Shown: positions 1 through 64,000 of the stretch, piece after piece
How positions within the stretch are numbered: the stretch's first letter is position 1
Layout: the number at the start of each line of letters is the position of its first letter
NCBI GenBank assembly: GCA_028293545.1
Contig: JAQGOP010000034.1
Coordinates: 1 to 64,000, forward strand
Reading direction: 5' to 3'
From: Verrucomicrobiota bacterium
GTDB lineage: Bacteria; Verrucomicrobiota; Verrucomicrobiia; Opitutales; Opitutaceae
DNA: 64,000 bases
Notes under the pieces: generated by a model
What the model saw: only the letters and a program-made list of their open reading frames with translations
The model's database searches: none
Told to the model about the DNA's origin: nothing
Translations under genes and position numbers: made by a program

Positions 1-1124
1 CGCAGCGCATGGAGAGCATCGGGATTCTCGCCGGCGGCATTGCCCACGATCTCAACAACGCGCTCGCGCCGATCCTGATGGGCTTGAGCATGCTGCAGGC
101 GAAATCGAACGACGCCGAGGTGCGCCGGTTGATGAGCGTGATGGAAAAAAGTGCCCAGCACGGGGCGAGCCTGGTGCGGCAGGTGCTCGCCTTCGCGCGT
201 GGCACGCAGGGCGAACGCGCGGAACTCCAGCCCCAGGCCGTGATTCGCGAGGCCGTCACGCTCCTGAGCGAAACCTTGCCCCGCGCGATCACGGTTGAAA
301 TGGACGCCGCGCCGGACCTGGCGTTGGTTTCGGCGGATTCAACCCAGCTGAGCCAGGTGCTGATGAACCTCGGGATCAATGCCCGCGACGCGATGCCCGA
401 GGGCGGCCGCCTGGTATTTCGCGCGCTCAACGTCACGGTCGGCGAAGGCCACGCGCGGGTGCATCCCGGGATTTCCGCGGGGCCCTATGTGCTCCTGGTG
501 GTGGAAGACTCCGGCACGGGCATTCCGCCGGACATCATCGAGCGAATTTTCGATCCGTTTTTCACCACGAAAGGCGCCGGCAAAGGATCCGGGCTCGGGC
601 TGTCGACGGTGCTCGGCATCGTGAAGAGCCACGGCGGCTTCATGGAAGTGCAGAGCGAAATCGGGCACGGCACGAAGTTCAGCCTGTATTTCCCCGCGAT
701 CACTGCTTCGCAGGTGACGCGCCCCACTATTATGGAAAAAGCTCCCCCCCGCGGTAACGGTGAAACTATCCTTGTAATCGACGACGAAGCCGATGTGCGC
801 GACGTGGTGCAGGCGCTTCTGGAGTCCTCGGGCTACACGGTCCGCCTCGCCGCGGAAGGCATGGCTGGGATCGGGGTTTATTCCGAGTACCGCTCGGAAA
901 TCTCCGCCGTGATCACGGATATGATGATGCCCGCGATGCAGGGTTCGGAGGTCGTGAAGGAACTCCGGAAGATCAACCCGGAGCTCCGCGTGGTCGCGAT
1001 GAGCGGGGTGCTGGCGAGCAATACGAACATCCGCGAGGAACCGGGGCGCACCGTGCTCCTTCAAAAACCGATGACGGGGATCGCGCTGCTCCAGACGGTG
1101 CACAAGCTACTGCAGGCAAAATAA
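1..1124 (+). CDS. Hybrid sensor histidine kinase, 3' part (5' end outside the window)
   Basis: The reading frame is already open at the left edge (codons for Q-R precede the first Met at 9), so the N-terminal sensor part is missing. The visible part begins at the histidine phospho-acceptor box (AGGIAHDLNN). A HATPase_c domain follows, with an N-box (NLGINARDAMPEGG), G1 (VEDSGTGIP), an F-box and G2 (GKGSGLGLS). A C-terminal receiver starts near residue 250 of the visible part, with acidic pair DD, phospho-Asp in ITDMMMP and Lys in LLQKP. This order suggests autophosphorylation followed by intramolecular transfer to the receiver. The input signal cannot be told. It ends about 150 bp before tRNA-Phe and has no partner gene in view. 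Confidence 0.9.
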   Translation, partial: QRMESIGILAGGIAHDLNNALAPILMGLSMLQAKSNDAEVRRLMSVMEKSAQHGASLVRQVLAFARGTQGERAELQPQAVIREAVTLLSETLPRAITVEMDAAPDLALVSADSTQLSQVLMNLGINARDAMPEGGRLVFRALNVTVGEGHARVHPGISAGPYVLLVVEDSGTGIPPDIIERIFDPFFTTKGAGKGSGLGLSTVLGIVKSHGGFMEVQSEIGHGTKFSLYFPAITASQVTRPTIMEKAPPRGNGETILVIDDEADVRDVVQALLESSGYTVRLAAEGMAGIGVYSEYRSEISAVITDMMMPAMQGSEVVKELRKINPELRVVAMSGVLASNTNIREEPGRTVLLQKPMTGIALLQTVHKLLQAK

Positions 1125-1212
1125 GCCGTTGAAAGTTGCCCGGTGAAGGGCGCCGGCGCTCGATCGCGGCCGGGCGGTGAAACGCTTGTCGTGAATCCCC
1201 CGTCGAAATTGC

Positions 1213-1242
1213 TTGTCACCTCTTTTCCCCGACGCCTAATAC
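1213..1242 (+). promoter_or_regulatory. Candidate housekeeping promoter of tRNA-Phe
   Basis: TTGTCA (1213-1218) and TAATAC (1237-1242) are separated by 18 bp and end about 30 bp before the mature tRNA start. The -35 matches five of six consensus bases and the -10 is weaker. This is inference from motif and position only. Confidence 0.35.
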
Positions 1243-1272
1243 CCACCGCTCGTCTCCATGCGAGAAGGTCTT

Positions 1273-1346
<74 letters not shown>

Positions 1347-1348
<2 letters not shown>

Positions 1349-1369
1349 CTTTTTCCGCAGGAAAAAGTG
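1347..1369. repeat. Perfect 10-bp inverted repeat directly after tRNA-Phe
   Basis: CACTTTTTCC and GGAAAAAGTG flank a 3-nt loop (GCA). The left arm overlaps the last two bases of the tRNA CCA end. It may act as a transcription terminator or processing hairpin for the tRNA, although no T-run follows the right arm. Confidence 0.5.
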
Positions 1370-1730
1370 CCACGCCGAAGCCCAAAGAGCGAAGGCGGTC
1401 GAACGACGTAAAAGGCCGACGAAGCTCTAGCTCAGGGGGATAAGCTGCACGCCTGGCTCAAAGAGATGGCCTTACGGACCAAGCCTCCGACAGGATCCGA
1501 TTGGATGAAGCGCTGCCCGGCACAGGACGGCGACGTGATCGAGATTCGGCGGGTCGCTGAGATGTCGGATTTTTCCGCGGACGTCCAGGCGGCGGCGCGC
1601 GGCGCATGAGCCGCAAACGGCATTAAACGCGGCAAATAGGATCGGGTCCCGATCCACGCGGGGATTGCGACCTGGACGGCAACTTGGCGGCCTTCGTGCG
1701 CGCGAGAAAAACGTCGCGTCGGGACAATAG
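1370..1730. other. Intergenic stretch, possible small coding relic at 1466-1609
   Basis: About 360 bp lie between the tRNA and the end of the minus-strand kinase. The only coding-like signal is a plus-strand frame from ATG 1466 to TGA 1607-1609 (47 aa; starts MALRTKPPTGSDWMK, ends AARGA). It stays open upstream back to a stop in front of KADEALAQ. I recognise no family. It could be the tail of a lost gene or chance. No repeat array or RNA gene was seen. Confidence 0.3.
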
Positions 1731-4700
1731 CTAGTACGCTGCCGTCGCGTTCGCTGGTGAGGGCGTCGCCAGCAGCGTCGCGCGGAGATCCTGGAGACGC
1801 ACGGGCTTGCTGACAAATTCGTCCATGCCGGCGGCAAGGCACGCATCCCGGTCGGTCGACGACGCGCTGGCCGTCATCGCCACGATCCGGGGCCGGTCCT
1901 CCGGTCGCCAGCGGGAACAAATTTCGCGCGCCGCGGCGGGACCGTCCATCTCGGGCATCTGCATGTCCATCAGCACGAGGTCGTAGGTCTTCTTTTCCAA
2001 GGCGATGATCGCTTCGCGGCCATTGCCCGCGAAATCCGCGTCGTAACCCAGGCGCTGGAGCATGAGCTTCGCGACGCGCTGGTTCACCAGGTTATCCTCG
2101 GCGATGAGGATCGAAAGGGGGTGGCTCTGCGCGAGCGGTTCGCCCGAGGAACCTGGGTCGACACTCGTCGCGCGCTTGATTTTTCGGCCATGGAAAACTT
2201 CGACGAGCAAATTGAACAACACCGACGGCTTGATCGGTTTGCTCGCGCAGGCCGCGATCCCGAGCGCGGCCGGTGCGACCGCGTGGCCAAGCGAGGTGAG
2301 GAGAATGATCGGTAACTGAACCGGCGAACGATGACGGCGAATTTCAGCGGTGAGCTGGTGGCCGTCCATCCCGGGCATCTGGAGATCGAGGATCGCGGCA
2401 TCGTAGGACTCGCCTTTTTCCAACCGCGCCAAGGCCTCGGCGCCGGACGCGACCCCGCTCGGGCGCAGGCCCCAGGATCCGAGCTGGAGGCAGAGGATGC
2501 GGCGATTGGTGACGTTGTCGTCGACGATCAGCACCCGCCGATCCTCGATATCGACCGGGCTGCCGTCGGCCGCGACCATGGGCATTTCCAGCGGCGCGGG
2601 CTCGACCGTGATTTCGAAGGCGAAGGTGCTGCCGCTGCCCGGCACGCTCTCGACCCAGATGCGGCCGCCCATGAGCTCGACGAGGCGCTTGCAGATCGCG
2701 AGTCCGAGACCTGTGCCGCCGTAGTGCTTCGTGGTCGAGGCGTCGACCTGGCTGAAGGATTTGAAGAGGCGGTTGAGGCGATCCCCGGGGATGCCGATGC
2801 CCGAGTCGCGCACGGCGACGATCAGCTTCACCTTGCCATCGGGCGTATAAGAGGTGACGCCGACATTGACGAAGACTTCGCCGCGTGCCGTGAATTTAAC
2901 CGCGTTGCTCAGCAGGTTGACAATCACTTGGCGGACGCGCGTGACGTCGCCGAGGATCGAAGGCGGCGCATCGACGTCGATCCAGTAAAGCAGGTCGATT
3001 TTCTTTTCGGTCGCGCGGGCCGCCAGCACGTCGATCGACGATTCGACGCATTCCCGCAGGTCGAACGACGCACGCTCGAGTTCGAGGTGGCCGGATTCGA
3101 TCTTCGAGTAATCGAGGATGTCGTTGATCAGGCCCAGGAGGGCATCGCCGCTCGATCGGATCGTCTCCGCGAATTCCCTGACTTCACCCGTGGGCTTCGA
3201 ATCGAGCAGCAACCCGCTCATGCCGATGATCGCATTGAGCGGCGTGCGGATTTCGTGGCTCATGTTCGCGAGGAATTCCGACTTGGCCTGCGTGGCCGCG
3301 CCCGCTTCCTGCGCGAGCGATTCCGCGCGGTTTGCCGCGGCGGATAATTTCGCGTTCAGCTGCTCGGCTTCGTCGCGCGCCGCCGCAATCTGCGACTGAA
3401 CCTGGCGTTCCTCGGTGATATCCCACGTGGTGCCAACAATCCGCTGGGGACGATGGTCCGCGGAGCGCCGCACATGCGCGCGGGTGCGGAGCACGTGCTC
3501 GGTGCCGTCGAGGCGAACGTGGCGATAGGTCGTGTCGATGGCGTCGAGCCCCCCGATGACTTCGCGAAAAAGCTTTCGCAGGCGGGCCCGGTCGTCGGGA
3601 TGGATGCACGCGAACCACGCGGCGCGGCTGCCGTCGAAGGCATCGGCGCCCAGGCCGTGGAGGCGCAGCATGCGTTCGTCCCAGAGCACGCGTTGGTGGA
3701 CGACGTCGAAGTCCCAGATGCCGAACTGGCCGGACTCGGCGGCGAGCTGCAGGCGTTCGGTCAGGGCTTGAAGGTGGAGTTCCTGCTGCTTGCGGGCGCT
3801 GTTGTCCTGGATCGAGCAGCGCAGCCCGGTGATGCGGCCCGCGTGGTCGCGGATGATTTTGTCGCTGAGCAGCACGGCGACCTTGGTGCCGTCCTTGCGG
3901 ACGAACTGCCGCTCGAAAAAATGTCCCGCGGGAAGGGCGCCGAAAAGTTTTCCGCGCAGGGACTCGATCGCCTCCGCCGGATTCTCGACGAGTTCGGAGG
4001 CGTGGCGTCCGAGGACTTCCGCTTCGGTATAGCCGAGCAGGTTGAGCTCGGTCTGGTTCATCCGCACGATGCGACCCTGGGCATCGAGTTCGTGATAACC
4101 GGCGGGAGCCTCGTCGAAGAGCTGGCGGAAACGCTCTTCGCTTTCGCGGAGCGTTTCCTCATGGCGCTTCTGCTTCGTGATGTCGGTGTGCGCGCGGCGA
4201 TAACCGGTGATGCGGCCATGTTCGTCGCGCAGGGTGGCGATGGTGCACTGGAGCCAGTAGAGCGACTGGTCGCGCGCGCGGTGGCAGATTTCGCCAGACC
4301 AACCGCCTTCGCGGGCGACGGTCGCATAGACTTCGTTCCAAAACGAAATGGGAAGGTGCCCGGACTCGAGCATGCGGTGGTTTTTGCCGATCAGCTCTTC
4401 CAAGGGGTACCCGCTCGCGCGGCAGAACGAGGCGTTGGCGTAGACGATCCGCCCCTCGGCATCGGTTTCGGAAACCTGCGCGTGCTGGTCGAGCACCTGT
4501 TTTTGTCCCTGGAGAAGGGCGAGCGCGGCGCTCAACTGTTGCTCCGCGGCGAGCTCCAGGCTCCGCCCGGTGCGGAGAAGGCGCCACATGAACGGCGCGG
4601 CCACGCCGACCATGGCAATGGCGTGGATCGAAACCACGAACGGGGTCGCCAGGGCCGGAAAGTGGGAAAGGATGAAACCGACGAGAGCCTCGATGGCCAG

Positions 4701-4766
4701 AATACCGAGCAGGGCGCCCACGAACAGACGCACGGGTGGATTCGCGGCAGCAGAGTGCTTCACCAT
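1731..4766 (-). CDS. Membrane-anchored hybrid sensor histidine kinase with three PAS and two receiver domains
   Basis: 1011 aa. Two transmembrane segments lie in roughly residues 10-65. Three PAS/PAC modules follow at about 90-215, 220-340 and 350-460; the third has the PAS_3-type HPDDR motif. A short coiled coil leads into the HisKA box [13 protein letters not shown] (His near 504). The HATPase_c domain has DSGIGIP and GGTGLGLAI. Two receivers have phospho-Asp motifs [11 protein letters not shown] and [11 protein letters not shown]. The BarA/ArcB-like layout without an Hpt domain suggests transfer to a separate Hpt protein. A sigma-28-like promoter sits directly upstream (4776-4802), which would link this kinase to the motility regulon. 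The signal is unknown. Confidence 0.93.
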
Positions 4767-4775
4767 GGTGGGCTT

Positions 4776-4802
4776 ATATCGGCGCTCACGTCCGGCGCTT
4801 GA
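4776..4802 (-). promoter_or_regulatory. Sigma-28-like promoter of the PAS hybrid kinase
   Basis: On the minus strand TCAA (4802-4799), 15 bp, GCCGATAT (4783-4776). The sigma-28 consensus is TAAA-N15-GCCGATAA. The predicted start of transcription (about 4769) lies only about 3 nt before the ATG at 4766. The near-leaderless position recurs at other sites in this window. Confidence 0.5.
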
Positions 4803-4898
4803 GGGTTTTCGCTGGAATCGCCGCGGTGGGTAACACCTTTCGCGGGAATGGTAAAAACTATCTCAGTCGGGCCCGATCCGGCCGATGATACTCCTGAG

Positions 4899-5804
4899 AT
4901 GCCTGTCGACGCCATGATGACCAGCCTCAGCGTGTTTACCCCGGAAGACATCGTCCGGGAGGTGAAAAATTTGCCGTCGGCGCCGAAAGTCCTGCCGCAC
5001 CTGAAACGCCTGCTTAGCGACGGCAATTCCTCGATCCACGAAATCGTGGCGCTAATCCGGATCGACCCGGGCATCTCCGCGCGCGTGCTGCGCGTCGCGA
5101 ACAGCGCGTATTTCGGGAAAGGCGTGCGCTGCGTCGCGGTGGACGAAGCGGTGCAGCGCGTCGGCTTCGACGAAATCTACAACCTGGTTGGGTTTGCCGT
5201 CTCCGCCCCGGTGATGGCGAGGTCGCTCGACGCCTATGCACTCGACGCTGACACCGTGTGGAAAAACGCCGTGGCCTGTGCGCTCGCGGCGGAAATGCTG
5301 GCGTTGCGCACGGCGCAGGACTGCGACGTCGCCTACACGATCGGCCTGCTGCACAGCGTCGGAATGGTGGTCATCGACGAATGGATCCGGGCCAACCAAC
5401 CCCAGCTTCGACTGCGGTTCACCGGCTTCCCGCGCGAAGCGGTGGCGAGCGAACGCATTGCGCTGGGTTTCACGCAAGCCGAAGCCGGCGCCGCCCTGCT
5501 CCAGCATTGGGATTTTCCCCCCGATATGAGCGAGCCCGTGCGCTGGCAGTACGCGCCGCGCTCCTCGGCGCTGCATACGAAGATGACGAGCCTCCTGCAT
5601 GCGGCGAAGTGGCTGCGCTCCGTGGTGTGCGCCGGCGCGGCGGGGAAACCTGCGCCACTCGATGCGGGAATGCTGCAGCCTCTCGGTCTTCGTCCGGAAG
5701 CGCTCGAGCGCATGACGGGTGAACTGGAAAGCCAGCTCAGCGCGGTGAGTTCGCTGTTGGAACTGGGGCCGGGAAAAACGCGGCCGCCCGAGCAGGGTGG
5801 GTGA
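4899..5804 (+). CDS. HDOD domain protein (first of three)
   Basis: The HDOD domain (HD-related output domain, PF08668) covers about residues 25-220. Its hallmarks are the early NLPSAPKVLPHLKRLL helix, IRIDPGISARVLRVANSAYF, and the later GLLHSVGMVVID region. These domains lack HD hydrolase metal ligands and usually serve as signalling scaffolds, often with motility or two-component systems. The start is uncertain. ATG 4848 gives 318 aa. ATG 4899 is preferred because a sigma-28-like -10 box (GCCGATGA, 4881-4888) would start transcription about 4 nt before it, as at several other genes here; its -35 is poor. It is divergent from the PAS kinase, suggesting a functional pair. Confidence 0.88.
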   Translation: MPVDAMMTSLSVFTPEDIVREVKNLPSAPKVLPHLKRLLSDGNSSIHEIVALIRIDPGISARVLRVANSAYFGKGVRCVAVDEAVQRVGFDEIYNLVGFAVSAPVMARSLDAYALDADTVWKNAVACALAAEMLALRTAQDCDVAYTIGLLHSVGMVVIDEWIRANQPQLRLRFTGFPREAVASERIALGFTQAEAGAALLQHWDFPPDMSEPVRWQYAPRSSALHTKMTSLLHAAKWLRSVVCAGAAGKPAPLDAGMLQPLGLRPEALERMTGELESQLSAVSSLLELGPGKTRPPEQGG

Positions 5805-5849
5805 TTTTCAAACCACCCGGCCTGGCGGGCGCGTCCCGCAACTCAACGC

Positions 5850-6233
5850 TTACGAACAGCGGGCGTAGATTTTCTGCAGCAGTGCCGTCGCGGGCGCGGG
5901 CGCGGCCTGGGCTCCGCCCGAGTGCGCGCTGGCCAGGCTGGAGCGGAGGAGGAGCTGCTCGTTTTCCTTGTCGAGCTGGAGAATCTGCAGGATGCGTGCG
6001 CGCGTTTTTTCCAGGCTGGCCTGGGTCGCCGGGTCACGCACGGACGCAGCGGGCAGCGTGCGCAACGCGGCGAGGGAAATATCGAGCTGTTCCAGGAGGC
6101 TGCGCTTCCGGGCGAGCAGCGCCGCATCGGGCACGCGTTGGTGCTGACGCAGGAAGCGATTCTCATCCATCACGCATTGGTGGATCTCGTCGCACAACTG
6201 CTGGTGCTGCTGGAGGGTGGGAAGGTGGCTCAT
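5850..6233 (-). CDS. Small helical protein, possibly a FlgN/FliT-like flagellar chaperone
   Basis: 127 aa, starting MSHLPTLQQHQQL. It is predicted to be almost all alpha-helical with heptad-like LLARKRSLLEQLDISLAALR and KENEQLLLR segments and an Ala/Pro-rich tail. Size and helix pattern resemble FlgN/FliT type III export chaperones, but there is no diagnostic motif, and a clear FlgN is encoded at 58887. ATG 6233-6231 overlaps the stop of the TPR gene in an ATGA arrangement, so translation is probably coupled. It is the last gene of a three-gene minus-strand operon with a sigma-28-like promoter. Confidence 0.55.
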   Translation of the reverse strand: MSHLPTLQQHQQLCDEIHQCVMDENRFLRQHQRVPDAALLARKRSLLEQLDISLAALRTLPAASVRDPATQASLEKTRARILQILQLDKENEQLLLRSSLASAHSGGAQAAPAPATALLQKIYARCS

Positions 6234-7522
6234 AGGGGACTGGCCGCGGGGGTCGCCGGCGCCGGGGGCGGCGCACGGCCGGTGGTCGTTTCGAAAATGC
6301 TGCTGATCTGGCGGTGCATCGTGTCGTTCCAATCGAGATGGGCAAGCCGCCAGGTGGCCATGCGTCCCATCTCCGCGGCGTCGGGGGACGGATTTTGTTT
6401 CGTCGCATCCACGATGCCTTGGTACGCGACACGGGCGCGATCGGCGCTGCCAAGGCGCTCCTGGCAAAGCGCGATCTGGTACAGCACCGGCAAACGCCAC
6501 GCCGGGTCGTCCGATAATGCGGCGAGGCCCGAGTAGATTGCCTGGGCGTTGAGCACGTCGCCGTGTTCAAAGAAGTCGTTCGCGAGCTGGTTGCCCGTGC
6601 GGCGCTGCCAGTACGCCCAGCGCTTGGTATCGGCGGCCATGCGCGGCTTTTCCGCCCGCAATAATTCAAGCGTCGCGTTCATCGCCTCGTCGCCGCGCCC
6701 GAGCGAACGCAGGTTCACGGCGAGCAGGTAACGCGCTTCCGGGCCGTTGGAGTCGTCGGGCCACTGTTCCAAATATTGGCGCAGCATCGTCGTGGCGGCT
6801 TCGCGATCGCCTTGGAGCGACAGCGAGTATCCGGCCTTGAATTGGGCGCGGGCGCGGTCGGCTGGGGCCAGGTCGAGCAGGCGCAGGCGCGAGAAAAACT
6901 TGCTCGCCTCGACGAAGTCGCCGGCTTGGAAATGAGTCTCGGCGATCTCGAACTGCGCGGTTTTCGCGAGCTGCTGGTAGTGGTCGAAACCTTCCGAGGG
7001 CAGTTTCAGCGTCGAGTTGATCACGCTGTAGAAACGCGTGATCGCCAGGCGGTACGCGCCCATCGACCGCAGGGTGCGCCCGAGGTCGAGCAGGGCGTCG
7101 GGCGTGCGTTCGTCGCCCGGGTATTCCTTGAGGTATTTCTCGTAGATGGCCGCGGCCTTTGTCAGCGCTCCCTGCTTGCGGTGCATCCGCGCGAGCGCGA
7201 GCAGCGCGGTCTTGACCTCGGGAATTCCCGCGACCTGCGACGTGAGCACCTGCCGGAATGCGATCTCGGCGGAATCGTACTCGCCGCGGTCGGCCAGGGC
7301 CGTGCCGAGCTTGAGGAGGCTGCGCACGTCACCGACGTCTTCCTTGCTTGCAGCGACCGCGGCGGGCGTTCCGTCGTGGTGCGCCGATTTTTCCGCCGTC
7401 ACCGGGGCGGCGAGCTCCCCGCCCTCCTCGTTGGCGCGCGAGCGGGCGCTCAACATCGCGAAGAGCGCGAAACCGGCGGCCAAACGAAGGAGAAGCGGGG
7501 AAGGGCGGACGGACCGGGTCAT
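6230..7522 (-). CDS. Exported TPR protein
   Basis: 430 aa. An N-terminal signal peptide (RLAAGFALFAMLSARSRA, cut near residue 31) points to the periplasm. Several TPR-like repeats run from about residue 70 to 360, for example ALADRGEYDSAEIAFRQVL, KQGALTKAAAIYEKYLKEYPGD and GDREAATTMLRQYLEQWPDD. The last two resemble YbgF/BamD-type repeats, which usually scaffold protein complexes. It starts in a 4-bp ATGA overlap with the upstream gene and ends in another with the downstream gene, so the three genes form one tight unit. No enzymatic motif is seen. A periplasmic role in motility is only inferred from its promoter class. Confidence 0.8.
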   Translation of the reverse strand: MTRSVRPSPLLLRLAAGFALFAMLSARSRANEEGGELAAPVTAEKSAHHDGTPAAVAASKEDVGDVRSLLKLGTALADRGEYDSAEIAFRQVLTSQVAGIPEVKTALLALARMHRKQGALTKAAAIYEKYLKEYPGDERTPDALLDLGRTLRSMGAYRLAITRFYSVINSTLKLPSEGFDHYQQLAKTAQFEIAETHFQAGDFVEASKFFSRLRLLDLAPADRARAQFKAGYSLSLQGDREAATTMLRQYLEQWPDDSNGPEARYLLAVNLRSLGRGDEAMNATLELLRAEKPRMAADTKRWAYWQRRTGNQLANDFFEHGDVLNAQAIYSGLAALSDDPAWRLPVLYQIALCQERLGSADRARVAYQGIVDATKQNPSPDAAEMGRMATWRLAHLDWNDTMHRQISSIFETTTGRAPPPAPATPAASPL

Positions 7523-8109
7523 TTTTGGATGTAGGTGGCGGAGCTGGCCGGAAGGGCCGGTGGCGACGAGGCATTGCGGGGAACGGGAACGATCAAGGTC
7601 ACGTCACCCGGTTGGCCGCCGGAGGCAGGGATTTGGAAGTACGGGAGGAAATCCTCGGCGCGAACTTGGGGGCGGGTTTCGTCGGGAAGGATGGCCGAGG
7701 GCGTGGGTTGATCCGGGGACGATCCGCCCGCACTGGTTTCGATCCTGGATTCAGCAGTGGGCGCCGGGGCCGGGCCGTGAAGCAGGGTCGACTGCGCCGC
7801 GGCGGCATTGGCCATCGCGACGGAGCTTTCGGTTCGGGTCATGGCTGGCTGCGGCGGAGCGGCGGCCGGCGGGCGCGCCGCTAGGTCGGGCGGCGGCGGC
7901 AATTCGGCAAAGCGCAGGGGCGGTGCGCCCAGGGCCTGAAGGTACGAGGCGGCTTCCCGGCCCGCACGATCGGTGCTCGAACCCAGGTCCATCCGCTGCC
8001 GCATCGCGGCCGGGAGGAGGTGGGTAACACCGGCGGAAAGCATGAGCGCGAGGCATTGCAGGCCCCGGCGCAAGGCTTGTGGCCGATGCGTTGGTTCGCG
8101 GTGATTCAT
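7519..8109 (-). CDS. Proline/alanine-rich exported or membrane-anchored protein, function unknown
   Basis: About 196 aa from ATG 8109 (MNHREPTHRPQ); an ATG at 8172 would lie upstream of the predicted transcription start. A hydrophobic segment (LQCLALMLSAGVTHLLPAAM) follows a basic N-terminus and may be a signal peptide or anchor. The rest is low-complexity and rich in Pro and Ala, with a short more conserved-looking tail (DFLPYFQIPA...DVTLIVPVPRN). I recognise no family. It is the first gene of the operon with the TPR protein and the small helical protein, and it has a sigma-28-like promoter. Confidence 0.65.
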   Translation of the reverse strand: MNHREPTHRPQALRRGLQCLALMLSAGVTHLLPAAMRQRMDLGSSTDRAGREAASYLQALGAPPLRFAELPPPPDLAARPPAAAPPQPAMTRTESSVAMANAAAAQSTLLHGPAPAPTAESRIETSAGGSSPDQPTPSAILPDETRPQVRAEDFLPYFQIPASGGQPGDVTLIVPVPRNASSPPALPASSATYIQK

Positions 8110-8160
8110 TTCGTGATAAACATCCCATGTTAATGGATGGTCATGATGTGCCCGGACGGA

Positions 8161-8188
8161 ATATCGGCGCACTCACCACGAAGCTTGA
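8161..8188 (-). promoter_or_regulatory. Sigma-28-like promoter of the 8109-5850 operon
   Basis: On the minus strand TCAAGCTT (8188-8181), 12 bp, GCCGATAT (8168-8161). The overall TCAA-to-box spacing is 16 bp, the same as at fliD. The predicted start of transcription, near 8154, is about 45 nt before ATG 8109. The -10 box is identical to that of the PAS kinase promoter. Confidence 0.5.
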
Positions 8189-8226
8189 GGGAAAAGTCCA
8201 CCGCGGGCGAAAGTCCGCCGGCCGGG

Positions 8227-8248
8227 GTCCGAAATCCGAAACTCCGAC
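8227..8248 (-). repeat. CGGATTTCGGA-type intergenic repeat fragment
   Basis: The minus strand reads GGAGTTTCGGATTTCGGA. This is the same simple motif family as the copy at 54086-54118, and related to the inverted copies around the flgI start (57329-57356 and 57425-57445). It appears to be a short dispersed repeat of this genome. Confidence 0.4.
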
Positions 8249-8326
8249 CCTTGGCCGCGAATAAGGAAAGCGCCGGCGCCCGCCGGCTCCGAAGATCGAA
8301 TTCCCGCTTCGTGCCCCTTAAGAGGT

Positions 8327-8343
8327 CGAAGCCGCCGGCTTCG
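8327..8343 (-). terminator. Hairpin just after the kinase stop
   Basis: CGAAGCC-GCC-GGCTTCG forms a 7-bp stem with a 3-nt loop. It starts five bases beyond the stop codon of the minus-strand kinase. The T-run (GTTTTCT) is on the plus-strand side, so it is a better terminator for plus-strand transcription; for the kinase it is a plausible end hairpin. Confidence 0.5.
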
Positions 8344-8348
8344 GTTTT

Positions 8349-10274
8349 CTATCCCTGCGAATTATCCAACATCTGCCGGATGCGTCGGCCCATTTCATCG
8401 AGCGTGTAGGGCTTTTGCATGAAGTCGCGCTGGCCAAGATGTTGGAAATCGGCGCGCGTTTCCGGCGTGATGTGGCCGCTGAGGACCAGCACCCGCGTGC
8501 GCGGCCGGCAGAGCCGGATCACTTTCATGACCTGGAGGCCCGTGGCGCCCGGCATGTTTGAATCGAGCAGCACCAGGTCGAAGTGCCGCGACGTGTCGCT
8601 GATCACGTCGATGGCTTCGTTGCCCGAAGCCGCGGTCGTGGCTTTGTAGCCTTGCCGGCGGAAGGTCTGGACCAGGAGTTCGCGCAGGGAATCCTCATCG
8701 TCGACGATGAGCAGGGATTCGGTGCCCGAGGGGAAATCGTGGTTAACCGCCGCCGCCGGCGCGAGGACCTGGCGAACTGCGAGCGGCAGGAAAATGCTGA
8801 ACGTGCTGCCGACGCCCTGGATGCTGTCGACTTCGATCGCTCCCTGGTGGCTCTCGACGATGCCGTAGACCACCGCCAGCCCGAGGCCGGTGCCTTGGTT
8901 GCCTTGTTTCGTGGTGAAGAACGGCTCGAAGATCCGGGCGCGAACCTCCGGCGCCATGCCCGTGCCCGTATCGGTGATGCGGAGGCACGCGTAACTGCGG
9001 CCGGCCACGGAGTTCGGGCCGGCGATCCCGCCGTCGTGCACGCTCGTGTCCAAGGTGATGGTCCCGCCCGTGGGCATCGCATCGCGCGCGTTCACGCACA
9101 GGTTGAGGATGATCTGCTGGAGCTGGTTCTGGTCGGCGAGCAGCGGCGGAAGCAGCGCGGGCAGCTCGAGGTTAAAGGTGACGGTGCGGGGGAACGTCTC
9201 GGCGAGCAGCTTGACCAGGTCGCGCACGAGCTGGTTGAGATCCACCGCGGTGAATTTGACCTCCGTCTTGCGCGTGAACGTGAGGATCTGGCGAACGAGT
9301 CCGCCGGCGCGCTGGGCCGCGGTCCTGATCTCGCGCAGGCTCTTCTGGAGGATCGCGGTGTCGGCCGTCCCGTGCAGGCAGAACTCGGCGTAACCGTTGA
9401 TGATCGCGAGCAGGTTGTTGAAATCGTGCGCGATGCCGCCGGCGAGCGTGCCGAGGCTTTCCATCTTGTGCGCCTGCCGGAGGTCGTGCTCGAGCTTCTT
9501 GCGCTCGGAGACGTCCTCACGCAGGCAGAGGTAATTCGTGGTTTCGCCGGCGGGATTGCGCAGGCAGGAAACCTTCACCGATTCCCAGACGGTGCCGCCA
9601 TCCTGGCGCCGCGTCGCGAGCTCGCCGCGCCATTCGCCGCCGCTGCGCACGGTCTGCCAGAATTTTTCGTACGAAGCCTCGTCGGGATGGCCGTCGCGCA
9701 GGACCTCGATGTGGCGGTCCAGCAAGTCCTCCAAGGTGCGGCCGCTGACATCGGTGAATTTCGGGTTCACGTACTGGGCGCGGCCGTCGAGGTCGGTGAT
9801 GACGATGGCAACCGGCGACTGTTCGACGGCGCTGGAAAGGCGGTGGAATTGTTCCTCGGCGAGGCGCTGGCGCGTGATGTCGCGGCCGGCGGCGCGGAAA
9901 GCGATGATCGCGCCGGTGGAATCCTTGAGCGCGGCTTCCTCCCATGCGAACCAACGGATGCCCTGTGGCGTGAGCCAGCGATGCTCGCTCACCGTGCGGT
10001 GCGGCGGTCGATTCAGTTCCGCGGTGGAGGCGAGCAGGCTGGCGGCGTCGTCCGCATGCACAAGTTCGGTGACGGATGTGCCGACGAGTGCTTCGGGACT
10101 GCGGCCAAATTTGCGGGCAAAGGCGGAGTTGACCGCGAGCAAGCGTCCATCCAAGTCGCGGCAATGCGCCGGATCAGTGCTCGTTTCCCAGGCGCCGAGC
10201 CACGTTTCAGGCGCCGCGAGTCGGGCCATGCCGGGCTCGGGGTCGCTCAGGATGGTGGGCAGGGGAGGCGGCAT
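8349..10274 (-). CDS. Soluble PAS-PAS hybrid sensor histidine kinase
   Basis: 641 aa from ATG 10274 (MPPPLPTILSD). A longer frame to 10556 would run across the neighbouring HDOD gene and looks non-coding there. Two PAS domains (about residues 30-140 and 145-265) are followed by a HisKA domain with LAGGIAHDFNNLLAII. The HATPase_c domain has NLCVNARDAMPTGG, DTGTGMAPE and GTGLGLAVV. A C-terminal receiver has DDED and VLLDSNMPGATG, with Lys in MQKPYT. There is no membrane segment, so it senses a cytoplasmic cue. It lies 26 bp downstream of the HDOD gene on the same strand, so the two are probably co-transcribed. Confidence 0.92.
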   Translation of the reverse strand: MPPPLPTILSDPEPGMARLAAPETWLGAWETSTDPAHCRDLDGRLLAVNSAFARKFGRSPEALVGTSVTELVHADDAASLLASTAELNRPPHRTVSEHRWLTPQGIRWFAWEEAALKDSTGAIIAFRAAGRDITRQRLAEEQFHRLSSAVEQSPVAIVITDLDGRAQYVNPKFTDVSGRTLEDLLDRHIEVLRDGHPDEASYEKFWQTVRSGGEWRGELATRRQDGGTVWESVKVSCLRNPAGETTNYLCLREDVSERKKLEHDLRQAHKMESLGTLAGGIAHDFNNLLAIINGYAEFCLHGTADTAILQKSLREIRTAAQRAGGLVRQILTFTRKTEVKFTAVDLNQLVRDLVKLLAETFPRTVTFNLELPALLPPLLADQNQLQQIILNLCVNARDAMPTGGTITLDTSVHDGGIAGPNSVAGRSYACLRITDTGTGMAPEVRARIFEPFFTTKQGNQGTGLGLAVVYGIVESHQGAIEVDSIQGVGSTFSIFLPLAVRQVLAPAAAVNHDFPSGTESLLIVDDEDSLRELLVQTFRRQGYKATTAASGNEAIDVISDTSRHFDLVLLDSNMPGATGLQVMKVIRLCRPRTRVLVLSGHITPETRADFQHLGQRDFMQKPYTLDEMGRRIRQMLDNSQG

Positions 10275-10300
10275 GGCAAAGGAAGGTTGAGGGTGCCCGA

Positions 10301-11227
10301 TTAGAGGAGGCCGTTGAGCATGCTCGGGAGCCGGCGGAGGGAGTTGGCAATCGAGGCGCGCGCGATGCGGCTCTCGTTGTCGTCGGCGCCGTAGAGGATT
10401 TGCCAGCCGTCGAGCTCGAGCCATGCGTCGGGTTTCACTGGCGCAGTTTGTTCGAACCCGCCGCTGACGCCGGTGTGGCGCATGAGGCAGTCGGCCACTT
10501 GGACGCCCGCCGCGAACATGCGGTGTTGCGTGGCGCTCGCCGGGTCGTGATGGCAACGGACCGCAACCGTGATTTCCGGGGAGAGTTGATGACGCTCTAG
10601 ATAGTAGGCGCCGATGAGCGCGTGGTCCCAGCCGATCATCTCGGTTTCCATGCGGCAGACCTCGGTCGAATCGCTCGCGGGCGATGCCATCAATACGGAA
10701 AGCTCCTGCGGAAATGCGTAAGCCATGACGACCTTGCCGACGTTGTGGAGCAGCCCGACGAGGTAATCGGTGTCATCGTCGATATGCAGCGCGGTCGAGG
10801 CCAAGATCTCGCGGGTCAGGATCGCGGTGCCGATGGAATGGGTCCAAAGGTCTTTCCACGGCAGCGCGACGGATGCATTCGGCTGGAATTGCGCGAGTTC
10901 CTCGAGCACCGGCGTGGCCATTGAAAGTTCGCGGATTTGGCGCAGGCCGAGGAAGAAGACGGCTTCCTCGATATTATTCACCCGCGTCGAAAGGCCGAAG
11001 TAGACGGAATTGACCATCCGCAAGAGTCGCGCCGAGAGGGAGGGGTCGCGGCGAATGATCTCCGCGATCTGGGAATTGAGGCTGCCTTCGGCGCGGATCA
11101 GGTCGCTGAGCGCGCGGTTGATGCTCTGCAGCGACGCGAGCTTCGGGCACGACTCGATGCGTCGCTTGATCTCCGCTTCGGAGTAAGGCGCGGCAACGGT
11201 AGCGGAGGAAGAAGGTGCGATGGGCAT
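10301..11227 (-). CDS. HDOD domain protein (second of three)
   Basis: 308 aa. The HDOD domain covers about residues 20-225: CPKLASLQSINRAL, IIRRDPSLSARLLRMVNSVYF, a region starting NNIEEAVFFLGLRQIRELSM, and GLLHNVGKVVMAYAF. The C-terminal 80 residues are less conserved. It forms a likely two-gene operon with the downstream PAS-PAS kinase. A sigma-28-like -10 box on the minus strand (GCCGATAG, 11244-11237) would place the start of transcription about 3 nt before the ATG, but no TAAA-like -35 is present, so this promoter is weakly supported. Confidence 0.9.
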   Translation of the reverse strand: MPIAPSSSATVAAPYSEAEIKRRIESCPKLASLQSINRALSDLIRAEGSLNSQIAEIIRRDPSLSARLLRMVNSVYFGLSTRVNNIEEAVFFLGLRQIRELSMATPVLEELAQFQPNASVALPWKDLWTHSIGTAILTREILASTALHIDDDTDYLVGLLHNVGKVVMAYAFPQELSVLMASPASDSTEVCRMETEMIGWDHALIGAYYLERHQLSPEITVAVRCHHDPASATQHRMFAAGVQVADCLMRHTGVSGGFEQTAPVKPDAWLELDGWQILYGADDNESRIARASIANSLRRLPSMLNGLL

Positions 11228-11322
11228 GCGGGAAATCTATCGGCCTCCCGGGCCGCGGGCGCGGGCAGGGTCGGTGGACATCTTTATCGACGCTTCGCCA
11301 GCAGGCTTGAGCACGATTCCAC

Positions 11323-11349
11323 TAAAGACGGCGAGGAATGGACCGACTT
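11323..11349 (+). promoter_or_regulatory. Candidate sigma-28-like promoter of the glycosyltransferase genes
   Basis: TAAA (11323-11326), 15 bp, ACCGACTT (11342-11349). The -35 and spacing are exact, but only about four of eight -10 bases match. The predicted start of transcription is about 16 nt before the GTG at 11372. Confidence 0.35.
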
Positions 11350-11371
11350 ATGGGCAACAGAATTACTCCGC

Positions 11372-13255
11372 GTGCATCCCGCGAACCTTCAGCGTCTTTT
11401 GCAGGAAACGTCGGCGCATCTCCAAGCGGGCCGCCTGGAGGCCGCCGCGCGCATTTGCGCGCAGGCCCGCGCGCTCGCCCCGCGCGATTTCACCGTGCTC
11501 CAACTTTCGGGCTCGCTGGCTTTGCGGCAAAGCCGTTTTACCGAGGCTGCCACCTGGCTCGCCGCCGCCGCCAAGCTCCAGCCGGCCTCGGCGCCATGCG
11601 CGCGGCGACTCGGCTTCACCCTCGCCAAGCTCGCCCGGCACGAGGAGGCGGAAAAAGCGCTGCGGACCGCGGTGTCGCTCGCGCCGGACGATGCGGAATC
11701 GTGGGACACCTTGGGCTTTGTGCTCAAAGCCTTGGGTCGGCTGGAGCAGGCGATCGCGGCGCACCGCCAGGCTGTGACACTGCAGCCCTCGCGCGCGAAC
11801 AGCTGGTACAACCTGGGGCATGCGCTGTTATTTGCCGGCAAACCCACGGAGGCGCTGGCTTGCCAGGATCGCGCGCTGGCGGTCGATGCGAATTTCCCGA
11901 AGGCGCACTACGGCCGCGCCCTCGCGCTCCAATCGGCCCACCGGATTCCCGAGGCGATCGCGGCCTTCGACGAAGCGCTGGTGCGGGACCCGGCGAACCA
12001 AGCGGCGAGCAGCTACCGTTTGATGGCGCTCAACTATGTCGACGGGATCTCCGCGCGGCATTTGTTCGAGGAGCATGCGCGATTCGGCGACGGCTTGGGC
12101 GAAGCGCCGACACCCGCGAATTTCCAGGAACGTGATCGCACCGAACGAAAACTGAAAATCGGTTTCCTGTCGCCGGACCTGCGCGACCATTCGGTCGCAT
12201 ATTTCCTCGAGCCTCTGCTGGCTCACCTCGATCGCGAGAGGTTCGACGTCGTGCTTTATCACGACCATTTCGTCGTCGACGCCGTTTCGGAACGGCTCCG
12301 CACGCACGCCTCGGTGTGGCGGAATTTCGTCGGCCAGTGCTCGGCATTTGTCGAAAACCAGATCCGGGCCGATGCACCCGACGTGCTGGTGGATTTGGCC
12401 GGGCACACGGGCCTCAATCGCCTCGAGCTGTTTGCGCGCCGCCTCGCGCCGGTGCAGCTGAGCTATCTCGGTTATCCGAACACGACTGGCCTGCGGGAAA
12501 TGGACTTTCGCTTCGTCGACGCAATTACGGATCCCATGGGCGACGCGGATTTGATTCACCGCGAGGCGTTGGTGCGTTTTTCCGGGACCGCGTGGTCGTA
12601 CCTCCCGCCGTCGGCTGCGCCCGCGCCGAGGCCGCGTCCTTCGCTCGAGGGAAACCCGGTGATATTCGGGTGCTTCAACAATTTCGCGAAGGTAACCGAC
12701 GCTGCGCTCAACGCATGGGCTCGATTGCTGGCGCGGGTTCCCGGGTCGCGTCTCCGCTTGAAAGCGGCGGGATTGGGCGAAGAGGAAATCGCGGCGAATG
12801 TCCGCCAGCGCTTGGAGCGGGCCGGGATCGCGCTGAGCCGCGTCGACCTGATCGAGCGCACGCACTCGGTCGAGCAACACCTCGCGCTTTACCACGGCGT
12901 CGACATCGCGCTGGACACTTTTCCCTATCACGGCACGACCACGACGTGCGAAGCGCTCTGGATGGGGGTTCCCGTGATCACGCTCGCCGGCGATCGCCAC
13001 GCGGCGCGGGTGGGGGCGAGTTTGCTGATGGCTGTGGGTCATCCGGAATGGGTCGCGATGGATTGGGATGGCTACATTCGGGTGGCGGCGACGATCGCCG
13101 CAGATCGCGTGACGCTGGATCGTGCGAGTCGCGGCTTGCGCGAGAAGATGCGCGCCTCGCAGTTGACGGATCACGCGGGACAGGCCGCGCGTTTTGGCCA
13201 GGCGATCAGTGAATGCTGGAGCCGGTCGATCCAGGACGCGGCGATCGTCCCCTGA
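11372..13255 (+). CDS. TPR / GT41 (SPINDLY/OGT-type) glycosyltransferase, copy 1
   Basis: 627 aa from GTG 11372 (VHPANLQRLLQE). The same GTG-His-Pro start occurs in the following paralogue, and no in-frame ATG fits. Residues about 1-225 are TPR repeats. Residues about 250-620 are a GT41 catalytic domain with FLSPDLRDHSVAYFLEPLL (His at the position of the OGT active-site base), DLAGHTGLNRLELFA, LSYLGYPNTTGL, FGCFNNFAKV and the nucleotide-sugar loop DTFPYHGTTTTCEALWMG. The family transfers sugars from UDP donors to Ser/Thr of cytoplasmic proteins. Being near flagellins suggests flagellin O-glycosylation, which is inference. Confidence 0.9.
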   Translation: MHPANLQRLLQETSAHLQAGRLEAAARICAQARALAPRDFTVLQLSGSLALRQSRFTEAATWLAAAAKLQPASAPCARRLGFTLAKLARHEEAEKALRTAVSLAPDDAESWDTLGFVLKALGRLEQAIAAHRQAVTLQPSRANSWYNLGHALLFAGKPTEALACQDRALAVDANFPKAHYGRALALQSAHRIPEAIAAFDEALVRDPANQAASSYRLMALNYVDGISARHLFEEHARFGDGLGEAPTPANFQERDRTERKLKIGFLSPDLRDHSVAYFLEPLLAHLDRERFDVVLYHDHFVVDAVSERLRTHASVWRNFVGQCSAFVENQIRADAPDVLVDLAGHTGLNRLELFARRLAPVQLSYLGYPNTTGLREMDFRFVDAITDPMGDADLIHREALVRFSGTAWSYLPPSAAPAPRPRPSLEGNPVIFGCFNNFAKVTDAALNAWARLLARVPGSRLRLKAAGLGEEEIAANVRQRLERAGIALSRVDLIERTHSVEQHLALYHGVDIALDTFPYHGTTTTCEALWMGVPVITLAGDRHAARVGASLLMAVGHPEWVAMDWDGYIRVAATIAADRVTLDRASRGLREKMRASQLTDHAGQAARFGQAISECWSRSIQDAAIVP

Positions 13256-13257
13256 CC

Positions 13258-15243
13258 GTGCACCCTGCGAAACTTCAGTCCCTCCTTCAGGAAGCCGTCA
13301 GCTACCATCGCGGTGGTCGCCTGGCTGATGCGGAAAAACTCTACGCACGAGCCCGCGCGGCGGCGCCCGCGAGTTTCGATGCGCTGCACCTCTCGGGGCT
13401 GCTGGCGCACCAGCAGGGGCGGTTCACCGAGGCCGCGGGCTGGTTGGGAAAAGCGATAAAGGTTAATCCGAAGTCGGCTTTGGCCGAAATGCGCCTCGGA
13501 CTCGCGAATTCGGCGCTGGGAAATTTCGAGGTGGCCGAGCGCCACCTCCGTTCAGCGGTGGAGAGTGAACCAGCCCTGACCGAAGCGTGGTGTCACTTGG
13601 GCGTGGCGCTCCGCGCGCTGAGTCGACCTGCTGACGCCGAGGCCGCGTATCGCCAGGCGTTGCGCTTGAAGCCGGACTACGCTGAGGCGCATGACCGGCT
13701 CGGCGCCTTGGTGAGCGAGACGCAGGGTTTCGCCGCATCGATCCCGCATTTTCGCCGCGCCGTGGATCTCCAGCCGGCTTCGTTGAACAGCTGGGCCAAC
13801 TTGGGCGCAGCATTGGCTCAATCGGGCGAGCCCGGCGATGCCCTCGTATGTTTTGCGCGAGTGCTGGCCGAGCAGCCGAACCATGCGCTGGCTTTGACGG
13901 GTCGCGCGCTGGTGCAGCAGGAATCGGGGAACGTCGCCGACGCGGTGGAAAGTTATGCGGCGGTGCTGGCGATGAATCCGCGGCATCACGAGGCGCGAAG
14001 CGGACGCCTCCTGGCGATGCATTACCTCGATGACGTAAGTCGTGAAACCCTTTTCGCCGCACACGCCGAGTTCGGCGAAGCCGCGAGCCAAAGGACGACG
14101 CGGCACTGCGAAAATTCCCGCGACCCGGCGCGAAGGTTGCGCGTGGCGTTCCTTTCGCCCGATTTGCGGGCGCATTCCGTCGCCTACTTCCTGGAGCCGC
14201 TGCTGGCGCATCTTGATCGAGTCGGATTCGAGATTTTTCTCTACCACGATCATCCCAAGGTCGATGCGATGTCCGAACGCCTCCGCGCGCACGCGGCGAT
14301 GTGGCGCCATTTCGCGGGAGCCTCGCACGACGCGGTGGAATCCGCGATCCGGGCGGACGCGCCCGATGTGCTCTTCGACCTGGCGGGCCACACCGGGCTC
14401 AACCGGCTCCCCTTGTTTGCACGGCGGCTCGCGCCAATCCAAATCAGTTACCTGGGTTATCCGAACACGACCGGGTTGCGCGAAATGGACTTCCGCTTTG
14501 TCGACGCCATCACCGATGCCGTGGGCGAAGCGGATCAATTCCACAGTGAGAAACTGGTCCGCTTCGCACCCACGGCCTGGAGTTACGTGGCGCCCGAAAG
14601 CGCGCCGAAAGTCGCTCCGCCGCCGTGCCTCGACGGGCGGCCCGTTACATTTGGGTGCTTCAATAATTTCTCGAAGATCAACCACACCACGCTGCGCGCA
14701 TGGTCAAAAGTGATGGCGATGGTGCCGGGCTCGCGGCTTCTCCTCAAGGGGCACGGCCTGGCTGAGCCGGCGATCGGGGCGAAACTGCGGGCGCGCTTCG
14801 AAGCGCTCGGGATCGCCGCGGACCGGGTCGAACTCCTGGGGCGCACCCCGGGCATCGCCGCGCACCTGGCGCTCTACGCGCGCATGGACATCGCGCTCGA
14901 TACTTTTCCTTACCATGGGACAACGACGACCTGCGAAGCCCTCTGGATGGGCCGGCCGGTGGTGACGTTGCGCGGCGATCGCCATGCCTCGCGTGTCGGT
15001 GCGAGCCTCTTGACCGCCGTCGGCCGCACTGAATGGATCGCGAAGGATTGGGATGACTATGGACGCATCGCGACCGAGCTCGCGCGTGATCCACTGTGCC
15101 TTGCCCAACAGTCGACATCCCTGCGCGCGGAAGTGCGGGGTTCCGCGCTGATGGACCATGCGGGGCAGGCCCAGCGGTTTGGTGGGGCGATCCGCGATTG
15201 CTGGACCGCTTGGTGCGCCAACGGCCAAATTCCGCGCACGTAG
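13258..15243 (+). CDS. TPR / GT41 (SPINDLY/OGT-type) glycosyltransferase, copy 2
   Basis: 661 aa from GTG 13258 (VHPAKLQSLLQEA), two bases after the stop of copy 1. An ATG at 13213 would add 15 residues inside copy 1. The architecture is identical: TPRs at about residues 1-260 (one or two more than copy 1), then GT41 with FLSPDLRAHSVAYFLEPLL, DLAGHTGLNRLPLFARRL, FGCFNNFSKI and DTFPYHGTTTTCEALWMG. The catalytic halves of the two copies are very similar, while the TPR parts have diverged more, as expected if they present different acceptors to the same chemistry. This is a tandem duplication, probably co-transcribed and translationally coupled. Confidence 0.9.
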   Translation: MHPAKLQSLLQEAVSYHRGGRLADAEKLYARARAAAPASFDALHLSGLLAHQQGRFTEAAGWLGKAIKVNPKSALAEMRLGLANSALGNFEVAERHLRSAVESEPALTEAWCHLGVALRALSRPADAEAAYRQALRLKPDYAEAHDRLGALVSETQGFAASIPHFRRAVDLQPASLNSWANLGAALAQSGEPGDALVCFARVLAEQPNHALALTGRALVQQESGNVADAVESYAAVLAMNPRHHEARSGRLLAMHYLDDVSRETLFAAHAEFGEAASQRTTRHCENSRDPARRLRVAFLSPDLRAHSVAYFLEPLLAHLDRVGFEIFLYHDHPKVDAMSERLRAHAAMWRHFAGASHDAVESAIRADAPDVLFDLAGHTGLNRLPLFARRLAPIQISYLGYPNTTGLREMDFRFVDAITDAVGEADQFHSEKLVRFAPTAWSYVAPESAPKVAPPPCLDGRPVTFGCFNNFSKINHTTLRAWSKVMAMVPGSRLLLKGHGLAEPAIGAKLRARFEALGIAADRVELLGRTPGIAAHLALYARMDIALDTFPYHGTTTTCEALWMGRPVVTLRGDRHASRVGASLLTAVGRTEWIAKDWDDYGRIATELARDPLCLAQQSTSLRAEVRGSALMDHAGQAQRFGGAIRDCWTAWCANGQIPRT

Positions 15244-15305
15244 AAATAGACGATGCATTTTGAGCTAATTGTGACGATGAAACCCATCACCCACTTCAAT
15301 TTCCC

Positions 15306-16145
15306 ATGATTGCCGCCTCGGTATCCCGCGACACGCTCCTGCTGGTCGTCAAAGTTCTTCCCACTGCTCCCCAGATCCTGGCGCACCTCGGGCAGCTGCT
15401 GCTGGATATTAATTCGGGCTTGAGCGAGGTGACGGAATTGCTGCGGCGCGACGCGGGATTGACGGCTCGCATCATCCGCGTCGCGAACAGCTCGGTGTAC
15501 GCGAAGGGCGCGCCGGCGTCATCGCTCGTCGAGGCCTTGGCGCGGGTGGGGTTCAAGGAAGTTTACCGACTGACCGGGTTTGCCGCGGTCGCCCAGATGT
15601 CGGACCAAAAGCTCCTTCTTTATGGAATTTCCGGTGCGCGCCTGCGCGAAAACTCGCTGCTGGCCGCGCTGGTGATGGAGGCGCTGGCGCCCGCGGCGGG
15701 GATCGATGCGCGGATGGCCTACACGGCGGGTTTGCTTCGTTCCACCGGCAAGATCGCCCTCGATCGCCTGGTGCGCGAGGACACCAGTTGCCCGGTGTTG
15801 CCGGCGGACGTCGCGGACGTTTCGGAGTGGGAATTAAAAATTGTCGGGATGACCAATTGTGCGGCGGCCGCGTTCATCCTGGGCGAATGGCGCTTTCCCG
15901 GGGAGATGATCGCGGGGATCAGGGACCACTATCATCCGGATGAATCGGCGAACGTGCTGGCTCATCTTCTCCATATTGCGTCCGGCGTCGCGGACACCGC
16001 GCGTTTCGGCTGCGTGGGCGAAGCGGGTTATTGGGACCTTTCACCGGCCCGGCTCGAAGCGGCGCACGTGACGGACAGCGACGTGAGGGCGGCGCGCCTG
16101 CAGGCGTTGGAGTCGTTTGAGGCGTTGCGCGCGGTCGTGGCCTGA
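15306..16145 (+). CDS. HDOD domain protein (third of three)
   Basis: 279 aa. HDOD features are LPTAPQILAHLGQLL, LLRRDAGLTARIIRVANSSVY, VEALARVGFKEVYRLTGFAA and MAYTAGLLRSTGKIALD. The order of motifs is like the HDOD protein at 4899, so these two are closer to each other than to the one at 10301. It sits between the GT41 pair and the GT41-GT4 fusion, with a 62-bp gap upstream in which no convincing promoter was found, so it may be read through from the glycosyltransferase genes. No catalytic function is expected. Confidence 0.88.
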   Translation: MIAASVSRDTLLLVVKVLPTAPQILAHLGQLLLDINSGLSEVTELLRRDAGLTARIIRVANSSVYAKGAPASSLVEALARVGFKEVYRLTGFAAVAQMSDQKLLLYGISGARLRENSLLAALVMEALAPAAGIDARMAYTAGLLRSTGKIALDRLVREDTSCPVLPADVADVSEWELKIVGMTNCAAAAFILGEWRFPGEMIAGIRDHYHPDESANVLAHLLHIASGVADTARFGCVGEAGYWDLSPARLEAAHVTDSDVRAARLQALESFEALRAVVA

Positions 16146-16169
16146 GGCCCAGCCCCGGCGTTTTTTCGC

Positions 16170-16197
16170 TCAAGTGGTTCCGGGATCGCGCCGATGA
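16170..16197 (+). promoter_or_regulatory. Candidate sigma-28-like promoter upstream of the GT fusion
   Basis: TCAAGTGG (16170-16177), 12 bp, GCCGATGA (16190-16197). This is the same spacing and -35 variant as the site at 8161-8188. The predicted start of transcription, near 16204, lies about 14 nt before a small open frame at 16218. Confidence 0.4.
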
Positions 16198-16217
16198 AGG
16201 CTGCGGTGCCTGCACCT

Positions 16218-16346
16218 ATGAAACATTTGATGGAAGGGCGGTTGTGCGAAGGATTCCGCGCGCTGCCCGAAAGTCGTGCCATGTTGGCTCGACGCGAACT
16301 TACCGTCGACGGATCGAGCGAGCTGCCTGCCGCTCATGCCGGCTGA
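16218..16346 (+). CDS. Possible small protein (42 aa) overlapping the GT fusion start
   Basis: ATG 16218 to TGA 16344-16346 encodes a 42-residue, Arg/Glu-rich peptide starting MKHLMEGRLCEGFRALPESR. Its end overlaps the preferred ATG (16336) of the glycosyltransferase by 11 bp, which would allow coupled translation. It is the first ATG after the sigma-28-like site. No family is recognised. It may be a leader peptide, a real small protein or chance. Confidence 0.3.
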   Translation: MKHLMEGRLCEGFRALPESRAMLARRELTVDGSSELPAAHAG

Positions 16347-19300
16347 CACGCTGGCTGTTCCTGCTCTCGGTTGCCCGCCCTCGTTTGAAGGCGTGCGCGT
16401 CGCGTTGGCGGGGTTCCTCGAAAAACCCGCGAACGACTCCAGCGCGTTGTTACTGCGCGAGGCCTTGCATGCCGCCGCGATGGATGTCGCAGCGCTGCCG
16501 CGCGCGGAAATCAAAACCTCCGTCGTGGAAGCGGCGCGCGACTTGATCCGCACGGTTTCGGCCTCGGGAGTGCATGACGCGACGGTGGCTTCTGAAACCT
16601 TCAAGGAAGCGGCGGCCCTGGCGGAGAAGGGGTGGGCGGGCCTGATGGGGGCGATGGTGCTTGCGCCGGCCTGGCAGTGGACCGATGCCCCGCGGCTCGG
16701 CAGCCTGGCCCACTGGCTGTGGGGCGACTACACGGCATGGCTGTTCTCGGCGCCCCAAGGATTTTGCGCCGTGGGCGACGCGGATAAATACGCGCGCCAT
16801 ATCCTCGATCGTCTCGAGGAGCTGAACCAGCTCGTGGAACGGAATCACCGGGCGCCCGCCGCCCGTGCCGCGCTGGACGCGTATGCCCGCCATGCCTCCG
16901 GGATCCCGCTGTACTTTCATGCAGGCAACCTGGTGCGGCACGCCGAACTGCGCGCCCGGCTGCTCGGCTTCGTCGTCGATGAGCGCGTCAAGAAAATCGA
17001 GATGCCCGCCACCGACCGCACGGGCCGCCGGCTCCGGGTCGGGTTTGTTAACCGCCATTTCGGCTCGCAAACCGAGACGTACACCACGCTCCCGACTTTC
17101 GAACAGCTCGATCCGGTCCGCTTCGAAGTCGTGCTGTTCACCTGTCATCGCAATGGCTCGCCCCTCGAGGACCACTGTCGATCGCGCGCCTCGGCCTTCC
17201 ACGTTTTGCCGCGGGACCTCGCGGGGCAGGTCGCGATGCTGCGTTCCGCGGCCTTGGACGTCGTCGTCTTTGGCACGAACGTCACGGCGGTCTGCAACGA
17301 AATCACGTGGCTCGCCCTGAACCGCGTGGCGCCGCTCCAAGTGGTGAACAATTCGTCGTGCATCACCAGCGGGTTCCCGTCGATCGACTTGTATGTTTCC
17401 GGGACTTCGACCGAGACGACCGGGGCGTCGGCGCAGTTCACGGAGCGGCTCGGTTTGCTGCCGGGACCGGCGCATGCGTTCAATTACGAGGCCGATCGCC
17501 AGGAGCCGACGGCGCGCTGGACGCGGGCCGCGCTGGGCCTGCCGGATGATGCGACCGTGTTTGTCACGGCCGCCAACTACTTCAAAATCATCCCGGAGAT
17601 GCAGCACACGTGGGCGCGCCTGCTGGCGTCGGTGCCGAATTCGTTCCTCGTGGTGCATCCGTTCAATCCCAACTGGTCGTCCAGTTATCCCGTGCAGCGG
17701 TTCTGCCTCGAGTTCGACCGCGTGCTGGGCGGGCACGGCGTCGATGGAAAACGGCTGGTGGTCTCCAGCATGCGGTTTCCTTCGCGCAACGATGTGAAGG
17801 AGTTGCTGCGGGTCGGCGACGTGTACTTGGACACGTTCCCGTTCGGCGGCGTCAATTCGCTGGTCGACCCACTGGAAATCGGCGTTCCCGTCGTCGCTTG
17901 GGAAGGTGATAGCTTCCGGTCGCGAATGGGTGCCGCGCTGTTGAGAAATCTCTCTGCGAGCGAGTTGGTCGCGACCGATGAGGCTGGTTACCTGGCGACG
18001 GCGCAGCGCCTCGCCTCGGATCGCGACTATCGCACTGCTCTCGGTTCGCGCCTCGGAAAACAGATGGAGCGGATGCCGCTTTTCCTCGATTCCCTCGCCG
18101 CCAGCGATGCATTTGGCGAACTGCTGGAAACCGCGTTCGACGAACTCGCCGCCGCGGGCCGGGCCGCCTTCCGCCGTTCGCGCACGTCGGTGCGCGCGAC
18201 TGGCCTTCACTCCGCCGACCCGGCGTCGCCGATGCTGCGCCACCAACTCGGGCGCCAGTTCCTCACGCTGGGGCGGGCGGATCGCGCGCTGGCCTACCTG
18301 CTCGCGGCGGTGCAGCACCAGGACGCCGATCCCACCTTGTGGCACGACCTCGCGCGCGCTTTCCAGGCGCTGCAGCAATTGCCGCAGGCGCTGCAGGCGG
18401 CGGAAGCTTGCCTGCGCCTGGATGCCCAGAGCGTCGATGGCTGGATCCTGATTGCCGAACTGGCGCGCGAAGCCGGGCATAATTCATTCTACGAGGAGGC
18501 AATGGCCACTTTGCGCGACCTCGCACCGGCGGACCCGCGCGTGCAGGAATTATCGGTCAAGCGTGCGGTGGAAAAAGTCCCGGTTGCGCCCAGTGAAAAC
18601 TCCACGGAAGCCCAGCCGAAACATGTGCTGCTCTACACCGATGACCCGGAATTGGGCGGGGTAGCGCAGTACAATCACATCCTGCTGATGGCGCTGGTGC
18701 GGCGGGGCTATCGCGTCTCCTGCGTGCAGACGAAGAGCGAGAGTCCGCTCGTGAAGGAGCAGCAGGCGGTGGGCGTGCGCCATCATTGGCTCGACTACGA
18801 TACGGGGCGCGAGTTCGCGCGAACGGTCACCGATCCAGCGGATGCCGATCGGATTTTTCGCCGCGAGCGCCCGGATCTGATCGTGTTCAGCGACTGCAGC
18901 CCGGTTTCAAACCTCGCCGCGCGCCAGGTGGCAATGACGCGGGGTGTGCCCTACGTGGTGGTGGTGGGATTCGTCGGCACCTACCTCGCCAAGAATTTTG
19001 CCGCCCGCCTCCCGATGCTCGCGGCGCACTATGCGGCGGCGCGCGCGGTCGTCGCCGTCTCACAGGAAAACCTGGACTTGCTGCACGGTCTGTTCGGGCT
19101 CCCGGCGGAGCGCGGCAAGGTGATCCATTACGGTCGTCCGCAGAAATTTTTTGCGCCCCGCGACGAGGCGGCCCGCGCGCGCCTCCGCGCGGAACTCGGA
19201 ATTCCCGCAGATGCGGTCATGTGTTTCACGGCCGCCCGGTTGACCGGCATCAAGGGCTTCGGCCATCAGTTGAAAGCCGCGCAGCAATTGCGGGCGGCGC

Positions 19301-19782
19301 ACGCGGGGAAGCGGATTTGTTTCGTGTGGGCGGGCGACGGGGATCTCCGGCCGGAGCTGGAGCGCGAGATCGCGCGTTTGGACCTGGGAGCCGACGTGCG
19401 TCTCCTCGGGCAGCGATGGGATGTCGCTGAGTGGTACGACGCGGCGGATATTTTCGTGCTGCCGTCGCATCTCGAGGGCATGCCCCTCGCGATCATGGAA
19501 GCGATGGCGAAGGGCCTCCCGGTGATCGCAACTGCGGTAAGCGGAATTCCCGAGGAACTCGGCGATTCGGGCCAACTCCTGCCCGATCCTTCGACGGATG
19601 CCGCGGGCGTGGTGCATGGCTTGGTGGCGACGATCGGCGCGTGGGCGGCGGACGCCCGGCTGCGGGCCGAAGTGGGGCAGCGCGGACGCGAGCGAGCGGT
19701 CGAGTTTTTCCGGGAGGAATTAATGGTGAGCCGGACCCTCGCCTTGATGGAACGCTTCCTTCCGGCCGAAGTTTCATCGTGA
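16336..19782 (+). CDS. Two-domain glycosyltransferase: divergent GT41-like half fused to a GT4 half
   Basis: 1148 aa from ATG 16336; a GTG at 16276 is an alternative. An N-terminal helical region (to about 230) precedes a divergent GT41-like domain (about 230-600). It has GFVNRHFGSQTETY in place of the usual SPDxRxHS, then NYFKIIPEMQHTW and DTFPFGGVNSLVDPLEIG. Two or three TPR-like repeats follow (about 640-730). A complete GT4 (glycosyl transferase group 1) domain starts with VLLYTDDPELGGVAQYN, continues with AARLTGIKGF and ends with an EX7E motif in LEGMPLAIMEAMAKG. Two catalytic halves suggest two successive sugar additions. Acceptor and donor are unknown; flagellin is a guess from position. 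Confidence 0.85.
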   Translation: MPADTLAVPALGCPPSFEGVRVALAGFLEKPANDSSALLLREALHAAAMDVAALPRAEIKTSVVEAARDLIRTVSASGVHDATVASETFKEAAALAEKGWAGLMGAMVLAPAWQWTDAPRLGSLAHWLWGDYTAWLFSAPQGFCAVGDADKYARHILDRLEELNQLVERNHRAPAARAALDAYARHASGIPLYFHAGNLVRHAELRARLLGFVVDERVKKIEMPATDRTGRRLRVGFVNRHFGSQTETYTTLPTFEQLDPVRFEVVLFTCHRNGSPLEDHCRSRASAFHVLPRDLAGQVAMLRSAALDVVVFGTNVTAVCNEITWLALNRVAPLQVVNNSSCITSGFPSIDLYVSGTSTETTGASAQFTERLGLLPGPAHAFNYEADRQEPTARWTRAALGLPDDATVFVTAANYFKIIPEMQHTWARLLASVPNSFLVVHPFNPNWSSSYPVQRFCLEFDRVLGGHGVDGKRLVVSSMRFPSRNDVKELLRVGDVYLDTFPFGGVNSLVDPLEIGVPVVAWEGDSFRSRMGAALLRNLSASELVATDEAGYLATAQRLASDRDYRTALGSRLGKQMERMPLFLDSLAASDAFGELLETAFDELAAAGRAAFRRSRTSVRATGLHSADPASPMLRHQLGRQFLTLGRADRALAYLLAAVQHQDADPTLWHDLARAFQALQQLPQALQAAEACLRLDAQSVDGWILIAELAREAGHNSFYEEAMATLRDLAPADPRVQELSVKRAVEKVPVAPSENSTEAQPKHVLLYTDDPELGGVAQYNHILLMALVRRGYRVSCVQTKSESPLVKEQQAVGVRHHWLDYDTGREFARTVTDPADADRIFRRERPDLIVFSDCSPVSNLAARQVAMTRGVPYVVVVGFVGTYLAKNFAARLPMLAAHYAAARAVVAVSQENLDLLHGLFGLPAERGKVIHYGRPQKFFAPRDEAARARLRAELGIPADAVMCFTAARLTGIKGFGHQLKAAQQLRAAHAGKRICFVWAGDGDLRPELEREIARLDLGADVRLLGQRWDVAEWYDAADIFVLPSHLEGMPLAIMEAMAKGLPVIATAVSGIPEELGDSGQLLPDPSTDAAGVVHGLVATIGAWAADARLRAEVGQRGRERAVEFFREELMVSRTLALMERFLPAEVSS

Positions 19783-21308
19783 ACCCCCCGAGCAAAATCC
19801 TCGTCCTCGCGGACAATCCGCAGCATCCGCTTTTCAGCAGCTGGCTCGCCACGATGGGCGAACCCGTGGAAGGGCTGACCTACGTGCCGAGCGATTATGA
19901 ATTCCCCGCGGACGCGGGATTGGTCGTGAGCGCCGACTGCTACCATGAGCCGCGGGTCACGCTGCTGCGTCGCGCGATGGAAAAAAACATCCCGACGCTT
20001 GTGCTGGCCGACGGCATCCTCGAATACCGCAACACTTGGGAGCATCCGCAGCTGCCCGCGGGTTCATTGTTTCAACCGGTGCTGGGCCACAAGATCGCGT
20101 GCCTTGGCCGGTCGCAGGCGCGCGTCCTGGAGTCGTGGCACAATGGCGACCGCTGCGAAGTCACGGGGTCGCCGCGCTTCGATCGCTACACGGGCATGAA
20201 GCGTCGGCAGCGTGGACCCCAGGAGAATTTCCGCGTACTCGTGATGACCGCGCTTACGCCCTATTTCACGCCGGAGCATCAGCAGAAGGTGAAAAAGTCC
20301 CTGTTGGATTTGAAGGCGGCGTTTGCGCGCAAGCCGATCTTTGGAGGCGTGAAGCTGGAACCGGTCTGGCGGCTGACCAAGGGCCTCGACAAGGAAATCG
20401 GAGTGGACGCGGTTGTCTCCGACCTGACGGGCCGGGAGATGGCGGACGTCCTCCAAAACGTGGATGCGGTCATCACCACGCCTTCGACCTCGATGCTGGA
20501 AGCGATGCTGCTAGGTTTGCCCGTCGTCGCGCTCGATTACTGCAACACGCCGCACTATGTACAGCCGGCCTGGAGGATCACGGCGTCGGACCACATTGCC
20601 GCGACCCTGGCCGAGTTGGTGAATCCGCCGGCGGCGAAACTGCTTTTCCAGGACGCGACGCTGCACGATGCGCTCGAGTGTACGACACCCGCGGCGGGTC
20701 GCGTGCAGGACCTTGCCCGCGAAATGATCCGTCTCGGGCAGGAGGCCCGCCGCTCGGGTGGGGCGTTGGTTTTCCCCGCGCGCATGGCAGCCGCGGACGG
20801 CGTCGTCCGCGCGGTCCCGGAAGCGCGATTCAAATTGGACGAACTTTATCCTGATCAACCTCAGTTTGCTTCGTGGGACGTGGCGGCGCTGCAGGTTGAA
20901 AACGGTCACCTGCGCCAGCACGCGGCGGAGCTCGAGAAGAAATGCCAAGCCGTGCGGGCGAGTGCCGCGCATCACGCGCAGCTGACGGTGGCGTGGAAAT
21001 CGAAAGTCGAGGCGGCGGCGGTGCTGGTTGAGCACGGCGAGCCGCAAGCGGCGACGAAGCTGCTCCTGGCGGGGGTGAAGGCCGTGGAGGCCTGCCAGAA
21101 TCCGCCGGTGATCCTAGAAGCGCTGCTGGCGATCGCGCCGGCGCTCGGGGCCTTGGATGCGGGGCGCGCGCGTTATCTTTTGGAAGTCGCGGTGAAGCTG
21201 GCGGGCGGGTTGAAGAATCAACCCGCACGCGACCTGGCGACGCGGCATTTAACGGAACTGGCGGCTGCATCTGCGGGTGCAGCGGTCGCGGCCCTGGCGA
21301 GGGCCTAG
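19779..21308 (+). CDS. GT-B-like glycosyltransferase or polysaccharide-type protein
   Basis: 509 aa from GTG 19779, which overlaps the stop of the fusion gene (GTGA). The first 330 residues look like a two-domain GT-B fold of the CDP-glycerol glycerophosphotransferase / 2-epimerase type: KILVLADNPQHPLFSSW, GSPRFDRYTG, RVLVMTALTPYFTPE, and a donor-site-like VITTPSTSMLEAMLLGLPVVALDY. The C-terminal part (about 350-500) is helical, with a short coiled coil and an Ala-rich repeat-like tail. It is the last gene of the glycosyltransferase cluster. The reaction is not identifiable from sequence alone; sugar or phospho-sugar transfer onto the same acceptor as its neighbours is plausible. Confidence 0.72.
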   Translation: MNPPSKILVLADNPQHPLFSSWLATMGEPVEGLTYVPSDYEFPADAGLVVSADCYHEPRVTLLRRAMEKNIPTLVLADGILEYRNTWEHPQLPAGSLFQPVLGHKIACLGRSQARVLESWHNGDRCEVTGSPRFDRYTGMKRRQRGPQENFRVLVMTALTPYFTPEHQQKVKKSLLDLKAAFARKPIFGGVKLEPVWRLTKGLDKEIGVDAVVSDLTGREMADVLQNVDAVITTPSTSMLEAMLLGLPVVALDYCNTPHYVQPAWRITASDHIAATLAELVNPPAAKLLFQDATLHDALECTTPAAGRVQDLAREMIRLGQEARRSGGALVFPARMAAADGVVRAVPEARFKLDELYPDQPQFASWDVAALQVENGHLRQHAAELEKKCQAVRASAAHHAQLTVAWKSKVEAAAVLVEHGEPQAATKLLLAGVKAVEACQNPPVILEALLAIAPALGALDAGRARYLLEVAVKLAGGLKNQPARDLATRHLTELAAASAGAAVAALARA

Positions 21309-21445
21309 GGTTTCTCGGTTCGAATTTTCCCGCGGCGTTCGCGGGTCAGTGCGGATTCGGATCCCTTCTGTTCGGATGGGAGGTTTTCGGTTTCCGAGGA
21401 CAGGCGGACCGCCCGCGCGCCCGATGTTCGATCCTGAAAAAGGCG

Positions 21446-21471
21446 AAGGCCCCGGACGAAGCCGGGGCCTT
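21446..21471. terminator. Bidirectional rho-independent terminator between convergent units
   Basis: AAGGCCCCGG (21446-21455), loop ACGAAG, CCGGGGCCTT (21462-21471) form a perfect 10-bp stem. The plus strand continues with TGTTT. The minus strand continues with CGCCTTTTTC. It separates the glycosyltransferase genes from the convergent flagellin genes and can stop both. Confidence 0.85.
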
Positions 21472-21570
21472 GTTTGCACCGTGTTCCAGTGCGATAGCCT
21501 GACCTGAGAAACCAGCCCGATGGCCAGTGACCCTGCCGGGGGCCTCCGCTAAGGTTTTGGCGTGACTCGG

Positions 21571-21602
21571 TTCCCGGCCGCCACTTGCGCAGCGGCCGGG
21601 AA
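21571..21602 (-). repeat. Stable hairpin after flagellin A
   Basis: TTCCCGGCCGC and GCGGCCGGGAA (11-bp perfect stem) enclose 10 nt, about 34 nt past the flagellin stop. No T-run follows, so it may stabilise the mRNA 3' end upstream of the true terminator at 21446-21471. Confidence 0.6.
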
Positions 21603-21635
21603 TGGGCGAATCATGACAATCTCAGTGGTGGTTTC

Positions 21636-22454
21636 TTACTGGATGAGGCGCAGGGCGCTCTGAGCGCTCTGGTTGGCTTGGGCAAGCATCGCGGTGCCGG
21701 ACTGCACCAGGATGTTCCATTTCGCGAGCTGAGTACTTTCCTCAGCGACGTCGACATCCGAGATGCGGCTTGAAGCAGCTTCGAGGTTGGCCTTGTTCAC
21801 CGACAGGAGCTCGGTCGCGAACCCGAGGCGGCTCTGCTCGGCGCCGTTGCTGGCGCGGAACTTGGCCACGTTCTGGATCGCATCCGTGACATCCGTCAGG
21901 GTGATGGCGCCGAGGTCGGTCGCCGCCGTCGAGGTCATGGCCGCAACGCCACCGGCCGAGCCGTTCAAGTCCCGGCCAGCGAGGGTCACTGCCGAGCTCG
22001 TGCTGCCGTCTTCCGTAACCGAGACCGTGAGGCCCGAGCTACCGAAGAGGGACACGCCGTTGAACTTCTCGGTCGACAGGGAGGTGAGCTGCGAGGCGAG
22101 TTCAGTGAACTCGGCATCATAGTTCGCCTGGTCGTCCGTGTTCTTGGTCGGATCCGTGTAGAGGGTCTTCAACTCGCTGATGCGGTCGAGGACCTTGCCC
22201 GCAATCTTCAGCGCGCCGTCCTGCGTCTGCAGGAAGGAAACGGCGTTGCCGATATTGCTCGAAACTGCGCCTTGGCGTTTGGCCGCCGCGGACAATTTCA
22301 TGGAAACCGCCATACCACCCGCGTCATCGGCGGGGTTGACGATCTTGGACCCGCTCGAGAGACGGTTAAGGCTTCTCTGGAGCATGGTGTTGGACGCGGC
22401 TAGATTGTTTGCAGCAATCGTTGCCGAGTAGTTGGTGTTAATCACGACTGACAT
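21636..22454 (-). CDS. fliC: Flagellin A
   Basis: 272 aa from ATG 22454 (MSVVINTNYSAT); an upstream in-frame start at 22496 lies within the leader. N-terminal D0/D1 hallmarks are NNLAASNTMLQRSLNRLSSG and NPADDAGGMAVSMKL. The C-terminal D1/D0 end is SRISDVDVAEESTQLAKWNI...MLAQANQSAQSALRLIQ. The short centre (about residues 130-190) means no large D2/D3 surface domains. The Ser/Thr-rich centre (SVTEDGSTSSAVT) offers O-glycosylation sites. The leader has a good ribosome-binding site (AAGGAAAG) overlapped by a CsrA-type motif. Closely similar to flagellin B downstream in coordinates, a tandem duplication with separate promoters. FliS, FliD and FliW partners are encoded nearby. Confidence 0.97.
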   Translation of the reverse strand: MSVVINTNYSATIAANNLAASNTMLQRSLNRLSSGSKIVNPADDAGGMAVSMKLSAAAKRQGAVSSNIGNAVSFLQTQDGALKIAGKVLDRISELKTLYTDPTKNTDDQANYDAEFTELASQLTSLSTEKFNGVSLFGSSGLTVSVTEDGSTSSAVTLAGRDLNGSAGGVAAMTSTAATDLGAITLTDVTDAIQNVAKFRASNGAEQSRLGFATELLSVNKANLEAASSRISDVDVAEESTQLAKWNILVQSGTAMLAQANQSAQSALRLIQ

Positions 22455-22461
22455 GGTTCTT

Positions 22462-22493
22462 TCCTTGATCTTAATGCGACTATCCGTCGTCGC
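22462..22493 (-). promoter_or_regulatory. CsrA-type leader of flagellin A: ACGGA hairpin plus AAGGA at the ribosome-binding site
   Basis: On the minus strand GCGAC-GACGGATA-GTCGC (22493-22476) forms a 5-bp stem whose loop contains ACGGA. AAGGA (22466-22462) overlaps the ribosome-binding site, 7 nt before ATG. The two ANGGA cores are 16 nt apart. CsrA homodimers bind two such sites (known from the Bacillus hag leader). The same layout, with identical spacing, is present before flagellin B. Confidence 0.7.
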
Positions 22494-22505
22494 CACGTGT
22501 CTGGA

Positions 22506-22544
22506 TAATCGGCGCCAGACCGCGCCGTTCGAGGCAAGTGCCTC
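22506..22544 (-). promoter_or_regulatory. Flagellin A promoter region with palindrome
   Basis: On the minus strand GCCGATTA (22513-22506) is a sigma-28 -10 box, identical to the one before the flgM-like gene. The -35 (TCGA) is poor. Just upstream lies the perfect palindrome GAGGCA-CT-TGCCTC (22544-22531). A near match lies at the same distance before flagellin B. The predicted leader is about 45 nt. Confidence 0.55.
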
Positions 22545-22637
22545 AAAGGGGATTCCGCCGCGTTAACGGCGAGAAATGGGAGTTCCCAAAAAGAACCCAG
22601 GTCCCACTCAGAGCAGACAACCGCGAATGCTCTGGCC

Positions 22638-22667
22638 GCGGGGCCGGGGGACTAAGCCCGGCCCCGC
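22638..22667 (-). terminator. Hairpin after flagellin B
   Basis: GCGGGGCCGGG and CCCGGCCCCGC form an 11-bp perfect stem around an 8-nt loop, about 25 nt past the stop codon. No T-run is seen. It probably marks the transcript end or protects it, and lets flagellin A be transcribed from its own promoter. Confidence 0.6.
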
Positions 22668-22692
22668 GCGTGGGTCCTGGTCGCTGCTAGTC

Positions 22693-23511
22693 TTACTGGA
22701 GCAGCTTGAGCGCGACCTGCGCACTCTGGTTCGCCTGAGCGAGCATGGCCGTCCCGGACTGCACGAGTATGTTGTACCTCGCAAGCGAGGTCGATTCTTG
22801 TGCAACGTCCACGTCGGTGATGCGGCTCGAAGCGGCCTCGAGGTTCGCCTTGTTCACTGTCAGCAGCTCGGACGCGAATCCGAGGCGGCTTTGTTCTGCG
22901 CCGTTTTGGGCGCGGAAAGTGGCAACATGCTGGATCGCGTCGGTGAGATCCGTCAGGGCGATCGCCCCGAGGTCCGTCGCGGCCGTGCTGGTGAGAACAC
23001 CGACACCGGTGGCAGTGCTCACCAAGTCGCGGCCCGAGATCGTGACCGCCGTCGTGGTGCTGCCATCCTCGGTAACCGAGACACTGAGGCTCGAGCTGCC
23101 GAAGAGGGAGACGCCGTTGAACTTTTCGCTCGTGAGCGCGCTGAGCTGGTTCTTCAGCTCGGTGAACTCGGCGTCGTAGTTCGCCTGGTCGTCGATGTTC
23201 TTGGTCGGGTCGTTATACAGGGTCTTGAGCTCGCCCATGCGGACCAGCACTTTGCCGGTGACGGAGAGCACGCCGTCCTGCGTCTGCAGGAAGGAGACCG
23301 AGTTTCCGATGTTTTGGGAAACTGCGCCCTGGCGACGAGCCGAGGCCGAAAGTTTCATAGAGACGGCCAGGCCGCCAGCGTCGTCAGCCGGACTGACAAT
23401 CTTCGAGCCGCTTGAGAGCCGGTTAAGGCTCTTCTGCAACATATCGTTGGAGGCGGCGAGGTTGTTCGCCGCGATCGTCGCAGCGAAGTTGGTATTAATT
23501 ACAACAGACAT
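22693..23511 (-). CDS. fliC: Flagellin B
   Basis: 272 aa (MSVVINTNFAAT), the same length as flagellin A and collinear with it without obvious gaps. Conserved D0/D1 features are ASNDMLQKSLNRLSSGSKI, SPADDAGGLAVSMKL, ITDVDVAQESTSLARYNIL and MLAQANQSAQVALKLLQ. Differences concentrate in the central part and a few D1 positions. Its leader has the same hairpin and ribosome-binding site arrangement as flagellin A, and its own promoter region. Two nearly equal flagellins side by side can build a composite filament or be used at different levels; the sequence does not say which dominates. Confidence 0.97.
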   Translation of the reverse strand: MSVVINTNFAATIAANNLAASNDMLQKSLNRLSSGSKIVSPADDAGGLAVSMKLSASARRQGAVSQNIGNSVSFLQTQDGVLSVTGKVLVRMGELKTLYNDPTKNIDDQANYDAEFTELKNQLSALTSEKFNGVSLFGSSSLSVSVTEDGSTTTAVTISGRDLVSTATGVGVLTSTAATDLGAIALTDLTDAIQHVATFRAQNGAEQSRLGFASELLTVNKANLEAASSRITDVDVAQESTSLARYNILVQSGTAMLAQANQSAQVALKLLQ

Positions 23512-23519
23512 GGGTATCT

Positions 23520-23550
23520 TCCTTGATGCTAAGCGCGACGTCCGTGTCGC
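23520..23550 (-). promoter_or_regulatory. CsrA-type leader of flagellin B: ACGGA hairpin plus AAGGA at the ribosome-binding site
   Basis: On the minus strand GCGAC-ACGGAC-GTCGC (23550-23535) forms a 5-bp stem with ACGGA in a 6-nt loop. AAGGA (23524-23520) is in the ribosome-binding site, 8 nt before ATG 23511. Core spacing is 16 nt, exactly as in flagellin A, although the loop length and surrounding bases differ. That points to selection rather than recent copying. Confidence 0.7.
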
Positions 23551-23564
23551 AGTCGGATCAGGTT

Positions 23565-23603
23565 GAATCGGCTCCTGATCGCGCCGGTCTCGGCACTTGC
23601 CTC
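23565..23603 (-). promoter_or_regulatory. Flagellin B promoter region with imperfect palindrome
   Basis: On the minus strand GCCGATTC (23572-23565) lies 53 nt before the ATG (51 nt in flagellin A). GAGGCA-AG-TGCC (to 23591) sits 18 bp upstream of it. The block GGCGCG(A/G)TC between them is also shared with flagellin A. Confidence 0.5.
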
Positions 23604-23914
23604 GACGTGGGGAGCAATCGGAACACTCCGCGAAAAGCTTTATGCGAATTTTCGAAAAACTTTCTGGCCATGAAATCTCCGCCGCGATTTTTACCTATGA
23701 GAAAACGAGGATTTCTCCGCGCGATAAATTTCGCAACTCCTCCCGCGAATCCGCGCCGGCCCGGAAGTTTTAACCACGAATGAACCCAAATCTGGGCACC
23801 GATCTGCCTGAAGTCCGAACCTTCACCGAGCTCCGGCCTTCAGGTTGCCTTCAAGGGGTTCGGGATCCGGATTCGGGTCCGTCCGTGGTTAAAACAGGTT
23901 GGAGGTTTTCGGGC
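23604..23914. other. Intergenic region between flagellin B and fliD, with a long inverted repeat
   Basis: No gene-like frame is convincing here. The stretch is partly A/T-richer than its surroundings (23630-23760). The main structure is a pair of inverted arms, GTTTTAACCACG (23767-23778) and CGTGGTTAAAAC (23884-23895), identical over 12 bp and similar over about 29 bp, roughly 105 bp apart. Inner sequences (CCGAACCTT and AAGGGGTTCGG) are also partly complementary. The AACCACGAATGAACCC type of sequence resembles short dispersed repeats common between genes in Verrucomicrobiota. Confidence 0.5.
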
Positions 23915-23942
23915 TAAAGCAAGGCGGGGTTCGTGACGATAG
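23915..23942 (+). promoter_or_regulatory. Sigma-28-like promoter of fliD
   Basis: TAAAGCAA (23915-23922), 12 bp, GACGATAG (23935-23942). The predicted start of transcription is about 24 nt before the fliD ATG. FliD is a typical late (sigma-28) gene. Confidence 0.65.
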
Positions 23943-23972
23943 CTCTCTCCTAGAAAACCTCTTTCTCCCTCC

Positions 23973-25697
23973 ATGTCCGGCATCCAAATCTCGGGTCTCC
24001 TTTCCAACTCCGCCTTCGACTGGAAATCCGTGGTCGACCAGCTGATCGCGGCCGACAGCATCCCGATCACCACGCTGACCGCACAGAAGACGGCGAACAC
24101 CGACAAGGTCACGGCGCTGGCCTCCCTCAAGACTTCGCTGGCCGACCTTCAGGAGTCGCTTCAGACGATCCGCGCCGGGAATCTCTTTTCGTCCCGCAAT
24201 GTCAGCTCGGACACGACCGGCACGACTTGGAAATCGAACTCCGCGAGCGGCGCCACCATCGGCGCCTACAAATTCGCCGTGCAACAGCTCGCCACCGCCT
24301 CGCGGCTGCAGGGTGGGGCGAATATCGGATCCGGCCTCGCGACCACCTCGGATGTCTCCGGCCTCACGATCGCCAATCTTAATGTCGGCACCGCGGTCAC
24401 GGCCGGCAATTTCACGGTCAACGGGAAAACTGTCGCCGTGGCGCTGACGGATTCGCTCCAGGATGTGTTCGACAAGATCCACACCGCGACGGGCAACGAT
24501 GTGACTGCGACCTACGATCCCACCTCGGATCACGTCACTTTGCACAGCGCCACGACCCACGTCGTCCTCGGTGCCTCGAACGACGCCAGCAATTTTCTCA
24601 CGGTGATGAAGCTCGGGAACAACGACACCGACACGGTCGAAAGCTCGGCCCTCCTCGGCACGTTGAAACTGTCGAACCCGATCATTTCGTCCGGCTTGAG
24701 CGGCGCCATCACCGCGGTCGATCCGTCCGGCAATGGCTCCTTCACCATCAACGGCGTGAACATCGCCTACAACGTCAACACCGACTCGGTCAGCGCGGTC
24801 ATGTCGCGCATCAACAAGGCCGGCGCGGGCGTGACCGCCAGCTACGATTTCGCGGGCGACCGCATGACGCTCACCAATAATACGACGGGCGACGTCGGCA
24901 TGGGCGCGACGGAAGCCACCGGGGGACTACTGGACGCTCTCGGCCTCAGCACCGCCGCCACGCTCACCCGCGGCAAGAATGCACTGTTTACCGTGAACGA
25001 CGGCGCCGTCCTGACGAGCGCGAGCAACACCTTGGACGCTTCGGTCCATGGCGTTACCGGGCTGAGTGTCATCGTCAACACCAAGTCCACGCAGACCGTC
25101 AACGTCGAGAGCGACACCGCCTCGATGACGTCCGCGATCCAGGACTTCCTGGACAAATTCAACGCGGTGCAGAACTTCATCGAGACGAACAGCAAGACCA
25201 CGGTCAGTGGCACGACCGTTTCGACCTCGATCCTGTCGGACAATCGTGAAGTCCAGAACTGGGCCACGCAGCTGCGCGCCCTTGCGTTCGACCAGGTTTC
25301 CGGCCTCACGGGAACGGTCTCGCGCTTCGACAATCTCGGCATCGATTTCGATTCCACCTCTGGAACCTTGACGATCAAGAACGCCGACAAATTGGCGACG
25401 GCCCTCGCCGATCACCCGGACGACGTGCAGGCATTTTTCCTGACGCCGAGCACCGGCCTGGTCTCGAAGGGCTATACTTATCTCACGAGCCTCATCAGCG
25501 CGGACTCCGACCAACAGGAGCGGATCAACCAGCAGTCGTCCGATATCGACGCCCAGATCGCGACCATGCAGACGCGGCTGACGGCGGAGCGCGATCGCCT
25601 GACCACGTCGTTCATCCAGATGCTCGATGCGCAGTCCACCGCCCAGAGCCAAAATACGACGCTGACGAACGCGTTTTTCTCGAACAACAATAACTAA
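23973..25697 (+). CDS. fliD: Flagellar hook-associated protein 2 (filament cap)
   Basis: 574 aa, close to the usual length. The N-terminal FliD_N region is MSGIQISGLLSNSAFDWKSVVDQLIAADSIP, with a coiled-coil start at about residues 30-75. The middle is Thr/Ser/Asn-rich, and the C-terminal FliD_C coil is QQERINQQSSDIDAQIATMQTRL...FIQMLDAQSTAQSQN. FliD forms the cap that inserts flagellin at the filament tip. It is the first gene of a unit with the lipoprotein gene, 6 bp apart, and the flgM-like, fliS and fliT-like genes follow. Confidence 0.95.
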   Translation: MSGIQISGLLSNSAFDWKSVVDQLIAADSIPITTLTAQKTANTDKVTALASLKTSLADLQESLQTIRAGNLFSSRNVSSDTTGTTWKSNSASGATIGAYKFAVQQLATASRLQGGANIGSGLATTSDVSGLTIANLNVGTAVTAGNFTVNGKTVAVALTDSLQDVFDKIHTATGNDVTATYDPTSDHVTLHSATTHVVLGASNDASNFLTVMKLGNNDTDTVESSALLGTLKLSNPIISSGLSGAITAVDPSGNGSFTINGVNIAYNVNTDSVSAVMSRINKAGAGVTASYDFAGDRMTLTNNTTGDVGMGATEATGGLLDALGLSTAATLTRGKNALFTVNDGAVLTSASNTLDASVHGVTGLSVIVNTKSTQTVNVESDTASMTSAIQDFLDKFNAVQNFIETNSKTTVSGTTVSTSILSDNREVQNWATQLRALAFDQVSGLTGTVSRFDNLGIDFDSTSGTLTIKNADKLATALADHPDDVQAFFLTPSTGLVSKGYTYLTSLISADSDQQERINQQSSDIDAQIATMQTRLTAERDRLTTSFIQMLDAQSTAQSQNTTLTNAFFSNNNN

Positions 25698-25703
25698 CCG
25701 ATC

Positions 25704-26411
25704 ATGGCCCGCTTTTTCATATTTACCGGTCAGGCTGGACGATTCGGCCTGGTCGCCGGCCTCGCGCTGCTCGCGGGCTGCATGACGCCGCCGTACGACG
25801 ATCCGGCGCGGCAAGGGCCGTTTTTCTACCCGTCCAATCACGTCGGCGAAGCCGCGTTGCCCGGGAACATCCGCCGCATCGTGCTGCTGCCGATCTCCGG
25901 TGGCGAGATCGCGCCGGCGTCGAGCACGACCAGCTTCGATCCCGTCATGGTGACCGCGCTCCAGCAGCAGAATCGCTTTGAAGTCGTCGCGATCTCCCGT
26001 GACGCCTGCCGCCGCATGTTCGGGGTCGACGAAATTTCGTCGGTGTCCGCGCTTCCGCCCAATTTTATGGCGGAAATCGCCCATGAATACGCCGCCGATG
26101 CGGTGATGTTCATCGATGTGACGGTCTTTCGCCCCTATCGCCCGCTCGCGATCGGCTTGCGCGCCAAGCTGGCGACGATTCGCGACGTCCGCCTGGTCTG
26201 GACGTTCGACAATGTTTTTTCCGCGGCTGACCCCACGGTCGCGAACAGCGCGCGGCATTATCTCCTTCAGACCAGCCGTCGCGATGTGCCGACGGACATG
26301 AGCCCGGCGGTCCTTCAGTCGCCTTCGAATTTCGCCGCCTATGCGGCCGACGCGATGTTTTCGACGCTCCCGCCCGTGGCGAATGCGCCGGAACCGGCCA
26401 AGGCGCCGTAA
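25704..26411 (+). CDS. Lipoprotein of unknown function
   Basis: 235 aa with a type II signal peptide (RFGLVAGLALLAGC, lipobox LLAG-C near residue 30). The mature part starts with a Pro-rich stretch and then NIRRIVLLPISGG...VTALQQQNRFEVVAISRD...YAADAVMFIDVTVFRPYRPLAIGLRAKL. The pattern of strands and helices resembles CsgG/LpoB-type nucleotide-binding-like folds of outer-membrane lipoproteins, but this is an impression only. It is 6 bp after fliD, so it is co-expressed with the filament cap. A role in the outer-membrane part of the motility apparatus is possible. Confidence 0.7.
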   Translation: MARFFIFTGQAGRFGLVAGLALLAGCMTPPYDDPARQGPFFYPSNHVGEAALPGNIRRIVLLPISGGEIAPASSTTSFDPVMVTALQQQNRFEVVAISRDACRRMFGVDEISSVSALPPNFMAEIAHEYAADAVMFIDVTVFRPYRPLAIGLRAKLATIRDVRLVWTFDNVFSAADPTVANSARHYLLQTSRRDVPTDMSPAVLQSPSNFAAYAADAMFSTLPPVANAPEPAKAP

Positions 26412-26438
26412 TCTCGTCCCGCGCCTGCAGTTTCCGAC

Positions 26439-26465
26439 TAAAGTCAGCCGCATTCAGGCCGATTA
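26439..26465 (+). promoter_or_regulatory. Strong sigma-28 promoter before the flgM-like gene and fliS
   Basis: TAAAGTCA (26439-26446), 11 bp, GCCGATTA (26458-26465). It matches the sigma-28 consensus TAAAGTTT-N11-GCCGATAA at 13 of 16 positions with exact spacing. The predicted start of transcription is near 26472, about 72 nt before the first gene. Confidence 0.8.
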
Positions 26466-26543
26466 TTTCCCCATCAATCAACGGCGTTCCCTGTACTTGA
26501 ACCATCAGCGGCAGACCGTTTCGAAACTCGAAACTACCACCCA

Positions 26544-26828
26544 ATGATCCATTCCACGTCATCTTCTGACCGGACGGCTCGCGCGGACTCCGTGTCCGCC
26601 TCCGGACTGCCAGTTGCCCGCCTGAACGCCCCGCGCCCTGATCGGCTCTCGACGGAGAGCGCAGCCGCCCTGCACGACGCGTTGGCCGCGGACCCGGAAG
26701 TTCGTCCGGCCGTCGTGGCGCGCGCCCGTGCGCTCGTGGCCGACCCGGCTTATCCGCCGATGTCCGTGCTGAAACGTGTCGCCGAGCAGATCGTCGCGTC
26801 ACCCGACTTGAGCGAAGACGAATCCTGA
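26544..26828 (+). CDS. FlgM-like anti-sigma-28 candidate
   Basis: 94 aa, small and with a disordered Ser/Ala-rich N-terminus. The C-terminal half (DPEVRPAVVARARALVADP then PPMSVLKRVAEQIV) follows the FlgM pattern of a VRxxRVxxLR-type helix, a short loop with Tyr, and an IA-type helix. FlgM holds sigma-28 inactive until it is exported through the finished hook. Support comes from the strong sigma-28 promoter in front and fliS eight bases behind, both typical of flgM. The match is too weak for certainty, so no symbol is given. Confidence 0.5.
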   Translation: MIHSTSSSDRTARADSVSASGLPVARLNAPRPDRLSTESAAALHDALAADPEVRPAVVARARALVADPAYPPMSVLKRVAEQIVASPDLSEDES

Positions 26829-26835
26829 ACGCACC

Positions 26836-27261
26836 ATGGTTGCCAACGGTTACGTGCAGGCGTACCGCGCGAACGCGGTACTCACAGCCAGTCCTGGTCA
26901 GCTCGTGTTGATGCTTTATGATGGGGTGCTGAAATCCCTCGTCATTGCGCGCGATGCCTTTGGCCGGCCCGAAGCCGATCCCCGGCGCATCGAGGCCATC
27001 AATCACCAGCTGCTCAAGGCGCAGTCCATCATCGCCGAGTTGCAGGGTGGACTGAATCTCGAGGCGGGCGGCGACTTTGCGCTGACGCTCGACCGGCTCT
27101 ACGATTATCACAACCGCCGCCTCTTCGAGGCGAACCTGCGCAAGCAGGTCGAACCGGTGATCGAAGTCGAACGCCTGGTCCGCGATCTCCGCGAGGCCTG
27201 GGCAGAAATGCTCTGCAAGCAGGTTGTCCCGGAAACCGAAGGCGTACGCGTGGTGGCCTAA
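26836..27261 (+). CDS. fliS: Flagellin export chaperone FliS
   Basis: 141 aa. Typical start YVQAYRANAVLTASPGQLVLMLYDGVLKSL, including the SPxQLVLMLYDG signature. A four-helix-bundle pattern follows, with INHQLLKAQSIIAELQGGLN and the end DLREAWAEML. FliS binds the C-terminal D0 region of flagellin, prevents early polymerisation and, in species with FliW-CsrA, takes part in flagellin homeostasis. It lies between the flgM-like and fliT-like genes with gaps of a few bases. Confidence 0.95.
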   Translation: MVANGYVQAYRANAVLTASPGQLVLMLYDGVLKSLVIARDAFGRPEADPRRIEAINHQLLKAQSIIAELQGGLNLEAGGDFALTLDRLYDYHNRRLFEANLRKQVEPVIEVERLVRDLREAWAEMLCKQVVPETEGVRVVA

Positions 27262-27263
27262 GG

Positions 27264-27632
27264 ATGAATCTCACGTCGTCATCGTTTGTTCGTTTGCTCG
27301 GGGCGTTGGAAGACCTCGCGGCCCAGACGGAGGCTCAGCTGGCGAGCGAGGATTTCGACGCCATGCGCAGCACGCAGGAACGCGCGACGCCGCTGGTGAA
27401 CGAGCTCGCGAAGCTGGGGTCCAGCGCCGTCACGCCGGGAATTCGCCCGCGACTCCAAGCGCTTTTGGAACGCCGCGAGCGCAGCCAGGAACACCTGGCA
27501 AAGCAGGTTGCCCACGTGAAAGATGCCTTGCTGAGGACCCAATCCCAGCAGCGCCGGATTGCCCAGGTGGCCCCCGCTTATCGTCGCCCGATCGCGAAGG
27601 GCGCACTCCGCCAGCTCAGCGCGCAGGGGTAG
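27264..27632 (+). CDS. FliT-like small helical protein
   Basis: 122 aa, two bases after fliS. Predicted to be a helical hairpin bundle: SFVRLLGALEDLAAQTEAQLASEDFDAM, then LLERRERSQEHLAKQVAHVKDALLRTQSQQRRIAQV. It ends with AYRRP, a motif-like tail often seen in small flagellar chaperones next to fliS. In many flagellar loci this slot holds FliT, the FliD chaperone. Size, position and helix content agree, but sequence identity is not diagnostic. Confidence 0.55.
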   Translation: MNLTSSSFVRLLGALEDLAAQTEAQLASEDFDAMRSTQERATPLVNELAKLGSSAVTPGIRPRLQALLERRERSQEHLAKQVAHVKDALLRTQSQQRRIAQVAPAYRRPIAKGALRQLSAQG

Positions 27633-27721
27633 TGGCGGAACGCCTGGCGTCGAGGGCGAAAGGTCTTGTCCCAACGCGCTGTCGGAGGCCCTGAGCCGGT
27701 CGAACGGATTTGGCTCTGGCA

Positions 27722-27770
27722 ACGTTGAGATGCGGACGGACCCGCTCAACGCGTTCGCAATCCTTCCACC
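27722..27770 (-). repeat. Dispersed intergenic repeat, copy 1
   Basis: Read on the minus strand this copy aligns with 30333-30384: GTGGAA near the start, AACGCGTTGAGCGG in the middle and CCGCAT..ACGT at the end. A partial third piece (TTGTCCCAACGCG) lies at 27663-27675 on the plus strand. The region 27633-27788 otherwise holds no gene. Confidence 0.6.
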
Positions 27771-27788
27771 CGCCGGCCGAGCTCGGTG

Positions 27789-28202
27789 TTATCCAGCCAC
27801 GGCGCTCAGCTGGCTCATCGCCGGCGTGAGGACAGGGGCATTTTCCACGATGCCTACGGCGGGTGGACCCGCGAGCCAGACCTGGGCGATCTGCCGGGCC
27901 TCGGCGAGCCAATCGACTTCGGGCTTGGAGTAAACGGCGACCTGAGCCGCCGCTTCACTGCCGTCCCAGCCAAGGTTCGCCTTCAGGCAAATGGATCCAT
28001 CGGCGAGGACAAAACTCTGGAGAAAAATGGTGCCGCCAAAGGCGTCGGTCGCGGCGGCGATGGGCGTGAGCGTCATGCGGGCGAGCCCCTGCTTGTAGTT
28101 CACGATGCGCTGGGTCTCCCAAGTGCCACCGGTGCGGGCGGCGGGATTCGCAAGCAAGGCCTGTTCGATGCTGTGGAGGAAGGAGAGGAGGCGGGTGGCC
28201 AT
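27789..28202 (-). CDS. Conserved-looking hypothetical protein with its own sigma-28-like promoter
   Basis: 137 aa, soluble, mixed alpha/beta. It starts MATRLLSFLHSIEQALL and has a Thr-rich strand region (NYKQGLARMTLTPIAAATDAFGG), then FLQSFVLADGSICLKANLGWDGSE and a helical YSKPEVDWLAEARQIAQVWL. I recognise no family. It is divergent from the degenerate receiver gene, and each has a sigma-28-like promoter in the 105-bp space between them. Its base composition matches the flagellar genes. It is likely a motility-linked accessory protein, but the function is unknown. Confidence 0.75.
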   Translation of the reverse strand: MATRLLSFLHSIEQALLANPAARTGGTWETQRIVNYKQGLARMTLTPIAAATDAFGGTIFLQSFVLADGSICLKANLGWDGSEAAAQVAVYSKPEVDWLAEARQIAQVWLAGPPAVGIVENAPVLTPAMSQLSAVAG

Positions 28203-28235
28203 GGGGTCGGGTCGACGGATTGCGTTGCAGGACTT

Positions 28236-28262
28236 CTATCGGACCGTCGGGGTGCGACCTTA
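28236..28262 (-). promoter_or_regulatory. Sigma-28-like promoter of the 137-aa hypothetical gene
   Basis: On the minus strand TAAG (28262-28259), 15 bp, TCCGATAG (28243-28236). Spacing is exact, with six of eight -10 bases matching. The predicted leader is about 27 nt. Confidence 0.55.
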
Positions 28263-28271
28263 ATGAATTTC

Positions 28272-28298
28272 TAAAGTTTCTCACCCACGGGCCGTAGG
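28272..28298 (+). promoter_or_regulatory. Sigma-28-like promoter of the degenerate receiver gene
   Basis: TAAAGTTT (28272-28279, perfect -35), 11 bp, GCCGTAGG (28291-28298). The predicted start of transcription is near 28305, about 3 nt before ATG 28308. It lies back to back with the site at 28236-28262. Confidence 0.55.
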
Positions 28299-28307
28299 AT
28301 GAATGCC

Positions 28308-28754
28308 ATGCCTTCCTCCACGGCCGACCCCAATCTGCGCGCGCTCGGCTCAAATGCCGGCCAGCCGGCGGCTGATGTGGCCAGGGCGGTGCTGATCGTC
28401 GAGGACGAACCGGACATCGCGAGGATGCTCAAGAGTCTCTTTGTGAAGGCAGGCATGCGGGTCGTCGCCGCGCTGAGCATCGCCGAGGGGATCGCGTTGG
28501 TGGAAGGCAATCCGTCGGGCTTCGGCCTGGCTTTTGTCGATTGCCACGCCGAAGGCTTGGGCAACTCCGATTTTTGCCAGCGCGTGCGGGCGGTTCACCC
28601 CGGGCTGCCGCTGGTCATGGCTGGCGGCCATGTGCTCGCGGCTTCCGCCGCCGGCTCCGCGGGCGGCGGCGTCACGTTGTTTGTCTCGCGCCCGTATTTG
28701 CCGACCGAGCTGGTCTGGACGGTGCGCACCATGCTGCATCGTACGGCGGCTTGA
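28308..28754 (+). CDS. Degenerate single-domain response regulator
   Basis: 148 aa from ATG 28308; ATG 28299 abuts the -10 box and is less likely. The receiver fold begins ARAVLIVEDEPDIARMLKSLF, with the acidic pair present, and an Asp remains at the expected phosphorylation site (LAFVDCHAEG). The conserved Thr/Ser is replaced by Ala (LPLVMAGGH), and the conserved Lys by Arg (TLFVSRPYLP). Such changes often mean phosphorylation-independent or altered signalling. It has no output domain. It lies just before the sigma-54 activator gene and has its own sigma-28-like promoter, so it may be an adaptor in the flagellar regulatory chain. Confidence 0.8.
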   Translation: MPSSTADPNLRALGSNAGQPAADVARAVLIVEDEPDIARMLKSLFVKAGMRVVAALSIAEGIALVEGNPSGFGLAFVDCHAEGLGNSDFCQRVRAVHPGLPLVMAGGHVLAASAAGSAGGGVTLFVSRPYLPTELVWTVRTMLHRTAA

Positions 28755-28886
28755 GGTTGCACCGGTTTCTGGCCGGGAGCCCAACTCCGCAAGACCCGGG
28801 CCACGTCATTCGGCGGGCTGACGGAACATTAGTTTGAATTGGCAGGCTGGTGTGCCTTTGTTAGCAGCCGTGTCCGTTCCCAAGCC

Positions 28887-30332
<1,446 letters not shown>

Positions 30333-30384
30333 GTGGAACGCGTTGTCCCAAACGCGTTGAGCGGCTCTGCCCGCATTTAGACGT
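30333..30384 (+). repeat. Dispersed intergenic repeat, copy 2
   Basis: GTGGAACGCGTTGTCCC, then AACGCGTTGAGCGG and CCGCATTTAGACGT, starting one base after the activator gene stop. It is inverted relative to copy 1 at 27722-27770. Confidence 0.6.
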
Positions 30385-30405
30385 AGACGAAGCGAGACAA
30401 GGCCG

Positions 30406-30438
30406 GGCGGAGAAGTCGCTCCGCCTCGGCTGCGCCGA
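30406..30438. terminator. Two adjacent hairpins after the sigma-54 activator gene
   Basis: GGCGGAG-AAGTCG-CTCCGCC (30406-30425) and TCGGC-TGC-GCCGA (30426-30438) lie between the activator gene and the next promoter. No clear T-run is present. They may end the activator transcript or be part of the repeat element. Confidence 0.4.
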
Positions 30439-30465
30439 GCATCGGCTTCGCGGCGCGCAAACTGT

Positions 30466-30492
30466 TAAATCGCCGGGGAAACGCGTCGATAA
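30466..30492 (+). promoter_or_regulatory. Sigma-28-like promoter of the CheY-like gene
   Basis: TAAA (30466-30469), 15 bp, GTCGATAA (30485-30492). It has an exact -35 and spacing, and seven of eight -10 bases. The predicted start of transcription is near 30499, about 4 nt before the ATG at 30503. Confidence 0.65.
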
Positions 30493-30502
30493 GCCAGCAG
30501 CC

Positions 30503-30913
30503 ATGCGCCACAAATTGCTCACCGTCGACGATTCCAAGACGGTGCGGATCATCGTGCGCAAGGCATTCAAGGAATTCAATTGTGACACGCTTGAAGCGGC
30601 CAACGGGATCGAAGGCCTCGCCATCGCGTGCAGCCAATTGCCCGACTTGATCCTGCTCGACGTCACGATGCCGGTGATGGGTGGCCTCGAAATGCTCGCG
30701 AAACTGAAGGCCGACCCCGAGCTGCAGCACATCCCGGTGATGCTCCTGCTGGCCGCCGAGGGCCACGAACAGGTCGAGAAGCTCACCCAGGGCGATGTGC
30801 GCGATTACCTGCTGAAACCTTTCAAGCGCGAAGTTCTCCTCGAGAAAGCAACGCGCATCGTTGACCTCAAGCTGAGCACCCGCACGGCCGCGCACGCGAT
30901 AGCGAGCGCCTAG
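30503..30913 (+). CDS. CheY-like single-domain response regulator
   Basis: 136 aa. The receiver fold has LLTVDDSKTVRIIVRKAF (acidic pair DD), phospho-Asp in LILLDVTMPVMGG and Lys in YLLKPFKRE. The Thr/Ser switch position appears to be Leu (VMLLLAAEG), which departs from CheY. The TVDDSKTVR start is typical of CheY/PilG-like proteins acting on motility motors or relays. It has no output domain. Its own sigma-28-like promoter makes it a late flagellar gene, so it may act on the flagellar switch, but no CheA is encoded in this window. Confidence 0.88.
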   Translation: MRHKLLTVDDSKTVRIIVRKAFKEFNCDTLEAANGIEGLAIACSQLPDLILLDVTMPVMGGLEMLAKLKADPELQHIPVMLLLAAEGHEQVEKLTQGDVRDYLLKPFKREVLLEKATRIVDLKLSTRTAAHAIASA

Positions 30914-30949
30914 GTTTTGTCACCGCCCGGGTCGGTTCGCTCCGGATCC

Positions 30950-30970
30950 CACGCGCGCCGTCAACGCGTG
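30950..30970. terminator. Hairpin between convergent response-regulator genes
   Basis: CACGCG and CGCGTG (6-bp stem) enclose 9 nt in the 65-bp gap between two convergent genes. It is a weak candidate for a shared transcription end. Confidence 0.35.
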
Positions 30971-30978
30971 TGCCGTTG

Positions 30979-32286
30979 TCAGCTATAGACCAGGAGCCGC
31001 TGGCTGATCGGCGTGGCTTGGTTGTGGCTGTGAATTTTCGTGATCGTCCCCGGGCTGAGCGGCTGGCCTTCGCCGATGAGCAGGAGGCCGTGCGGACTGT
31101 AGATCCCGTTGGCGAGGACCATGCCGGGCTCGAGCTCGTGGAGTAAAATCTCGCGGACTTGCCGCGGCAGCTGCACCAGGTTGCTGACCTTGAGGAAAAG
31201 CCTGACCGCTTCGGGATCGTAAGCGCGTCCCGCTTGGGAGAGCACCGCCTCGATCGCCGCAGCTTTCGGCAGGCCCGATTCGACGAAGCCGACCGCGACC
31301 GCGAGGCAACGCGCGGGCCACGAAATTCCTTCGCCCGCGAGGCCATCCGGGTAGCCGCGCCCATCGAAGCGTTCGTGGTGGGCGCGGATGATTTCGCCCG
31401 TTTCGGAGCGATTATCCACCAGCGCCGCGAGGGTCTGGCTGTACACCGGGTGATTGTGGAGCATGCCGCGCTCGTGCTCGCTGAGCTGGTCGGGCTTCGC
31501 GCGAAACGCGCGCAACGTTTCCCGCGGCATGCCAATCAGTCCGAGGTCGCAAAGGCGCGCGGCAGCGCGCAGCGCATGGCGCTCGACGTCGTTGAACTCC
31601 GTTGTCGTGGCCATCTGCTCGGCAAATTCCACCAGGGCCTTCGCCTGTCCGCCAAGCACCGGGTCGTACGCGGTCAGGATGCGGCGGCACAGTTCGAGCG
31701 AATGGTCGTAGTTGGCGGCGAGTTCGCGGTTCGCGGCATCCAAGCGCTGGCGCTGTTGCTCGAGGTCCGCAACGCGCTCGGCCAGCGACGCGTTTGAGGC
31801 GGTCAGCTGGGAGTTTAACATCGAGGTTTCGCGTTGCAGCTCGGAATTGCGCGTGACGAGTTCGTGGCGCTGGACCGCGTTGCGCACCGTGGCGATGAGC
31901 TCCTCGCGCAACCAGGGTTTCGCGACGAAGCGAAAAATTTCCCCCTTGTTGATGGCGTCGACGATCGTGGACAGCGCGAGGACTGCCGTGATCAGGATGC
32001 GCGACGCGTGCGGCCGTACGCGCCGGCTCTCGATGAGGAAATCCAAGCCGAGCATCTCGGGCATTTTCTGATCGGAAATCACGACGGCAAAGTCGCGCTC
32101 GGCCAGGAGCGTCAGCGCCTTGAGCGGGCTTTGGCACGCGACGACATGGAATTTCTCGCGCTCCAGCGTCTCCTTCAAGGCGAACAACACGATCGGCTCG
32201 TCGTCGACGATGAGGATGGTCGGAGTCGGCGCAGGAGTAGGGGAAGGGACGTTCATGGTTGGTGCGGGCACACGGAGTGCCTGCAT
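30979..32286 (-). CDS. Response regulator with a degenerate HD-GYP-like domain
   Basis: 435 aa from ATG 32286 (an ATG at 32256 gives 425 aa). The N-terminal receiver (about 20-140) has ILIVDDEP, phospho-Asp in VVISDQKMPEMLG and Lys in RFVAKPWLRE. A coiled coil (about 150-205) leads to an HD-GYP-type domain. Its HHERFDGRGYPDGLAG motif (about 302-317) is intact, but the catalytic HD motif is changed to CD (RLCDLGLIGMP, about 242-252), also losing the usual GK(I/V)G Lys. It therefore probably binds rather than cleaves cyclic di-GMP. A sigma-28-like promoter lies upstream. Confidence 0.88.
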   Translation of the reverse strand: MQALRVPAPTMNVPSPTPAPTPTILIVDDEPIVLFALKETLEREKFHVVACQSPLKALTLLAERDFAVVISDQKMPEMLGLDFLIESRRVRPHASRILITAVLALSTIVDAINKGEIFRFVAKPWLREELIATVRNAVQRHELVTRNSELQRETSMLNSQLTASNASLAERVADLEQQRQRLDAANRELAANYDHSLELCRRILTAYDPVLGGQAKALVEFAEQMATTTEFNDVERHALRAAARLCDLGLIGMPRETLRAFRAKPDQLSEHERGMLHNHPVYSQTLAALVDNRSETGEIIRAHHERFDGRGYPDGLAGEGISWPARCLAVAVGFVESGLPKAAAIEAVLSQAGRAYDPEAVRLFLKVSNLVQLPRQVREILLHELEPGMVLANGIYSPHGLLLIGEGQPLSPGTITKIHSHNQATPISQRLLVYS

Positions 32287-32301
32287 ATGGAATTTTGCGC
32301 T

Positions 32302-32328
32302 ACATCGTCACGTTGGGCCGTAAATTTA
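32302..32328 (-). promoter_or_regulatory. Sigma-28-like promoter of the receiver/HD-GYP-like gene
   Basis: On the minus strand TAAATTTA (32328-32321), 11 bp, GACGATGT (32309-32302). The -35 core and spacing are exact. The predicted start of transcription, near 32295, is about 9 nt before ATG 32286. Confidence 0.5.
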
Positions 32329-32479
32329 GAACGGTGTGCGGGACCCGAATAATTCCTGCCGCATCAACTGGGCAAAATTTTCCGCTGCAAATTCCGGCGT
32401 CGCGGGAAATGCACTACGCCGCGCGCGAAGAAATTGTATTCGACTACCCACCAGCTGGTTGTGAAGCGCGCAAAAAAAA

Positions 32480-32495
32480 TGGCACCGCCTTTGCT
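32480..32495 (+). promoter_or_regulatory. Sigma-54 promoter of the flgB operon
   Basis: TGGCAC-CGCCT-TTGCT is a near-perfect -24/-12 element, with GG at 32481-32482 and GC at 32493-32494 separated by 10 bp. Transcription should start near 32506, one base before the flgB ATG at 32507, predicting a practically leaderless mRNA. Confidence 0.85.
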
Positions 32496-32506
32496 AAACC
32501 GGCGAC

Positions 32507-32893
32507 ATGATCGATCCCATTTTCCAAACCGACAACTACCAGTTGGCGCGGAAACTCCTTGATGCGGCCGCGCTCCGGCAGGAGGCGATCGCGTCGAACG
32601 TCGCCAACGCCGAAACCCCGGGCTACCGCCGCCTCGATGTGGCGCCGGATTTCGCGCAGCAGCTCAAGGCGAGCGTGGCGAATGGCGACCTGGCGTCGCG
32701 GTCTGCGAATTTGAAACCCCAGCTGGCCGAGGATGCTTCGGCCCGCAGCATGCGGCCCGACGGCAACACGGTGGAAATCGAGCACGAGCTCCTCGCGATG
32801 AACCGCAACGCGGTCGAGTACGATTATCTCAGCGAGGTGGTTTCGAACAATCTCAAGCAACTGAAGGTGGCGATCAGCGGCCGCTCGATGTGA
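32507..32893 (+). CDS. flgB: Flagellar basal-body rod protein FlgB
   Basis: 128 aa. The rod-protein signature near residues 25-45 is RQEAIASNVANAETPGYRR. The C-terminal helix is EHELLAMNRNAVEYDYLSEVVSNNLKQLKVAISG. FlgB forms the proximal rod on the MS-ring. There is no Shine-Dalgarno sequence and almost no leader, because the sigma-54 promoter directly abuts the start. It is the first gene of a run of flagellar genes to fliR at 46344, all on the same strand. Confidence 0.95.
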   Translation: MIDPIFQTDNYQLARKLLDAAALRQEAIASNVANAETPGYRRLDVAPDFAQQLKASVANGDLASRSANLKPQLAEDASARSMRPDGNTVEIEHELLAMNRNAVEYDYLSEVVSNNLKQLKVAISGRSM

Positions 32894-32933
32894 GACCGCG
32901 CCTGGATCGCGTCGCTAAAATCTCTCCCGCCCC

Positions 32934-33347
32934 ATGAATCTCATCTCCGGCATCGACGTCACCGCAGGGGCCTTGAACGCGCAGAAGACGCGCCTCGACA
33001 TTGTCGCCCAGAACATCGCCAACGCCCAGACCACGCGCACACCCGAGGGCGGGGCTTACCAGCGCAAGATCGTCTCTTTCGAAACCGAGCTCGTGCGGCG
33101 CGAGGGCGGCGGTTCGCTCCAGGGCGTCAAGGTCGCCGGCATCACCTCCGACCGCACTCCCGGCCAACAGGTTTACAACCCGCAGCATCCCGACGCCGGC
33201 GCCGATGGCCTGGTCACGATGCCCAACGTGAATCTCGCGTACGAAATGGTCGACCTCATCACCGCATCGCGCGCCTACGAAGCGAATCTCTCCGTCGTCA
33301 AGAACGCCCGCCAGATGGCGATGAAGGCGCTCGATATCGGCAAATAA
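32934..33347 (+). CDS. flgC: Flagellar basal-body rod protein FlgC
   Basis: 137 aa. N-terminal signature KTRLDIVAQNIANAQTTRT and C-terminal VNLAYEMVDLITASRAYEANLSVVKNARQM, both typical of FlgC. It builds the proximal rod with FlgB and FlgF. Order flgB-flgC-fliE-fliF is the common one. A 40-bp gap separates it from flgB. Confidence 0.96.
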   Translation: MNLISGIDVTAGALNAQKTRLDIVAQNIANAQTTRTPEGGAYQRKIVSFETELVRREGGGSLQGVKVAGITSDRTPGQQVYNPQHPDAGADGLVTMPNVNLAYEMVDLITASRAYEANLSVVKNARQMAMKALDIGK

Positions 33348-33362
33348 TAACCTGCCCTCACC

Positions 33363-33695
33363 ATGACGCCCGTCGGATCCATCAATCCTCTTTCAGCGGC
33401 CCAGCTCGGCGGCATCGACGCTCCGATGCCGAAAACGGCGGTCGCTCCCGCCGGGCTCCAGCAAGGCGCGCCCAGCGATGGGTTCGGCAAGGTGCTCGAT
33501 GGGTTGATCGCGACGGTCGACGGCAAGCAGGCGACGGCGCAGCAGTTGACGCGACAGGTGCTCCTCGGGGATTCCGGGCAGCTGCACCAGAGCGTGATCG
33601 CGATGCAGGAAGCATCGGTGGCTTTTTCCATGATGGTCGAGGTGCGCAACAAGCTCGTCGAATCCTACCAGGAACTGATGCGCATGCAGGTGTGA
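33363..33695 (+). CDS. fliE: Hook-basal body complex protein FliE
   Basis: 110 aa. Typical FliE C-terminal half: FGKVLDGLIATVDGKQATAQQLTRQVLLGDSGQLHQSVIAMQEASVAF, then FSMMVEVRNKLVESYQELMRMQV at the end. FliE is the first exported rod component and links the MS-ring to the rod. The first 40 residues are variable and Pro/Ala-rich, as usual. Confidence 0.95.
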   Translation: MTPVGSINPLSAAQLGGIDAPMPKTAVAPAGLQQGAPSDGFGKVLDGLIATVDGKQATAQQLTRQVLLGDSGQLHQSVIAMQEASVAFSMMVEVRNKLVESYQELMRMQV

Positions 33696-33720
33696 GAACT
33701 CCAAATTTTAAATACGCCCG

Positions 33721-35331
33721 ATGAAGAACTTCGCTCAATCCCTCCTCGACCTCTGGAAACAGTTCGGTGTCAACCAGCGCGTTTCGCTGGTCGTCGCCGC
33801 TGTCGCCGTCATCGGCGGCCTCATCGCCGTGGTCCTCTGGTCGCAGCGTCCCGATTACCAGCTGCTCTACGCGCGCATGAGCGAGAAGGACGCGGCCTCC
33901 GTCATCGGCTACCTCCAGGCGCAGAACATTCCCCACCAGGTTTCCGCGGGCGGCTCCGCGGTGCAGGTTCCGTCGACGATGGTTTACAAGCTTCGCATGG
34001 ACCTCGCGGCCAAGGGCCTGCCGAGCGGCGATGGCGTCGGCTTTGAAATTTTCGACAAGGGGCAATTCGGCCTCTCCGACTTCGTCCAGCGCACCAATTA
34101 CCTCCGCGCCCTCCAGGGCGAACTCGCCCGCACCATCTCGCAGCTCCAAGGCGTGCGCTCGGCGCGCGTCATGATCGTGCAGCCGGAGAATCGCCTGCTC
34201 CTCACCGAGCAGGGCATCAAGCCCACCGCCTCGGTCTTCGTGGACGTCGGCGGCGGCCGGCTTGACCCGGACCAGGTCAATTCCATCCGCCATCTCGTCG
34301 CGAACGCGGTGCAGGGTCTCCAGCCCGACCAGGTCGCGGTCGTCGACAATCGCGGCCACGTCCTCTCCGAGGAACTTCGCCAGGACCCCACGATGGGCAC
34401 GGCTTCCTCCCAGATTCGCTACCGCCAGCAGGTCGAAGATTATTTTTCCAAGAAAGTTGAGTCGATGCTCGCGACCGTCATCGGGCCCGGCAACGCGGTC
34501 GTTCGCGTGTCGGCCGAGATCGACACCGAGGCCACTGTCTTGACCCAGGACAAATACGACCCGGACGGCCAAGTGGTCCGTTCGCAGACGATCACCGAGG
34601 ACAGCAACAATACCTCCGAGGCGCGTTCCGCCGGCGGGGCTGTCGGGGTCAGCGCGAACGTCCCCGAGAAAAATGCGGGCACCGTCGATTCCCCCCGGCC
34701 GGTTTCCACGAGTGAGCAGACGCGCAAGAACCGCACGACTTCCTACGAAATCAATCACACCACCACGAACGTGACCCGCAGCCCGGGCACGGTCAAAAGC
34801 CTGACCGCAGCGGTGTTCATCGCCCCGCGCCTGGCCCCGACTCCTGCACCCGCCGACGGGAAAGCGGCGCCGGCCGAGCCGGTCGTCGTGAAGCGCACCG
34901 CCGAGGAATTGAATTCCCTGCGGCAGATCGTGATCAACGCCTTGGGCCTGAAGCCGGTTGCCGGCCAGTCGCTCGACTCGATCGTCTCCCTGCAGGAAAC
35001 GGAATTCCAACCCGCGGAGCGCCTGCCTGCGCAGATCGAAGCGATCCAGCAGTCGAGCAAGATCCAGGGTTGGATCGAAGCCGCCAGCCACTGGGGCGCG
35101 ATCGGCGGAGCCGCCCTCGTGCTGATTTTCTTCTGGCGCGCCTTGTCCCGCCAAAAACCGGAGGCGGTGCCGATCGAGGTGCTCTCGATGACGCCCGACG
35201 CCGCGGCCCGCTCACACCCGAGCTCTAATTCCGTGACCCCTGAACTTCTCAACGAACTCATTCGCCAGAAGCCCGCCAACGTCGGCGTCGCCCTGCGTGA
35301 CTGGGTCGCCGCTCCTGCCGGCAAAAACTGA
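33721..35331 (+). CDS. fliF: Flagellar MS-ring protein FliF
   Basis: 536 aa. An N-terminal transmembrane helix (about 20-42) precedes the YscJ/FliF ring-building domain: YQLLYARMSEKDAASVIGYLQAQNIPHQV. Further motifs are FVQRTNYLRALQGELARTI and RVMIVQPENRLL. FliF_C follows with SAEIDTEATVL. A second transmembrane helix lies near 458-478. The C-terminal tail (TPELLNELIRQKPANVGVALRDWVA) is the FliG-binding region. It forms the inner-membrane ring that houses the export gate. It is 8 bp upstream of fliG. Confidence 0.96.
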   Translation: MKNFAQSLLDLWKQFGVNQRVSLVVAAVAVIGGLIAVVLWSQRPDYQLLYARMSEKDAASVIGYLQAQNIPHQVSAGGSAVQVPSTMVYKLRMDLAAKGLPSGDGVGFEIFDKGQFGLSDFVQRTNYLRALQGELARTISQLQGVRSARVMIVQPENRLLLTEQGIKPTASVFVDVGGGRLDPDQVNSIRHLVANAVQGLQPDQVAVVDNRGHVLSEELRQDPTMGTASSQIRYRQQVEDYFSKKVESMLATVIGPGNAVVRVSAEIDTEATVLTQDKYDPDGQVVRSQTITEDSNNTSEARSAGGAVGVSANVPEKNAGTVDSPRPVSTSEQTRKNRTTSYEINHTTTNVTRSPGTVKSLTAAVFIAPRLAPTPAPADGKAAPAEPVVVKRTAEELNSLRQIVINALGLKPVAGQSLDSIVSLQETEFQPAERLPAQIEAIQQSSKIQGWIEAASHWGAIGGAALVLIFFWRALSRQKPEAVPIEVLSMTPDAAARSHPSSNSVTPELLNELIRQKPANVGVALRDWVAAPAGKN

Positions 35332-35339
35332 CACCCGCC

Positions 35340-36362
35340 ATGTCCGCCGATCTCGATTACACCAAGCTCAGTCGCCAGCAAAAGCTCGCCGTCTTTCTTG
35401 TCGTCATTGGCCCTGAATCCGCGGCCGACGTCCTTCGTCAATTCGACGACGCGGAGATCGAGTTTCTCTGCCGGGAAATGTCGATGCTCTCGATCATCCC
35501 GCAGGCTGCGCAGAAACTGGCGCTCGAGGAATTTTCGCCCGTCGTCGCGTTGAGCGCCGGCTCCGCGCTCGGCGGCGTCGCTTATGCGCAACGCACCCTC
35601 GGCATCGCCAAGGGCGACACCAAGGCCTCGGCCATCCTCGGGCGCGTGGGGCCCACCGGCCCATCCATTGACGTGATTAAAGACATCGGGGACATGGAGG
35701 GCGGGCAGATTTTCAACCTGCTGAAATACGAGCAGCCGCAAACCATCGCCTTTGTGCTGTCCTACCTCGACAGCGCCAAGGCGTCGTCGGTGTTTGCCCT
35801 GCTCACTCCGGAGCTGCGCGAGGAAGTCCTGGAGCGTCTCGGCACGATCGAGTCCACGTCGTTGGAACTCGTGAGCAAGATCGCGCACAGTCTCGGCCGG
35901 CACCTCGACACGAAGACGCGGCCCGCGTTTCACCGCAGCGGTGGAGTTCGCGCCGCGGCCGACCTGCTCAACCAGCTCCAGAAGGACATGAGCAAAAACC
36001 TCCTTTCGCGACTGGAAGAGCGCAACGCCACGCTCAGCGCGGCGATCCGCAAGAAACTTTTCAGCTTCGACGACCTCACGCGCCTCGCACCGGCCGATCT
36101 CCAGCGCCTGCTGCGCGAAGTCGATTCCGCGAACCTCGCGCTTTCCATGAAGGGCGCCAGCGATCCGCTCCGCGACAAGATCTTTGGCGCGATTTCGAAG
36201 CGCGCGGCCGAGAGCCTGAAGGAGGAAGTCGAGTTGCTGGGTTCGGTCCGCAAGAAGGACATCGAAGTCGCCCAGGATGCGATCATCCAGGTCGTTCGCC
36301 GGCTCGAGGAGGAGGGCGCGATCACCCTCGATTCCGACGCCACCCAGGCCCTCGTCGCTTAA
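35340..36362 (+). CDS. fliG: Flagellar motor switch protein FliG
   Basis: 340 aa, standard length. N-terminal FliF-binding part: LSRQQKLAVFLVVIGPESAADVLRQFDDAEIEFL. The middle armadillo-like domain contains LLKYEQPQTIAFVLSYLDSAKAS and EVLERLGTIE. The C-terminal torque domain has LFSFDDLTRLAPADLQRLLREVDSANLALSMKGAS, with charged residues for the stator, and KRAAESLKEEVELLG. It transmits torque from MotA to the rotor and, with FliM and FliN, sets rotation direction. Confidence 0.96.
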   Translation: MSADLDYTKLSRQQKLAVFLVVIGPESAADVLRQFDDAEIEFLCREMSMLSIIPQAAQKLALEEFSPVVALSAGSALGGVAYAQRTLGIAKGDTKASAILGRVGPTGPSIDVIKDIGDMEGGQIFNLLKYEQPQTIAFVLSYLDSAKASSVFALLTPELREEVLERLGTIESTSLELVSKIAHSLGRHLDTKTRPAFHRSGGVRAAADLLNQLQKDMSKNLLSRLEERNATLSAAIRKKLFSFDDLTRLAPADLQRLLREVDSANLALSMKGASDPLRDKIFGAISKRAAESLKEEVELLGSVRKKDIEVAQDAIIQVVRRLEEEGAITLDSDATQALVA

Positions 36363-36365
36363 CCC

Positions 36366-36950
36366 ATGGCCACGACCACGCTGATTGCCTTCGACCGCCC
36401 GTTATCCAGCGCTGCGCTTCGCGGGCAGCTGGGGCGCCTCTGCAACGAAGCCGAACTCGCTGAACGCGACCAGGCGGCGTACCGCCGCGGCGTCGACGAC
36501 GCCCGCGCGCTCGCCGACCAGCAGATGGTGGAGTTCCGCGCCGACATCGGGGAGCTCAGCGACGGCCTGCTCCAAAAACTTTCCTCCCTTGAACCCGCGC
36601 TCGTGAACCAGCTCCGCCAGTCGTTGCCCGACCTCGCGATCGACATCGCCCGCCGGCTGCTCGCGGGTTACGAGCCGCCGCCGGAGGTTGTTTCCCGTCT
36701 CTGTGGCGAGGCGCTCGAGGAGCTCTTCCCCGAGCGGGAAAATCTCGAGCTCGTCGTGAGTTCCCGCGACAGCGAACTGCTGGAAAAATTTCGTCCCGCG
36801 TGGCAGCAGCGTTATCCGGGCCTCCGCATTACGAGCGATCCTGCGCTCAGCGCCGGCGATTGCCAGGTGCGCAGCCGTTTCGGCCTGACCGACGCCCGCC
36901 TCGCCACAAAACTCAACTCGCTCACGCGCAGCCTGTCTCCCGCCGCATGA
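36366..36950 (+). CDS. fliH: Flagellar export apparatus protein FliH
   Basis: 194 aa. An N-terminal Arg/Glu-rich helical part (ELAERDQAAYRRGVDDARAL) precedes the FliH/HrpE core LVNQLRQSLPDLAIDIARRLLAGYEPPPEVV, and the end RSRFGLTDARLATKLNSL resembles the conserved C-terminus. FliH binds FliI and the C-ring, delivering substrates. It is preceded by three bases after fliG and overlaps fliI by ATGA. Confidence 0.88.
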   Translation: MATTTLIAFDRPLSSAALRGQLGRLCNEAELAERDQAAYRRGVDDARALADQQMVEFRADIGELSDGLLQKLSSLEPALVNQLRQSLPDLAIDIARRLLAGYEPPPEVVSRLCGEALEELFPERENLELVVSSRDSELLEKFRPAWQQRYPGLRITSDPALSAGDCQVRSRFGLTDARLATKLNSLTRSLSPAA

Positions 36951-38269
36951 CCTCCGCTGTCGCACCGCTCGTCGAAATCCTCCGCTCGCAGGTTCGCCAC
37001 CTGCCCCCCGTGCAACGCGTCGGCACCGTCACGGGCGTGGCCGGCCTGGTCATTGAATCCGACGGCCCGAATGTCGGCCTCGGCGAACTGTGCCTCCTCC
37101 GATCGCCACGCGACCAATTCAACGTCCGCGCCGAAGTGGTGGGCTTCCGCGAACACCGCGTGCTGCTTATGCCGCTCGGCGACATGGCGGGCCTGCATGT
37201 CGGGTGCGAGGTGGTTGCCTGTGATCAACTCCCTTTGCCGCGCCCCGGCCCGGAAATGCTCGGCCGCGTCCTCGATGCCCTGGGCCAGCCCTTCGATGGC
37301 TTGGGCATGCTGCCGGTGGATCGTTCTGCCACCACCTCCGGCACTCCGCCGCATCCGCTCCGCCGCCAGCGCATCCGCGATCCCTTTGTCACCGGCGTGC
37401 GGGCGCTGGATTCGTTCACGCCTTTCGGTCGCGGGCAACGCCTTGGTCTTTTCGCCGGTTCCGGCGTCGGCAAGTCGACCCTGATGGGGATGATCGCCCG
37501 TGGATCGGAAGCGGATGTCATCGTCGTCGCGCTGGTCGGTGAGCGCGGGCGGGAAGTTCGTGAATTTATCGAGAAGGACCTCGGCCCCGAAGGCATGAAA
37601 AAAGCGGTCGTCGTGGTGGCCACGTCCGACTCGCCGGCACCGCTGCGCCTGCGCGCGGCGTTCACTGCGACCGCGATCGCGGAAGCCTGGCGCAACGAGG
37701 GGAAGAACGTGTTGCTCATCATGGATTCCGTCACGCGTTTCGCGATGGCCCAGCGCGAGATCGGCCTGGCGATCGGCGAACCGCCCGCGACGCGCGGCTA
37801 CACGCCGTCAGTGTTTGCCCTGCTGCCGCGGCTCCTCGAGCGCGCGGGGGCAGGGGAGAAGGGCGCCATCACCGCGCTTTATACCGTGCTGGTCGAAGGG
37901 GACGACATGAACGAGCCCGTGGCCGATGCGGTCCGCGGTATCCTCGATGGCCACATCGTGCTTTCCCGCAACCTCGCGCACTTCAACCACTATCCCGCGA
38001 TCGACATCCTCGAGAGCGTGAGCCGCCTGACGCGCGACGTCTGCACGCCGGCGGAAGTCGCCTTGGCCGGCAAGGCCCGCGAGCACCTCGCGCTCTACCG
38101 TAAAAACGAGGACCTCGTCTCGATCGGCGCGTACCAGAAGGGCGCAAATCCCGCGCTCGACGACGCCATCCAGCGCCAGCCCGCGCTCCGGAATTTCCTT
38201 TGCCAGTCGATCCACGAGCACACTCCGCGATCGCAGACCTATCAAAATCTAAAATCGATCCTTTCATGA
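36947..38269 (+). CDS. fliI: Flagellum-specific ATPase FliI
   Basis: 440 aa from ATG 36947, which overlaps the fliH stop (ATGA); an earlier in-frame start at 36800 lies wholly inside fliH. F1-ATPase-beta-like: Walker A GLFAGSGVGKSTLMG, Walker B KNVLLIMDSVTRFAMAQREIGLA, and the type III ATPase motif GEPPATRGYTPSVFALLPRLLERAG. It energises or primes flagellar protein export with FliH and FliJ. Confidence 0.96.
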   Translation: MTSAVAPLVEILRSQVRHLPPVQRVGTVTGVAGLVIESDGPNVGLGELCLLRSPRDQFNVRAEVVGFREHRVLLMPLGDMAGLHVGCEVVACDQLPLPRPGPEMLGRVLDALGQPFDGLGMLPVDRSATTSGTPPHPLRRQRIRDPFVTGVRALDSFTPFGRGQRLGLFAGSGVGKSTLMGMIARGSEADVIVVALVGERGREVREFIEKDLGPEGMKKAVVVVATSDSPAPLRLRAAFTATAIAEAWRNEGKNVLLIMDSVTRFAMAQREIGLAIGEPPATRGYTPSVFALLPRLLERAGAGEKGAITALYTVLVEGDDMNEPVADAVRGILDGHIVLSRNLAHFNHYPAIDILESVSRLTRDVCTPAEVALAGKAREHLALYRKNEDLVSIGAYQKGANPALDDAIQRQPALRNFLCQSIHEHTPRSQTYQNLKSILS

Positions 38270-38718
38270 AGCGTTTCCGCTTTAATCTCCGCCCCGTGTC
38301 CGTGATCCGGACGCACCGCAAAATGCAGGCCCGCGATGCCTTCGCGACTGCCGTCCATCTCTTCGTCGAGGCCGAGGAAAAGCTCGCCCGTGTGCGGGCC
38401 CGCAAAGCCGAATTCGAATCCGCGCTCTTCGCCGCGCGCCAGGAACGGTTCCAGGCAGGCAGCGAGGTGCAAAGCCTCGTGGCTTATCGCCGCGAATGCC
38501 TTGAAGAGGCCGAGACCGAGAAAGCCATGGTCGCCGCGCATACGCTCATGAGCGAGCGCCGCTCGGAATACCTCGAGGCCCATCGCAAGGTCGAGGTCGT
38601 CATTCGCCTCGAGGAACGCGCCCGCGCCGCGCACCGCCAGGCGGCGGGTCGCGAGGAGCAGTCGGAGTTCGATGAATTCGCCGGCCGCGCCGCGCACCGG
38701 AAACTGTCCACCGCATGA
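38266..38718 (+). CDS. fliJ: Flagellar export protein FliJ
   Basis: 150 aa from ATG 38266, in ATGA overlap with fliI. Long antiparallel coiled coil throughout (FRFNLRPVSVIRTHRKMQARDAF, then many Glu/Arg/Ala heptads), as in FliJ/F1-gamma-like stalks. FliJ fits the FliI hexamer and contacts FlhA. The assignment rests on position after fliI, length and coil pattern. Confidence 0.85.
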   Translation: MKRFRFNLRPVSVIRTHRKMQARDAFATAVHLFVEAEEKLARVRARKAEFESALFAARQERFQAGSEVQSLVAYRRECLEEAETEKAMVAAHTLMSERRSEYLEAHRKVEVVIRLEERARAAHRQAAGREEQSEFDEFAGRAAHRKLSTA

Positions 38719-39326
38719 TCTCAAAACTACAAAATCCCATCACGGCCATGGCACTCAGCCTCGTGCTGAGCATCGGCCTTGGGGCCGCGATGTTCTGGCG
38801 CGCCGCCGCCCCGCTGATCCAACTCGCGGCCACCGCCAAGCCCGGCCCGGTTCTGACCGAGAAAAAGGAAAAAGGCTGGGACTTCTGGACGATCGAAATC
38901 GAGAACCTTTCGACTGACCTGAAGGAAGAACGCGCCCGCCTCCACAAGCAGGCCGATCTCCAGGACCAGCGCGCCGCACGCCTCGCCGCCGAGGAAAAAG
39001 AGCTCGGCAAGCTTCGCGCGGATATCGAGGGCCTGCGCAAGGAAATCGCCGACAAGGTGATTGAGATCAATGCCGACGAGGCGAAGAACCTTCGCACGCT
39101 TTCGCAGACTTACACGAGCCTCACGCCGCGCGCCGCTGTGGCCATTTTCCGCGAACTCGACGACGGCACGGCGGTGAAGATTCTCTCGCTGATGAAGCCC
39201 GACGTGGTCGGCGCCATCTTTGAGGAAATGAGCCGCACCGCCGGCGCGGATGGCCCCATCGCACGCCGCGCCGCCATTCTCTCGGAAAAACTTCGCCTGA
39301 TGAAATCCAGCAAGGCGCAGAGCTAA
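38715..39326 (+). CDS. MotE-like protein (membrane anchor, coiled coil, MgtE_N-like domain)
   Basis: 203 aa. A transmembrane helix (about 10-30) is followed by a coiled coil (LHKQADLQDQRAARLAAEEKELGKLRADIEGLRKEI, about 75-120). The C-terminal domain YTSLTPRAAVAIFRELDDGTAVKILSLMKP has the MgtE_N/FliG-middle pattern. Proteins of this build (MotE, FlbB-like) lie after fliJ in many flagellar operons and act in the periplasm on stators or collar proteins. It overlaps fliJ by ATGA. Confidence 0.75.
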   Translation: MISKLQNPITAMALSLVLSIGLGAAMFWRAAAPLIQLAATAKPGPVLTEKKEKGWDFWTIEIENLSTDLKEERARLHKQADLQDQRAARLAAEEKELGKLRADIEGLRKEIADKVIEINADEAKNLRTLSQTYTSLTPRAAVAIFRELDDGTAVKILSLMKPDVVGAIFEEMSRTAGADGPIARRAAILSEKLRLMKSSKAQS

Positions 39327-39346
39327 GTTTTTTTTGTCCAGGTCCA

Positions 39347-39366
39347 CGCGTCCACGGATGGACGCG
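39347..39366. repeat. Inverted repeat between the motE-like gene and fliK
   Basis: CGCGTCCA-CGGA-TGGACGCG is a perfect 8-bp stem with a 4-nt loop. It is preceded by a run of eight T (39328-39335). It resembles the CCACGGATGGAC repeats seen elsewhere between genes of such genomes and may weaken read-through into fliK. Confidence 0.5.
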
Positions 39367-39396
39367 CCAAATTCCACGGAGGGTGCCCCATGATTC

Positions 39397-40845
39397 ATGA
39401 ATCTTTCCACCTCCGTCGAACTTCCCGATTCCCCAATGCCCGTTTCGCCTCCGGCGGGCGCGGCGAAAGCCAACGCCAACGCCGACGCGTCGACGACTGG
39501 TTGCCCGGCGGTCTTTTCTGATTTGCTCGAATCCGAGAACGTCGCTCCTGCTGTTCCCGCGGGCAAAAGTCCCGAGGAGCGCACGAAAGCTTCGGCCGAG
39601 GCCGGAGCCGTTTTGCTGGCCGGCTGGATGGCAGCGACGACGCCTGTGCCGGTCGCTGACCCGACCGTGGGCGAGTGGTCGGCCAATCCTTTGACTTCCG
39701 CCGTCGATGAAACCGGGACGAGCGAGCCGATCGCAGCCTCCGAGGTTCCGAAGGAAAAGGGTGGTTGGAAATCGGTCGGCGGACGTCCGTTCGCGTTGAC
39801 TCCTTCGAGCATACCAGGCCTGAAAACAATCAATGCAGTGACATCCGCGCCGGCAGAAAAAGCAGTTGGCGAGAAATTCCTTCCGACGAAGAACGGCGGA
39901 CCCGAAGCGGAGACGGATGCCGCTGTCGTGTGTCCGGCGGCGATGTTGCCGGAAAAGAAAATTGCACCGGCGATCGTGGATGAGCCCCACGCGCGGGACG
40001 CCTTGGTCGAAACGTCGGTGGAGGCGGATGCGAGCGTGACGACTCGCCTGATCCCGATTCAGCCAAGAACTCCAAGGCCCGAGGCCCGCGTTTCGCCCGA
40101 CGCGAGGAGCGATGGGGAAAAAATTGCCGGGCCCGCCCTGAAATCCTTGCCGACCGATGTGCCGGTGGCGCCGACGGAGGATAAAAAGATTTTAACCGCT
40201 ATACATGAACATGTTGAGAGGGATGGTGCCAACCTTGGCATCCCCGTTGCTATTGCTGGCACCGAGATGAAGTCCAACGCCTCCAATCACCCAAACGCCG
40301 CCGCGCTGTCGCTGCATGGCGTGGTGCCGACCTTGGTCGACCAAGCGGTGGTGCAGGTTTCCGAGGTCATTACCGGCGCAAACGTGACAAGCCAGGCTCA
40401 TCATGCGGTCGAGGCTGTGTTGTCGGCGGCGGAGCGGGTGGGCAACAGCGCGAAGTCGTCGGTGCAGCTCAATTTTTCCGTTGGCAACGCCGATCTTTCC
40501 GTGCGCGTCGAACTTCGCGATGGCGCGGTGCACGCGACGTTCCGCACCGATTCCGCGGAATTGCGCTCCGCGCTCGCGACGGAGTGGCAGTCACGCGGCG
40601 GCGATGCGAACCAGGGGCCGCGGGTGGCCGAAGCGACTTTTGCGAGCGCCTCGAACGGATCGGGCTCGTTTTCGACCTCGAGCGACGGCGCGCAACAGCA
40701 GCGCGATCACGGCAGCCGCCAGTCTGCCGGAAATTTTTTCCGCTCCGCGTCGCAATTTTCCTCGGCGAGCACTCCGGAAAAAAACGCTCCCGAACTCCAG
40801 ACCGCCCGGTCTCGTTCCGACCTCAACCTCTACACGTTCGCCTGA
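39397..40845 (+). CDS. fliK: Flagellar hook-length control protein FliK
   Basis: 482 aa. The long N-terminal part (to about 330) is low-complexity and Ala/Pro/Thr-rich, as in FliK ruler regions. The C-terminal Flg_hook core is SSVQLNFSVGNADLSVRVELRDGAVHATFRTDSAELRSAL (about 350-400), then a Gln/Ser-rich tail. FliK measures hook length and switches export specificity through FlhB. The start is chosen by coding frame; an ATG at 39390, in another frame and better spaced from GGAGGG, would yield only a short peptide. Confidence 0.88.
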   Translation: MNLSTSVELPDSPMPVSPPAGAAKANANADASTTGCPAVFSDLLESENVAPAVPAGKSPEERTKASAEAGAVLLAGWMAATTPVPVADPTVGEWSANPLTSAVDETGTSEPIAASEVPKEKGGWKSVGGRPFALTPSSIPGLKTINAVTSAPAEKAVGEKFLPTKNGGPEAETDAAVVCPAAMLPEKKIAPAIVDEPHARDALVETSVEADASVTTRLIPIQPRTPRPEARVSPDARSDGEKIAGPALKSLPTDVPVAPTEDKKILTAIHEHVERDGANLGIPVAIAGTEMKSNASNHPNAAALSLHGVVPTLVDQAVVQVSEVITGANVTSQAHHAVEAVLSAAERVGNSAKSSVQLNFSVGNADLSVRVELRDGAVHATFRTDSAELRSALATEWQSRGGDANQGPRVAEATFASASNGSGSFSTSSDGAQQQRDHGSRQSAGNFFRSASQFSSASTPEKNAPELQTARSRSDLNLYTFA

Positions 40846-40848
40846 ACC

Positions 40849-41292
40849 ATGATCTCGATCGCACCGATCAACTCCGCCACCAAAGCGAGCACGGACAATC
40901 CCGTCATTCTCCCGCCCGGCTCAAAACAGGCACTGGGGCAGGATGATTTCCTGAAACTGCTCGCGGTCCAATTCCAGAGCCAGGACCCGATGAAGCCGAT
41001 GGACGACACTGCGTTCATCGCGCAGATGGCTCAATTCTCGTCCCTCACGCAGACGCAGACGCTGACGCAGCAAATGACGCAGCTCCGCGCGAACCAGGAT
41101 CTCGCGACGGCCAACAGTTACATTGGCCGCCAAGTCACCGTGAACGCCGGGGACGGCACCACCGTCATCGGCAATGTCACCGCCGTCGATGCCAGCGGCT
41201 CTTCGCCGCAGGTCATCGTGAACGGTTCCCCCTACGCCCTTTCTGCCGTGCTCCGCCTGGAGCCTGGCGTCGTTCCTGCCCCCGCGGGCTAA
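40849..41292 (+). CDS. flgD: Flagellar hook-capping protein FlgD
   Basis: 147 aa. FlgD N-terminal signature: [25 protein letters not shown], then [18 protein letters not shown] short C-terminal beta part follows ([24 protein letters not shown]). It is shorter than the 220-aa enteric protein, keeping the scaffold core and one compact beta domain. It caps the growing hook and is followed by the hook gene. Confidence 0.94.
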
Positions 41293-41314
41293 CCCTCAGC
41301 ACCCGTAAAATACT

Positions 41315-42151
41315 ATGTCACTCATCGGCACAATGGGCAGCGGCGTCAGCGCGCTGCGAACCTTCATGAAAGGTCTCGAAGTCATCGGTAACAACATCGC
41401 GAACGTGAACACCACGGCGTACAAGTCGTCGAAGGCGCAGTACTCCGACAGTTTCAGCAATGTTCTTCAGCGCTCGGCCTTGTCCAGCGCCACCTCCGGC
41501 AACTCGTCTTTTGTCGGCGTCGGCACGGGCGTAAAGCTCTCCGGCATCACCTCCAATTTCTCCCAAGGCTCCCTTGAGAGCACGGGCAAGGGCACCGACC
41601 TCGGCATCTCGGGCAACGGCTTCTTCATCGTGAAGAATCCCACCGACGGCCAGGTCTATGCCACGCGCTCCGGGGATTTCCGCTGGGACGACCGGGGCTT
41701 TCTCGTGAATTCAGCCGGCTATCGCGTCCAGGGCGACAATGGCGACGTGCAGCAAGGCACGCCTCCGACCGGCACCGAGCTTCAGTCGCTCACGATCGAC
41801 CGCGGCGGGAACGTCGTTGAGTTCTATTCGGACGGCTCGTCGGCGACGAACAACCAGCTCCTGATGCAGAATTTCACGGATGTCAGCGCCCTCGTTAAGG
41901 AAGGCTCCAATCTTTACTCGGGCTTCGCTGCCGCCGGTCCGCTCACGACGACCTTGGCGACGGCCACGAACGCCCCGGGCACCAACGGCCTTGGATCCAT
42001 CCAGTCCGGGACGCTTGAACTTTCGAACGTCGATCTCACCAATGAATTTTCCGACCTGATCACGACCCAGCGCAGTTTCCAGGCCGGCTCACGCCTCATT
42101 ACGGTGTCCGACACCATTCTCGAGGACATCGTCAATTTGAAGCAGCGCTGA
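41315..42151 (+). CDS. flgE: Flagellar hook protein FlgE (short form)
   Basis: 278 aa. N-terminal rod/hook signature LEVIGNNIANVNTTAYKSSKAQYSD, a middle LGISGNGFFIVKN core, the hook-type stretch LMQNFTDVSALVKEGSNLY, and the C-terminal end NEFSDLITTQRSFQAGSRLITVSDTILEDIVNLKQR. It is about 120 residues shorter than enteric FlgE, so the outer D2 domain is missing or very small. Position after flgD and before fliL supports hook rather than rod identity. Confidence 0.88.
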   Translation: MSLIGTMGSGVSALRTFMKGLEVIGNNIANVNTTAYKSSKAQYSDSFSNVLQRSALSSATSGNSSFVGVGTGVKLSGITSNFSQGSLESTGKGTDLGISGNGFFIVKNPTDGQVYATRSGDFRWDDRGFLVNSAGYRVQGDNGDVQQGTPPTGTELQSLTIDRGGNVVEFYSDGSSATNNQLLMQNFTDVSALVKEGSNLYSGFAAAGPLTTTLATATNAPGTNGLGSIQSGTLELSNVDLTNEFSDLITTQRSFQAGSRLITVSDTILEDIVNLKQR

Positions 42152-42161
42152 GACCTGACCC

Positions 42162-42734
42162 ATGTCTGCCAAGACCGAAGCTCCTGCTGTTCCCGCCGTC
42201 GCCGCGGGCGGCGCTCCCGCCGCCGGCGGCAGCCCGCTCAAGGCGTGGCTGCCTGTCATCGCCGCGCTGGTGCTCGCACCCGCGGCGACATTTGCGACGG
42301 TGGAGTTTGTCCTCGTCCCGAGACTCCAGAAAAAACTCGCCGCCGGTCCGGTGGCGGCCCAACCCGCTGAACACGCCGCGGCCCACGAAAGTTCCGGCGG
42401 CCACGGCGGGAAGGAAGGCAAGGAAGCGGGCGACACCGCGAGCTACGAATTCCAGAATGTCGTCGTCAACCTCGCCGGCACCCTGGGCACACGTTACCTC
42501 AAGACCAGTTTCATGGTCACCGGTGGCGACGCGGGCATCAAGGAGGCCTTCGAAGGCAACAAGCCGCGCCTGACCGACGTGACGCTCAACGTGCTTTCGT
42601 CGCTTACTTTGGCCGACCTCGAGGAGCCTGGCGCGAAGAATGTCATCCGCGAGAAGCTCGTCACCGCCTACAACCAAGCCCTGGGCCGCAAGGTCGCAGA
42701 GCAGGTTTATTTCTCCGACTTCGTCATCCAGTAA
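42162..42734 (+). CDS. fliL: Flagellar basal body-associated protein FliL
   Basis: 190 aa. A Pro/Ala-rich cytoplasmic start, one transmembrane helix (LKAWLPVIAALVLAPAATFATVEFV, about 28-50), a His/Gly-rich linker, then the periplasmic FliL domain: YEFQNVVVNLAGTLGTRYLKTSFMVTGGD, and VLSSLTLADLEEPGAKNVIREKLVTAYNQAL near the end. FliL surrounds the stator and supports motor output. It is followed by fliM. Confidence 0.94.
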   Translation: MSAKTEAPAVPAVAAGGAPAAGGSPLKAWLPVIAALVLAPAATFATVEFVLVPRLQKKLAAGPVAAQPAEHAAAHESSGGHGGKEGKEAGDTASYEFQNVVVNLAGTLGTRYLKTSFMVTGGDAGIKEAFEGNKPRLTDVTLNVLSSLTLADLEEPGAKNVIREKLVTAYNQALGRKVAEQVYFSDFVIQ

Positions 42735-42744
42735 GGCAACCGCG

Positions 42745-43797
42745 ATGTCCGACGCACCTGTCCAGCCTGCCGCCGAATTCCTCGCCCAATCCGAGGTTGA
42801 GACGCTGCTGGTTCCTCCGCCCGAGCCGGCCGTGCCGCAGCACCTGCTGCGCGCGGATGGCCAGAAGGGGAAGGATGCGCCGCTGGTGGTGCCGTACGAT
42901 TTTCGCAACCCGGCTTTTCTCTCCGAGATCGAGCTGCGGCGACTGCGCCTGATCCACGAGGATTTTATCCGTTACCTCAGCGCGCGGCTTTCCCTGCATC
43001 TCCGCATGGAGTTCGGCCTGAAGCTTTCGAAGCTCGCGACCGCGACGTACACGACGTTCACCGAGGCGTTGCCGAATGCGACGCATCTCAGTCTTTTCAA
43101 GATCGAGCCGCTCGTCGGCGTCGGGATCTTCGAGCTGAATCCGCGCCTGGCGCTCGCGATCGCCGATCGCCTACTCGGCGGACGCGGGCAGGCCGCGAAG
43201 AGCGATCGTTCGCTGACGGAAATCGAAGTCGCGCTGATCGAGGACGTGCTCCTGATCTTCCTCGAGGAGTGGTGCAGCCAGTGGAAATCGGAGCGCGAGC
43301 TCAGCCCGATCCTGATCGGCCACGAAAACAACGGACGCTTTCTCCAGACTTCGCCGAAGGACGCGATCATCCTCACGCTCACCCTTGACGCCACGTTCGG
43401 CGAATGCAGCGAGCCGATCCAGATCGGCGTGCCGTATTACCTGATCGAGCCGCTGCTGAAACAGATGCAGAACCGCCGTCACAAGGAGTCCGCGATCGTG
43501 CCGACCGAGAAGCGCGCGGAATGGCAGCCGGCATATGACCGCATCACGGTGCCGGTTCGCGCCGAATGGTCGGACCTGGAGCTGACGCTTCGCGAACTCG
43601 CGAGCCTCCGGGTGGGCGACGTGATTGAACTGCCGGCCTCACTTTTCCAGGAAACGCGAGTGCTGCTGAACGGCACTCCGAAATTTATCGGCAGCGCCGG
43701 CCACGATGCCGACCGCGTTGCCATCCAACTCACCCGCAAACTCCCTCCCGAGGAACCTATCCATGCCATCCACAATGACGGACGAAAAAACCCTTGA
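42745..43797 (+). CDS. fliM: Flagellar motor switch protein FliM
   Basis: 350 aa from ATG 42745 (MSDAPVQPAAEFL); the longer frame lies in fliL. The N-terminal peptide that binds phospho-CheY is recognisable as FLAQSEVETLL, with the usual LSQxEIDxLL pattern. The middle CheC-like domain has LSARLSLHLRMEFGLKL and LLGGRGQ. The C-terminal SpoA domain is VPVRAEWSDLELTLRELASLRVGDVIELP. Retention of the binding peptide suggests the motor obeys a CheY although no chemotaxis genes are in view. Confidence 0.94.
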   Translation: MSDAPVQPAAEFLAQSEVETLLVPPPEPAVPQHLLRADGQKGKDAPLVVPYDFRNPAFLSEIELRRLRLIHEDFIRYLSARLSLHLRMEFGLKLSKLATATYTTFTEALPNATHLSLFKIEPLVGVGIFELNPRLALAIADRLLGGRGQAAKSDRSLTEIEVALIEDVLLIFLEEWCSQWKSERELSPILIGHENNGRFLQTSPKDAIILTLTLDATFGECSEPIQIGVPYYLIEPLLKQMQNRRHKESAIVPTEKRAEWQPAYDRITVPVRAEWSDLELTLRELASLRVGDVIELPASLFQETRVLLNGTPKFIGSAGHDADRVAIQLTRKLPPEEPIHAIHNDGRKNP

Positions 43798-44029
43798 TAT
43801 CGTTCTCGATGTCAAAGTGAAGGTCACCGTGCAACTGGGCTCAGTGCAGCTGCCCATGCGCGATGTCCTCGAACTCACCGCCGGCTCGATCGTGCAGCTC
43901 CAGCAGCATGCGAGCGATCCGGTCGGGCTGTTCGTCAACGACAAGCTGGTCGCGTACGGCGAGGTCGTCGTGATCGAGGACAATTTCGGGATCAAGATCA
44001 CGGAACTCGTCGGCAGCGCCAAGGCATGA
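43763..44029 (+). CDS. fliN: Flagellar motor switch protein FliN
   Basis: 88 aa from ATG 43763, preceded by GAGGAA at suitable spacing; ATG 43775 is possible. It overlaps the end of fliM by 35 bp. Nearly the whole protein is the SpoA domain: VLDVKVKVTVQLGSVQLPMRDVLELTAGSIVQLQQ, DPVGLFVNDKLVAYGEVVVIEDNFGIKITELV. FliN completes the C-ring and docks FliH. It is a compact form without N-terminal extension. Confidence 0.95.
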   Translation: MPSTMTDEKTLDIVLDVKVKVTVQLGSVQLPMRDVLELTAGSIVQLQQHASDPVGLFVNDKLVAYGEVVVIEDNFGIKITELVGSAKA

Positions 44030-44430
44030 GCCTCCGCCCCCGTCATTTTCTCGCGCCGCTCGCGTTTGCGCTGGCGGCGCTCGCCGCTTCTGGGGCGGAC
44101 GACGCCAAGGTGATTTACCCCGCGGGCTCCGGTGCCGCGACGGCGGCCGCGCACAAACCTGAATCCAGCGTGGGTCCGCTGACGATTTTTGGCGCGATAA
44201 TCCTCGCCGGCGCGGGGGGATGGATGCTGTGGCGCAGCCGCAAGCTGCCGTTCCAGGCGCGCGACGTGCGCAAGCTCTCGATCGATGAAACGCGTTCGCT
44301 GGGCAGCCGCCAATACCTCGTGGTGGCGTCCTACGAAGGGAAAAAACTTTTACTCGGTGTCTGCCCGGGACGGATCGAGCTGCTCACGTCGCTCGATGGG
44401 CGTACTTCGGTCGCGGAGAAAGTTTCATGA
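44026..44430 (+). CDS. fliO: Flagellar biosynthesis protein FliO
   Basis: 134 aa, ATGA overlap with fliN. Signal-like N-terminus, one membrane segment (LTIFGAIILAGAGGWMLW, about 50-68), and the cytoplasmic FliO domain with SIDETRSLGSRQYLVVASYEGKKLLLGVCPGRIELL. FliO assists assembly of the FliP ring. Overlaps on both sides (fliN, fliP) indicate coupled translation. Confidence 0.9.
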   Translation: MSLRPRHFLAPLAFALAALAASGADDAKVIYPAGSGAATAAAHKPESSVGPLTIFGAIILAGAGGWMLWRSRKLPFQARDVRKLSIDETRSLGSRQYLVVASYEGKKLLLGVCPGRIELLTSLDGRTSVAEKVS

Positions 44431-45287
44431 ACCTGGGCCGTCGCATTTTTCTATTCGGCCTGCTCGTGTTGGTTTCGCTGGGTGCGGCGCTGCCGGGGCT
44501 GCGCGCGCAGGGGACGACGCCGACCTCGAACACGGTGATTACGCCGGAAGCGGTCGCACCGCGCACTCCGCCGGCGTCAGCGTCGGCGGCTGCTCCGGCC
44601 CGTGCGGGTGAACCTTTTCGGTTGAACATCGGTTTGGAAGGCGCGGGCCAGTCGGGAGGGCAGGTGAGCGTGGCGGTGCAGATTGTGATCGTGATGACGC
44701 TGCTGTCCGTCGCGCCGTCGATCGTGCTGCTGATGACGAGTTTCACGCGCATCGTGATCGTGCTGGGTTTTGTCCGCACGGCGCTGGGCACGCCGAGTGC
44801 GCCGTCGAACCAGATCATCGTGGGGCTTTCGTTATTTTTGACGTTCTTCCTGATGGGCCCGGTTTTTGACCGCGTGCAGAAGGAAGCGTTGAATCCGTAT
44901 CTCGACGGGCAGATGACGTCGGTGCAGGCGATCGACAAGGCGTCGGTGCCGTTGAAGGAGTTCATGCTGAAGCAGACGCGCACGCGGGACATCGAATATT
45001 TCCTCGAGCTTGGAGGATTTGGGCCGACAGCGGTGAAGGATCTGCCGATGCGGGTGGTGATCCCGGCCTTTGTGATCAGCGAGCTCCAGACATCGTTCCA
45101 GATGGGGTTCCTGCTTTTCCTGCCGTTCCTAGTGATCGACTTCCTGGTATCGTCGGTGCTGATGGCGCTCGGCATGATGATGATGCCGCCGACGGTGGTG
45201 GCGCTGCCGCTGAAGTTACTCCTCTTTGTCTTGGTCGACGGCTGGCACCTGGTGGTGAAATCGCTCGTCCAAAGTTTCGCGACTTGA
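44427..45287 (+). CDS. fliP: Flagellar export gate protein FliP
   Basis: 286 aa, ATGA overlap with fliO. Cleavable signal peptide, then four membrane segments. FliP signatures: LLMTSFTRIVIVLGFVRTALGTPSAPSNQIIVGLSLFLTFFLM, and LPMRVVIPAFVISELQTSFQMGFLLFLPFLVIDFLVSSVLMALGMMM-type motif near the end. It forms the core export pore with FliQ and FliR. Confidence 0.96.
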   Translation: MNLGRRIFLFGLLVLVSLGAALPGLRAQGTTPTSNTVITPEAVAPRTPPASASAAAPARAGEPFRLNIGLEGAGQSGGQVSVAVQIVIVMTLLSVAPSIVLLMTSFTRIVIVLGFVRTALGTPSAPSNQIIVGLSLFLTFFLMGPVFDRVQKEALNPYLDGQMTSVQAIDKASVPLKEFMLKQTRTRDIEYFLELGGFGPTAVKDLPMRVVIPAFVISELQTSFQMGFLLFLPFLVIDFLVSSVLMALGMMMMPPTVVALPLKLLLFVLVDGWHLVVKSLVQSFAT

Positions 45288-45291
45288 CGCC

Positions 45292-45561
45292 ATGAATCCG
45301 GACCTAGCGATCGATATTTTCAAGACGACGGTGATGCTCTCGCTCTACGTCGTGGCGCCGTTTCTCGGCGTGACGTTGGTCGTGGGGCTGGCTGCGAGCC
45401 TGGTGCAGTCGGTGACGAGCATGCAGGAGCCGACGCTGACCTTCATCCCGAAGTTGCTGGCGTTGTCGGGGCTGGCGCTGGTGTTGACGCCGTGGCTGTT
45501 GCGAGTGCTGTCGGAATTTACGGTGACGATGATCACGCGCATGGGCACGTTGGGGCACTGA
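45292..45561 (+). CDS. fliQ: Flagellar export gate protein FliQ
   Basis: 89 aa with two membrane helices. Signatures: VVAPFLGVTLVVGLAASLVQSVTSMQEPTLTFIPKLLAL. Four copies line the FliPQR gate. Four bases separate it from fliP. Confidence 0.96.
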   Translation: MNPDLAIDIFKTTVMLSLYVVAPFLGVTLVVGLAASLVQSVTSMQEPTLTFIPKLLALSGLALVLTPWLLRVLSEFTVTMITRMGTLGH

Positions 45562-45591
45562 GTTTTTTTTCGCCGCGAGAAGACCTCGGCC

Positions 45592-46344
45592 ATGAACGTC
45601 GAATATTTAGTGACGTGGATGATGGTTTTCCTGCGGAGCCTGGGGCTCTTGCTGCAGTTGCCGGTGCTCGCGGGGCGTCCAATACCGGTGACGGTGCGAT
45701 TGGGGATTGGCGTGTGCATTGCGACGCTGATTGCGGGGAATATTCCGCCGGCGGAGTTGCCGCCGTCGTTGCCTGAGCTGGCGGTGATGGTAGGGAGGGA
45801 GGTGCTGGTGGGATTGGCGCTGGGTTTTGTTTCCCGCCTGGCATTTGCTGCGGTCGAAATGGCGGGGCGGATGATGTCCTCTGAAATCGGACTTTCGGCG
45901 ACGCCGGGCATGGGGATACCAGAGCCGTCGACGGAGCCGTTGGCGGCGTTGTTGTCGTCGTTCGCGATCGTGCTTTTCTTTTTGCTCGGCGGTCACGAGG
46001 CGTTGTTGGCGGCGTTTGCGCGGAGTTTTCAGATCGCTCATCCGGGCAGGGCTTCGCTGAATCCGGCGGCGGCGGAGGAATTGATTCGTTTGACGAGCCA
46101 CGTGATTGAGCTGGGGCTTCGCATCGCGGCGCCTTTCATTGCGATGAATTTTTTGGTGACGCTGGCGTTTTCGGCCTTGGGTCGAGCCGTGCCGAAGATG
46201 AACGTATTCGTGTTGAGCTTTTCGGTGCGCGCGTTGGCTGGTCTCGGTTTATTGAGCGCTGCGGGTGCTCTGATCGCGCGCTATCTGTATGTGGAGTTCG
46301 CTGACGCGCCAATCCAGATGCTGCAGGTTTTGCCCACGCGCTGA
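45592..46344 (+). CDS. fliR: Flagellar export gate protein FliR
   Basis: 250 aa with about six membrane helices. Typical segments: WMMVFLRSLGLLLQLPVLAGRPIPVTVRLGIG, REVLVGLALGFVSRLAFAAVEMAGRMM, and AFSALGRAVPKMNVFVLSFSVRALAGLGLL. It closes the FliPQR complex and contacts FlhB. Last gene of the flgB-fliR run. G-ending codons such as TTG and GCG are more common here than in the genes before fliP. Confidence 0.96.
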   Translation: MNVEYLVTWMMVFLRSLGLLLQLPVLAGRPIPVTVRLGIGVCIATLIAGNIPPAELPPSLPELAVMVGREVLVGLALGFVSRLAFAAVEMAGRMMSSEIGLSATPGMGIPEPSTEPLAALLSSFAIVLFFLLGGHEALLAAFARSFQIAHPGRASLNPAAAEELIRLTSHVIELGLRIAAPFIAMNFLVTLAFSALGRAVPKMNVFVLSFSVRALAGLGLLSAAGALIARYLYVEFADAPIQMLQVLPTR

Positions 46345-46674
46345 GCCCCGTAACCTAATTCCGCGGGCCGATCGCGTCTCTTTGGCTGCGTAGGCCGCCG
46401 TCCCCAGACATTTGCCATTCGTCATAGAGGCAGCGGCCTCGAATGGATGTTTTGTGACCCTTATCGCATTGTTCGAGAGATCGGATCTTTTTTGACCTGT
46501 CCCTCTTACGAAGTACCCCGCCTTTTAACCTGTCCCTTAGGCTACGCTCCTTTGCGGCAAATATTGCCGGTATCATAGCGACCCCTTTTTCCCGTCGTGC
46601 ATTTTTCGGAACGCACGGCGGTCTTAAAAGTTTAAACGCCTAATAATGAGCAAGTAATCGTGGACTCGGGGGCA
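46345..46674. other. Low-GC intergenic region with relic-like repeats
   Basis: About 330 bp with clearly lower GC than its flanks. It contains two similar pieces: TTTTTTGACCTGTCCCT (about 46488-46504) and CTTTTAACCTGTCCCT (about 46523-46538). ACCTGTCCC-type strings often accompany REP-associated tyrosine transposase elements, but no transposase is present. A hairpin with one mismatch (46592-46600 with 46613-46621) lies near its end. A 73-aa minus-strand frame at 46355-46576 is not convincing. It probably marks an old insertion between two flagellar blocks. Confidence 0.45.
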
Positions 46675-46691
46675 TTGGCATCTGCGTTGCT
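46675..46691 (+). promoter_or_regulatory. Sigma-54 promoter of the flhB operon
   Basis: TTGGCA-TCTGCG-TTGCT, with GG at 46677-46678 and GC at 46689-46690 separated by 10 bp. The predicted start of transcription is near 46702, 8 nt before the flhB ATG, leaving no room for a Shine-Dalgarno sequence. Confidence 0.8.
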
Positions 46692-46709
46692 TTATGCGGG
46701 TCCCGCTCC

Positions 46710-47813
46710 ATGGCAGAAACCGATCAAGACCAAAAAACAGAACAGCCGTCGGAGAAACGGCTGCGCGAGGCGATGGATCGCGGGCAGTTCGCGCGAGCTC
46801 CGGAACTTTCGATTGCACTCACCATCGCCGCCGTCCTTGGCGTCTTGGCCTTCACCACTCAGTCCGCCTCCCGGCTCATCTCCGAGTATTCCATCGCCAT
46901 GTTTACGCGCTTCGGCGCGACGGCGGTTTCACGCGACACCATTCAATCCGAGCTGAGCGGCGTCCTCCTCACCACCGCCCACGCCGCGAGCCCTTTCCTG
47001 ATCGCCTGCGTCGGCGCGGCGCTCTTGGCCGGCGGACTCCAAAGCGGCTTCCAGCTCACGCCCGAAGCCGTGATGTTCAAAGTCGAGAACCTCAATCCCA
47101 CCGCCGGATTCAAACGAATCTTCTCACGGGGTGTCTTCGTCAAAGCCGGCATCGACATCCTGAAACTCGTCGCCATCGGCGGCGTGCTCTTCGTCGGCGC
47201 CAAATCCCTCATGGCTGACGCACTCTTCAGCGCCCCCGTCGAGGCCGCCTACCTCGGCGAATTCATCAGCCACGCCACCATGGTGTTCCTCGGCCGACTC
47301 CTCTTCGCCCTCAGCCTCGTCGCAGCGGTGAGTTACGGCTACGAAAAATTCAAGACCGGCCGCGAGCTCAAGATGACCCGCGAGGAACTCAAAGAAGAGC
47401 GCCGCAATGCCGAAGGCGATGCCAACGCCAAGGCCGCGATGCGCCGCATGGCCCGCCGGCTCATGCAGAAACAAATGCTCTCCGCCGTCGCCACCGCCGA
47501 CGTCGTCATCGTCAACCCAACCCACTTTGCCGTCGCGCTCAAATACGAGCGCGGCAAGGACCAAGCCCCCGTCGTCCTCGCCAAGGGCGAAAATCGTTTC
47601 GCTCTCCGCATCAAGGCTCTCGCCGCTGAAAACGGCGTCCCCGTCGTCGAGAACAAACCCATCGCCCGCCTCCTCTTCGCCATGGGCGAAGTCGGCGAAA
47701 CCATCCCGGCGAACCTTTACCAAGCCGTCGCTGAGATCCTCGCCGTCGTCTACCGCACGCATCGCTATTATTTCCACCGCTTGAAAACGCGGCGCATGGA
47801 GGCCGGAGCCTAA
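46710..47813 (+). CDS. flhB: Flagellar export switch protein FlhB
   Basis: 367 aa. Typical start AETDQDQKTEQPSEKRLREAMDRGQFARAPEL, four membrane helices (about 30-215), and the cytoplasmic linker KMTREELKEERRNAEGDANAK. The auto-cleavage motif N-PTH is intact in VIVNPTHFAVALKYERG (about 267-270). The C-terminal domain ends PANLYQAVAEILAVVYR. FlhB switches from rod/hook to filament substrates together with FliK. Confidence 0.96.
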   Translation: MAETDQDQKTEQPSEKRLREAMDRGQFARAPELSIALTIAAVLGVLAFTTQSASRLISEYSIAMFTRFGATAVSRDTIQSELSGVLLTTAHAASPFLIACVGAALLAGGLQSGFQLTPEAVMFKVENLNPTAGFKRIFSRGVFVKAGIDILKLVAIGGVLFVGAKSLMADALFSAPVEAAYLGEFISHATMVFLGRLLFALSLVAAVSYGYEKFKTGRELKMTREELKEERRNAEGDANAKAAMRRMARRLMQKQMLSAVATADVVIVNPTHFAVALKYERGKDQAPVVLAKGENRFALRIKALAAENGVPVVENKPIARLLFAMGEVGETIPANLYQAVAEILAVVYRTHRYYFHRLKTRRMEAGA

Positions 47814-47816
47814 GCC

Positions 47817-49997
47817 ATGAGCACCTCCGTCACCACTCCTGGTCCTGTCGCCACGCTGCTAAAGCGCGCGGATCTAATTTTCACCGGCGGGCTCTTCCTC
47901 ACCGTCCTCCTCCTCATCATGCCGATCCCGGCGGTGATGCTGGACATGTTTCTCGCGCTGAATATCGGGCTGTCCCTCCTCGTCCTGCTCGCGATCATCT
48001 ACGTCAAGGATCCGCCGGAGTTCTCCAGTTTCCCGACTCTCCTCCTCGCGCTCACCCTCTTCCGGCTCGCGCTCAACATCAGCTCGACCCGCCAGGTGCT
48101 CGTCCACGGTTATGCCGGACAGGTGATCGACGCCTTCGGCCACTTTGTCATCCAGGGCAACTACATCGTCGGTGCCGTGGTGTTTGTTATCCTCGTCGTC
48201 ATCAACTTTGTCGTCATCACGAAGGGCGCCGGCCGCATCGCCGAAGTCAGCGCGCGTTTCACCCTCGATGCCCTTCCGGGTAAACAGATGGCCATCGATG
48301 CCGAGCTCAACGCCGGCATCATCGACGAAGTCACCGCCACCGCGCGCCGCGTCAAGGTCCAGAAGGAAGCGGACTTCTACGGCGCCATGGACGGCGCCTC
48401 GAAGTTTGTGCGCGGCGACGCGATCGCCGGCATCATCATCACCCTCGTCAACGTCGTCGGCGGCTTCGCGATTGGCGTTCTCCAGATGGACCTTTCGCTC
48501 GGCGAAGCGCTCCAGAAATTCACGCTCCTCTCCATCGGTGACGGCCTGGTTTCCCAAATTCCCGCGCTGATTCTTTCCGTCGGCGCCGGTATCCTCGTCA
48601 CCCGCGCCGCCGGCAACGCCAACCTCGGGACCCAGCTCGCCGGCCAGTTGTTTCGCTATCCTCGCGCGATGAAAATTGCCGCGGGCATGATGGTCGTCTT
48701 CGGCCTGATGCCGGGCATGCCCATGCTGCCGTTTTTTGCGCTGGCCGGAGTCGCGGGCTACCTCGGGAAAATTCTCCAGGACCAGGAAGACACCAGCGGC
48801 CACGCCCTCGGCGATGAACCCCTGCCTGGCCGCAAGGGCTCCGCGGCGGGCAAGGGCGCAACCGGCAAGGCCGGCGAAAATGGCGCTCCTGCAGCCACCG
48901 TTCCCGGCGCCGCCGAGGACGTGCGCAAGCTCATCGAAATCGACATCTTTGCGATCGAGATCGGCTACGGCCTCCTCGCGCTGGCCGACGCCAAGAAGGG
49001 TGGGGAACTCCTCGCCCGCGTCACCGGCGTGCGCAAATCCCTCGCCCGCGAAAAGGGCATCGTCGTCCCGCCGGTTTCCGTGCGCGACAACCTCGAGCTC
49101 GAGCCCAACGACTACCGCTTCCTCCTCCGCGGCAAGGCCGTGGCCCGCGGGCAACTCATGCCGGGACGCCTCCTCGCGATGAATGTCTCCGGCAGCAAGG
49201 TGCGGCTCAAGGGCGTGCCCACGCGCGAACCCGTTTTCAACCTCGATGCCACATGGATCGATGACGCCGAACGCAAGAACGCCGAGATCAATGGCTACAC
49301 CATCGTCGATCCCGCCTCGGTCCTGATCACACATCTCTCCGAAACCCTGAAGCTCTCCGCCCACCACCTGCTCGGACGCCAGGAAGTCCAGTTGCTCGTC
49401 GACCATCTCAAGCTGACCCAGCCCGCCCTCATCGCCGAACTTCTGCCCGACCTCGTCAATCTCGGCATCATCCAGCGTGTGCTGCAAAATCTCCTCCGCG
49501 AGAACGTCGCGATCCTCAACCAGCCGTTGATCCTCGAAGGCATCGCCGACTTCGCGTCGCTTTCGAAAAATCCGGACGATCTCAGCGAACTCGTCCGCCG
49601 TCGCCTGGGGCTCTACTTCGTGCCTGAATTCGAGTGCCGTCCCGGCGTGATCCGCGCCGTGACGTTCGATCCGCGGCTGGAGCAGTGGCTCGCGGGAAAA
49701 ATCCACCGCTCGCCGACCGAAGTCGGCCTTGCGCTCGACCCGGCCACGACCCGTCACCTGCTCGACGAAATCACCCGCCGCACCGCCGAACTCACGCAGG
49801 CCGGCCAGGCCGCGGTCATGGTGGTCTCGACGGAAATCCGCCTCCCGCTGAAACGCTTTTTCGAGTCCTCGTTCCCGCGCCTCGTGGTGCTCGCGTACCA
49901 GGAACTGCCCTCCGCCACCGAAATCGAGAACGCCGGCATCGTGGCGCTGCCGATGAATCTCACGCGGGCTGAATTGCCCGTGAAGGCCGCCGCCTGA
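47817..49997 (+). CDS. flhA: Flagellar export gate protein FlhA
   Basis: 726 aa. Eight membrane helices occupy the first 330 residues, with the FHIPEP region LLALTLFRLALNISSTRQVLVHGYAGQVIDAFG and the conserved loop GAGRIAEVSARFTLDALPGKQMAIDAELNAGII. The cytoplasmic domain includes LLGRQEVQLLVDHLKLTQPALIAEL and ends with LVVLAYQELPSATEIENAGIV. It docks chaperone-substrate complexes and uses the proton gradient. It is 3 bp after flhB. Confidence 0.97.
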   Translation: MSTSVTTPGPVATLLKRADLIFTGGLFLTVLLLIMPIPAVMLDMFLALNIGLSLLVLLAIIYVKDPPEFSSFPTLLLALTLFRLALNISSTRQVLVHGYAGQVIDAFGHFVIQGNYIVGAVVFVILVVINFVVITKGAGRIAEVSARFTLDALPGKQMAIDAELNAGIIDEVTATARRVKVQKEADFYGAMDGASKFVRGDAIAGIIITLVNVVGGFAIGVLQMDLSLGEALQKFTLLSIGDGLVSQIPALILSVGAGILVTRAAGNANLGTQLAGQLFRYPRAMKIAAGMMVVFGLMPGMPMLPFFALAGVAGYLGKILQDQEDTSGHALGDEPLPGRKGSAAGKGATGKAGENGAPAATVPGAAEDVRKLIEIDIFAIEIGYGLLALADAKKGGELLARVTGVRKSLAREKGIVVPPVSVRDNLELEPNDYRFLLRGKAVARGQLMPGRLLAMNVSGSKVRLKGVPTREPVFNLDATWIDDAERKNAEINGYTIVDPASVLITHLSETLKLSAHHLLGRQEVQLLVDHLKLTQPALIAELLPDLVNLGIIQRVLQNLLRENVAILNQPLILEGIADFASLSKNPDDLSELVRRRLGLYFVPEFECRPGVIRAVTFDPRLEQWLAGKIHRSPTEVGLALDPATTRHLLDEITRRTAELTQAGQAAVMVVSTEIRLPLKRFFESSFPRLVVLAYQELPSATEIENAGIVALPMNLTRAELPVKAAA

Positions 49998-50002
49998 TTC
50001 GC

Positions 50003-51049
50003 ATGCCCAATCCCGGTCAAACCTTCGCGCCCGGCGCCTACAAGTTCACGGTGAAATCCGCGGCGGAGGCCGTCGCGCTGATCCGCGAAAAACTCGGTCC
50101 GCAGGCCCGCGTGCTTTCCGTGCGCGCCGTGCCCACCACCGGCCTCAAGAAATTATTCGGCCGCCCGCAGCTCGAGGTCATTGCGCAGATCGACCCCGTC
50201 GTTCCGGCGGCCTCGTCGCTCGCCGCGGTTTCGGGTGAACCCGCGCTGCCGCCGGACTTCGCGGAAACGAATTCCCGTTTTTCCTCCGCACCTCCGCCTC
50301 CGCCGCCCGCGACCGGGCTGGCCGGCTTGCTGCGCCGTTCCGGCCTCACGGAAACCGCGCTCTCCCGCCTGCAAAGCGGCGCGACCTGGTCCGAACTGAA
50401 TACGCTCCCGCTGCACCGTGCGCTCGCGGAAACTTCCCGGCTGCTGTGCCAGAGCATCGGCTCGCGCGCCCCGCGCGCCCCCATTTCCCGTGCGGCATTT
50501 CTTGGCACGCCCGGCGTCGGTCGCACCACCGCGCTCTGCAAGTGGCTCTCCGTCGAAGTATTTCGCCGCGCGCGCTTCGGCCACGTCGTCACCGTCGAGT
50601 TCGACAAGCCCAATCCCCTCGGTCCGCTGCCGGTCTTCAGCGAGGCACTGGGAGTCCCGCTGGCCCATTTTCCCTGTGAAACGAATCCGGCCGTTCCCGG
50701 CGGTTTTGTTTATTTCGACCTGCCCGGGATGTCGTCGCGCCGCCCCGCGGACAACGCCCCGCTCGCGCAATTTCTCGACCGCGAACAAATCAACCAGCGG
50801 GTGCTCGTGCTCAACGCCGCATACGATCGCACGGTGCTGCGCGACGCATATTCGGCGGGGCGCGACCTCGGTGCGACGCACCTGGTGTTCACGCACCTCG
50901 ATGAGGTTCCGCAGTGGGGAAAACTCTGGGACTACCTTTTCGACGAGAACCTTGAACCCCTCTTCCTCTCGACCGGCCCTTCGCTGACCGGCGACTGCGA
51001 GGAAGACGCCCCCGCGGCCATCGCCCGTCGCACCCTCCCTGACAGCTAA
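50003..51049 (+). CDS. flhF: FlhF-like SRP-family protein with altered GTPase motifs
   Basis: 348 aa, directly after flhA, the usual place of flhF. The N-terminus YKFTVKSAAEAVALIREKLGPQARVLSVR matches FlhF. The G domain is recognisable, but key residues differ. P-loop GTPGVGRTT (about 168-176) has Arg for the invariant Lys. G3 is DLPGM (about 239) instead of DTAGR. G4 is THLDE (about 297) instead of TKLDE. FlhF normally marks the pole for flagellar assembly as a GTP-dependent dimer. This version may bind GTP weakly or not at all and act as a scaffold. Confidence 0.82.
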   Translation: MPNPGQTFAPGAYKFTVKSAAEAVALIREKLGPQARVLSVRAVPTTGLKKLFGRPQLEVIAQIDPVVPAASSLAAVSGEPALPPDFAETNSRFSSAPPPPPPATGLAGLLRRSGLTETALSRLQSGATWSELNTLPLHRALAETSRLLCQSIGSRAPRAPISRAAFLGTPGVGRTTALCKWLSVEVFRRARFGHVVTVEFDKPNPLGPLPVFSEALGVPLAHFPCETNPAVPGGFVYFDLPGMSSRRPADNAPLAQFLDREQINQRVLVLNAAYDRTVLRDAYSAGRDLGATHLVFTHLDEVPQWGKLWDYLFDENLEPLFLSTGPSLTGDCEEDAPAAIARRTLPDS

Positions 51050-51059
51050 GTTCTCCTTT

Positions 51060-51284
51060 ATGAAATTTGTCTTTCTTGCCGGCGGCCTCGCCGGATTTCT
51101 CCTCGCCGGCGCCGCCGGTCTCTGGGCCGGCCGCGCGATCGACCGCGTCCTGTTTGATGCCTCCGTCGGCTGCCTCGTCGGCGCGCTCCTCTTCCGCTGG
51201 TTCTGGACCGTGCTCGTGCGGGGAATCCGGGAAACCATTTTGCTCCGCCACGCCGCCGCTAACCCGGCCGGCAAAACCAAGTAA
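51060..51284 (+). CDS. Small membrane protein of unknown function
   Basis: 74 aa with two predicted membrane helices (FVFLAGGLAGFLLAGAAGLWAG and ASVGCLVGALLFRWFWTVLV) and a short basic tail. It lies between the flhF-like gene and fliA, where many species have flhG (a MinD-like ATPase); it is not an FlhG. I recognise no family. Context suggests a flagellar accessory protein. Confidence 0.65.
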   Translation: MKFVFLAGGLAGFLLAGAAGLWAGRAIDRVLFDASVGCLVGALLFRWFWTVLVRGIRETILLRHAAANPAGKTK

Positions 51285-51302
51285 CCGTTAGTCCATGCTG
51301 TC

Positions 51303-52097
51303 ATGAATACCGCCACTGCACCTCTCCCTGGCATGGAAGCTACGCCCGCCGCCGCCTGGCGAGCGTATCAGGGAGTCTCACCGAGCGCCGTCGATGAAAA
51401 GGATTTGATCGAGCGCTATCTGCCCCTCGTCCGCAACGTAGTCGATCGCATCAAGCTCAACGTGCCTGCGCACGTCGACGCCGACGATCTCTACAGCGTG
51501 GGCATCACGGGCCTCATCGCCGCCGTCCGCAAATTCGATCCGGAGCAGGGCAACACCTTCGCCGGCTACGCCTCGATGCGCATCCGCGGGGCGATCCTCG
51601 ACGAACTCCGCCGCATGGACTGGTGCCCCCGCCGCTCGCGGGCCCGCGCCCGAAAACTCAAAGCCGCCATCAACGACGTCGAGCAAAAGCTCGGTCGTGC
51701 GGCGACCGACGAGGAAGTGCGCGCAGCCCTCGGCCTTGAACCTAAAGAATACGCGAAATGGGTCGAAGAAGCCAAGCCAGTCACCTTTATCAACATCGAC
51801 CAGGAGTCCGAGGCCGAGGAAGGCCGCGGAGGCTCGCTGCATGAGCTGCTCGCGGACGACAATGACGTCACGGGCCGCGATACCCTCGAAAAGGAGGAGT
51901 TTGTACAACTTCTCACTCAACGGATCGCCGATCTGCCCGATATACCGAAGAAGATCATCGCTATGTACTATTATGAGAACCTTCGGCTGGCGGAAATCGC
52001 AGCGGTCTTCGGCCTGACGGAATCTCGTATCTGCCAAATTCACGCCCAGACCATCCTTGGCCTCAGGGCGTACCTCCAGCGCGTCCGGGACCGGTGA
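51303..52097 (+). CDS. fliA: RNA polymerase sigma factor for flagellar genes (sigma-28, FliA)
   Basis: 264 aa. Region 2 is LIERYLPLVRNVVDRIKLNVPAHVDADDLYSVGITGLIAAV, with the -10 recognition region RFDPEQGNTFAGYASMRIRGAILDELRRMDWCPR-like. Region 3 is AINDVEQKLGRAATDEEVRAALGL. Region 4 helix-turn-helix is LRLAEIAAVFGLTESRICQIHAQTI. The FliA/WhiG type is clear from DELRxxDWxPR. It should read the TAAA-N15-GCCGATA sites found here. Its gene is transcribed with flhBA from a sigma-54 promoter, giving a two-step cascade. Confidence 0.95.
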   Translation: MNTATAPLPGMEATPAAAWRAYQGVSPSAVDEKDLIERYLPLVRNVVDRIKLNVPAHVDADDLYSVGITGLIAAVRKFDPEQGNTFAGYASMRIRGAILDELRRMDWCPRRSRARARKLKAAINDVEQKLGRAATDEEVRAALGLEPKEYAKWVEEAKPVTFINIDQESEAEEGRGGSLHELLADDNDVTGRDTLEKEEFVQLLTQRIADLPDIPKKIIAMYYYENLRLAEIAAVFGLTESRICQIHAQTILGLRAYLQRVRDR

Positions 52098-52124
52098 TCA
52101 CGCGCAGGTGGGAGAGATAAATTC

Positions 52125-52988
52125 ATGCTAATCCTAGTCGGAGCCTTCATCGTTCTAGCGTCGACCCTCGGCGGTTTCATGCTCGCCGGCGGCAAGCCGC
52201 TGGTGCTGCTGCACGTCTCGGAATTCGTGGTCATCCTCGGCGTGGCGCTCGGGGTCCTGATCATCGCGAGCCCGAGCCACGTGCTGAAGGAGATCATCCA
52301 CAAGACCAAGTCGGCGATCTTCGGCAAAGCCTCCGGCAAGGAGGAATACACCGAGCTGCTCAAGCTCCTCTACGAAATTTTCATGGTCGGCCGCCGCAAC
52401 GGCCTGATCGCCTTGGAGGAACACGTGATGGATCCGCAGAAGAGCAGCATTTTCCAGCGTTATCCCGCCGTGCTCAATCACCACGAACGCCTGGAGTTTT
52501 TGTGCAACGGGTTGAAACCCGTCATCGATGGCAAAATCAAACCCGACCAGCTCGAGGAACTCATGCAGGCCGAACTCGAGGCCAAGGCGAAGGAAGCCGA
52601 GCATCCGGTCCACATTCTCCACCTCGTCGGCGACTCACTGCCCGGCATCGGGATCGTCGCAGCCGTGCTCGGGATCATTAATACCATGGCCGCCATTTCG
52701 GAAGGTCCCGAGGCGGTCGGCGAAAAAGTCGCCGCGGCCCTCACCGGCACTCTCCTCGGCATTTTCGTCGCTTACGGCTTCGTCAATCCCCTGACCAACC
52801 GCATCCAGTTCAACAACGGCTCCGACGAGCTCTGCTTCAAGTGCATCAAGCAGGCTGTCGCCGGCTTCGCCAAGGGACTCGCGCCGCTCACCGCGGTCGA
52901 GATCGCCCGCCGTTCGCTCGACAGTTCCGTCCAACCCGGCGGTCCTGAACTCGAAGCCGCGGTCAAAAGCCTCGGCACCGCCAAGTAA
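52125..52988 (+). CDS. motA: Flagellar stator protein MotA
   Basis: 287 aa with four membrane helices. Typical segments: LVGAFIVLASTLGGFMLAGGKPLVLLHVSEFVVILGVALG, the cytoplasmic loop with RRNGLIALEEHV, and the helices around DSLPGIGIVAAVLGIINTMAAI and EKVAAALTGTLLGIFVAYGFVNPL, where conserved Pro and Thr line the proton path. A good ribosome-binding site (GGGAGAG) precedes it, unlike most genes here. It forms the stator with MotB. Confidence 0.96.
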   Translation: MLILVGAFIVLASTLGGFMLAGGKPLVLLHVSEFVVILGVALGVLIIASPSHVLKEIIHKTKSAIFGKASGKEEYTELLKLLYEIFMVGRRNGLIALEEHVMDPQKSSIFQRYPAVLNHHERLEFLCNGLKPVIDGKIKPDQLEELMQAELEAKAKEAEHPVHILHLVGDSLPGIGIVAAVLGIINTMAAISEGPEAVGEKVAAALTGTLLGIFVAYGFVNPLTNRIQFNNGSDELCFKCIKQAVAGFAKGLAPLTAVEIARRSLDSSVQPGGPELEAAVKSLGTAK

Positions 52989-53000
52989 GGAACCCACGCC

Positions 53001-53843
53001 ATGGCAGGAGGAGCATGGAAAGTGGCTTACGCCGACTTCGTCACCGCCATGATGGCGTTGTTCATGGTGCTGTGGATTTCCGCTCAGGACCAAAAGATCC
53101 TGATCGCGACCTCGCAGTATTTCCAAAATCCCTTCCATTCGCCGATGAACGCGAACTCGGGCGTCATGCCGTTCAACAGCAAGCAGACTTCGCACAGCGA
53201 GGGAAAGGACGCCGGCACGGAAAAGGAGGCCAGCCGCGACAAGATGATGGAAATGACGTTCCTCAACACCGTCGCCGCCGACTTTTATCGCCTGCTGCAC
53301 CTCGACCAGAGCCTCGAGGACAAGCCCATTGATATCCAGGTCACGAGCGACGGCCTGCGCATCACCCTCTTCGATCGACCGAGCCGTCCGCTCTTTGAGA
53401 ACGATTCCACGGAATTCACCCAGTGGGGGAAATTCGTCATGCAGAACCTGGCGTGGATGATCGATCGCCACCATTTTCGCGTCACGATCGACGGGCACAC
53501 GCGCGCCCCCGACAAGCCGGTGAAATCCGACGACCACGGCTGGGAACTCTCGGCGGGCCGGGCCAACGCCTCGCGCCACACGCTGGTGTATTATGCCGTC
53601 GAGCCTGAGTTGATCGAACGGGTCACCGGCTATGCCTCGACCAAACCTTTGCCAAAGCAGGCGCCGACCGCGACGGCGAACCAGCGCGTCACGCTCAGCC
53701 TCGCGCTCTCCGGGAAGGCGAACTTCAAGAACAGCTCGTTGGTCGAAGTCGCCGACAGTACGAAAAACATGCTGGATCCAGCCGCGACGCAGATGAGCCT
53801 TGCGGGACCGGACAAGGCGGCCATTCCCAAGTCCACGCCATGA
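53001..53843 (+). CDS. motB: Flagellar stator protein MotB
   Basis: 280 aa. It starts abruptly with GGAWKVAYADFVTAMMALFMVLWIS, so the basic N-terminal tail of enteric MotB is missing. The proton-binding Asp (YADF) is present. The plug/linker region is 30-100. The OmpA-like peptidoglycan-binding domain has FRVTIDGHTRAPDKP and LSAGRANASRHTLV. It anchors the stator to the cell wall. It overlaps the next small gene by ATGA. Confidence 0.94.
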   Translation: MAGGAWKVAYADFVTAMMALFMVLWISAQDQKILIATSQYFQNPFHSPMNANSGVMPFNSKQTSHSEGKDAGTEKEASRDKMMEMTFLNTVAADFYRLLHLDQSLEDKPIDIQVTSDGLRITLFDRPSRPLFENDSTEFTQWGKFVMQNLAWMIDRHHFRVTIDGHTRAPDKPVKSDDHGWELSAGRANASRHTLVYYAVEPELIERVTGYASTKPLPKQAPTATANQRVTLSLALSGKANFKNSSLVEVADSTKNMLDPAATQMSLAGPDKAAIPKSTP

Positions 53844-54079
53844 AGCCTTTTCTCCAAGGGAAGAAATCCCTCGCCGCCCCGGCTCTGCGTGCTCCCACGG
53901 CGGGCGCCGGCTTGGCCCGCGCCTGCGAAGCATCCCTGTCTCCCGGCGCGAATTTGTCCGCAGGCAACAACGCCAGCGTCGAGGTCGTCAAACAGGGCGA
54001 TAAGGTCGCCCGTCTTGTCGTCACGTGCAGCTGCGGCGAGCGCATCGAGATCGACTGCATCTATCCGGTGGGAGCCTGA
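53840..54079 (+). CDS. Small Cys-containing protein after motB
   Basis: 79 aa, in ATGA overlap with motB, so it is translationally coupled. The first 45 residues look unstructured. The second half is a compact beta-type segment, ASVEVVKQGDKVARLVVTCSCGERIEIDCIYPVG, with a CSC...C pattern that could bind metal or form a disulphide. No family is recognised. Context suggests a stator or motor accessory. Confidence 0.6.
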   Translation: MKPFLQGKKSLAAPALRAPTAGAGLARACEASLSPGANLSAGNNASVEVVKQGDKVARLVVTCSCGERIEIDCIYPVGA

Positions 54080-54085
54080 GCAATT

Positions 54086-54118
54086 TCGGATGGCGGATTT
54101 CGGATCGCGGATTGGGTG
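54086..54118 (+). repeat. CGGAT-rich intergenic repeat
   Basis: TTTCGGATGGCGGATTTCGG and GATCGCGGATTGGG form a run of CGGAT units. Related sequences occur at 8227-8248 and around the flgI start. Confidence 0.5.
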
Positions 54119-54141
54119 AGTCCGACGGGTTTGTCCGTAGC

Positions 54142-54158
54142 GCAGGCGGCCCGCCTGC
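54142..54158. repeat. REP-like palindrome
   Basis: GCAGGCGG-C-CCGCCTGC is a perfect 8-bp inverted repeat, part of the intergenic stretch 54080-54345 that otherwise holds no gene. Confidence 0.5.
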
Positions 54159-54275
54159 TTCGAGTTGGACACCAAGCGGCGGCGGAAACCCAGGTCGGCA
54201 AAAGCTGCCGGGTTAACCGAGCTGCCCGGCCGAAAGGCGTTTCTCCGTCGGTTTCGGATTTATAAAAAACTTTAA

Positions 54276-54296
54276 GTAACGAAACACACGTTACTA
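54276..54296. promoter_or_regulatory. Possible activator site upstream of flgF
   Basis: AGTAACG-AAACACA-CGTTACT is a perfect 7-bp inverted repeat with a 7-nt spacer, centred about 56 bp before the predicted sigma-54 transcription start. It lies in an A/T-rich patch. It could bind the NtrC-type activator. No equivalent was found by eye before flgB or flhB. Confidence 0.35.
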
Positions 54297-54314
54297 AGGG
54301 AAGCGTGGTGAGGT

Positions 54315-54331
54315 TCGGCACGCGGTTGGCT
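54315..54331 (+). promoter_or_regulatory. Sigma-54 promoter of the flgF operon
   Basis: TCGGCACG-CGGT-TGGCT, with GG at 54317-54318 and GC at 54329-54330 separated by 10 bp. The -24 half is good and the -12 half is imperfect. The predicted start of transcription, near 54342, lies 4 nt before ATG 54346. Confidence 0.6.
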
Positions 54332-54345
54332 TATACGCCATGCCC

Positions 54346-55095
54346 ATGAATATCGGACTCTACCAAAGTGCTTCTTCGCTCTCGGCGCTCGAGCGTTGGC
54401 AGGATTCCGTTTCCCAGAACATCGCCTCCAGCCAGATGGCCGGCTACCGGAAGCGAACGGTAAATTTTTCCACCCAAGAGGCCGGTGAGATCCAGAGCGA
54501 TCCGAAGGGGCGCATCGGCCACGAAGAGGGCGATGCGATGCTTTTCCCGAAGGTCAACACGGGCATCAATTTCGTTTCCGGTGAAACGCAGCCGACGCGC
54601 CGCGAACTCGATGTCGCGATCCAAGGCGACGGTTTCTTTGAGCTCCAGCGCGCTGACGGCACGAAGGTTTACACCCGCAATGGCGAATTTCACCTCACCG
54701 CCGAACGCACGATCGTCAGCTCCAGCGGCGACAACGTCATGACCGAAAGCGGCTCGCCGCTCACGCTGGTCGCCGGTGGTGGCGAAGTCGTCATCAACCA
54801 GGACGGCACCGTTTTCCAAGGCACCACGTCGATCGGCAAGTTCGCCGTGAAGCGGTTTGCCGACAACTCCATGCTCGCGCCGTCAGCGGGCGGTTCCTTC
54901 GTCCCGTCGGGCGGCGCGGCGCCGCTCACCGTCGAGGAGCCCGAACTGCTCCAGGGTTATCTCGAAGGTTCCAACGTGACGCCGCTGCGCGAAATGGTGG
55001 ACCTCGTCCTCATCTCGCGCGCCTACGAGGCCAACCAGAAGGTGATCACGACCGTCGACCAGCAGATGCAGAAAACGCTCGATGCGCTGGGCTGA
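54346..55095 (+). CDS. flgF: Flagellar basal-body rod protein FlgF
   Basis: 249 aa from ATG 54346 (MNIGLYQSASSL), preferred over ATG 54340 because the predicted transcript starts between the two. The N-terminal signature is slightly altered (DSVSQNIASSQMAGYRKRTV). The core DVAIQGDGFFELQRADGTKVYTRNGEFHL and the C-terminal VTPLREMVDLVLISRAYEANQKVITTVDQQMQKTLDALG are typical of the FlgF/FlgG class. It is distinguished from FlgG by position and lower similarity. It forms the rod. Confidence 0.88.
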   Translation: MNIGLYQSASSLSALERWQDSVSQNIASSQMAGYRKRTVNFSTQEAGEIQSDPKGRIGHEEGDAMLFPKVNTGINFVSGETQPTRRELDVAIQGDGFFELQRADGTKVYTRNGEFHLTAERTIVSSSGDNVMTESGSPLTLVAGGGEVVINQDGTVFQGTTSIGKFAVKRFADNSMLAPSAGGSFVPSGGAAPLTVEEPELLQGYLEGSNVTPLREMVDLVLISRAYEANQKVITTVDQQMQKTLDALG

Positions 55096-55152
55096 TCGCA
55101 CGCAACGGACCCCATGAATTTCCCAGACAGACAACCGCTATCACGACTACAC

Positions 55153-55190
55153 GGCCGCGCGCGCTATGGGAGCGCGCCGGCTTTTTCTTT
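55153..55190 (+). terminator. Rho-independent terminator or attenuator between flgF and flgG
   Basis: A GC-rich hairpin (GCGCGCT-ATGGG-AGCGCGC, extended by GGCC/GGC) is followed by CTTTTTCTTT. Strong by eye, although the operon continues in the same direction, so it may lower expression of flgG and later genes. Confidence 0.7.
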
Positions 55191-55217
55191 CGTTCGTAAC
55201 GCTTCGACCGCCTCCAA

Positions 55218-56003
55218 ATGAACCTATCCTTATATTCCGCGGCCACGGGCATGGAGGCCCAGCAACTGAACCTGAACACCATCGCGAACAACCTCGCGAA
55301 CGTGAACACCGCCGGCTTCAAGCGCAGCAAGATCGAGTTCCAGGATCTCCTTTACCAGAAGCCCACGCGCGCCTCCGGCACCGATTCGGGTGGCGGCAAC
55401 CTGGTTCCCACCGGCGTCGAAGTTGGCAACGGCACGCGCGTCGCGTCGACATCCAAGGTTTTCACGCAAGGCCAGCTCACCGCCACCGGTGAAAAGCTCG
55501 ACGTCGCCATCCAAGGCGACGGCTTCTTCGAAGTGCAGCGCCCCGACGGCACGATCGGTTACACCCGCGATGGTTCGTTCAAGCTGAACGCACAGGGCCA
55601 GGTCGTCACGATCGACGGTCTGCCGGTCTTGAGCGGCTTCCAGCCGATCCCGGCGGGCGCAACCGCCGTGACGATCGCCGAAAACGGCGAAGTGACGGTC
55701 GAAACCGCCAGCGGCGCCCAGAATTTCCGCGTGACGCTCACGCGTTTCGCGAATCCCTCCGGCCTGCGTAGCTTGGGCGGCAATCTTTACCAGGAAACCG
55801 CCGCCAGCGGCACGCCTGAGATCGGCCAAGCCGGCGAACAGGGCTTTGGCAGCGTGATCCAGGGCTACAAGGAAGCCTCCAACGTCAACATCGTGGAGGA
55901 AATGGTGAACCTCATCGTCGCCCAGCGCGCCTACGAAATTAATTCCAAGTCCATCCAGACGTCCGACGAGATGCTCCAGAACGTCGCCAACATGAAACGT
56001 TGA
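55218..56003 (+). CDS. flgG: Flagellar basal-body rod protein FlgG (distal rod)
   Basis: 261 aa, the canonical length. N-terminal MEAQQLNLNTIANNLANVNTAGFKRSKIEFQDLLY, core LDVAIQGDGFFEVQRPDGTIGYTRDGSFKLNAQGQVV, and the end EASNVNIVEEMVNLIVAQRAYEINSKSIQTSDEMLQNVANMKR. One of the best conserved proteins of the locus. It makes the distal rod through the P and L rings. Confidence 0.97.
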   Translation: MNLSLYSAATGMEAQQLNLNTIANNLANVNTAGFKRSKIEFQDLLYQKPTRASGTDSGGGNLVPTGVEVGNGTRVASTSKVFTQGQLTATGEKLDVAIQGDGFFEVQRPDGTIGYTRDGSFKLNAQGQVVTIDGLPVLSGFQPIPAGATAVTIAENGEVTVETASGAQNFRVTLTRFANPSGLRSLGGNLYQETAASGTPEIGQAGEQGFGSVIQGYKEASNVNIVEEMVNLIVAQRAYEINSKSIQTSDEMLQNVANMKR

Positions 56004-56005
56004 TC

Positions 56006-56737
56006 ATGCGTCTTTCCCTTATTTTTCCGCGCTTCCTCCTCACGTCGCTCGTGCTCGGCGCCTTCACGCTGGCCGGCCATGCCGAAACGGAAAGCGCTCG
56101 CGTCGCGACGACTTTCTCGCGCGACCAATTCACCAACGCGCTCGCCCGCGATCTCTCGGGGCACTTCAGCCTCGAAGGCGAATTGCAGCTCGAACTCGTC
56201 CGCCCGTGGAGTTCACCGGCGCGCGTTTCTTCGAACTGGTCGGTTGCAATTCTTGAATATCCCACGGCTCCGTCGTCTTCGATGCTCCTCCGCTGCCGCT
56301 TGTCCGCGGAAAGCGAAACCATTTCGGAAACGACCGTCGTCGTGAAGGCGTTCCTCTGGCGCGATGCCTGGGTGACGCGCGAACCGCTCTCCGTCGGCGC
56401 GGCATTCGATCCCACCCAGCTCGAAGCCCGTCGCGTGGACCTCTTCCGCGATCGCGATGTGGTGCCGGCCCTCGTCGGCGACCACTCCTACGCTTACGCC
56501 CGCGCAGTTTCCGCCGGACGCCTCCTGACTTGGCGCGATCTCAATCGCCGGCCCCTCGTCAGGAAAGGCCAGATCGTCGAAGTCTCCGCGATCGACGGCC
56601 TCATGCGGATTACCTTGAAGGCGCTCGCCATGGAGAACGGCGCGCAAGGCGACACGGTCACCGTGCGCAATCCCGAGTCACGCAAAGATTTCTCCGCGCT
56701 GGTCATCGATGAAAACCATGTCCAAGTCCGCTTCTAA
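56006..56737 (+). CDS. flgA: P-ring assembly chaperone FlgA
   Basis: 243 aa from ATG 56006. Signal peptide (FPRFLLTSLVLGAFTLAGHA). The C-terminal half has the SAF-type FlgA pattern: VTREPLSVGAAFDPTQLEARRVDLFRD, AGRLLTWRDLNRRPLVRKGQIVEVSA, and ALAMENGAQGDTVTVRNPESRKDFSALVIDENHVQVRF at the end. It acts in the periplasm for FlgI assembly. It overlaps flgH. Confidence 0.92.
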   Translation: MRLSLIFPRFLLTSLVLGAFTLAGHAETESARVATTFSRDQFTNALARDLSGHFSLEGELQLELVRPWSSPARVSSNWSVAILEYPTAPSSSMLLRCRLSAESETISETTVVVKAFLWRDAWVTREPLSVGAAFDPTQLEARRVDLFRDRDVVPALVGDHSYAYARAVSAGRLLTWRDLNRRPLVRKGQIVEVSAIDGLMRITLKALAMENGAQGDTVTVRNPESRKDFSALVIDENHVQVRF

Positions 56738-57323
56738 TCTCCTCCTCCTCGCGCTGCTCGCCACTTCGGCGCGCGCGGGTTCGCTCTGGCCCTCCACCGG
56801 CCAGGGCTCGACCGGCATGTATGGCGACCGCAAGGCCGCCGTCGCCGGTGATATCCTCACGGTCATCGTCGCCGAGTCTGCCGTGTCGCAGAACACGCAG
56901 AGCAAAAAATCCGAGCGTGACTCGAGCCTGGACGATGCGATCTCGCGTTTCATTTATACCGGCCTGGCCGCGCATAACGGCGAACTCCCGGGGACCTCCG
57001 CCACGGGCAAGGCGACTTATTCCGGCGGCGGCGCGATCAACAACTCGCAGAGCCTGACCGCCCGCGCGGCGGTGCTCGTCTCCGATGTCCTTCCCAACGG
57101 CAATCTCGTGATCGAAGGCGCCCGCATCGTCACGTTCTCCGGCGAAACCCAATACGTCGTGCTGCACGGCTTGGTGCGGCCCGACGATATCGCCCGCGAC
57201 AATACTCTGCTCTCGAGCAACATCGCCGACGCCCGCGTCGAATTTTACAGCGAAGGCTCGCTGACCGACGCGCAGAAGCGCGGCTGGTTCGCCAAGCTCT
57301 ACGAGAAACTGCGCCCGATCTGA
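56709..57323 (+). CDS. flgH: Flagellar L-ring protein FlgH without a lipobox
   Basis: 204 aa (or 201 from ATG 56718); it overlaps flgA by 29 bp. FlgH features: SLWPSTGQGSTGMYGDRKAAVAGDILTVIVAESA, TYSGGGAINNSQSLTARAAVLVSDVLPNGNLVIEG, then VLHGLVRPDDIARDNTLLSSNIADARVEFYSEGSL. Other FlgH proteins are lipoproteins, but the signal region here (LLLLALLATSARAG) has no Cys and looks like a signal peptidase I site. Anchoring of the L-ring must differ or rely on protein contacts. Confidence 0.92.
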   Translation: MKTMSKSASNLLLLALLATSARAGSLWPSTGQGSTGMYGDRKAAVAGDILTVIVAESAVSQNTQSKKSERDSSLDDAISRFIYTGLAAHNGELPGTSATGKATYSGGGAINNSQSLTARAAVLVSDVLPNGNLVIEGARIVTFSGETQYVVLHGLVRPDDIARDNTLLSSNIADARVEFYSEGSLTDAQKRGWFAKLYEKLRPI

Positions 57324-57328
57324 CGATC

Positions 57329-57445
57329 GCGGACTGCGGAAATCGGCTACCGGAAAGGATTCCATCCATGTCACTCTCATCCCAATTCTCGACCTGCCTC
57401 TGGCTGCGGCTGCTGGCCCTCCGGTTTCCGGTATCCGCAATCCGC
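57329..57445. repeat. Inverted repeat spanning the flgI start and signal-peptide codons
   Basis: GCGGACTGCGGA..TACCGGAAA (57329-57356) is matched in reverse complement by TTTCCGGTATCCGCAATCCGC (57425-57445). The right arm encodes residues about 20-26 of FlgI. The arms belong to the CGGAT-type repeat family also present at 54086 and 8227. Confidence 0.5.
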
Positions 57446-58531
57446 GCTGGCGCGCTTCTGGCGATCGTGCTCGGTGCGAGTGCGCCTCTGCCCGCTTCCC
57501 GCGTCAAGGATCTCACCCTGATCGAGGGCGAGCGGGACAATCAACTGGTCGGCTACGGCCTGGTGGTCGGGCTCGCCGGCGACGGTGACAGCAACGCGGC
57601 CACGACGCTCCGCAGTGTCGCCAACCTGCTCCAGCGTTATGGCCTCACGATCAATCCGACGGACATCAAGGCCAAGAACGTCGCGGCCGTCATGATCACC
57701 GCCGATATCAGCGCTTTCACCAAGAACGGCACCCGCATCGACGTGAACATCGCTTCGATGGGTGACGCGAAGACGCTCCAAGGCGGCGTGCTGCTCCAAT
57801 CCCCGATGCTCGGCGCCGATGGCAAAGTCTATGCCGTCGCCCAAGGCCCGATCGCCATCGGCGGTTTCCTCGGCGGCCAGGGTGGGGCCGGGGGCGCCAC
57901 CGTCCAAAAGAATCATCCGACCGTCGGCAGCATCAGCAGCGGGGCGATCGTCGAACGCGAAATTCCCGCGGTCTTCATGCACGACAACGCGCTGCGCCTG
58001 CTGCTCCACAATCCCGATTTCACGACCGTCTCGCGGATGACCGATGCGATCAACACGCAGTGGCCGGAGGCCGCCACGGCGGTCGACGCCGCCACGATCC
58101 GCGTGAGCCTGCCGAACGACTTTCGCGGCCGCGACATCGCCTTCATTGCCCGGCTCGGGGAAATTGAATCCGCGCCCGACACCGTCGCTCGCATCGTGAT
58201 CAACGAGCGCACCGGCACCATCGTCGCCACTTCCACCGTCCGCCTCTCGCACGTCGCCATCGCGCACGGTTCGCTCACCATCACGGTGAGCTCGAGCATC
58301 GGGGTCAGCCAGCCGAACGCGCTCAGCCAAGGCCAGACCGTTTCCGTGCCCACGACGAAGACCGACGTGAACGAGGTCAAGGGCGGCTTCTCCGTCCTCA
58401 ATGAACCGCCGACCATCGAACGCCTGGCCGCGGCGCTCAACGCCATGGGCGTTTCGACGCGCGAAATGATGGCCATCTTCCAAACCCTGAAACGCTCGGG
58501 CGCCCTCCAGGCTGAGCTCGTGATCAACTGA
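57368..58531 (+). CDS. flgI: Flagellar P-ring protein FlgI
   Basis: 387 aa. The signal sequence is unusually long (cut near residue 43, after LGASAPLPA), because repeat-derived codons (RFPVSAIRA) sit in it. The mature start SRVKDLTLIEGERDNQLVGYGLVVGLAGDGDS is canonical. Further FlgI blocks are NVAAVMITADISAFTKNGTRIDVNIASMGDAKTLQGG and EVKGGFSVLNEPPTIERLAAALNAMGVSTREMMAIFQTLKRSGAL. It forms the periplasmic ring around the rod. Confidence 0.96.
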   Translation: MSLSSQFSTCLWLRLLALRFPVSAIRAGALLAIVLGASAPLPASRVKDLTLIEGERDNQLVGYGLVVGLAGDGDSNAATTLRSVANLLQRYGLTINPTDIKAKNVAAVMITADISAFTKNGTRIDVNIASMGDAKTLQGGVLLQSPMLGADGKVYAVAQGPIAIGGFLGGQGGAGGATVQKNHPTVGSISSGAIVEREIPAVFMHDNALRLLLHNPDFTTVSRMTDAINTQWPEAATAVDAATIRVSLPNDFRGRDIAFIARLGEIESAPDTVARIVINERTGTIVATSTVRLSHVAIAHGSLTITVSSSIGVSQPNALSQGQTVSVPTTKTDVNEVKGGFSVLNEPPTIERLAAALNAMGVSTREMMAIFQTLKRSGALQAELVIN

Positions 58532-58533
58532 CC

Positions 58534-58890
58534 ATGAATGTTTCCGGCATCGCTTCCACGCTCGCCAGTCCCGTCCGCCCCGCCGACGCCGCAGGTTCCG
58601 TCCGCGAAAAGGGCGCGGCCCCCGACGAAGCGGGCCAGCGGAGGAAAGTCGCCGGCCAGTTCGAAGCCATTCTCGTCCGCCAGATGCTCAGCAAGAGCGT
58701 GGGCTCCATGCTCGGCGGCAACGACGATGTCGCGGGCAGCATTTACGGCGACATGATGACCGACGTCCTCGCGCAAAACCTTACTTCCGGCCAGGGCCTC
58801 GGCCTCGGTCGCATGCTCGAAAAACAACTCGCGCCGCGCGCACCCGCCGCCGCCGCGACGCCTCCCTCAACCCACTCGTCCAAGCCATGA
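58534..58890 (+). CDS. flgJ: Rod-binding FlgJ-type protein without muramidase
   Basis: 118 aa. The conserved rod-binding core is VAGQFEAILVRQMLSKSVGSMLGGNDDVAGSIYGDMMTDVLAQNLTSGQGLGLGRML. The C-terminal muramidase of enteric FlgJ is absent, so another lytic enzyme must open the cell wall; none is encoded in this window. It is two bases after flgI and in ATGA overlap with flgN. Confidence 0.9.
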   Translation: MNVSGIASTLASPVRPADAAGSVREKGAAPDEAGQRRKVAGQFEAILVRQMLSKSVGSMLGGNDDVAGSIYGDMMTDVLAQNLTSGQGLGLGRMLEKQLAPRAPAAAATPPSTHSSKP

Positions 58891-59384
58891 CCATCACCTG
58901 GCAATTTATCGCCGAATGTCTCCGGCACGAACTCGCCGACTACGGCGGCCTTCTCCATCTCTTCGAACACCAGCAGCGGAGCCTCTTTGAGCGCGACCCG
59001 CAGGCCGTGATGACGGTCGGCGCCACGATCGAGGGGCAGGCCCGGAGCATCGCCGTCTGCCGCCTGCGCCGTGAACAAGCCGTCGCGGATTTCGCGGAGC
59101 AGAACCAGCGTCCGCGCAATTCCACGCTGCGCGCCTTGCTCCCCTTGATCGAAGCCGACGCGCGTCCGCTCCTCGAAGCGCTGATCGACGAGGTTAATTC
59201 CCTCCTGCACCGCGTGCGCCGCGTCAGCCGCCATAATCACACGCTGCTCACCAAGGCGATCGACGTCCACCAAGAGGTGCTCCAGCAACTGCGCCCGAAT
59301 GCGTTCACCAAGACTTATTCCCCCGCGGGCATGGTCTCGGTCACCTCGCCCGAGTCTGCCTCGACCCTGGTCGCCACCGGCTGA
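58887..59384 (+). CDS. flgN: FlgN-type export chaperone for hook-filament junction proteins
   Basis: 165 aa, all-helical. FlgN pattern: CLRHELADYGGLLHLFEHQQRSLFERDPQAV, LRALLPLIEADARPLLEALIDEVNSLLHRVRRVSRHNHTLL and the tail FTKTYSPAG. Placed directly before its expected clients flgK and flgL. Confidence 0.88.
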   Translation: MTITWQFIAECLRHELADYGGLLHLFEHQQRSLFERDPQAVMTVGATIEGQARSIAVCRLRREQAVADFAEQNQRPRNSTLRALLPLIEADARPLLEALIDEVNSLLHRVRRVSRHNHTLLTKAIDVHQEVLQQLRPNAFTKTYSPAGMVSVTSPESASTLVATG

Positions 59385-59437
59385 AGTTCAGCACCGCGAC
59401 CTCAGCCTCCACTCCTTCCAGCCTTTCACCTTTTCCC

Positions 59438-60850
59438 ATGTCCGGCCTTTTCTCCAGTCTTAGCGCCTCGGTCCAAGCGCTCACTGCCCAGAGCCGCGCG
59501 CTGGAGATTTCCGGCAAGAACCTGGCGAACGTGAACAACCCGGATTACGCGCGCCAACGCGTGCAGTTCGGCGACCTCGGCACGATCGAAACCCCGACCG
59601 GCCCGGAGAGCATGGGCATCCAGGCGCTCGGGATTGAACAGCTCCGCGATTCGTTGCTTGACCAGCAGGTCATGCGCGAAGGCTCGCTCTCCGCCTATTA
59701 CCAAGCGCAGCAGAGCGCGTATCAACGCGCGCAGGCCGGCTTGGGCCAGAACGTCGGCAGCACCGACGCCACTTCCGGTTCGAGCACGACGACCGACAAC
59801 GGCATCGGCGCGGCGCTCGACGATTTCTTCAACGCTTACCAAAGCCTCGCGGCCAGCCCCACCGACACGGGCCAGCGCCAGGCGCTGCTCCAGAAAGCCC
59901 AGATTCTCTCCGATCGTTTCAAGAGCACCGACGAACGGCTTGGACAGGTCCAGGCCGATCTCGGCACGCAGATCACGACCGACGTCGCTTCGGTCAACAC
60001 GATGCTGCAGAACGTCGCGGCCCTCAACATCCAGATCGCGCGCCTCGAGATCAACCGGCCCGGCGGCGCCGTCGACCTCCGCGACCAACGCCAGGCGGTG
60101 CTCGAGCAGCTCGCTGGGAAGCTTCCAATTTCCATCACCGAAGCCAGCGGTGGCCAGGTGCTGATCAATGCCAAGGATTCGAGCGGTTCGCCGGTGGCGC
60201 TGGTGACCCTCACCGGTGTGACGGCGCCGGTCACGTTCAATGGCACCCAGCTCTCCGCAGGTGCGACGCCGACGGTGCTGGGCCCGACCGCGGGTTCGAT
60301 CCAAGGCTCGTTGAGCGCGCGCGACGATGGCATCCAAGCCATGCGCGACCAGCTCGACCAGCTCGCGGAGCAGCTGGTCACGTCGGTCAACGCGGCTTAC
60401 AATCCGTCCGGCTCGACGGGGAATTTCTTCACCGCCGGTGGCACCACCGCCGCCACGTTCACCGTCGACTCGACGGTCACGGCGATGAACCTCAAGGCCT
60501 CGGACGGCGGCGCGGCCGGTGACAACACCGTGGCGCTCGCGGTCGCGGCCCTTGCCGATCGGAAATTCTCCACCGCCGGGGGCAACGCGATCAACGGCAC
60601 CTTCACGACTTTCTATTCGACGGCGGTGAGTGGCCTCGGCCAGTCGCTTTCGGCGGCGAACTCGCAGGTTTCCAACCAATCGAGCATCGAGCAGCTCGTC
60701 CGCACCCAGCGCGATAGCGTCAGCGGCGTGTCGCTCGACGAGGAAATGGCCAACCTGCTCAAGTACCAGCGCGCGTTCCAAGCGTCGTCGCGCGTGTTCA
60801 GCACGATCGACAGCCTCCTCGACAACGTGGTCAATCAACTCGGAAGATAA
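59438..60850 (+). CDS. flgK: Hook-associated protein 1, FlgK
   Basis: 470 aa. N-terminal SLSASVQALTAQSRALEISGKNLANVNNPDYARQRV; FlgK core with NGIGAALDDFFNAYQSLAASPTDTGQRQALLQKAQ; C-terminal SGVSLDEEMANLLKYQRAFQASSRVFSTIDSLLDNVVNQLG. It forms the first hook-filament junction zone. Shorter than the enteric protein (about 550). Confidence 0.96.
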   Translation: MSGLFSSLSASVQALTAQSRALEISGKNLANVNNPDYARQRVQFGDLGTIETPTGPESMGIQALGIEQLRDSLLDQQVMREGSLSAYYQAQQSAYQRAQAGLGQNVGSTDATSGSSTTTDNGIGAALDDFFNAYQSLAASPTDTGQRQALLQKAQILSDRFKSTDERLGQVQADLGTQITTDVASVNTMLQNVAALNIQIARLEINRPGGAVDLRDQRQAVLEQLAGKLPISITEASGGQVLINAKDSSGSPVALVTLTGVTAPVTFNGTQLSAGATPTVLGPTAGSIQGSLSARDDGIQAMRDQLDQLAEQLVTSVNAAYNPSGSTGNFFTAGGTTAATFTVDSTVTAMNLKASDGGAAGDNTVALAVAALADRKFSTAGGNAINGTFTTFYSTAVSGLGQSLSAANSQVSNQSSIEQLVRTQRDSVSGVSLDEEMANLLKYQRAFQASSRVFSTIDSLLDNVVNQLGR

Positions 60851-60862
60851 AATTTCCCCTCC

Positions 60863-61759
60863 ATGCGCGTCGCCAGCAATACCGTTTCCGACAACATCAT
60901 CCGGCAGATCCAGAATCTGACCACGCAGCAGGCGCGGTTGCAGACGCAGGTCTCGACGGGCCAGCGGATCTCGCTGCCTGAGGACGACCCCGCGGCCGCC
61001 GGCCGCGTGTTGAATCTCACCAGCGAACGCCGCCAGCAGGTCCAGTACGGCCAGAACGGCGACCGCGCGCTTGCGCTGAGCCAGGCTTCATTCGCCGGGC
61101 TGAAGAGCCTCAAGAGCATTGCTGACCGCGCCGGCGAACTCGCCACGCTCGGCACCGGCACGCTGGGCGCCGATGCGATGTCGGCGTACGCCACGGAAAC
61201 CAACCAGCTCATCGAGCAAGCCGTGCAGGCCGCGAACACCACCTTCAACGGCGACTATATCTACGCGGGCACGAAAGTGGATGCGCCGCCGTTCACGCTC
61301 GCGCGCAATGCGAGCGGCCAGATCACCGGCGTCACCTACGCGGGCAATTCCAGCCAGGCGGGAATTGCACTTTCCGATACGAGCACCGTCACCCCTTCGA
61401 CCGATGGTGCGACCAACGCCGGCCTCGGCGCCTTCATCAACAATTTGGTCGCGCTCCGCGATGCCCTCGCGTCGGGCAGCACGACGGCCGTGTCCGCGGC
61501 CCAGCCTGCGCTGAACAACAGCGATGACCTCGTCGTTTCGTCCATCGCGAACAACGGCGGAATCCAGACCCGCATCGAAGCGAGCCGCACCCAGCAAACG
61601 GATCGGAAGACGAGCATCGACGCCCTCATTTCCAGCGAGACTTCCGCGGATCTCCCGGCGACGATCGTCAAGCTGAACCAGGTCCAGACCGCGTACCAAG
61701 CCGCCCTCCAGTCGGCCGTCAACATCATGAATCTCTCCATCCTCGACTATATCAAGTAA
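60863..61759 (+). CDS. flgL: Hook-associated protein 3, FlgL
   Basis: 298 aa. Flagellin-like ends: IIRQIQNLTTQQARLQTQVSTGQRISLPEDDPAAAGRVLNL at the start, and ATIVKLNQVQTAYQAALQSAVNIMNLSILDYIK at the end. The middle includes NTTFNGDYIYAGTKVDAPPFTL, typical of FlgL. It is the second junction protein. It is 12 bp after flgK. Confidence 0.95.
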   Translation: MRVASNTVSDNIIRQIQNLTTQQARLQTQVSTGQRISLPEDDPAAAGRVLNLTSERRQQVQYGQNGDRALALSQASFAGLKSLKSIADRAGELATLGTGTLGADAMSAYATETNQLIEQAVQAANTTFNGDYIYAGTKVDAPPFTLARNASGQITGVTYAGNSSQAGIALSDTSTVTPSTDGATNAGLGAFINNLVALRDALASGSTTAVSAAQPALNNSDDLVVSSIANNGGIQTRIEASRTQQTDRKTSIDALISSETSADLPATIVKLNQVQTAYQAALQSAVNIMNLSILDYIK

Positions 61760-61770
61760 TCCAGTTTCCC

Positions 61771-62235
61771 ATGAACGTCGTTCCTGAACTCTATCCCACG
61801 GACTTTGACAATCCGCCCGCGAACGAGCTGATCCTCCCGCAGGGCATCATCGGCTTCGGCGAGTACCGCCGCGCGGAGCTGCTCTACCTGCCGGACCATC
61901 TCCCTTTCCTCTGGATGAAACTCTACGGCGCCGAGACGCTGCACTTCATCGTGATCGAACCCGGTGGGATCGTCCCCGGCTACGTCCCGGAGATTTTTGA
62001 CGAGGACGCCGCCAATCTCGACATCCGCGACCCCGGCGAAGCGATGATCCTGAATATCGTGACGCTCAAGCGGCAGCAGCCCGTTGAAGCGACGGTCAAC
62101 CTGGTGGGCCCCCTGGTGGTCAACCGCCGCACCCGCGTCGGGCGCCAGCTCGTGATCTCGAATTACTCGCGTTTCAGCGCGCACCACGCTCTGGTAGAAA
62201 ATCCGCAGGCGGCATCCGTCGCTCGCACAACCTGA
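61771..62235 (+). CDS. fliW: Flagellar assembly factor FliW (CsrA antagonist)
   Basis: 154 aa. FliW signatures: [41 protein letters not shown] and the C-terminal [23 protein letters not shown]. In other phyla FliW binds either flagellin or CsrA. Free flagellin titrates FliW, releasing CsrA to repress flagellin translation. Gene order flgL-fliW-csrA matches this system, and the two flagellin leaders here carry CsrA-type sites. Confidence 0.95.
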
Positions 62236-62242
62236 GCCCGCC

Positions 62243-62491
62243 ATGCTCGTCCTTTCCCGCAAAGTTAACGAGTCGATCATCATCGGCGACTCCATCGAAA
62301 TTCGCATCACGCGGATCGAGGGAGACATCGTGAAGATCGGCATCGAGGCCCCGCGTGAGGTCCCGATCTTCCGCAAGGAAGTCCTCCACGACATCGCCGC
62401 CAGCAACAAGGCTGCCGCGGTTCGCCCGCCGCGCCCCGGCGACCTCCCGATCCTGCCGCCGAAGTCCTCCATCATTTCCTCGAAGCTCTAA
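62243..62491 (+). CDS. csrA: Translational regulator CsrA
   Basis: 82 aa. The core [22 protein letters not shown]...[14 protein letters not shown] is intact, including the RNA-binding strands (LVLSRK) and the C-terminal binding residues [10 protein letters not shown] Pro-rich 20-residue tail extends beyond the usual 60-65 aa, which in FliW-regulated CsrA proteins is often where extra contacts form. Seven bases separate it from fliW. Expected targets are the ANGGA sites at 22462-22493 and 23520-23550. Confidence 0.96.
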
Positions 62492-62505
62492 TTTTTCGCC
62501 TGTCC

Positions 62506-63363
62506 ATGAACGTCTCCAACACTCTCTCCGGCTCCTCCGCCACCCGCACCCAGGAAACGCTCGGCCGCTCCCTCAGCCGGCTCGCGTTCAACGCCAAGCT
62601 CGCGTCGTCGCCCACCGACACCGCAACCATCGGCGATGCCAGCACCCTCGCTGCGCAGACCTCCCGCGTGAAGGCCGCCCGCACCGAAGTCCAGGATGCC
62701 ACCTCGTTTGTCCAGGCCGCGGCCGGCAACCTCGACACGATCACCGGCGTCGTCTCGCGACTCGGCGAACTCGCCAAGCTAGCGCAGGACCCCGCCGCGA
62801 AATCGTCGGACCTCTCCAGCTACCAGGACGAATTCAAATCCCTCCAAGACCAGCTGCGCTCCATCGTGGGCGGCAGCACCGCTGAAATCGGCGGCGCCTC
62901 CGATGTTTCTCCGCTCGCCGCGTTCAAGGGCCAGGCGCTCTTCGGTTCCGACAACGAAAACGGGCTGACCGTTTCATCCGGCCAAGGTGCGGTGCTCACC
63001 GTCCCGGGCGTCAATCTCCGCCACGGCAGCATGCTCGGACTCATCAGCCAGAACGAAGCCGGCACTTACGATTCATCTGTCGCCGACTCCGATCTCAGCA
63101 CGACCATCGCCGATGCCCTCACGCAGCTTGGATCGAGCAGCGCGACGATGTCCGCCGCACTTAAGCAACTGGGCGTCGCGTCCGCTTCGCTCGACGTCGA
63201 GAACCAGAACGTAAATTCAGCGGTCCCGACGGTGAGCAACCTGGCCGATGCGCTCGCGTACACCACTTCAGCCAAGGGCGGCCTCTTCGCGCAATTCGAA
63301 GCCGCGATGCGCACGCAGGGAAATCTCTCGGGCCAGTCGGTTCTGAAGGTGCTCGAAGACTGA
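62506..63363 (+). CDS. Divergent flagellin-like protein
   Basis: 285 aa, 14 bp after csrA. Residues about 20-125 follow the flagellin N-terminal D0/D1 pattern aligned with flagellins A/B: SLSRLAFNAKLASSPTDTATIGDASTL in the place of SLNRLSSGSKI-(N/S)PADDAGG, and NLDTITGVVSRLGELAKLAQDPAAKSSDLSSYQDEFKSLQDQL in the place of the matching helix with LYNDPTKN. The end (LGVASASLDVENQNVNSAVPTVSNLADALAYTTSAKGG) is only loosely like D1, and the canonical QANQ...LLQ terminus is missing. No CsrA-type leader is present. It could be a junction, minor filament or regulatory flagellin. Confidence 0.75.
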   Translation: MNVSNTLSGSSATRTQETLGRSLSRLAFNAKLASSPTDTATIGDASTLAAQTSRVKAARTEVQDATSFVQAAAGNLDTITGVVSRLGELAKLAQDPAAKSSDLSSYQDEFKSLQDQLRSIVGGSTAEIGGASDVSPLAAFKGQALFGSDNENGLTVSSGQGAVLTVPGVNLRHGSMLGLISQNEAGTYDSSVADSDLSTTIADALTQLGSSSATMSAALKQLGVASASLDVENQNVNSAVPTVSNLADALAYTTSAKGGLFAQFEAAMRTQGNLSGQSVLKVLED

Positions 63364-63373
63364 CGTCGCCGCG

Positions 63374-63410
63374 CCGGTCTCCGACCGAATCCGGAGCCGG
63401 AATTTTAAAC
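63374..63410 (+). terminator. Probable terminator at the end of the flgF operon
   Basis: CCGG-T-CTCCG and CGGAG-CCGG pair around a short loop with one bulge, and are followed by AATTTTAAA. It lies between convergent genes and just after the flagellin-like gene. Confidence 0.5.
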
Positions 63411-63439
63411 GGGGTACCGGCGATCGGAGGACAACGCGC

Positions 63440-64000
63440 TCACGACGAGGAAGTCTTGCCGTGCAGCGCCTGGCTGAGCGCGTTGCTGAGCTGCTCGGTC
63501 GTGAAGGGCTTGGCGAGCAACTCGACCTGGCCCAGTTCGTCGAGCTCGCGCGAATAGATTTTTGAAAAGTGCCCGGACATGATCACCACCAACAAACCCG
63601 GGATCAACTTTCGCATCGCCGTCGCCAACTCCGTGCCTTGCATCCCGGGCATCGTTTGGTCCGTGACGAGCAGGCGGTAAGCGACCGGGTTCGCCTGCCA
63701 AGCCGTGAGGCATTCCTCGGCGGAACCGAACGACACCGCTTCGTAGCCGAGTTTTTCAATCGTCGCCTTGGTGAAGCGGCCCACGAGTCCCTCGTCATCC
63801 ACCACGCAGACCAGTTCGCCTTCGCCGCGGGGTGCGGGCCTCAGCGGGGTGGGTTCGGCGGCGGATTCGTCCAGGCTCATCGGCAGGTAAACGTGGAAGG
63901 TCGTGCCGACGCCGACCGTACTTTCCAGGTCGATCACCCCGCGGTGAGCGCGCACGATCCCGTGGACCACCGCGAGTCCCAGGCCCGTGCCTTCGCTCGT
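63440..64000 (-). CDS. Hybrid sensor histidine kinase, C-terminal part (continues beyond the right edge)
   Basis: Only the end is in the window. It shows the HATPase G2 box (GTGLGLAVVHG), the final strands of the ATPase domain (GTTFHVYLPM) and a complete C-terminal receiver: acidic pair DDE, phospho-Asp in LLVTDQTMPGMQG, Thr/Ser in VVIMSGH and Lys in LLAKPFTTEQ. The same architecture as the kinases at the left edge and at 8349. Convergent to the flagellar operon. Confidence 0.9.
   Translation of the reverse strand, partial: TSEGTGLGLAVVHGIVRAHRGVIDLESTVGVGTTFHVYLPMSLDESAAEPTPLRPAPRGEGELVCVVDDEGLVGRFTKATIEKLGYEAVSFGSAEECLTAWQANPVAYRLLVTDQTMPGMQGTELATAMRKLIPGLLVVIMSGHFSKIYSRELDELGQVELLAKPFTTEQLSNALSQALHGKTSSS

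Follow-up and report, generated by a model that had tools for sequence, protein, structure and literature searches.

Flagellins A and B, whose minus-strand genes follow one another in head-to-tail order, lie ~38 kb away from fliW and csrA within the 64,000-nucleotide stretch of Opitutaceae-type Verrucomicrobiota DNA analyzed here (the window), and the locus raises the question of whether flagellin synthesis in this lineage is governed by a CsrA-FliW switch that acts on the flagellin leaders. An earlier note on this DNA had reported a GCGAC/GTCGC hairpin with ACGGA in the loop and AAGGA at the ribosome-binding site of both leaders, and these elements were confirmed on the minus strand, with AAGGA at positions 22466-22462 for flagellin A and 23524-23520 for flagellin B. 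The 16 nt that it had counted between the two ANGGA cores was found in each leader (21 nt from GGA to GGA), and matches to PF02623 and PF02599 bore out that the same locus encodes FliW and CsrA. The fliW and csrA genes are 7 nt apart and are flanked by a Flagellin_N gene in the flgL place and by a third flagellin-like gene. As a whole, a CsrA-FliW switch on structured flagellin leaders, together with a target at the fliK position, is in our judgment the best explanation (probability, about 0.86). The features on which the argument draws are collected in Table 1.

Table 1. Genes and leader elements of the window, with the basis of each assignment
Feature	Coordinates	Strand	Basis
Flagellin A coding sequence (P0001)	21636..22454	-	Flagellin_N PF00669 match 22041-22442, translation
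Site 2, flagellin A: weak hairpin TC-AAGGAAA-GA around Shine-Dalgarno	22457..22469	-	Reading, alignment
Hairpin 1, flagellin A: GCGAC-GACGGATA-GTCGC, loop holds GGA	22476..22493	-	Direct reading, alignment
H-type pseudoknot, flagellin A: S1 CGGCGC/GCGCCG, S2 GTCTG/CAGAC	22499..22527	-	RNAalifold (S1), anchored scan, pair counts
5′ hairpin P0, flagellin A: TTTGAGGC-ACTT-GCCTCGAA, with covariation among type A leaders	22528..22547	-	RNAalifold, pair counts
Flagellin B coding sequence (P0002)	22693..23511	-	PF00669 match 23098-23499, translation
Site 2, flagellin B: hairpin ATC-AAGGAA-GAT with Shine-Dalgarno in loop	23516..23527	-	Reading, covariation
Hairpin 1, flagellin B: TGCGAC-ACGGAC-GTCGCG (inner GCGAC/GTCGC, 23550-23535)	23534..23551	-	Direct reading, alignment
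H-type pseudoknot, flagellin B: S1 CGGC/GCCG, S2 GATCAGG/CCTGATC	23556..23586	-	Anchored scan, pair counts, flank swap
Putative sigma-28-like promoter, flagellin B: TAAA 23642-23639, CCGAT 23621-23617	23617..23642	-	Motif, inferred
Hairpin 1, fliK-position leader: CGCGTCCA-CGGA-TGGACGCG	39347..39366	+	R1 match, family comparison
Site 2, fliK-position leader: CC-ACGGAG-GG over Shine-Dalgarno	39374..39383	+	Family comparison
fliK-position gene (P0006), between MgtE_N/FlbB-like gene and flgD	39397..40845	+	Name by position
Sigma factor, regions 2, 3, and 4, beside motA/motB	51303..52097	+	Domain regions
FliW, CsrA antagonist (P0003)	61771..62235	+	PF02623 E 4.5e-28; 5dmb FliW E 1.4e-11
CsrA (P0004)	62243..62491	+	PF02599 E 8.6e-23; TIGR00202; 5dmb_D E 6.6e-13

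A scan of the window for twin hairpins found three places at a score of at least 8, namely the fliK position, flagellin B, and one place in coding sequence, compared to 2.8 in shuffled windows, and thus there was no excess; flagellin A scored below 7. Moreover, the folding z-scores of leaders A and B were −1.8 and −0.15, respectively, and neither leader was unusually stable. We conclude that the significance of the hairpin pattern comes solely from relatives and not from the window alone.

Flagellin starts were gathered from 40 named loci and from further genomes of the host's order, which gave an enlarged set of 183 leaders; the nearest flagellin to flagellin A among the named loci came from an uncultured Opitutae genome (L037, 90% identity). 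In the named loci, a hairpin with GGA in its loop was present in 78 of the 85 leaders of flagellins that were at least 60% identical, the window's two included, as against 264 of 4,250 shuffles (6%), and in 14 of 32 leaders of more distant flagellins, as against 57 of 1,600 shuffles. Within the enlarged set, flagellin leaders with enough sequence carried twin GGA hairpins at a score of at least 8, a score that like that for pseudoknots was devised after the first leaders had been inspected, in 58 of 90 near cases and 41 of 90 distant cases, compared to 16 of 250 other leaders drawn from the 317 other open frames of the same loci.

The earlier note had proposed aligning the leaders of relatives in search of covarying stems around a conserved loop GGA, and that comparison was run with a strongly positive outcome. 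The stem of hairpin 1 carried compensatory changes from leader to leader (GCGAC/GTCGC, GCCCT/AGGGC, GTGGC/GCCAC, GCAGC/GCTGC, and others) with GGA unchanged, and in a blind alignment the GGA of the first loop was invariant while the surrounding stem changed. In a seed alignment of 25 sequences, picked for having both hairpins, 9 of the 10 pairs of the two hairpins varied on both sides, and the covariation was 0.546, compared to 0.188 in shuffled alignments, with 0 of 500 shuffles reaching 0.546. Spacing from GGA to GGA was 17 to 23 nt in 77 of 80 near leaders and 26 to 28 nt in the remaining three, such that the exact 16-nt gap between cores is not fixed, and it ranged from 19 to 39 nt in 54 distant leaders. 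A further upstream hairpin with GGA in its loop, bringing the number in one leader to as many as three, was seen by eye in L020, L024, L027, L028, L053, L097, L105, and L120. Separately, hairpin 1 was retained in L057 and L060 (Chthoniobacteraceae/Spartobacteria), whose ribosome-binding site, AAGAAAGG, contains no GGA.

Three features had been overlooked in the earlier note: a stem around the second site, a pseudoknot farther upstream, and the fliK-position leader at 39347-39383. The stems at site 2 covary in distant leaders (GGTC/GACC, TATATC/GATATA, AAC/GTT, and TAATTC/GAATTA). When pairing was counted with a fixed geometry and no selection of stems, the site-2 arms of 76 distant leaders gave 267 Watson-Crick cells, compared to 180 ± 7.8 (maximum, 207) after the 3′ arms were redistributed among leaders. 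Among near relatives the stem was nearly invariant, with 217 cells versus 195.6 permuted for a loop of 6 and 148 versus 142.8 permuted, no excess, for a loop of 7. Site 2 of flagellin A has just two pairs, and ATC..GAT is found in most type A relatives. The covariation argues that the second GGA site is also a hairpin, with its stem flanking the Shine-Dalgarno sequence, and both GGA sites occupy hairpin loops with covarying stems, as in a leader of the Campylobacter jejuni flaA type.

The parallel drawn earlier had been Bacillus hag, and it stands insofar as hag has two CsrA sites, but the closest proven architecture is that of the C. jejuni flaA stem-loops. According to the available portions of the Bacillus subtilis papers, the hag sites span A51-A55 and C75-G82 (PMC8523840), the downstream one lies over the Shine-Dalgarno sequence, and, as in the window, fliW and csrA are drawn as a single region and the C terminus of CsrA is extended (PMC6529632, PMC7652899). 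The part of the C. jejuni report at hand describes two flaA stem-loops whose hexaloops contain ANGGA, the GGAs being 21 nt apart and the second stem-loop covering the ribosome-binding site, with compensatory stem changes in relatives, FliW as antagonist, and lowered CsrA binding when the first-loop GGA is changed to UGA (PMC4894983). The leaders here resemble flaA in the two ANGGA hairpins, the position of the second one at the ribosome-binding site, the 21-nt GGA spacing, and the presence of FliW, whereas fliW lies apart from csrA in C. jejuni (PMC4894983) and next to it here. In addition, the excerpted account of a SELEX-derived CsrA ligand, RUACARGGAUGU, gives it a stem of at most 4 pairs and mostly a six-nucleotide loop with GGA, and this artificial single site resembles site 2 of some relatives (AUC-AAGGAU-GAU) (PMC7652899).

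The window's CsrA has R44 (RNA binding), I51 and N55 (FliW), and a C-terminal extension; in C. jejuni CsrA, V51 and N55 contact FliW, as given in the accessible part of PMC7829508. N occupied position 55 in 25 of 28 distinct FliW genomes compared; of the other three, G037 has T, whereas G026 and G158 have four inserted residues that move the N to position 59 (by eye). In all 28 genomes fliW adjoins csrA with a gap of −13 to 37 nt. CsrAs from five FliW-lacking genomes do not have N55. A small chance is left to the alternative that CsrA binds the leaders and is released by an sRNA or by titration on abundant flagellin mRNA rather than by FliW: the flaA leader of C. jejuni titrates CsrA alongside FliW, in the portion available of PMC4894983, and several leaders per cell here would sum to a sponge, but both the adjacency of fliW and csrA in the 28 genomes compared and the missing N55 where fliW is missing argue for release by FliW.

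Among 273 genomes of the host's order, csrA was found in 62, fliW in 57, and a flagellin match in 66. Both csrA and flagellin were present in 56 genomes and neither in 201, with csrA alone in 6 and flagellin alone in 10, and fliW was always accompanied by csrA. Within the window's own family, csrA and fliW were both present in each of the 19 flagellin genomes drawn and both absent from the 16 genomes listed as having no flagellin. Given this co-occurrence with flagellin, CsrA appears to be specialized for the flagellum in this group. As separate observations, four loci of family f26, with genomes of ~1 Mb (L221-L224 in G107, G176, G059, and G140), have csrA without FliW or a detected flagellin; their four CsrAs lack N55 (by eye across an insertion), and three end at 58 to 59 residues with no C-terminal tail. 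The CsrA of L227 (G253) has G at position 55, no accompanying FliW, and a gammaproteobacterial look, possibly reflecting contamination or transfer. In the window, the third, divergent flagellin-like gene (62506-63363, Flagellin_N present) directly follows csrA, and in several relatives a flagellin match likewise lies just past csrA.

The distribution of the twin hairpins was surveyed with R1, a covariance model of them; no type A leaders went into the model, and the filters applied in the search were strict. At E values up to 0.05, R1 matched 43 of the 273 genomes, 41 of them among the 66 with a flagellin match and 2 among the 207 without; it failed to match 25 of the 66 flagellin-bearing genomes and gave flagellin A only 19.7 bits. 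The downstream gene was read for 26 matches, 20 of which preceded flagellins (two recognized from the few residues left before a contig ended), 2 preceded a fliK-position gene, 1 lay inside flhA, 1 preceded a 30-aa frame in a flagellin-less genome, and 2 were unclear. A window match in flhA (48380) was rejected as a leader target, being the same coding motif as the flhA match among those 26. Phylum-wide, at E values up to 0.01, R1 matched 23 of 387 genomes. Three of them are outside the host's order, and a simple pattern search of their loci yielded no flagellin start. The apparent spread beyond the order is carried by leaders from Verrucomicrobiales (L065-L067), a further member of the Verrucomicrobiota (L063), and the two Chthoniobacteraceae/Spartobacteria loci mentioned above.

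The two relatives in which R1 matched before a fliK-position gene pointed to the homologous place in the window, where the match at 39346-39387, the window's fourth best and weak alone (E 0.33), lies directly before the gene at 39397. That gene has no convincing family match of its own and was named from its place before flgD. The comparison around the preceding gene gave a match in 41 of 61 genomes. In the 30 best loci of the family, one of them the window's own, twin GGA hairpins at a score of at least 8, by a measure written after these leaders were seen, were present in 18 leaders, compared to 3 of 6,000 shuffles, with the other 12 below that score. The stems vary between genera yet pair, and in one of the 18 (L179) the first hairpin lies over the ribosome-binding site and the second inside the coding part. 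Other leaders of the window had been said to lack the pattern. That statement holds for the gene earlier called fliD (start 23973), which has no GGA at its ribosome-binding site, and for the third flagellin-like gene (start 62506), which has neither GGA at that site nor a twin-hairpin leader, but it fails for the fliK-position leader. We propose that the fliK-position gene is a second CsrA target in the same cell, and, provided that the gene is fliK, such a target would link the supply of filament to the control of hook length. C. jejuni CsrA also binds other flagellar mRNAs, including Cj0040, tabled beside fliK (Cj0041) and flgD (Cj0042); fliK itself appears ~4-fold enriched in that table, read without column heads, and here it is the fliK-position gene that has twin hairpins of its own (PMC4894983, available part).

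One could suppose that the hairpins are CsrA-independent structures, serving 5′ stability or ribosome standby, and that AAGGA is merely a good ribosome-binding site. AAGGA at site 2 is indeed expected of any Shine-Dalgarno sequence, and the pseudoknot, for which no part in CsrA action is known, is an additional conserved structure of the leaders. Such a device would not readily account for a first-loop GGA that stays invariant in a blind alignment though its stem changes, for a second GGA likewise held in a covarying loop, for the recurrence of the GGA pair in the unrelated fliK-position leader, or for the way in which csrA and fliW track flagellin, and we regard it as improbable. The covarying hairpins, the tracking of flagellin by csrA and fliW, and the key residues of CsrA support the earlier prediction that a FliW-CsrA-flagellin switch works in this lineage. 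Counting against the switch are the ten flagellin-match genomes without csrA, some flagellin paralogues without the first GGA, and the two leaders (L057 and L060) whose Shine-Dalgarno sequence has no GGA.

Upstream of hairpin 1, RNAalifold recovered P0, stem 1 (CGGCGC/GCGCCG), and hairpin 1 from 32 type A leaders and did not recover the site-2 stem, and on type B leaders it recovered hairpin 1 alone. The loop of stem 1 pairs with a segment ~5 nt before hairpin 1, giving an H-type pseudoknot. RNAalifold cannot give pseudoknots; the type B pseudoknot entered the pair counts as a structure specified from the first row and from the anchored scan. Pair counts for the whole named structures exceeded all 500 shuffles and all slid versions, both on alignment A4 (all 32 type A leaders) and on alignment A5 (36 of 48 type B leaders; most of the 12 left out were more distant). 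A pseudoknot anchored at hairpin 1 scored at least 9 in 41 of 64 near leaders (shuffles, 3.2%), 11 of 16 middle leaders (0.9%), and 20 of 55 distant leaders (1.7%), compared also to 26 or 20 of 317 other leaders with two comparable anchors. With stem 2 selected blind to stem 1, closure of stem 1 around it was seen in 30 of the 40 distant leaders, versus a mean of 6.6 (maximum, 13) when flanks were exchanged between leaders, and in 31 of the 51 near leaders, versus 18.9 (maximum, 28). Without anchoring, the scan separates poorly from other real leaders: score 9 was reached by 71 of 250 of these, by 64 of the 90 near flagellin leaders, and by 38 of the 90 distant ones. The case for the pseudoknot is therefore built on the anchored scan, the flank swap, and the pair counts.

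A pattern that we take to reflect the sigma-28 consensus, TAAA-N15-CCGAT, lies at −131/−110 of flagellin B. It was found in 20 of 183 leaders, counted with no shuffle control, 18 of which have TAAA between −135 and −121, and most leaders were unmatched; flagellin A has a weak candidate at a similar place (by eye). A sigma-28-like promoter for flagellin B and 17 other leaders would put the pseudoknot inside a leader of ~100 nt, and the sigma factor beside motA/motB is a candidate FliA for the flagellin-leader promoters. GCCGATT upstream of hairpin 1 was also considered as a sigma-28 −10 element; the promoter reading was dropped because the flanking arms pair above shuffles and differ between genera, because the same letters close the pseudoknot, and because flagellin B has TAAA-N15-CCGAT at the more distal place. 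The flaA leader of C. jejuni differs in being 45 nt long (PMC4894983), with no room for the pseudoknot, whereas here the covarying pseudoknot lies upstream of the hairpins and the putative sigma-28-like promoter at ~−110 from ATG.

The RNA elements, their covariation, the co-occurrence of the genes, and the key residues are observed in the sequences, and CsrA bridging and repression, release by FliW, and flagellin feedback are carried over from B. subtilis and C. jejuni. On that analogy, the folded flagellin leader very probably allows CsrA to hold back filament synthesis until released by FliW. The flagellin mRNA would begin with the ~100-nt leader, comprising a 5′ hairpin, the H-type pseudoknot, the ANGGA-loop hairpin, and the AAGGA-loop hairpin. 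One CsrA dimer would bridge both GGA loops, ~21 nt apart, and block the ribosome, and FliW, encoded beside csrA, would bind the CsrA tail and lift the block. Cytoplasmic, unexported flagellin would hold FliW, such that filament protein would be made only during export, and the fliK-position gene would answer to the same cell's CsrA.

The switch itself is of a known kind; as far as searched, novelty lies in its probable extension to Verrucomicrobiota, in the pseudoknot, and in the proposed target at the fliK position. Neither a CsrA-FliW flagellin switch in Verrucomicrobiota nor a flagellin-leader pseudoknot or a fliK-position CsrA target was described among the matches listed in a search of open-licence papers and abstract starts, and a FliW survey that names many phyla does not have Verrucomicrobiota among them in its available part (PMC4682653). 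The findings would extend the CsrA-FliW flagellin checkpoint to another phylum, and they place the two-hairpin architecture of C. jejuni in an unrelated group.

The pseudoknot may have a role of its own. In eight hand-picked leaders that lack the first GGA or the whole of hairpin 1, the pseudoknot scored at least 8 in 7 (shuffles, 15.8%), at least 9 in 6 (6.2%), and at least 10 in 3 (2.3%), and because it is found in most of these few GGA-lost leaders, it probably does something other than presenting hairpin 1 to CsrA. An H-type pseudoknot in a 5′ leader, kept in 7 of those 8, could suggest a ligand-sensing riboswitch (for c-di-GMP, for example) as the main control, with CsrA secondary. That is very unlikely: the letters of its stems and loops vary freely between genera (by eye), unlike those of a small-molecule pocket, and the variation favors a structural or protein-recognized element. 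Moreover, at gathering score the only Rfam match in the window was a tRNA gene at 1273-1345, and 16 flagellin loci held no Rfam family at E values up to 1. A subthreshold c-di-GMP-II-GAG match in the window (E 6.9) was rejected, as it is out of register with the pseudoknot and absent from the 16 loci. FliW is one candidate partner for the pseudoknot, since FliW is said to bind the hag leader in B. subtilis as well, for a reason as yet unexplained in the part of PMC6529632 at hand.

Tentatively, and at odds clearly below even, the pseudoknot could be a new class of regulatory RNA that is independent of the CsrA hairpins. The leader would then have two inputs that tune the flagellin paralogues and the fliK-position gene singly, with some paralogues escaping CsrA by loss of the first GGA; the pseudoknot might, for example, be an element touched by FliW or by unexported flagellin, or a guard of the mRNA 5′ end. 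A covarying pseudoknot with no Rfam match is a testable puzzle, and family f2, with its many flagellin copies and separate leaders, some without the first GGA, offers natural experiments. Five of the eight GGA-lost leaders appear, from their first residues, to belong to one flagellin paralogue of that family, in which the stem stays and the loop reads ATGA or AAGA (the clusters L101, L102, L104, L107, and L115). In these clusters, a second nearby flagellin paralogue (MALSILSN...) is without the first hairpin.
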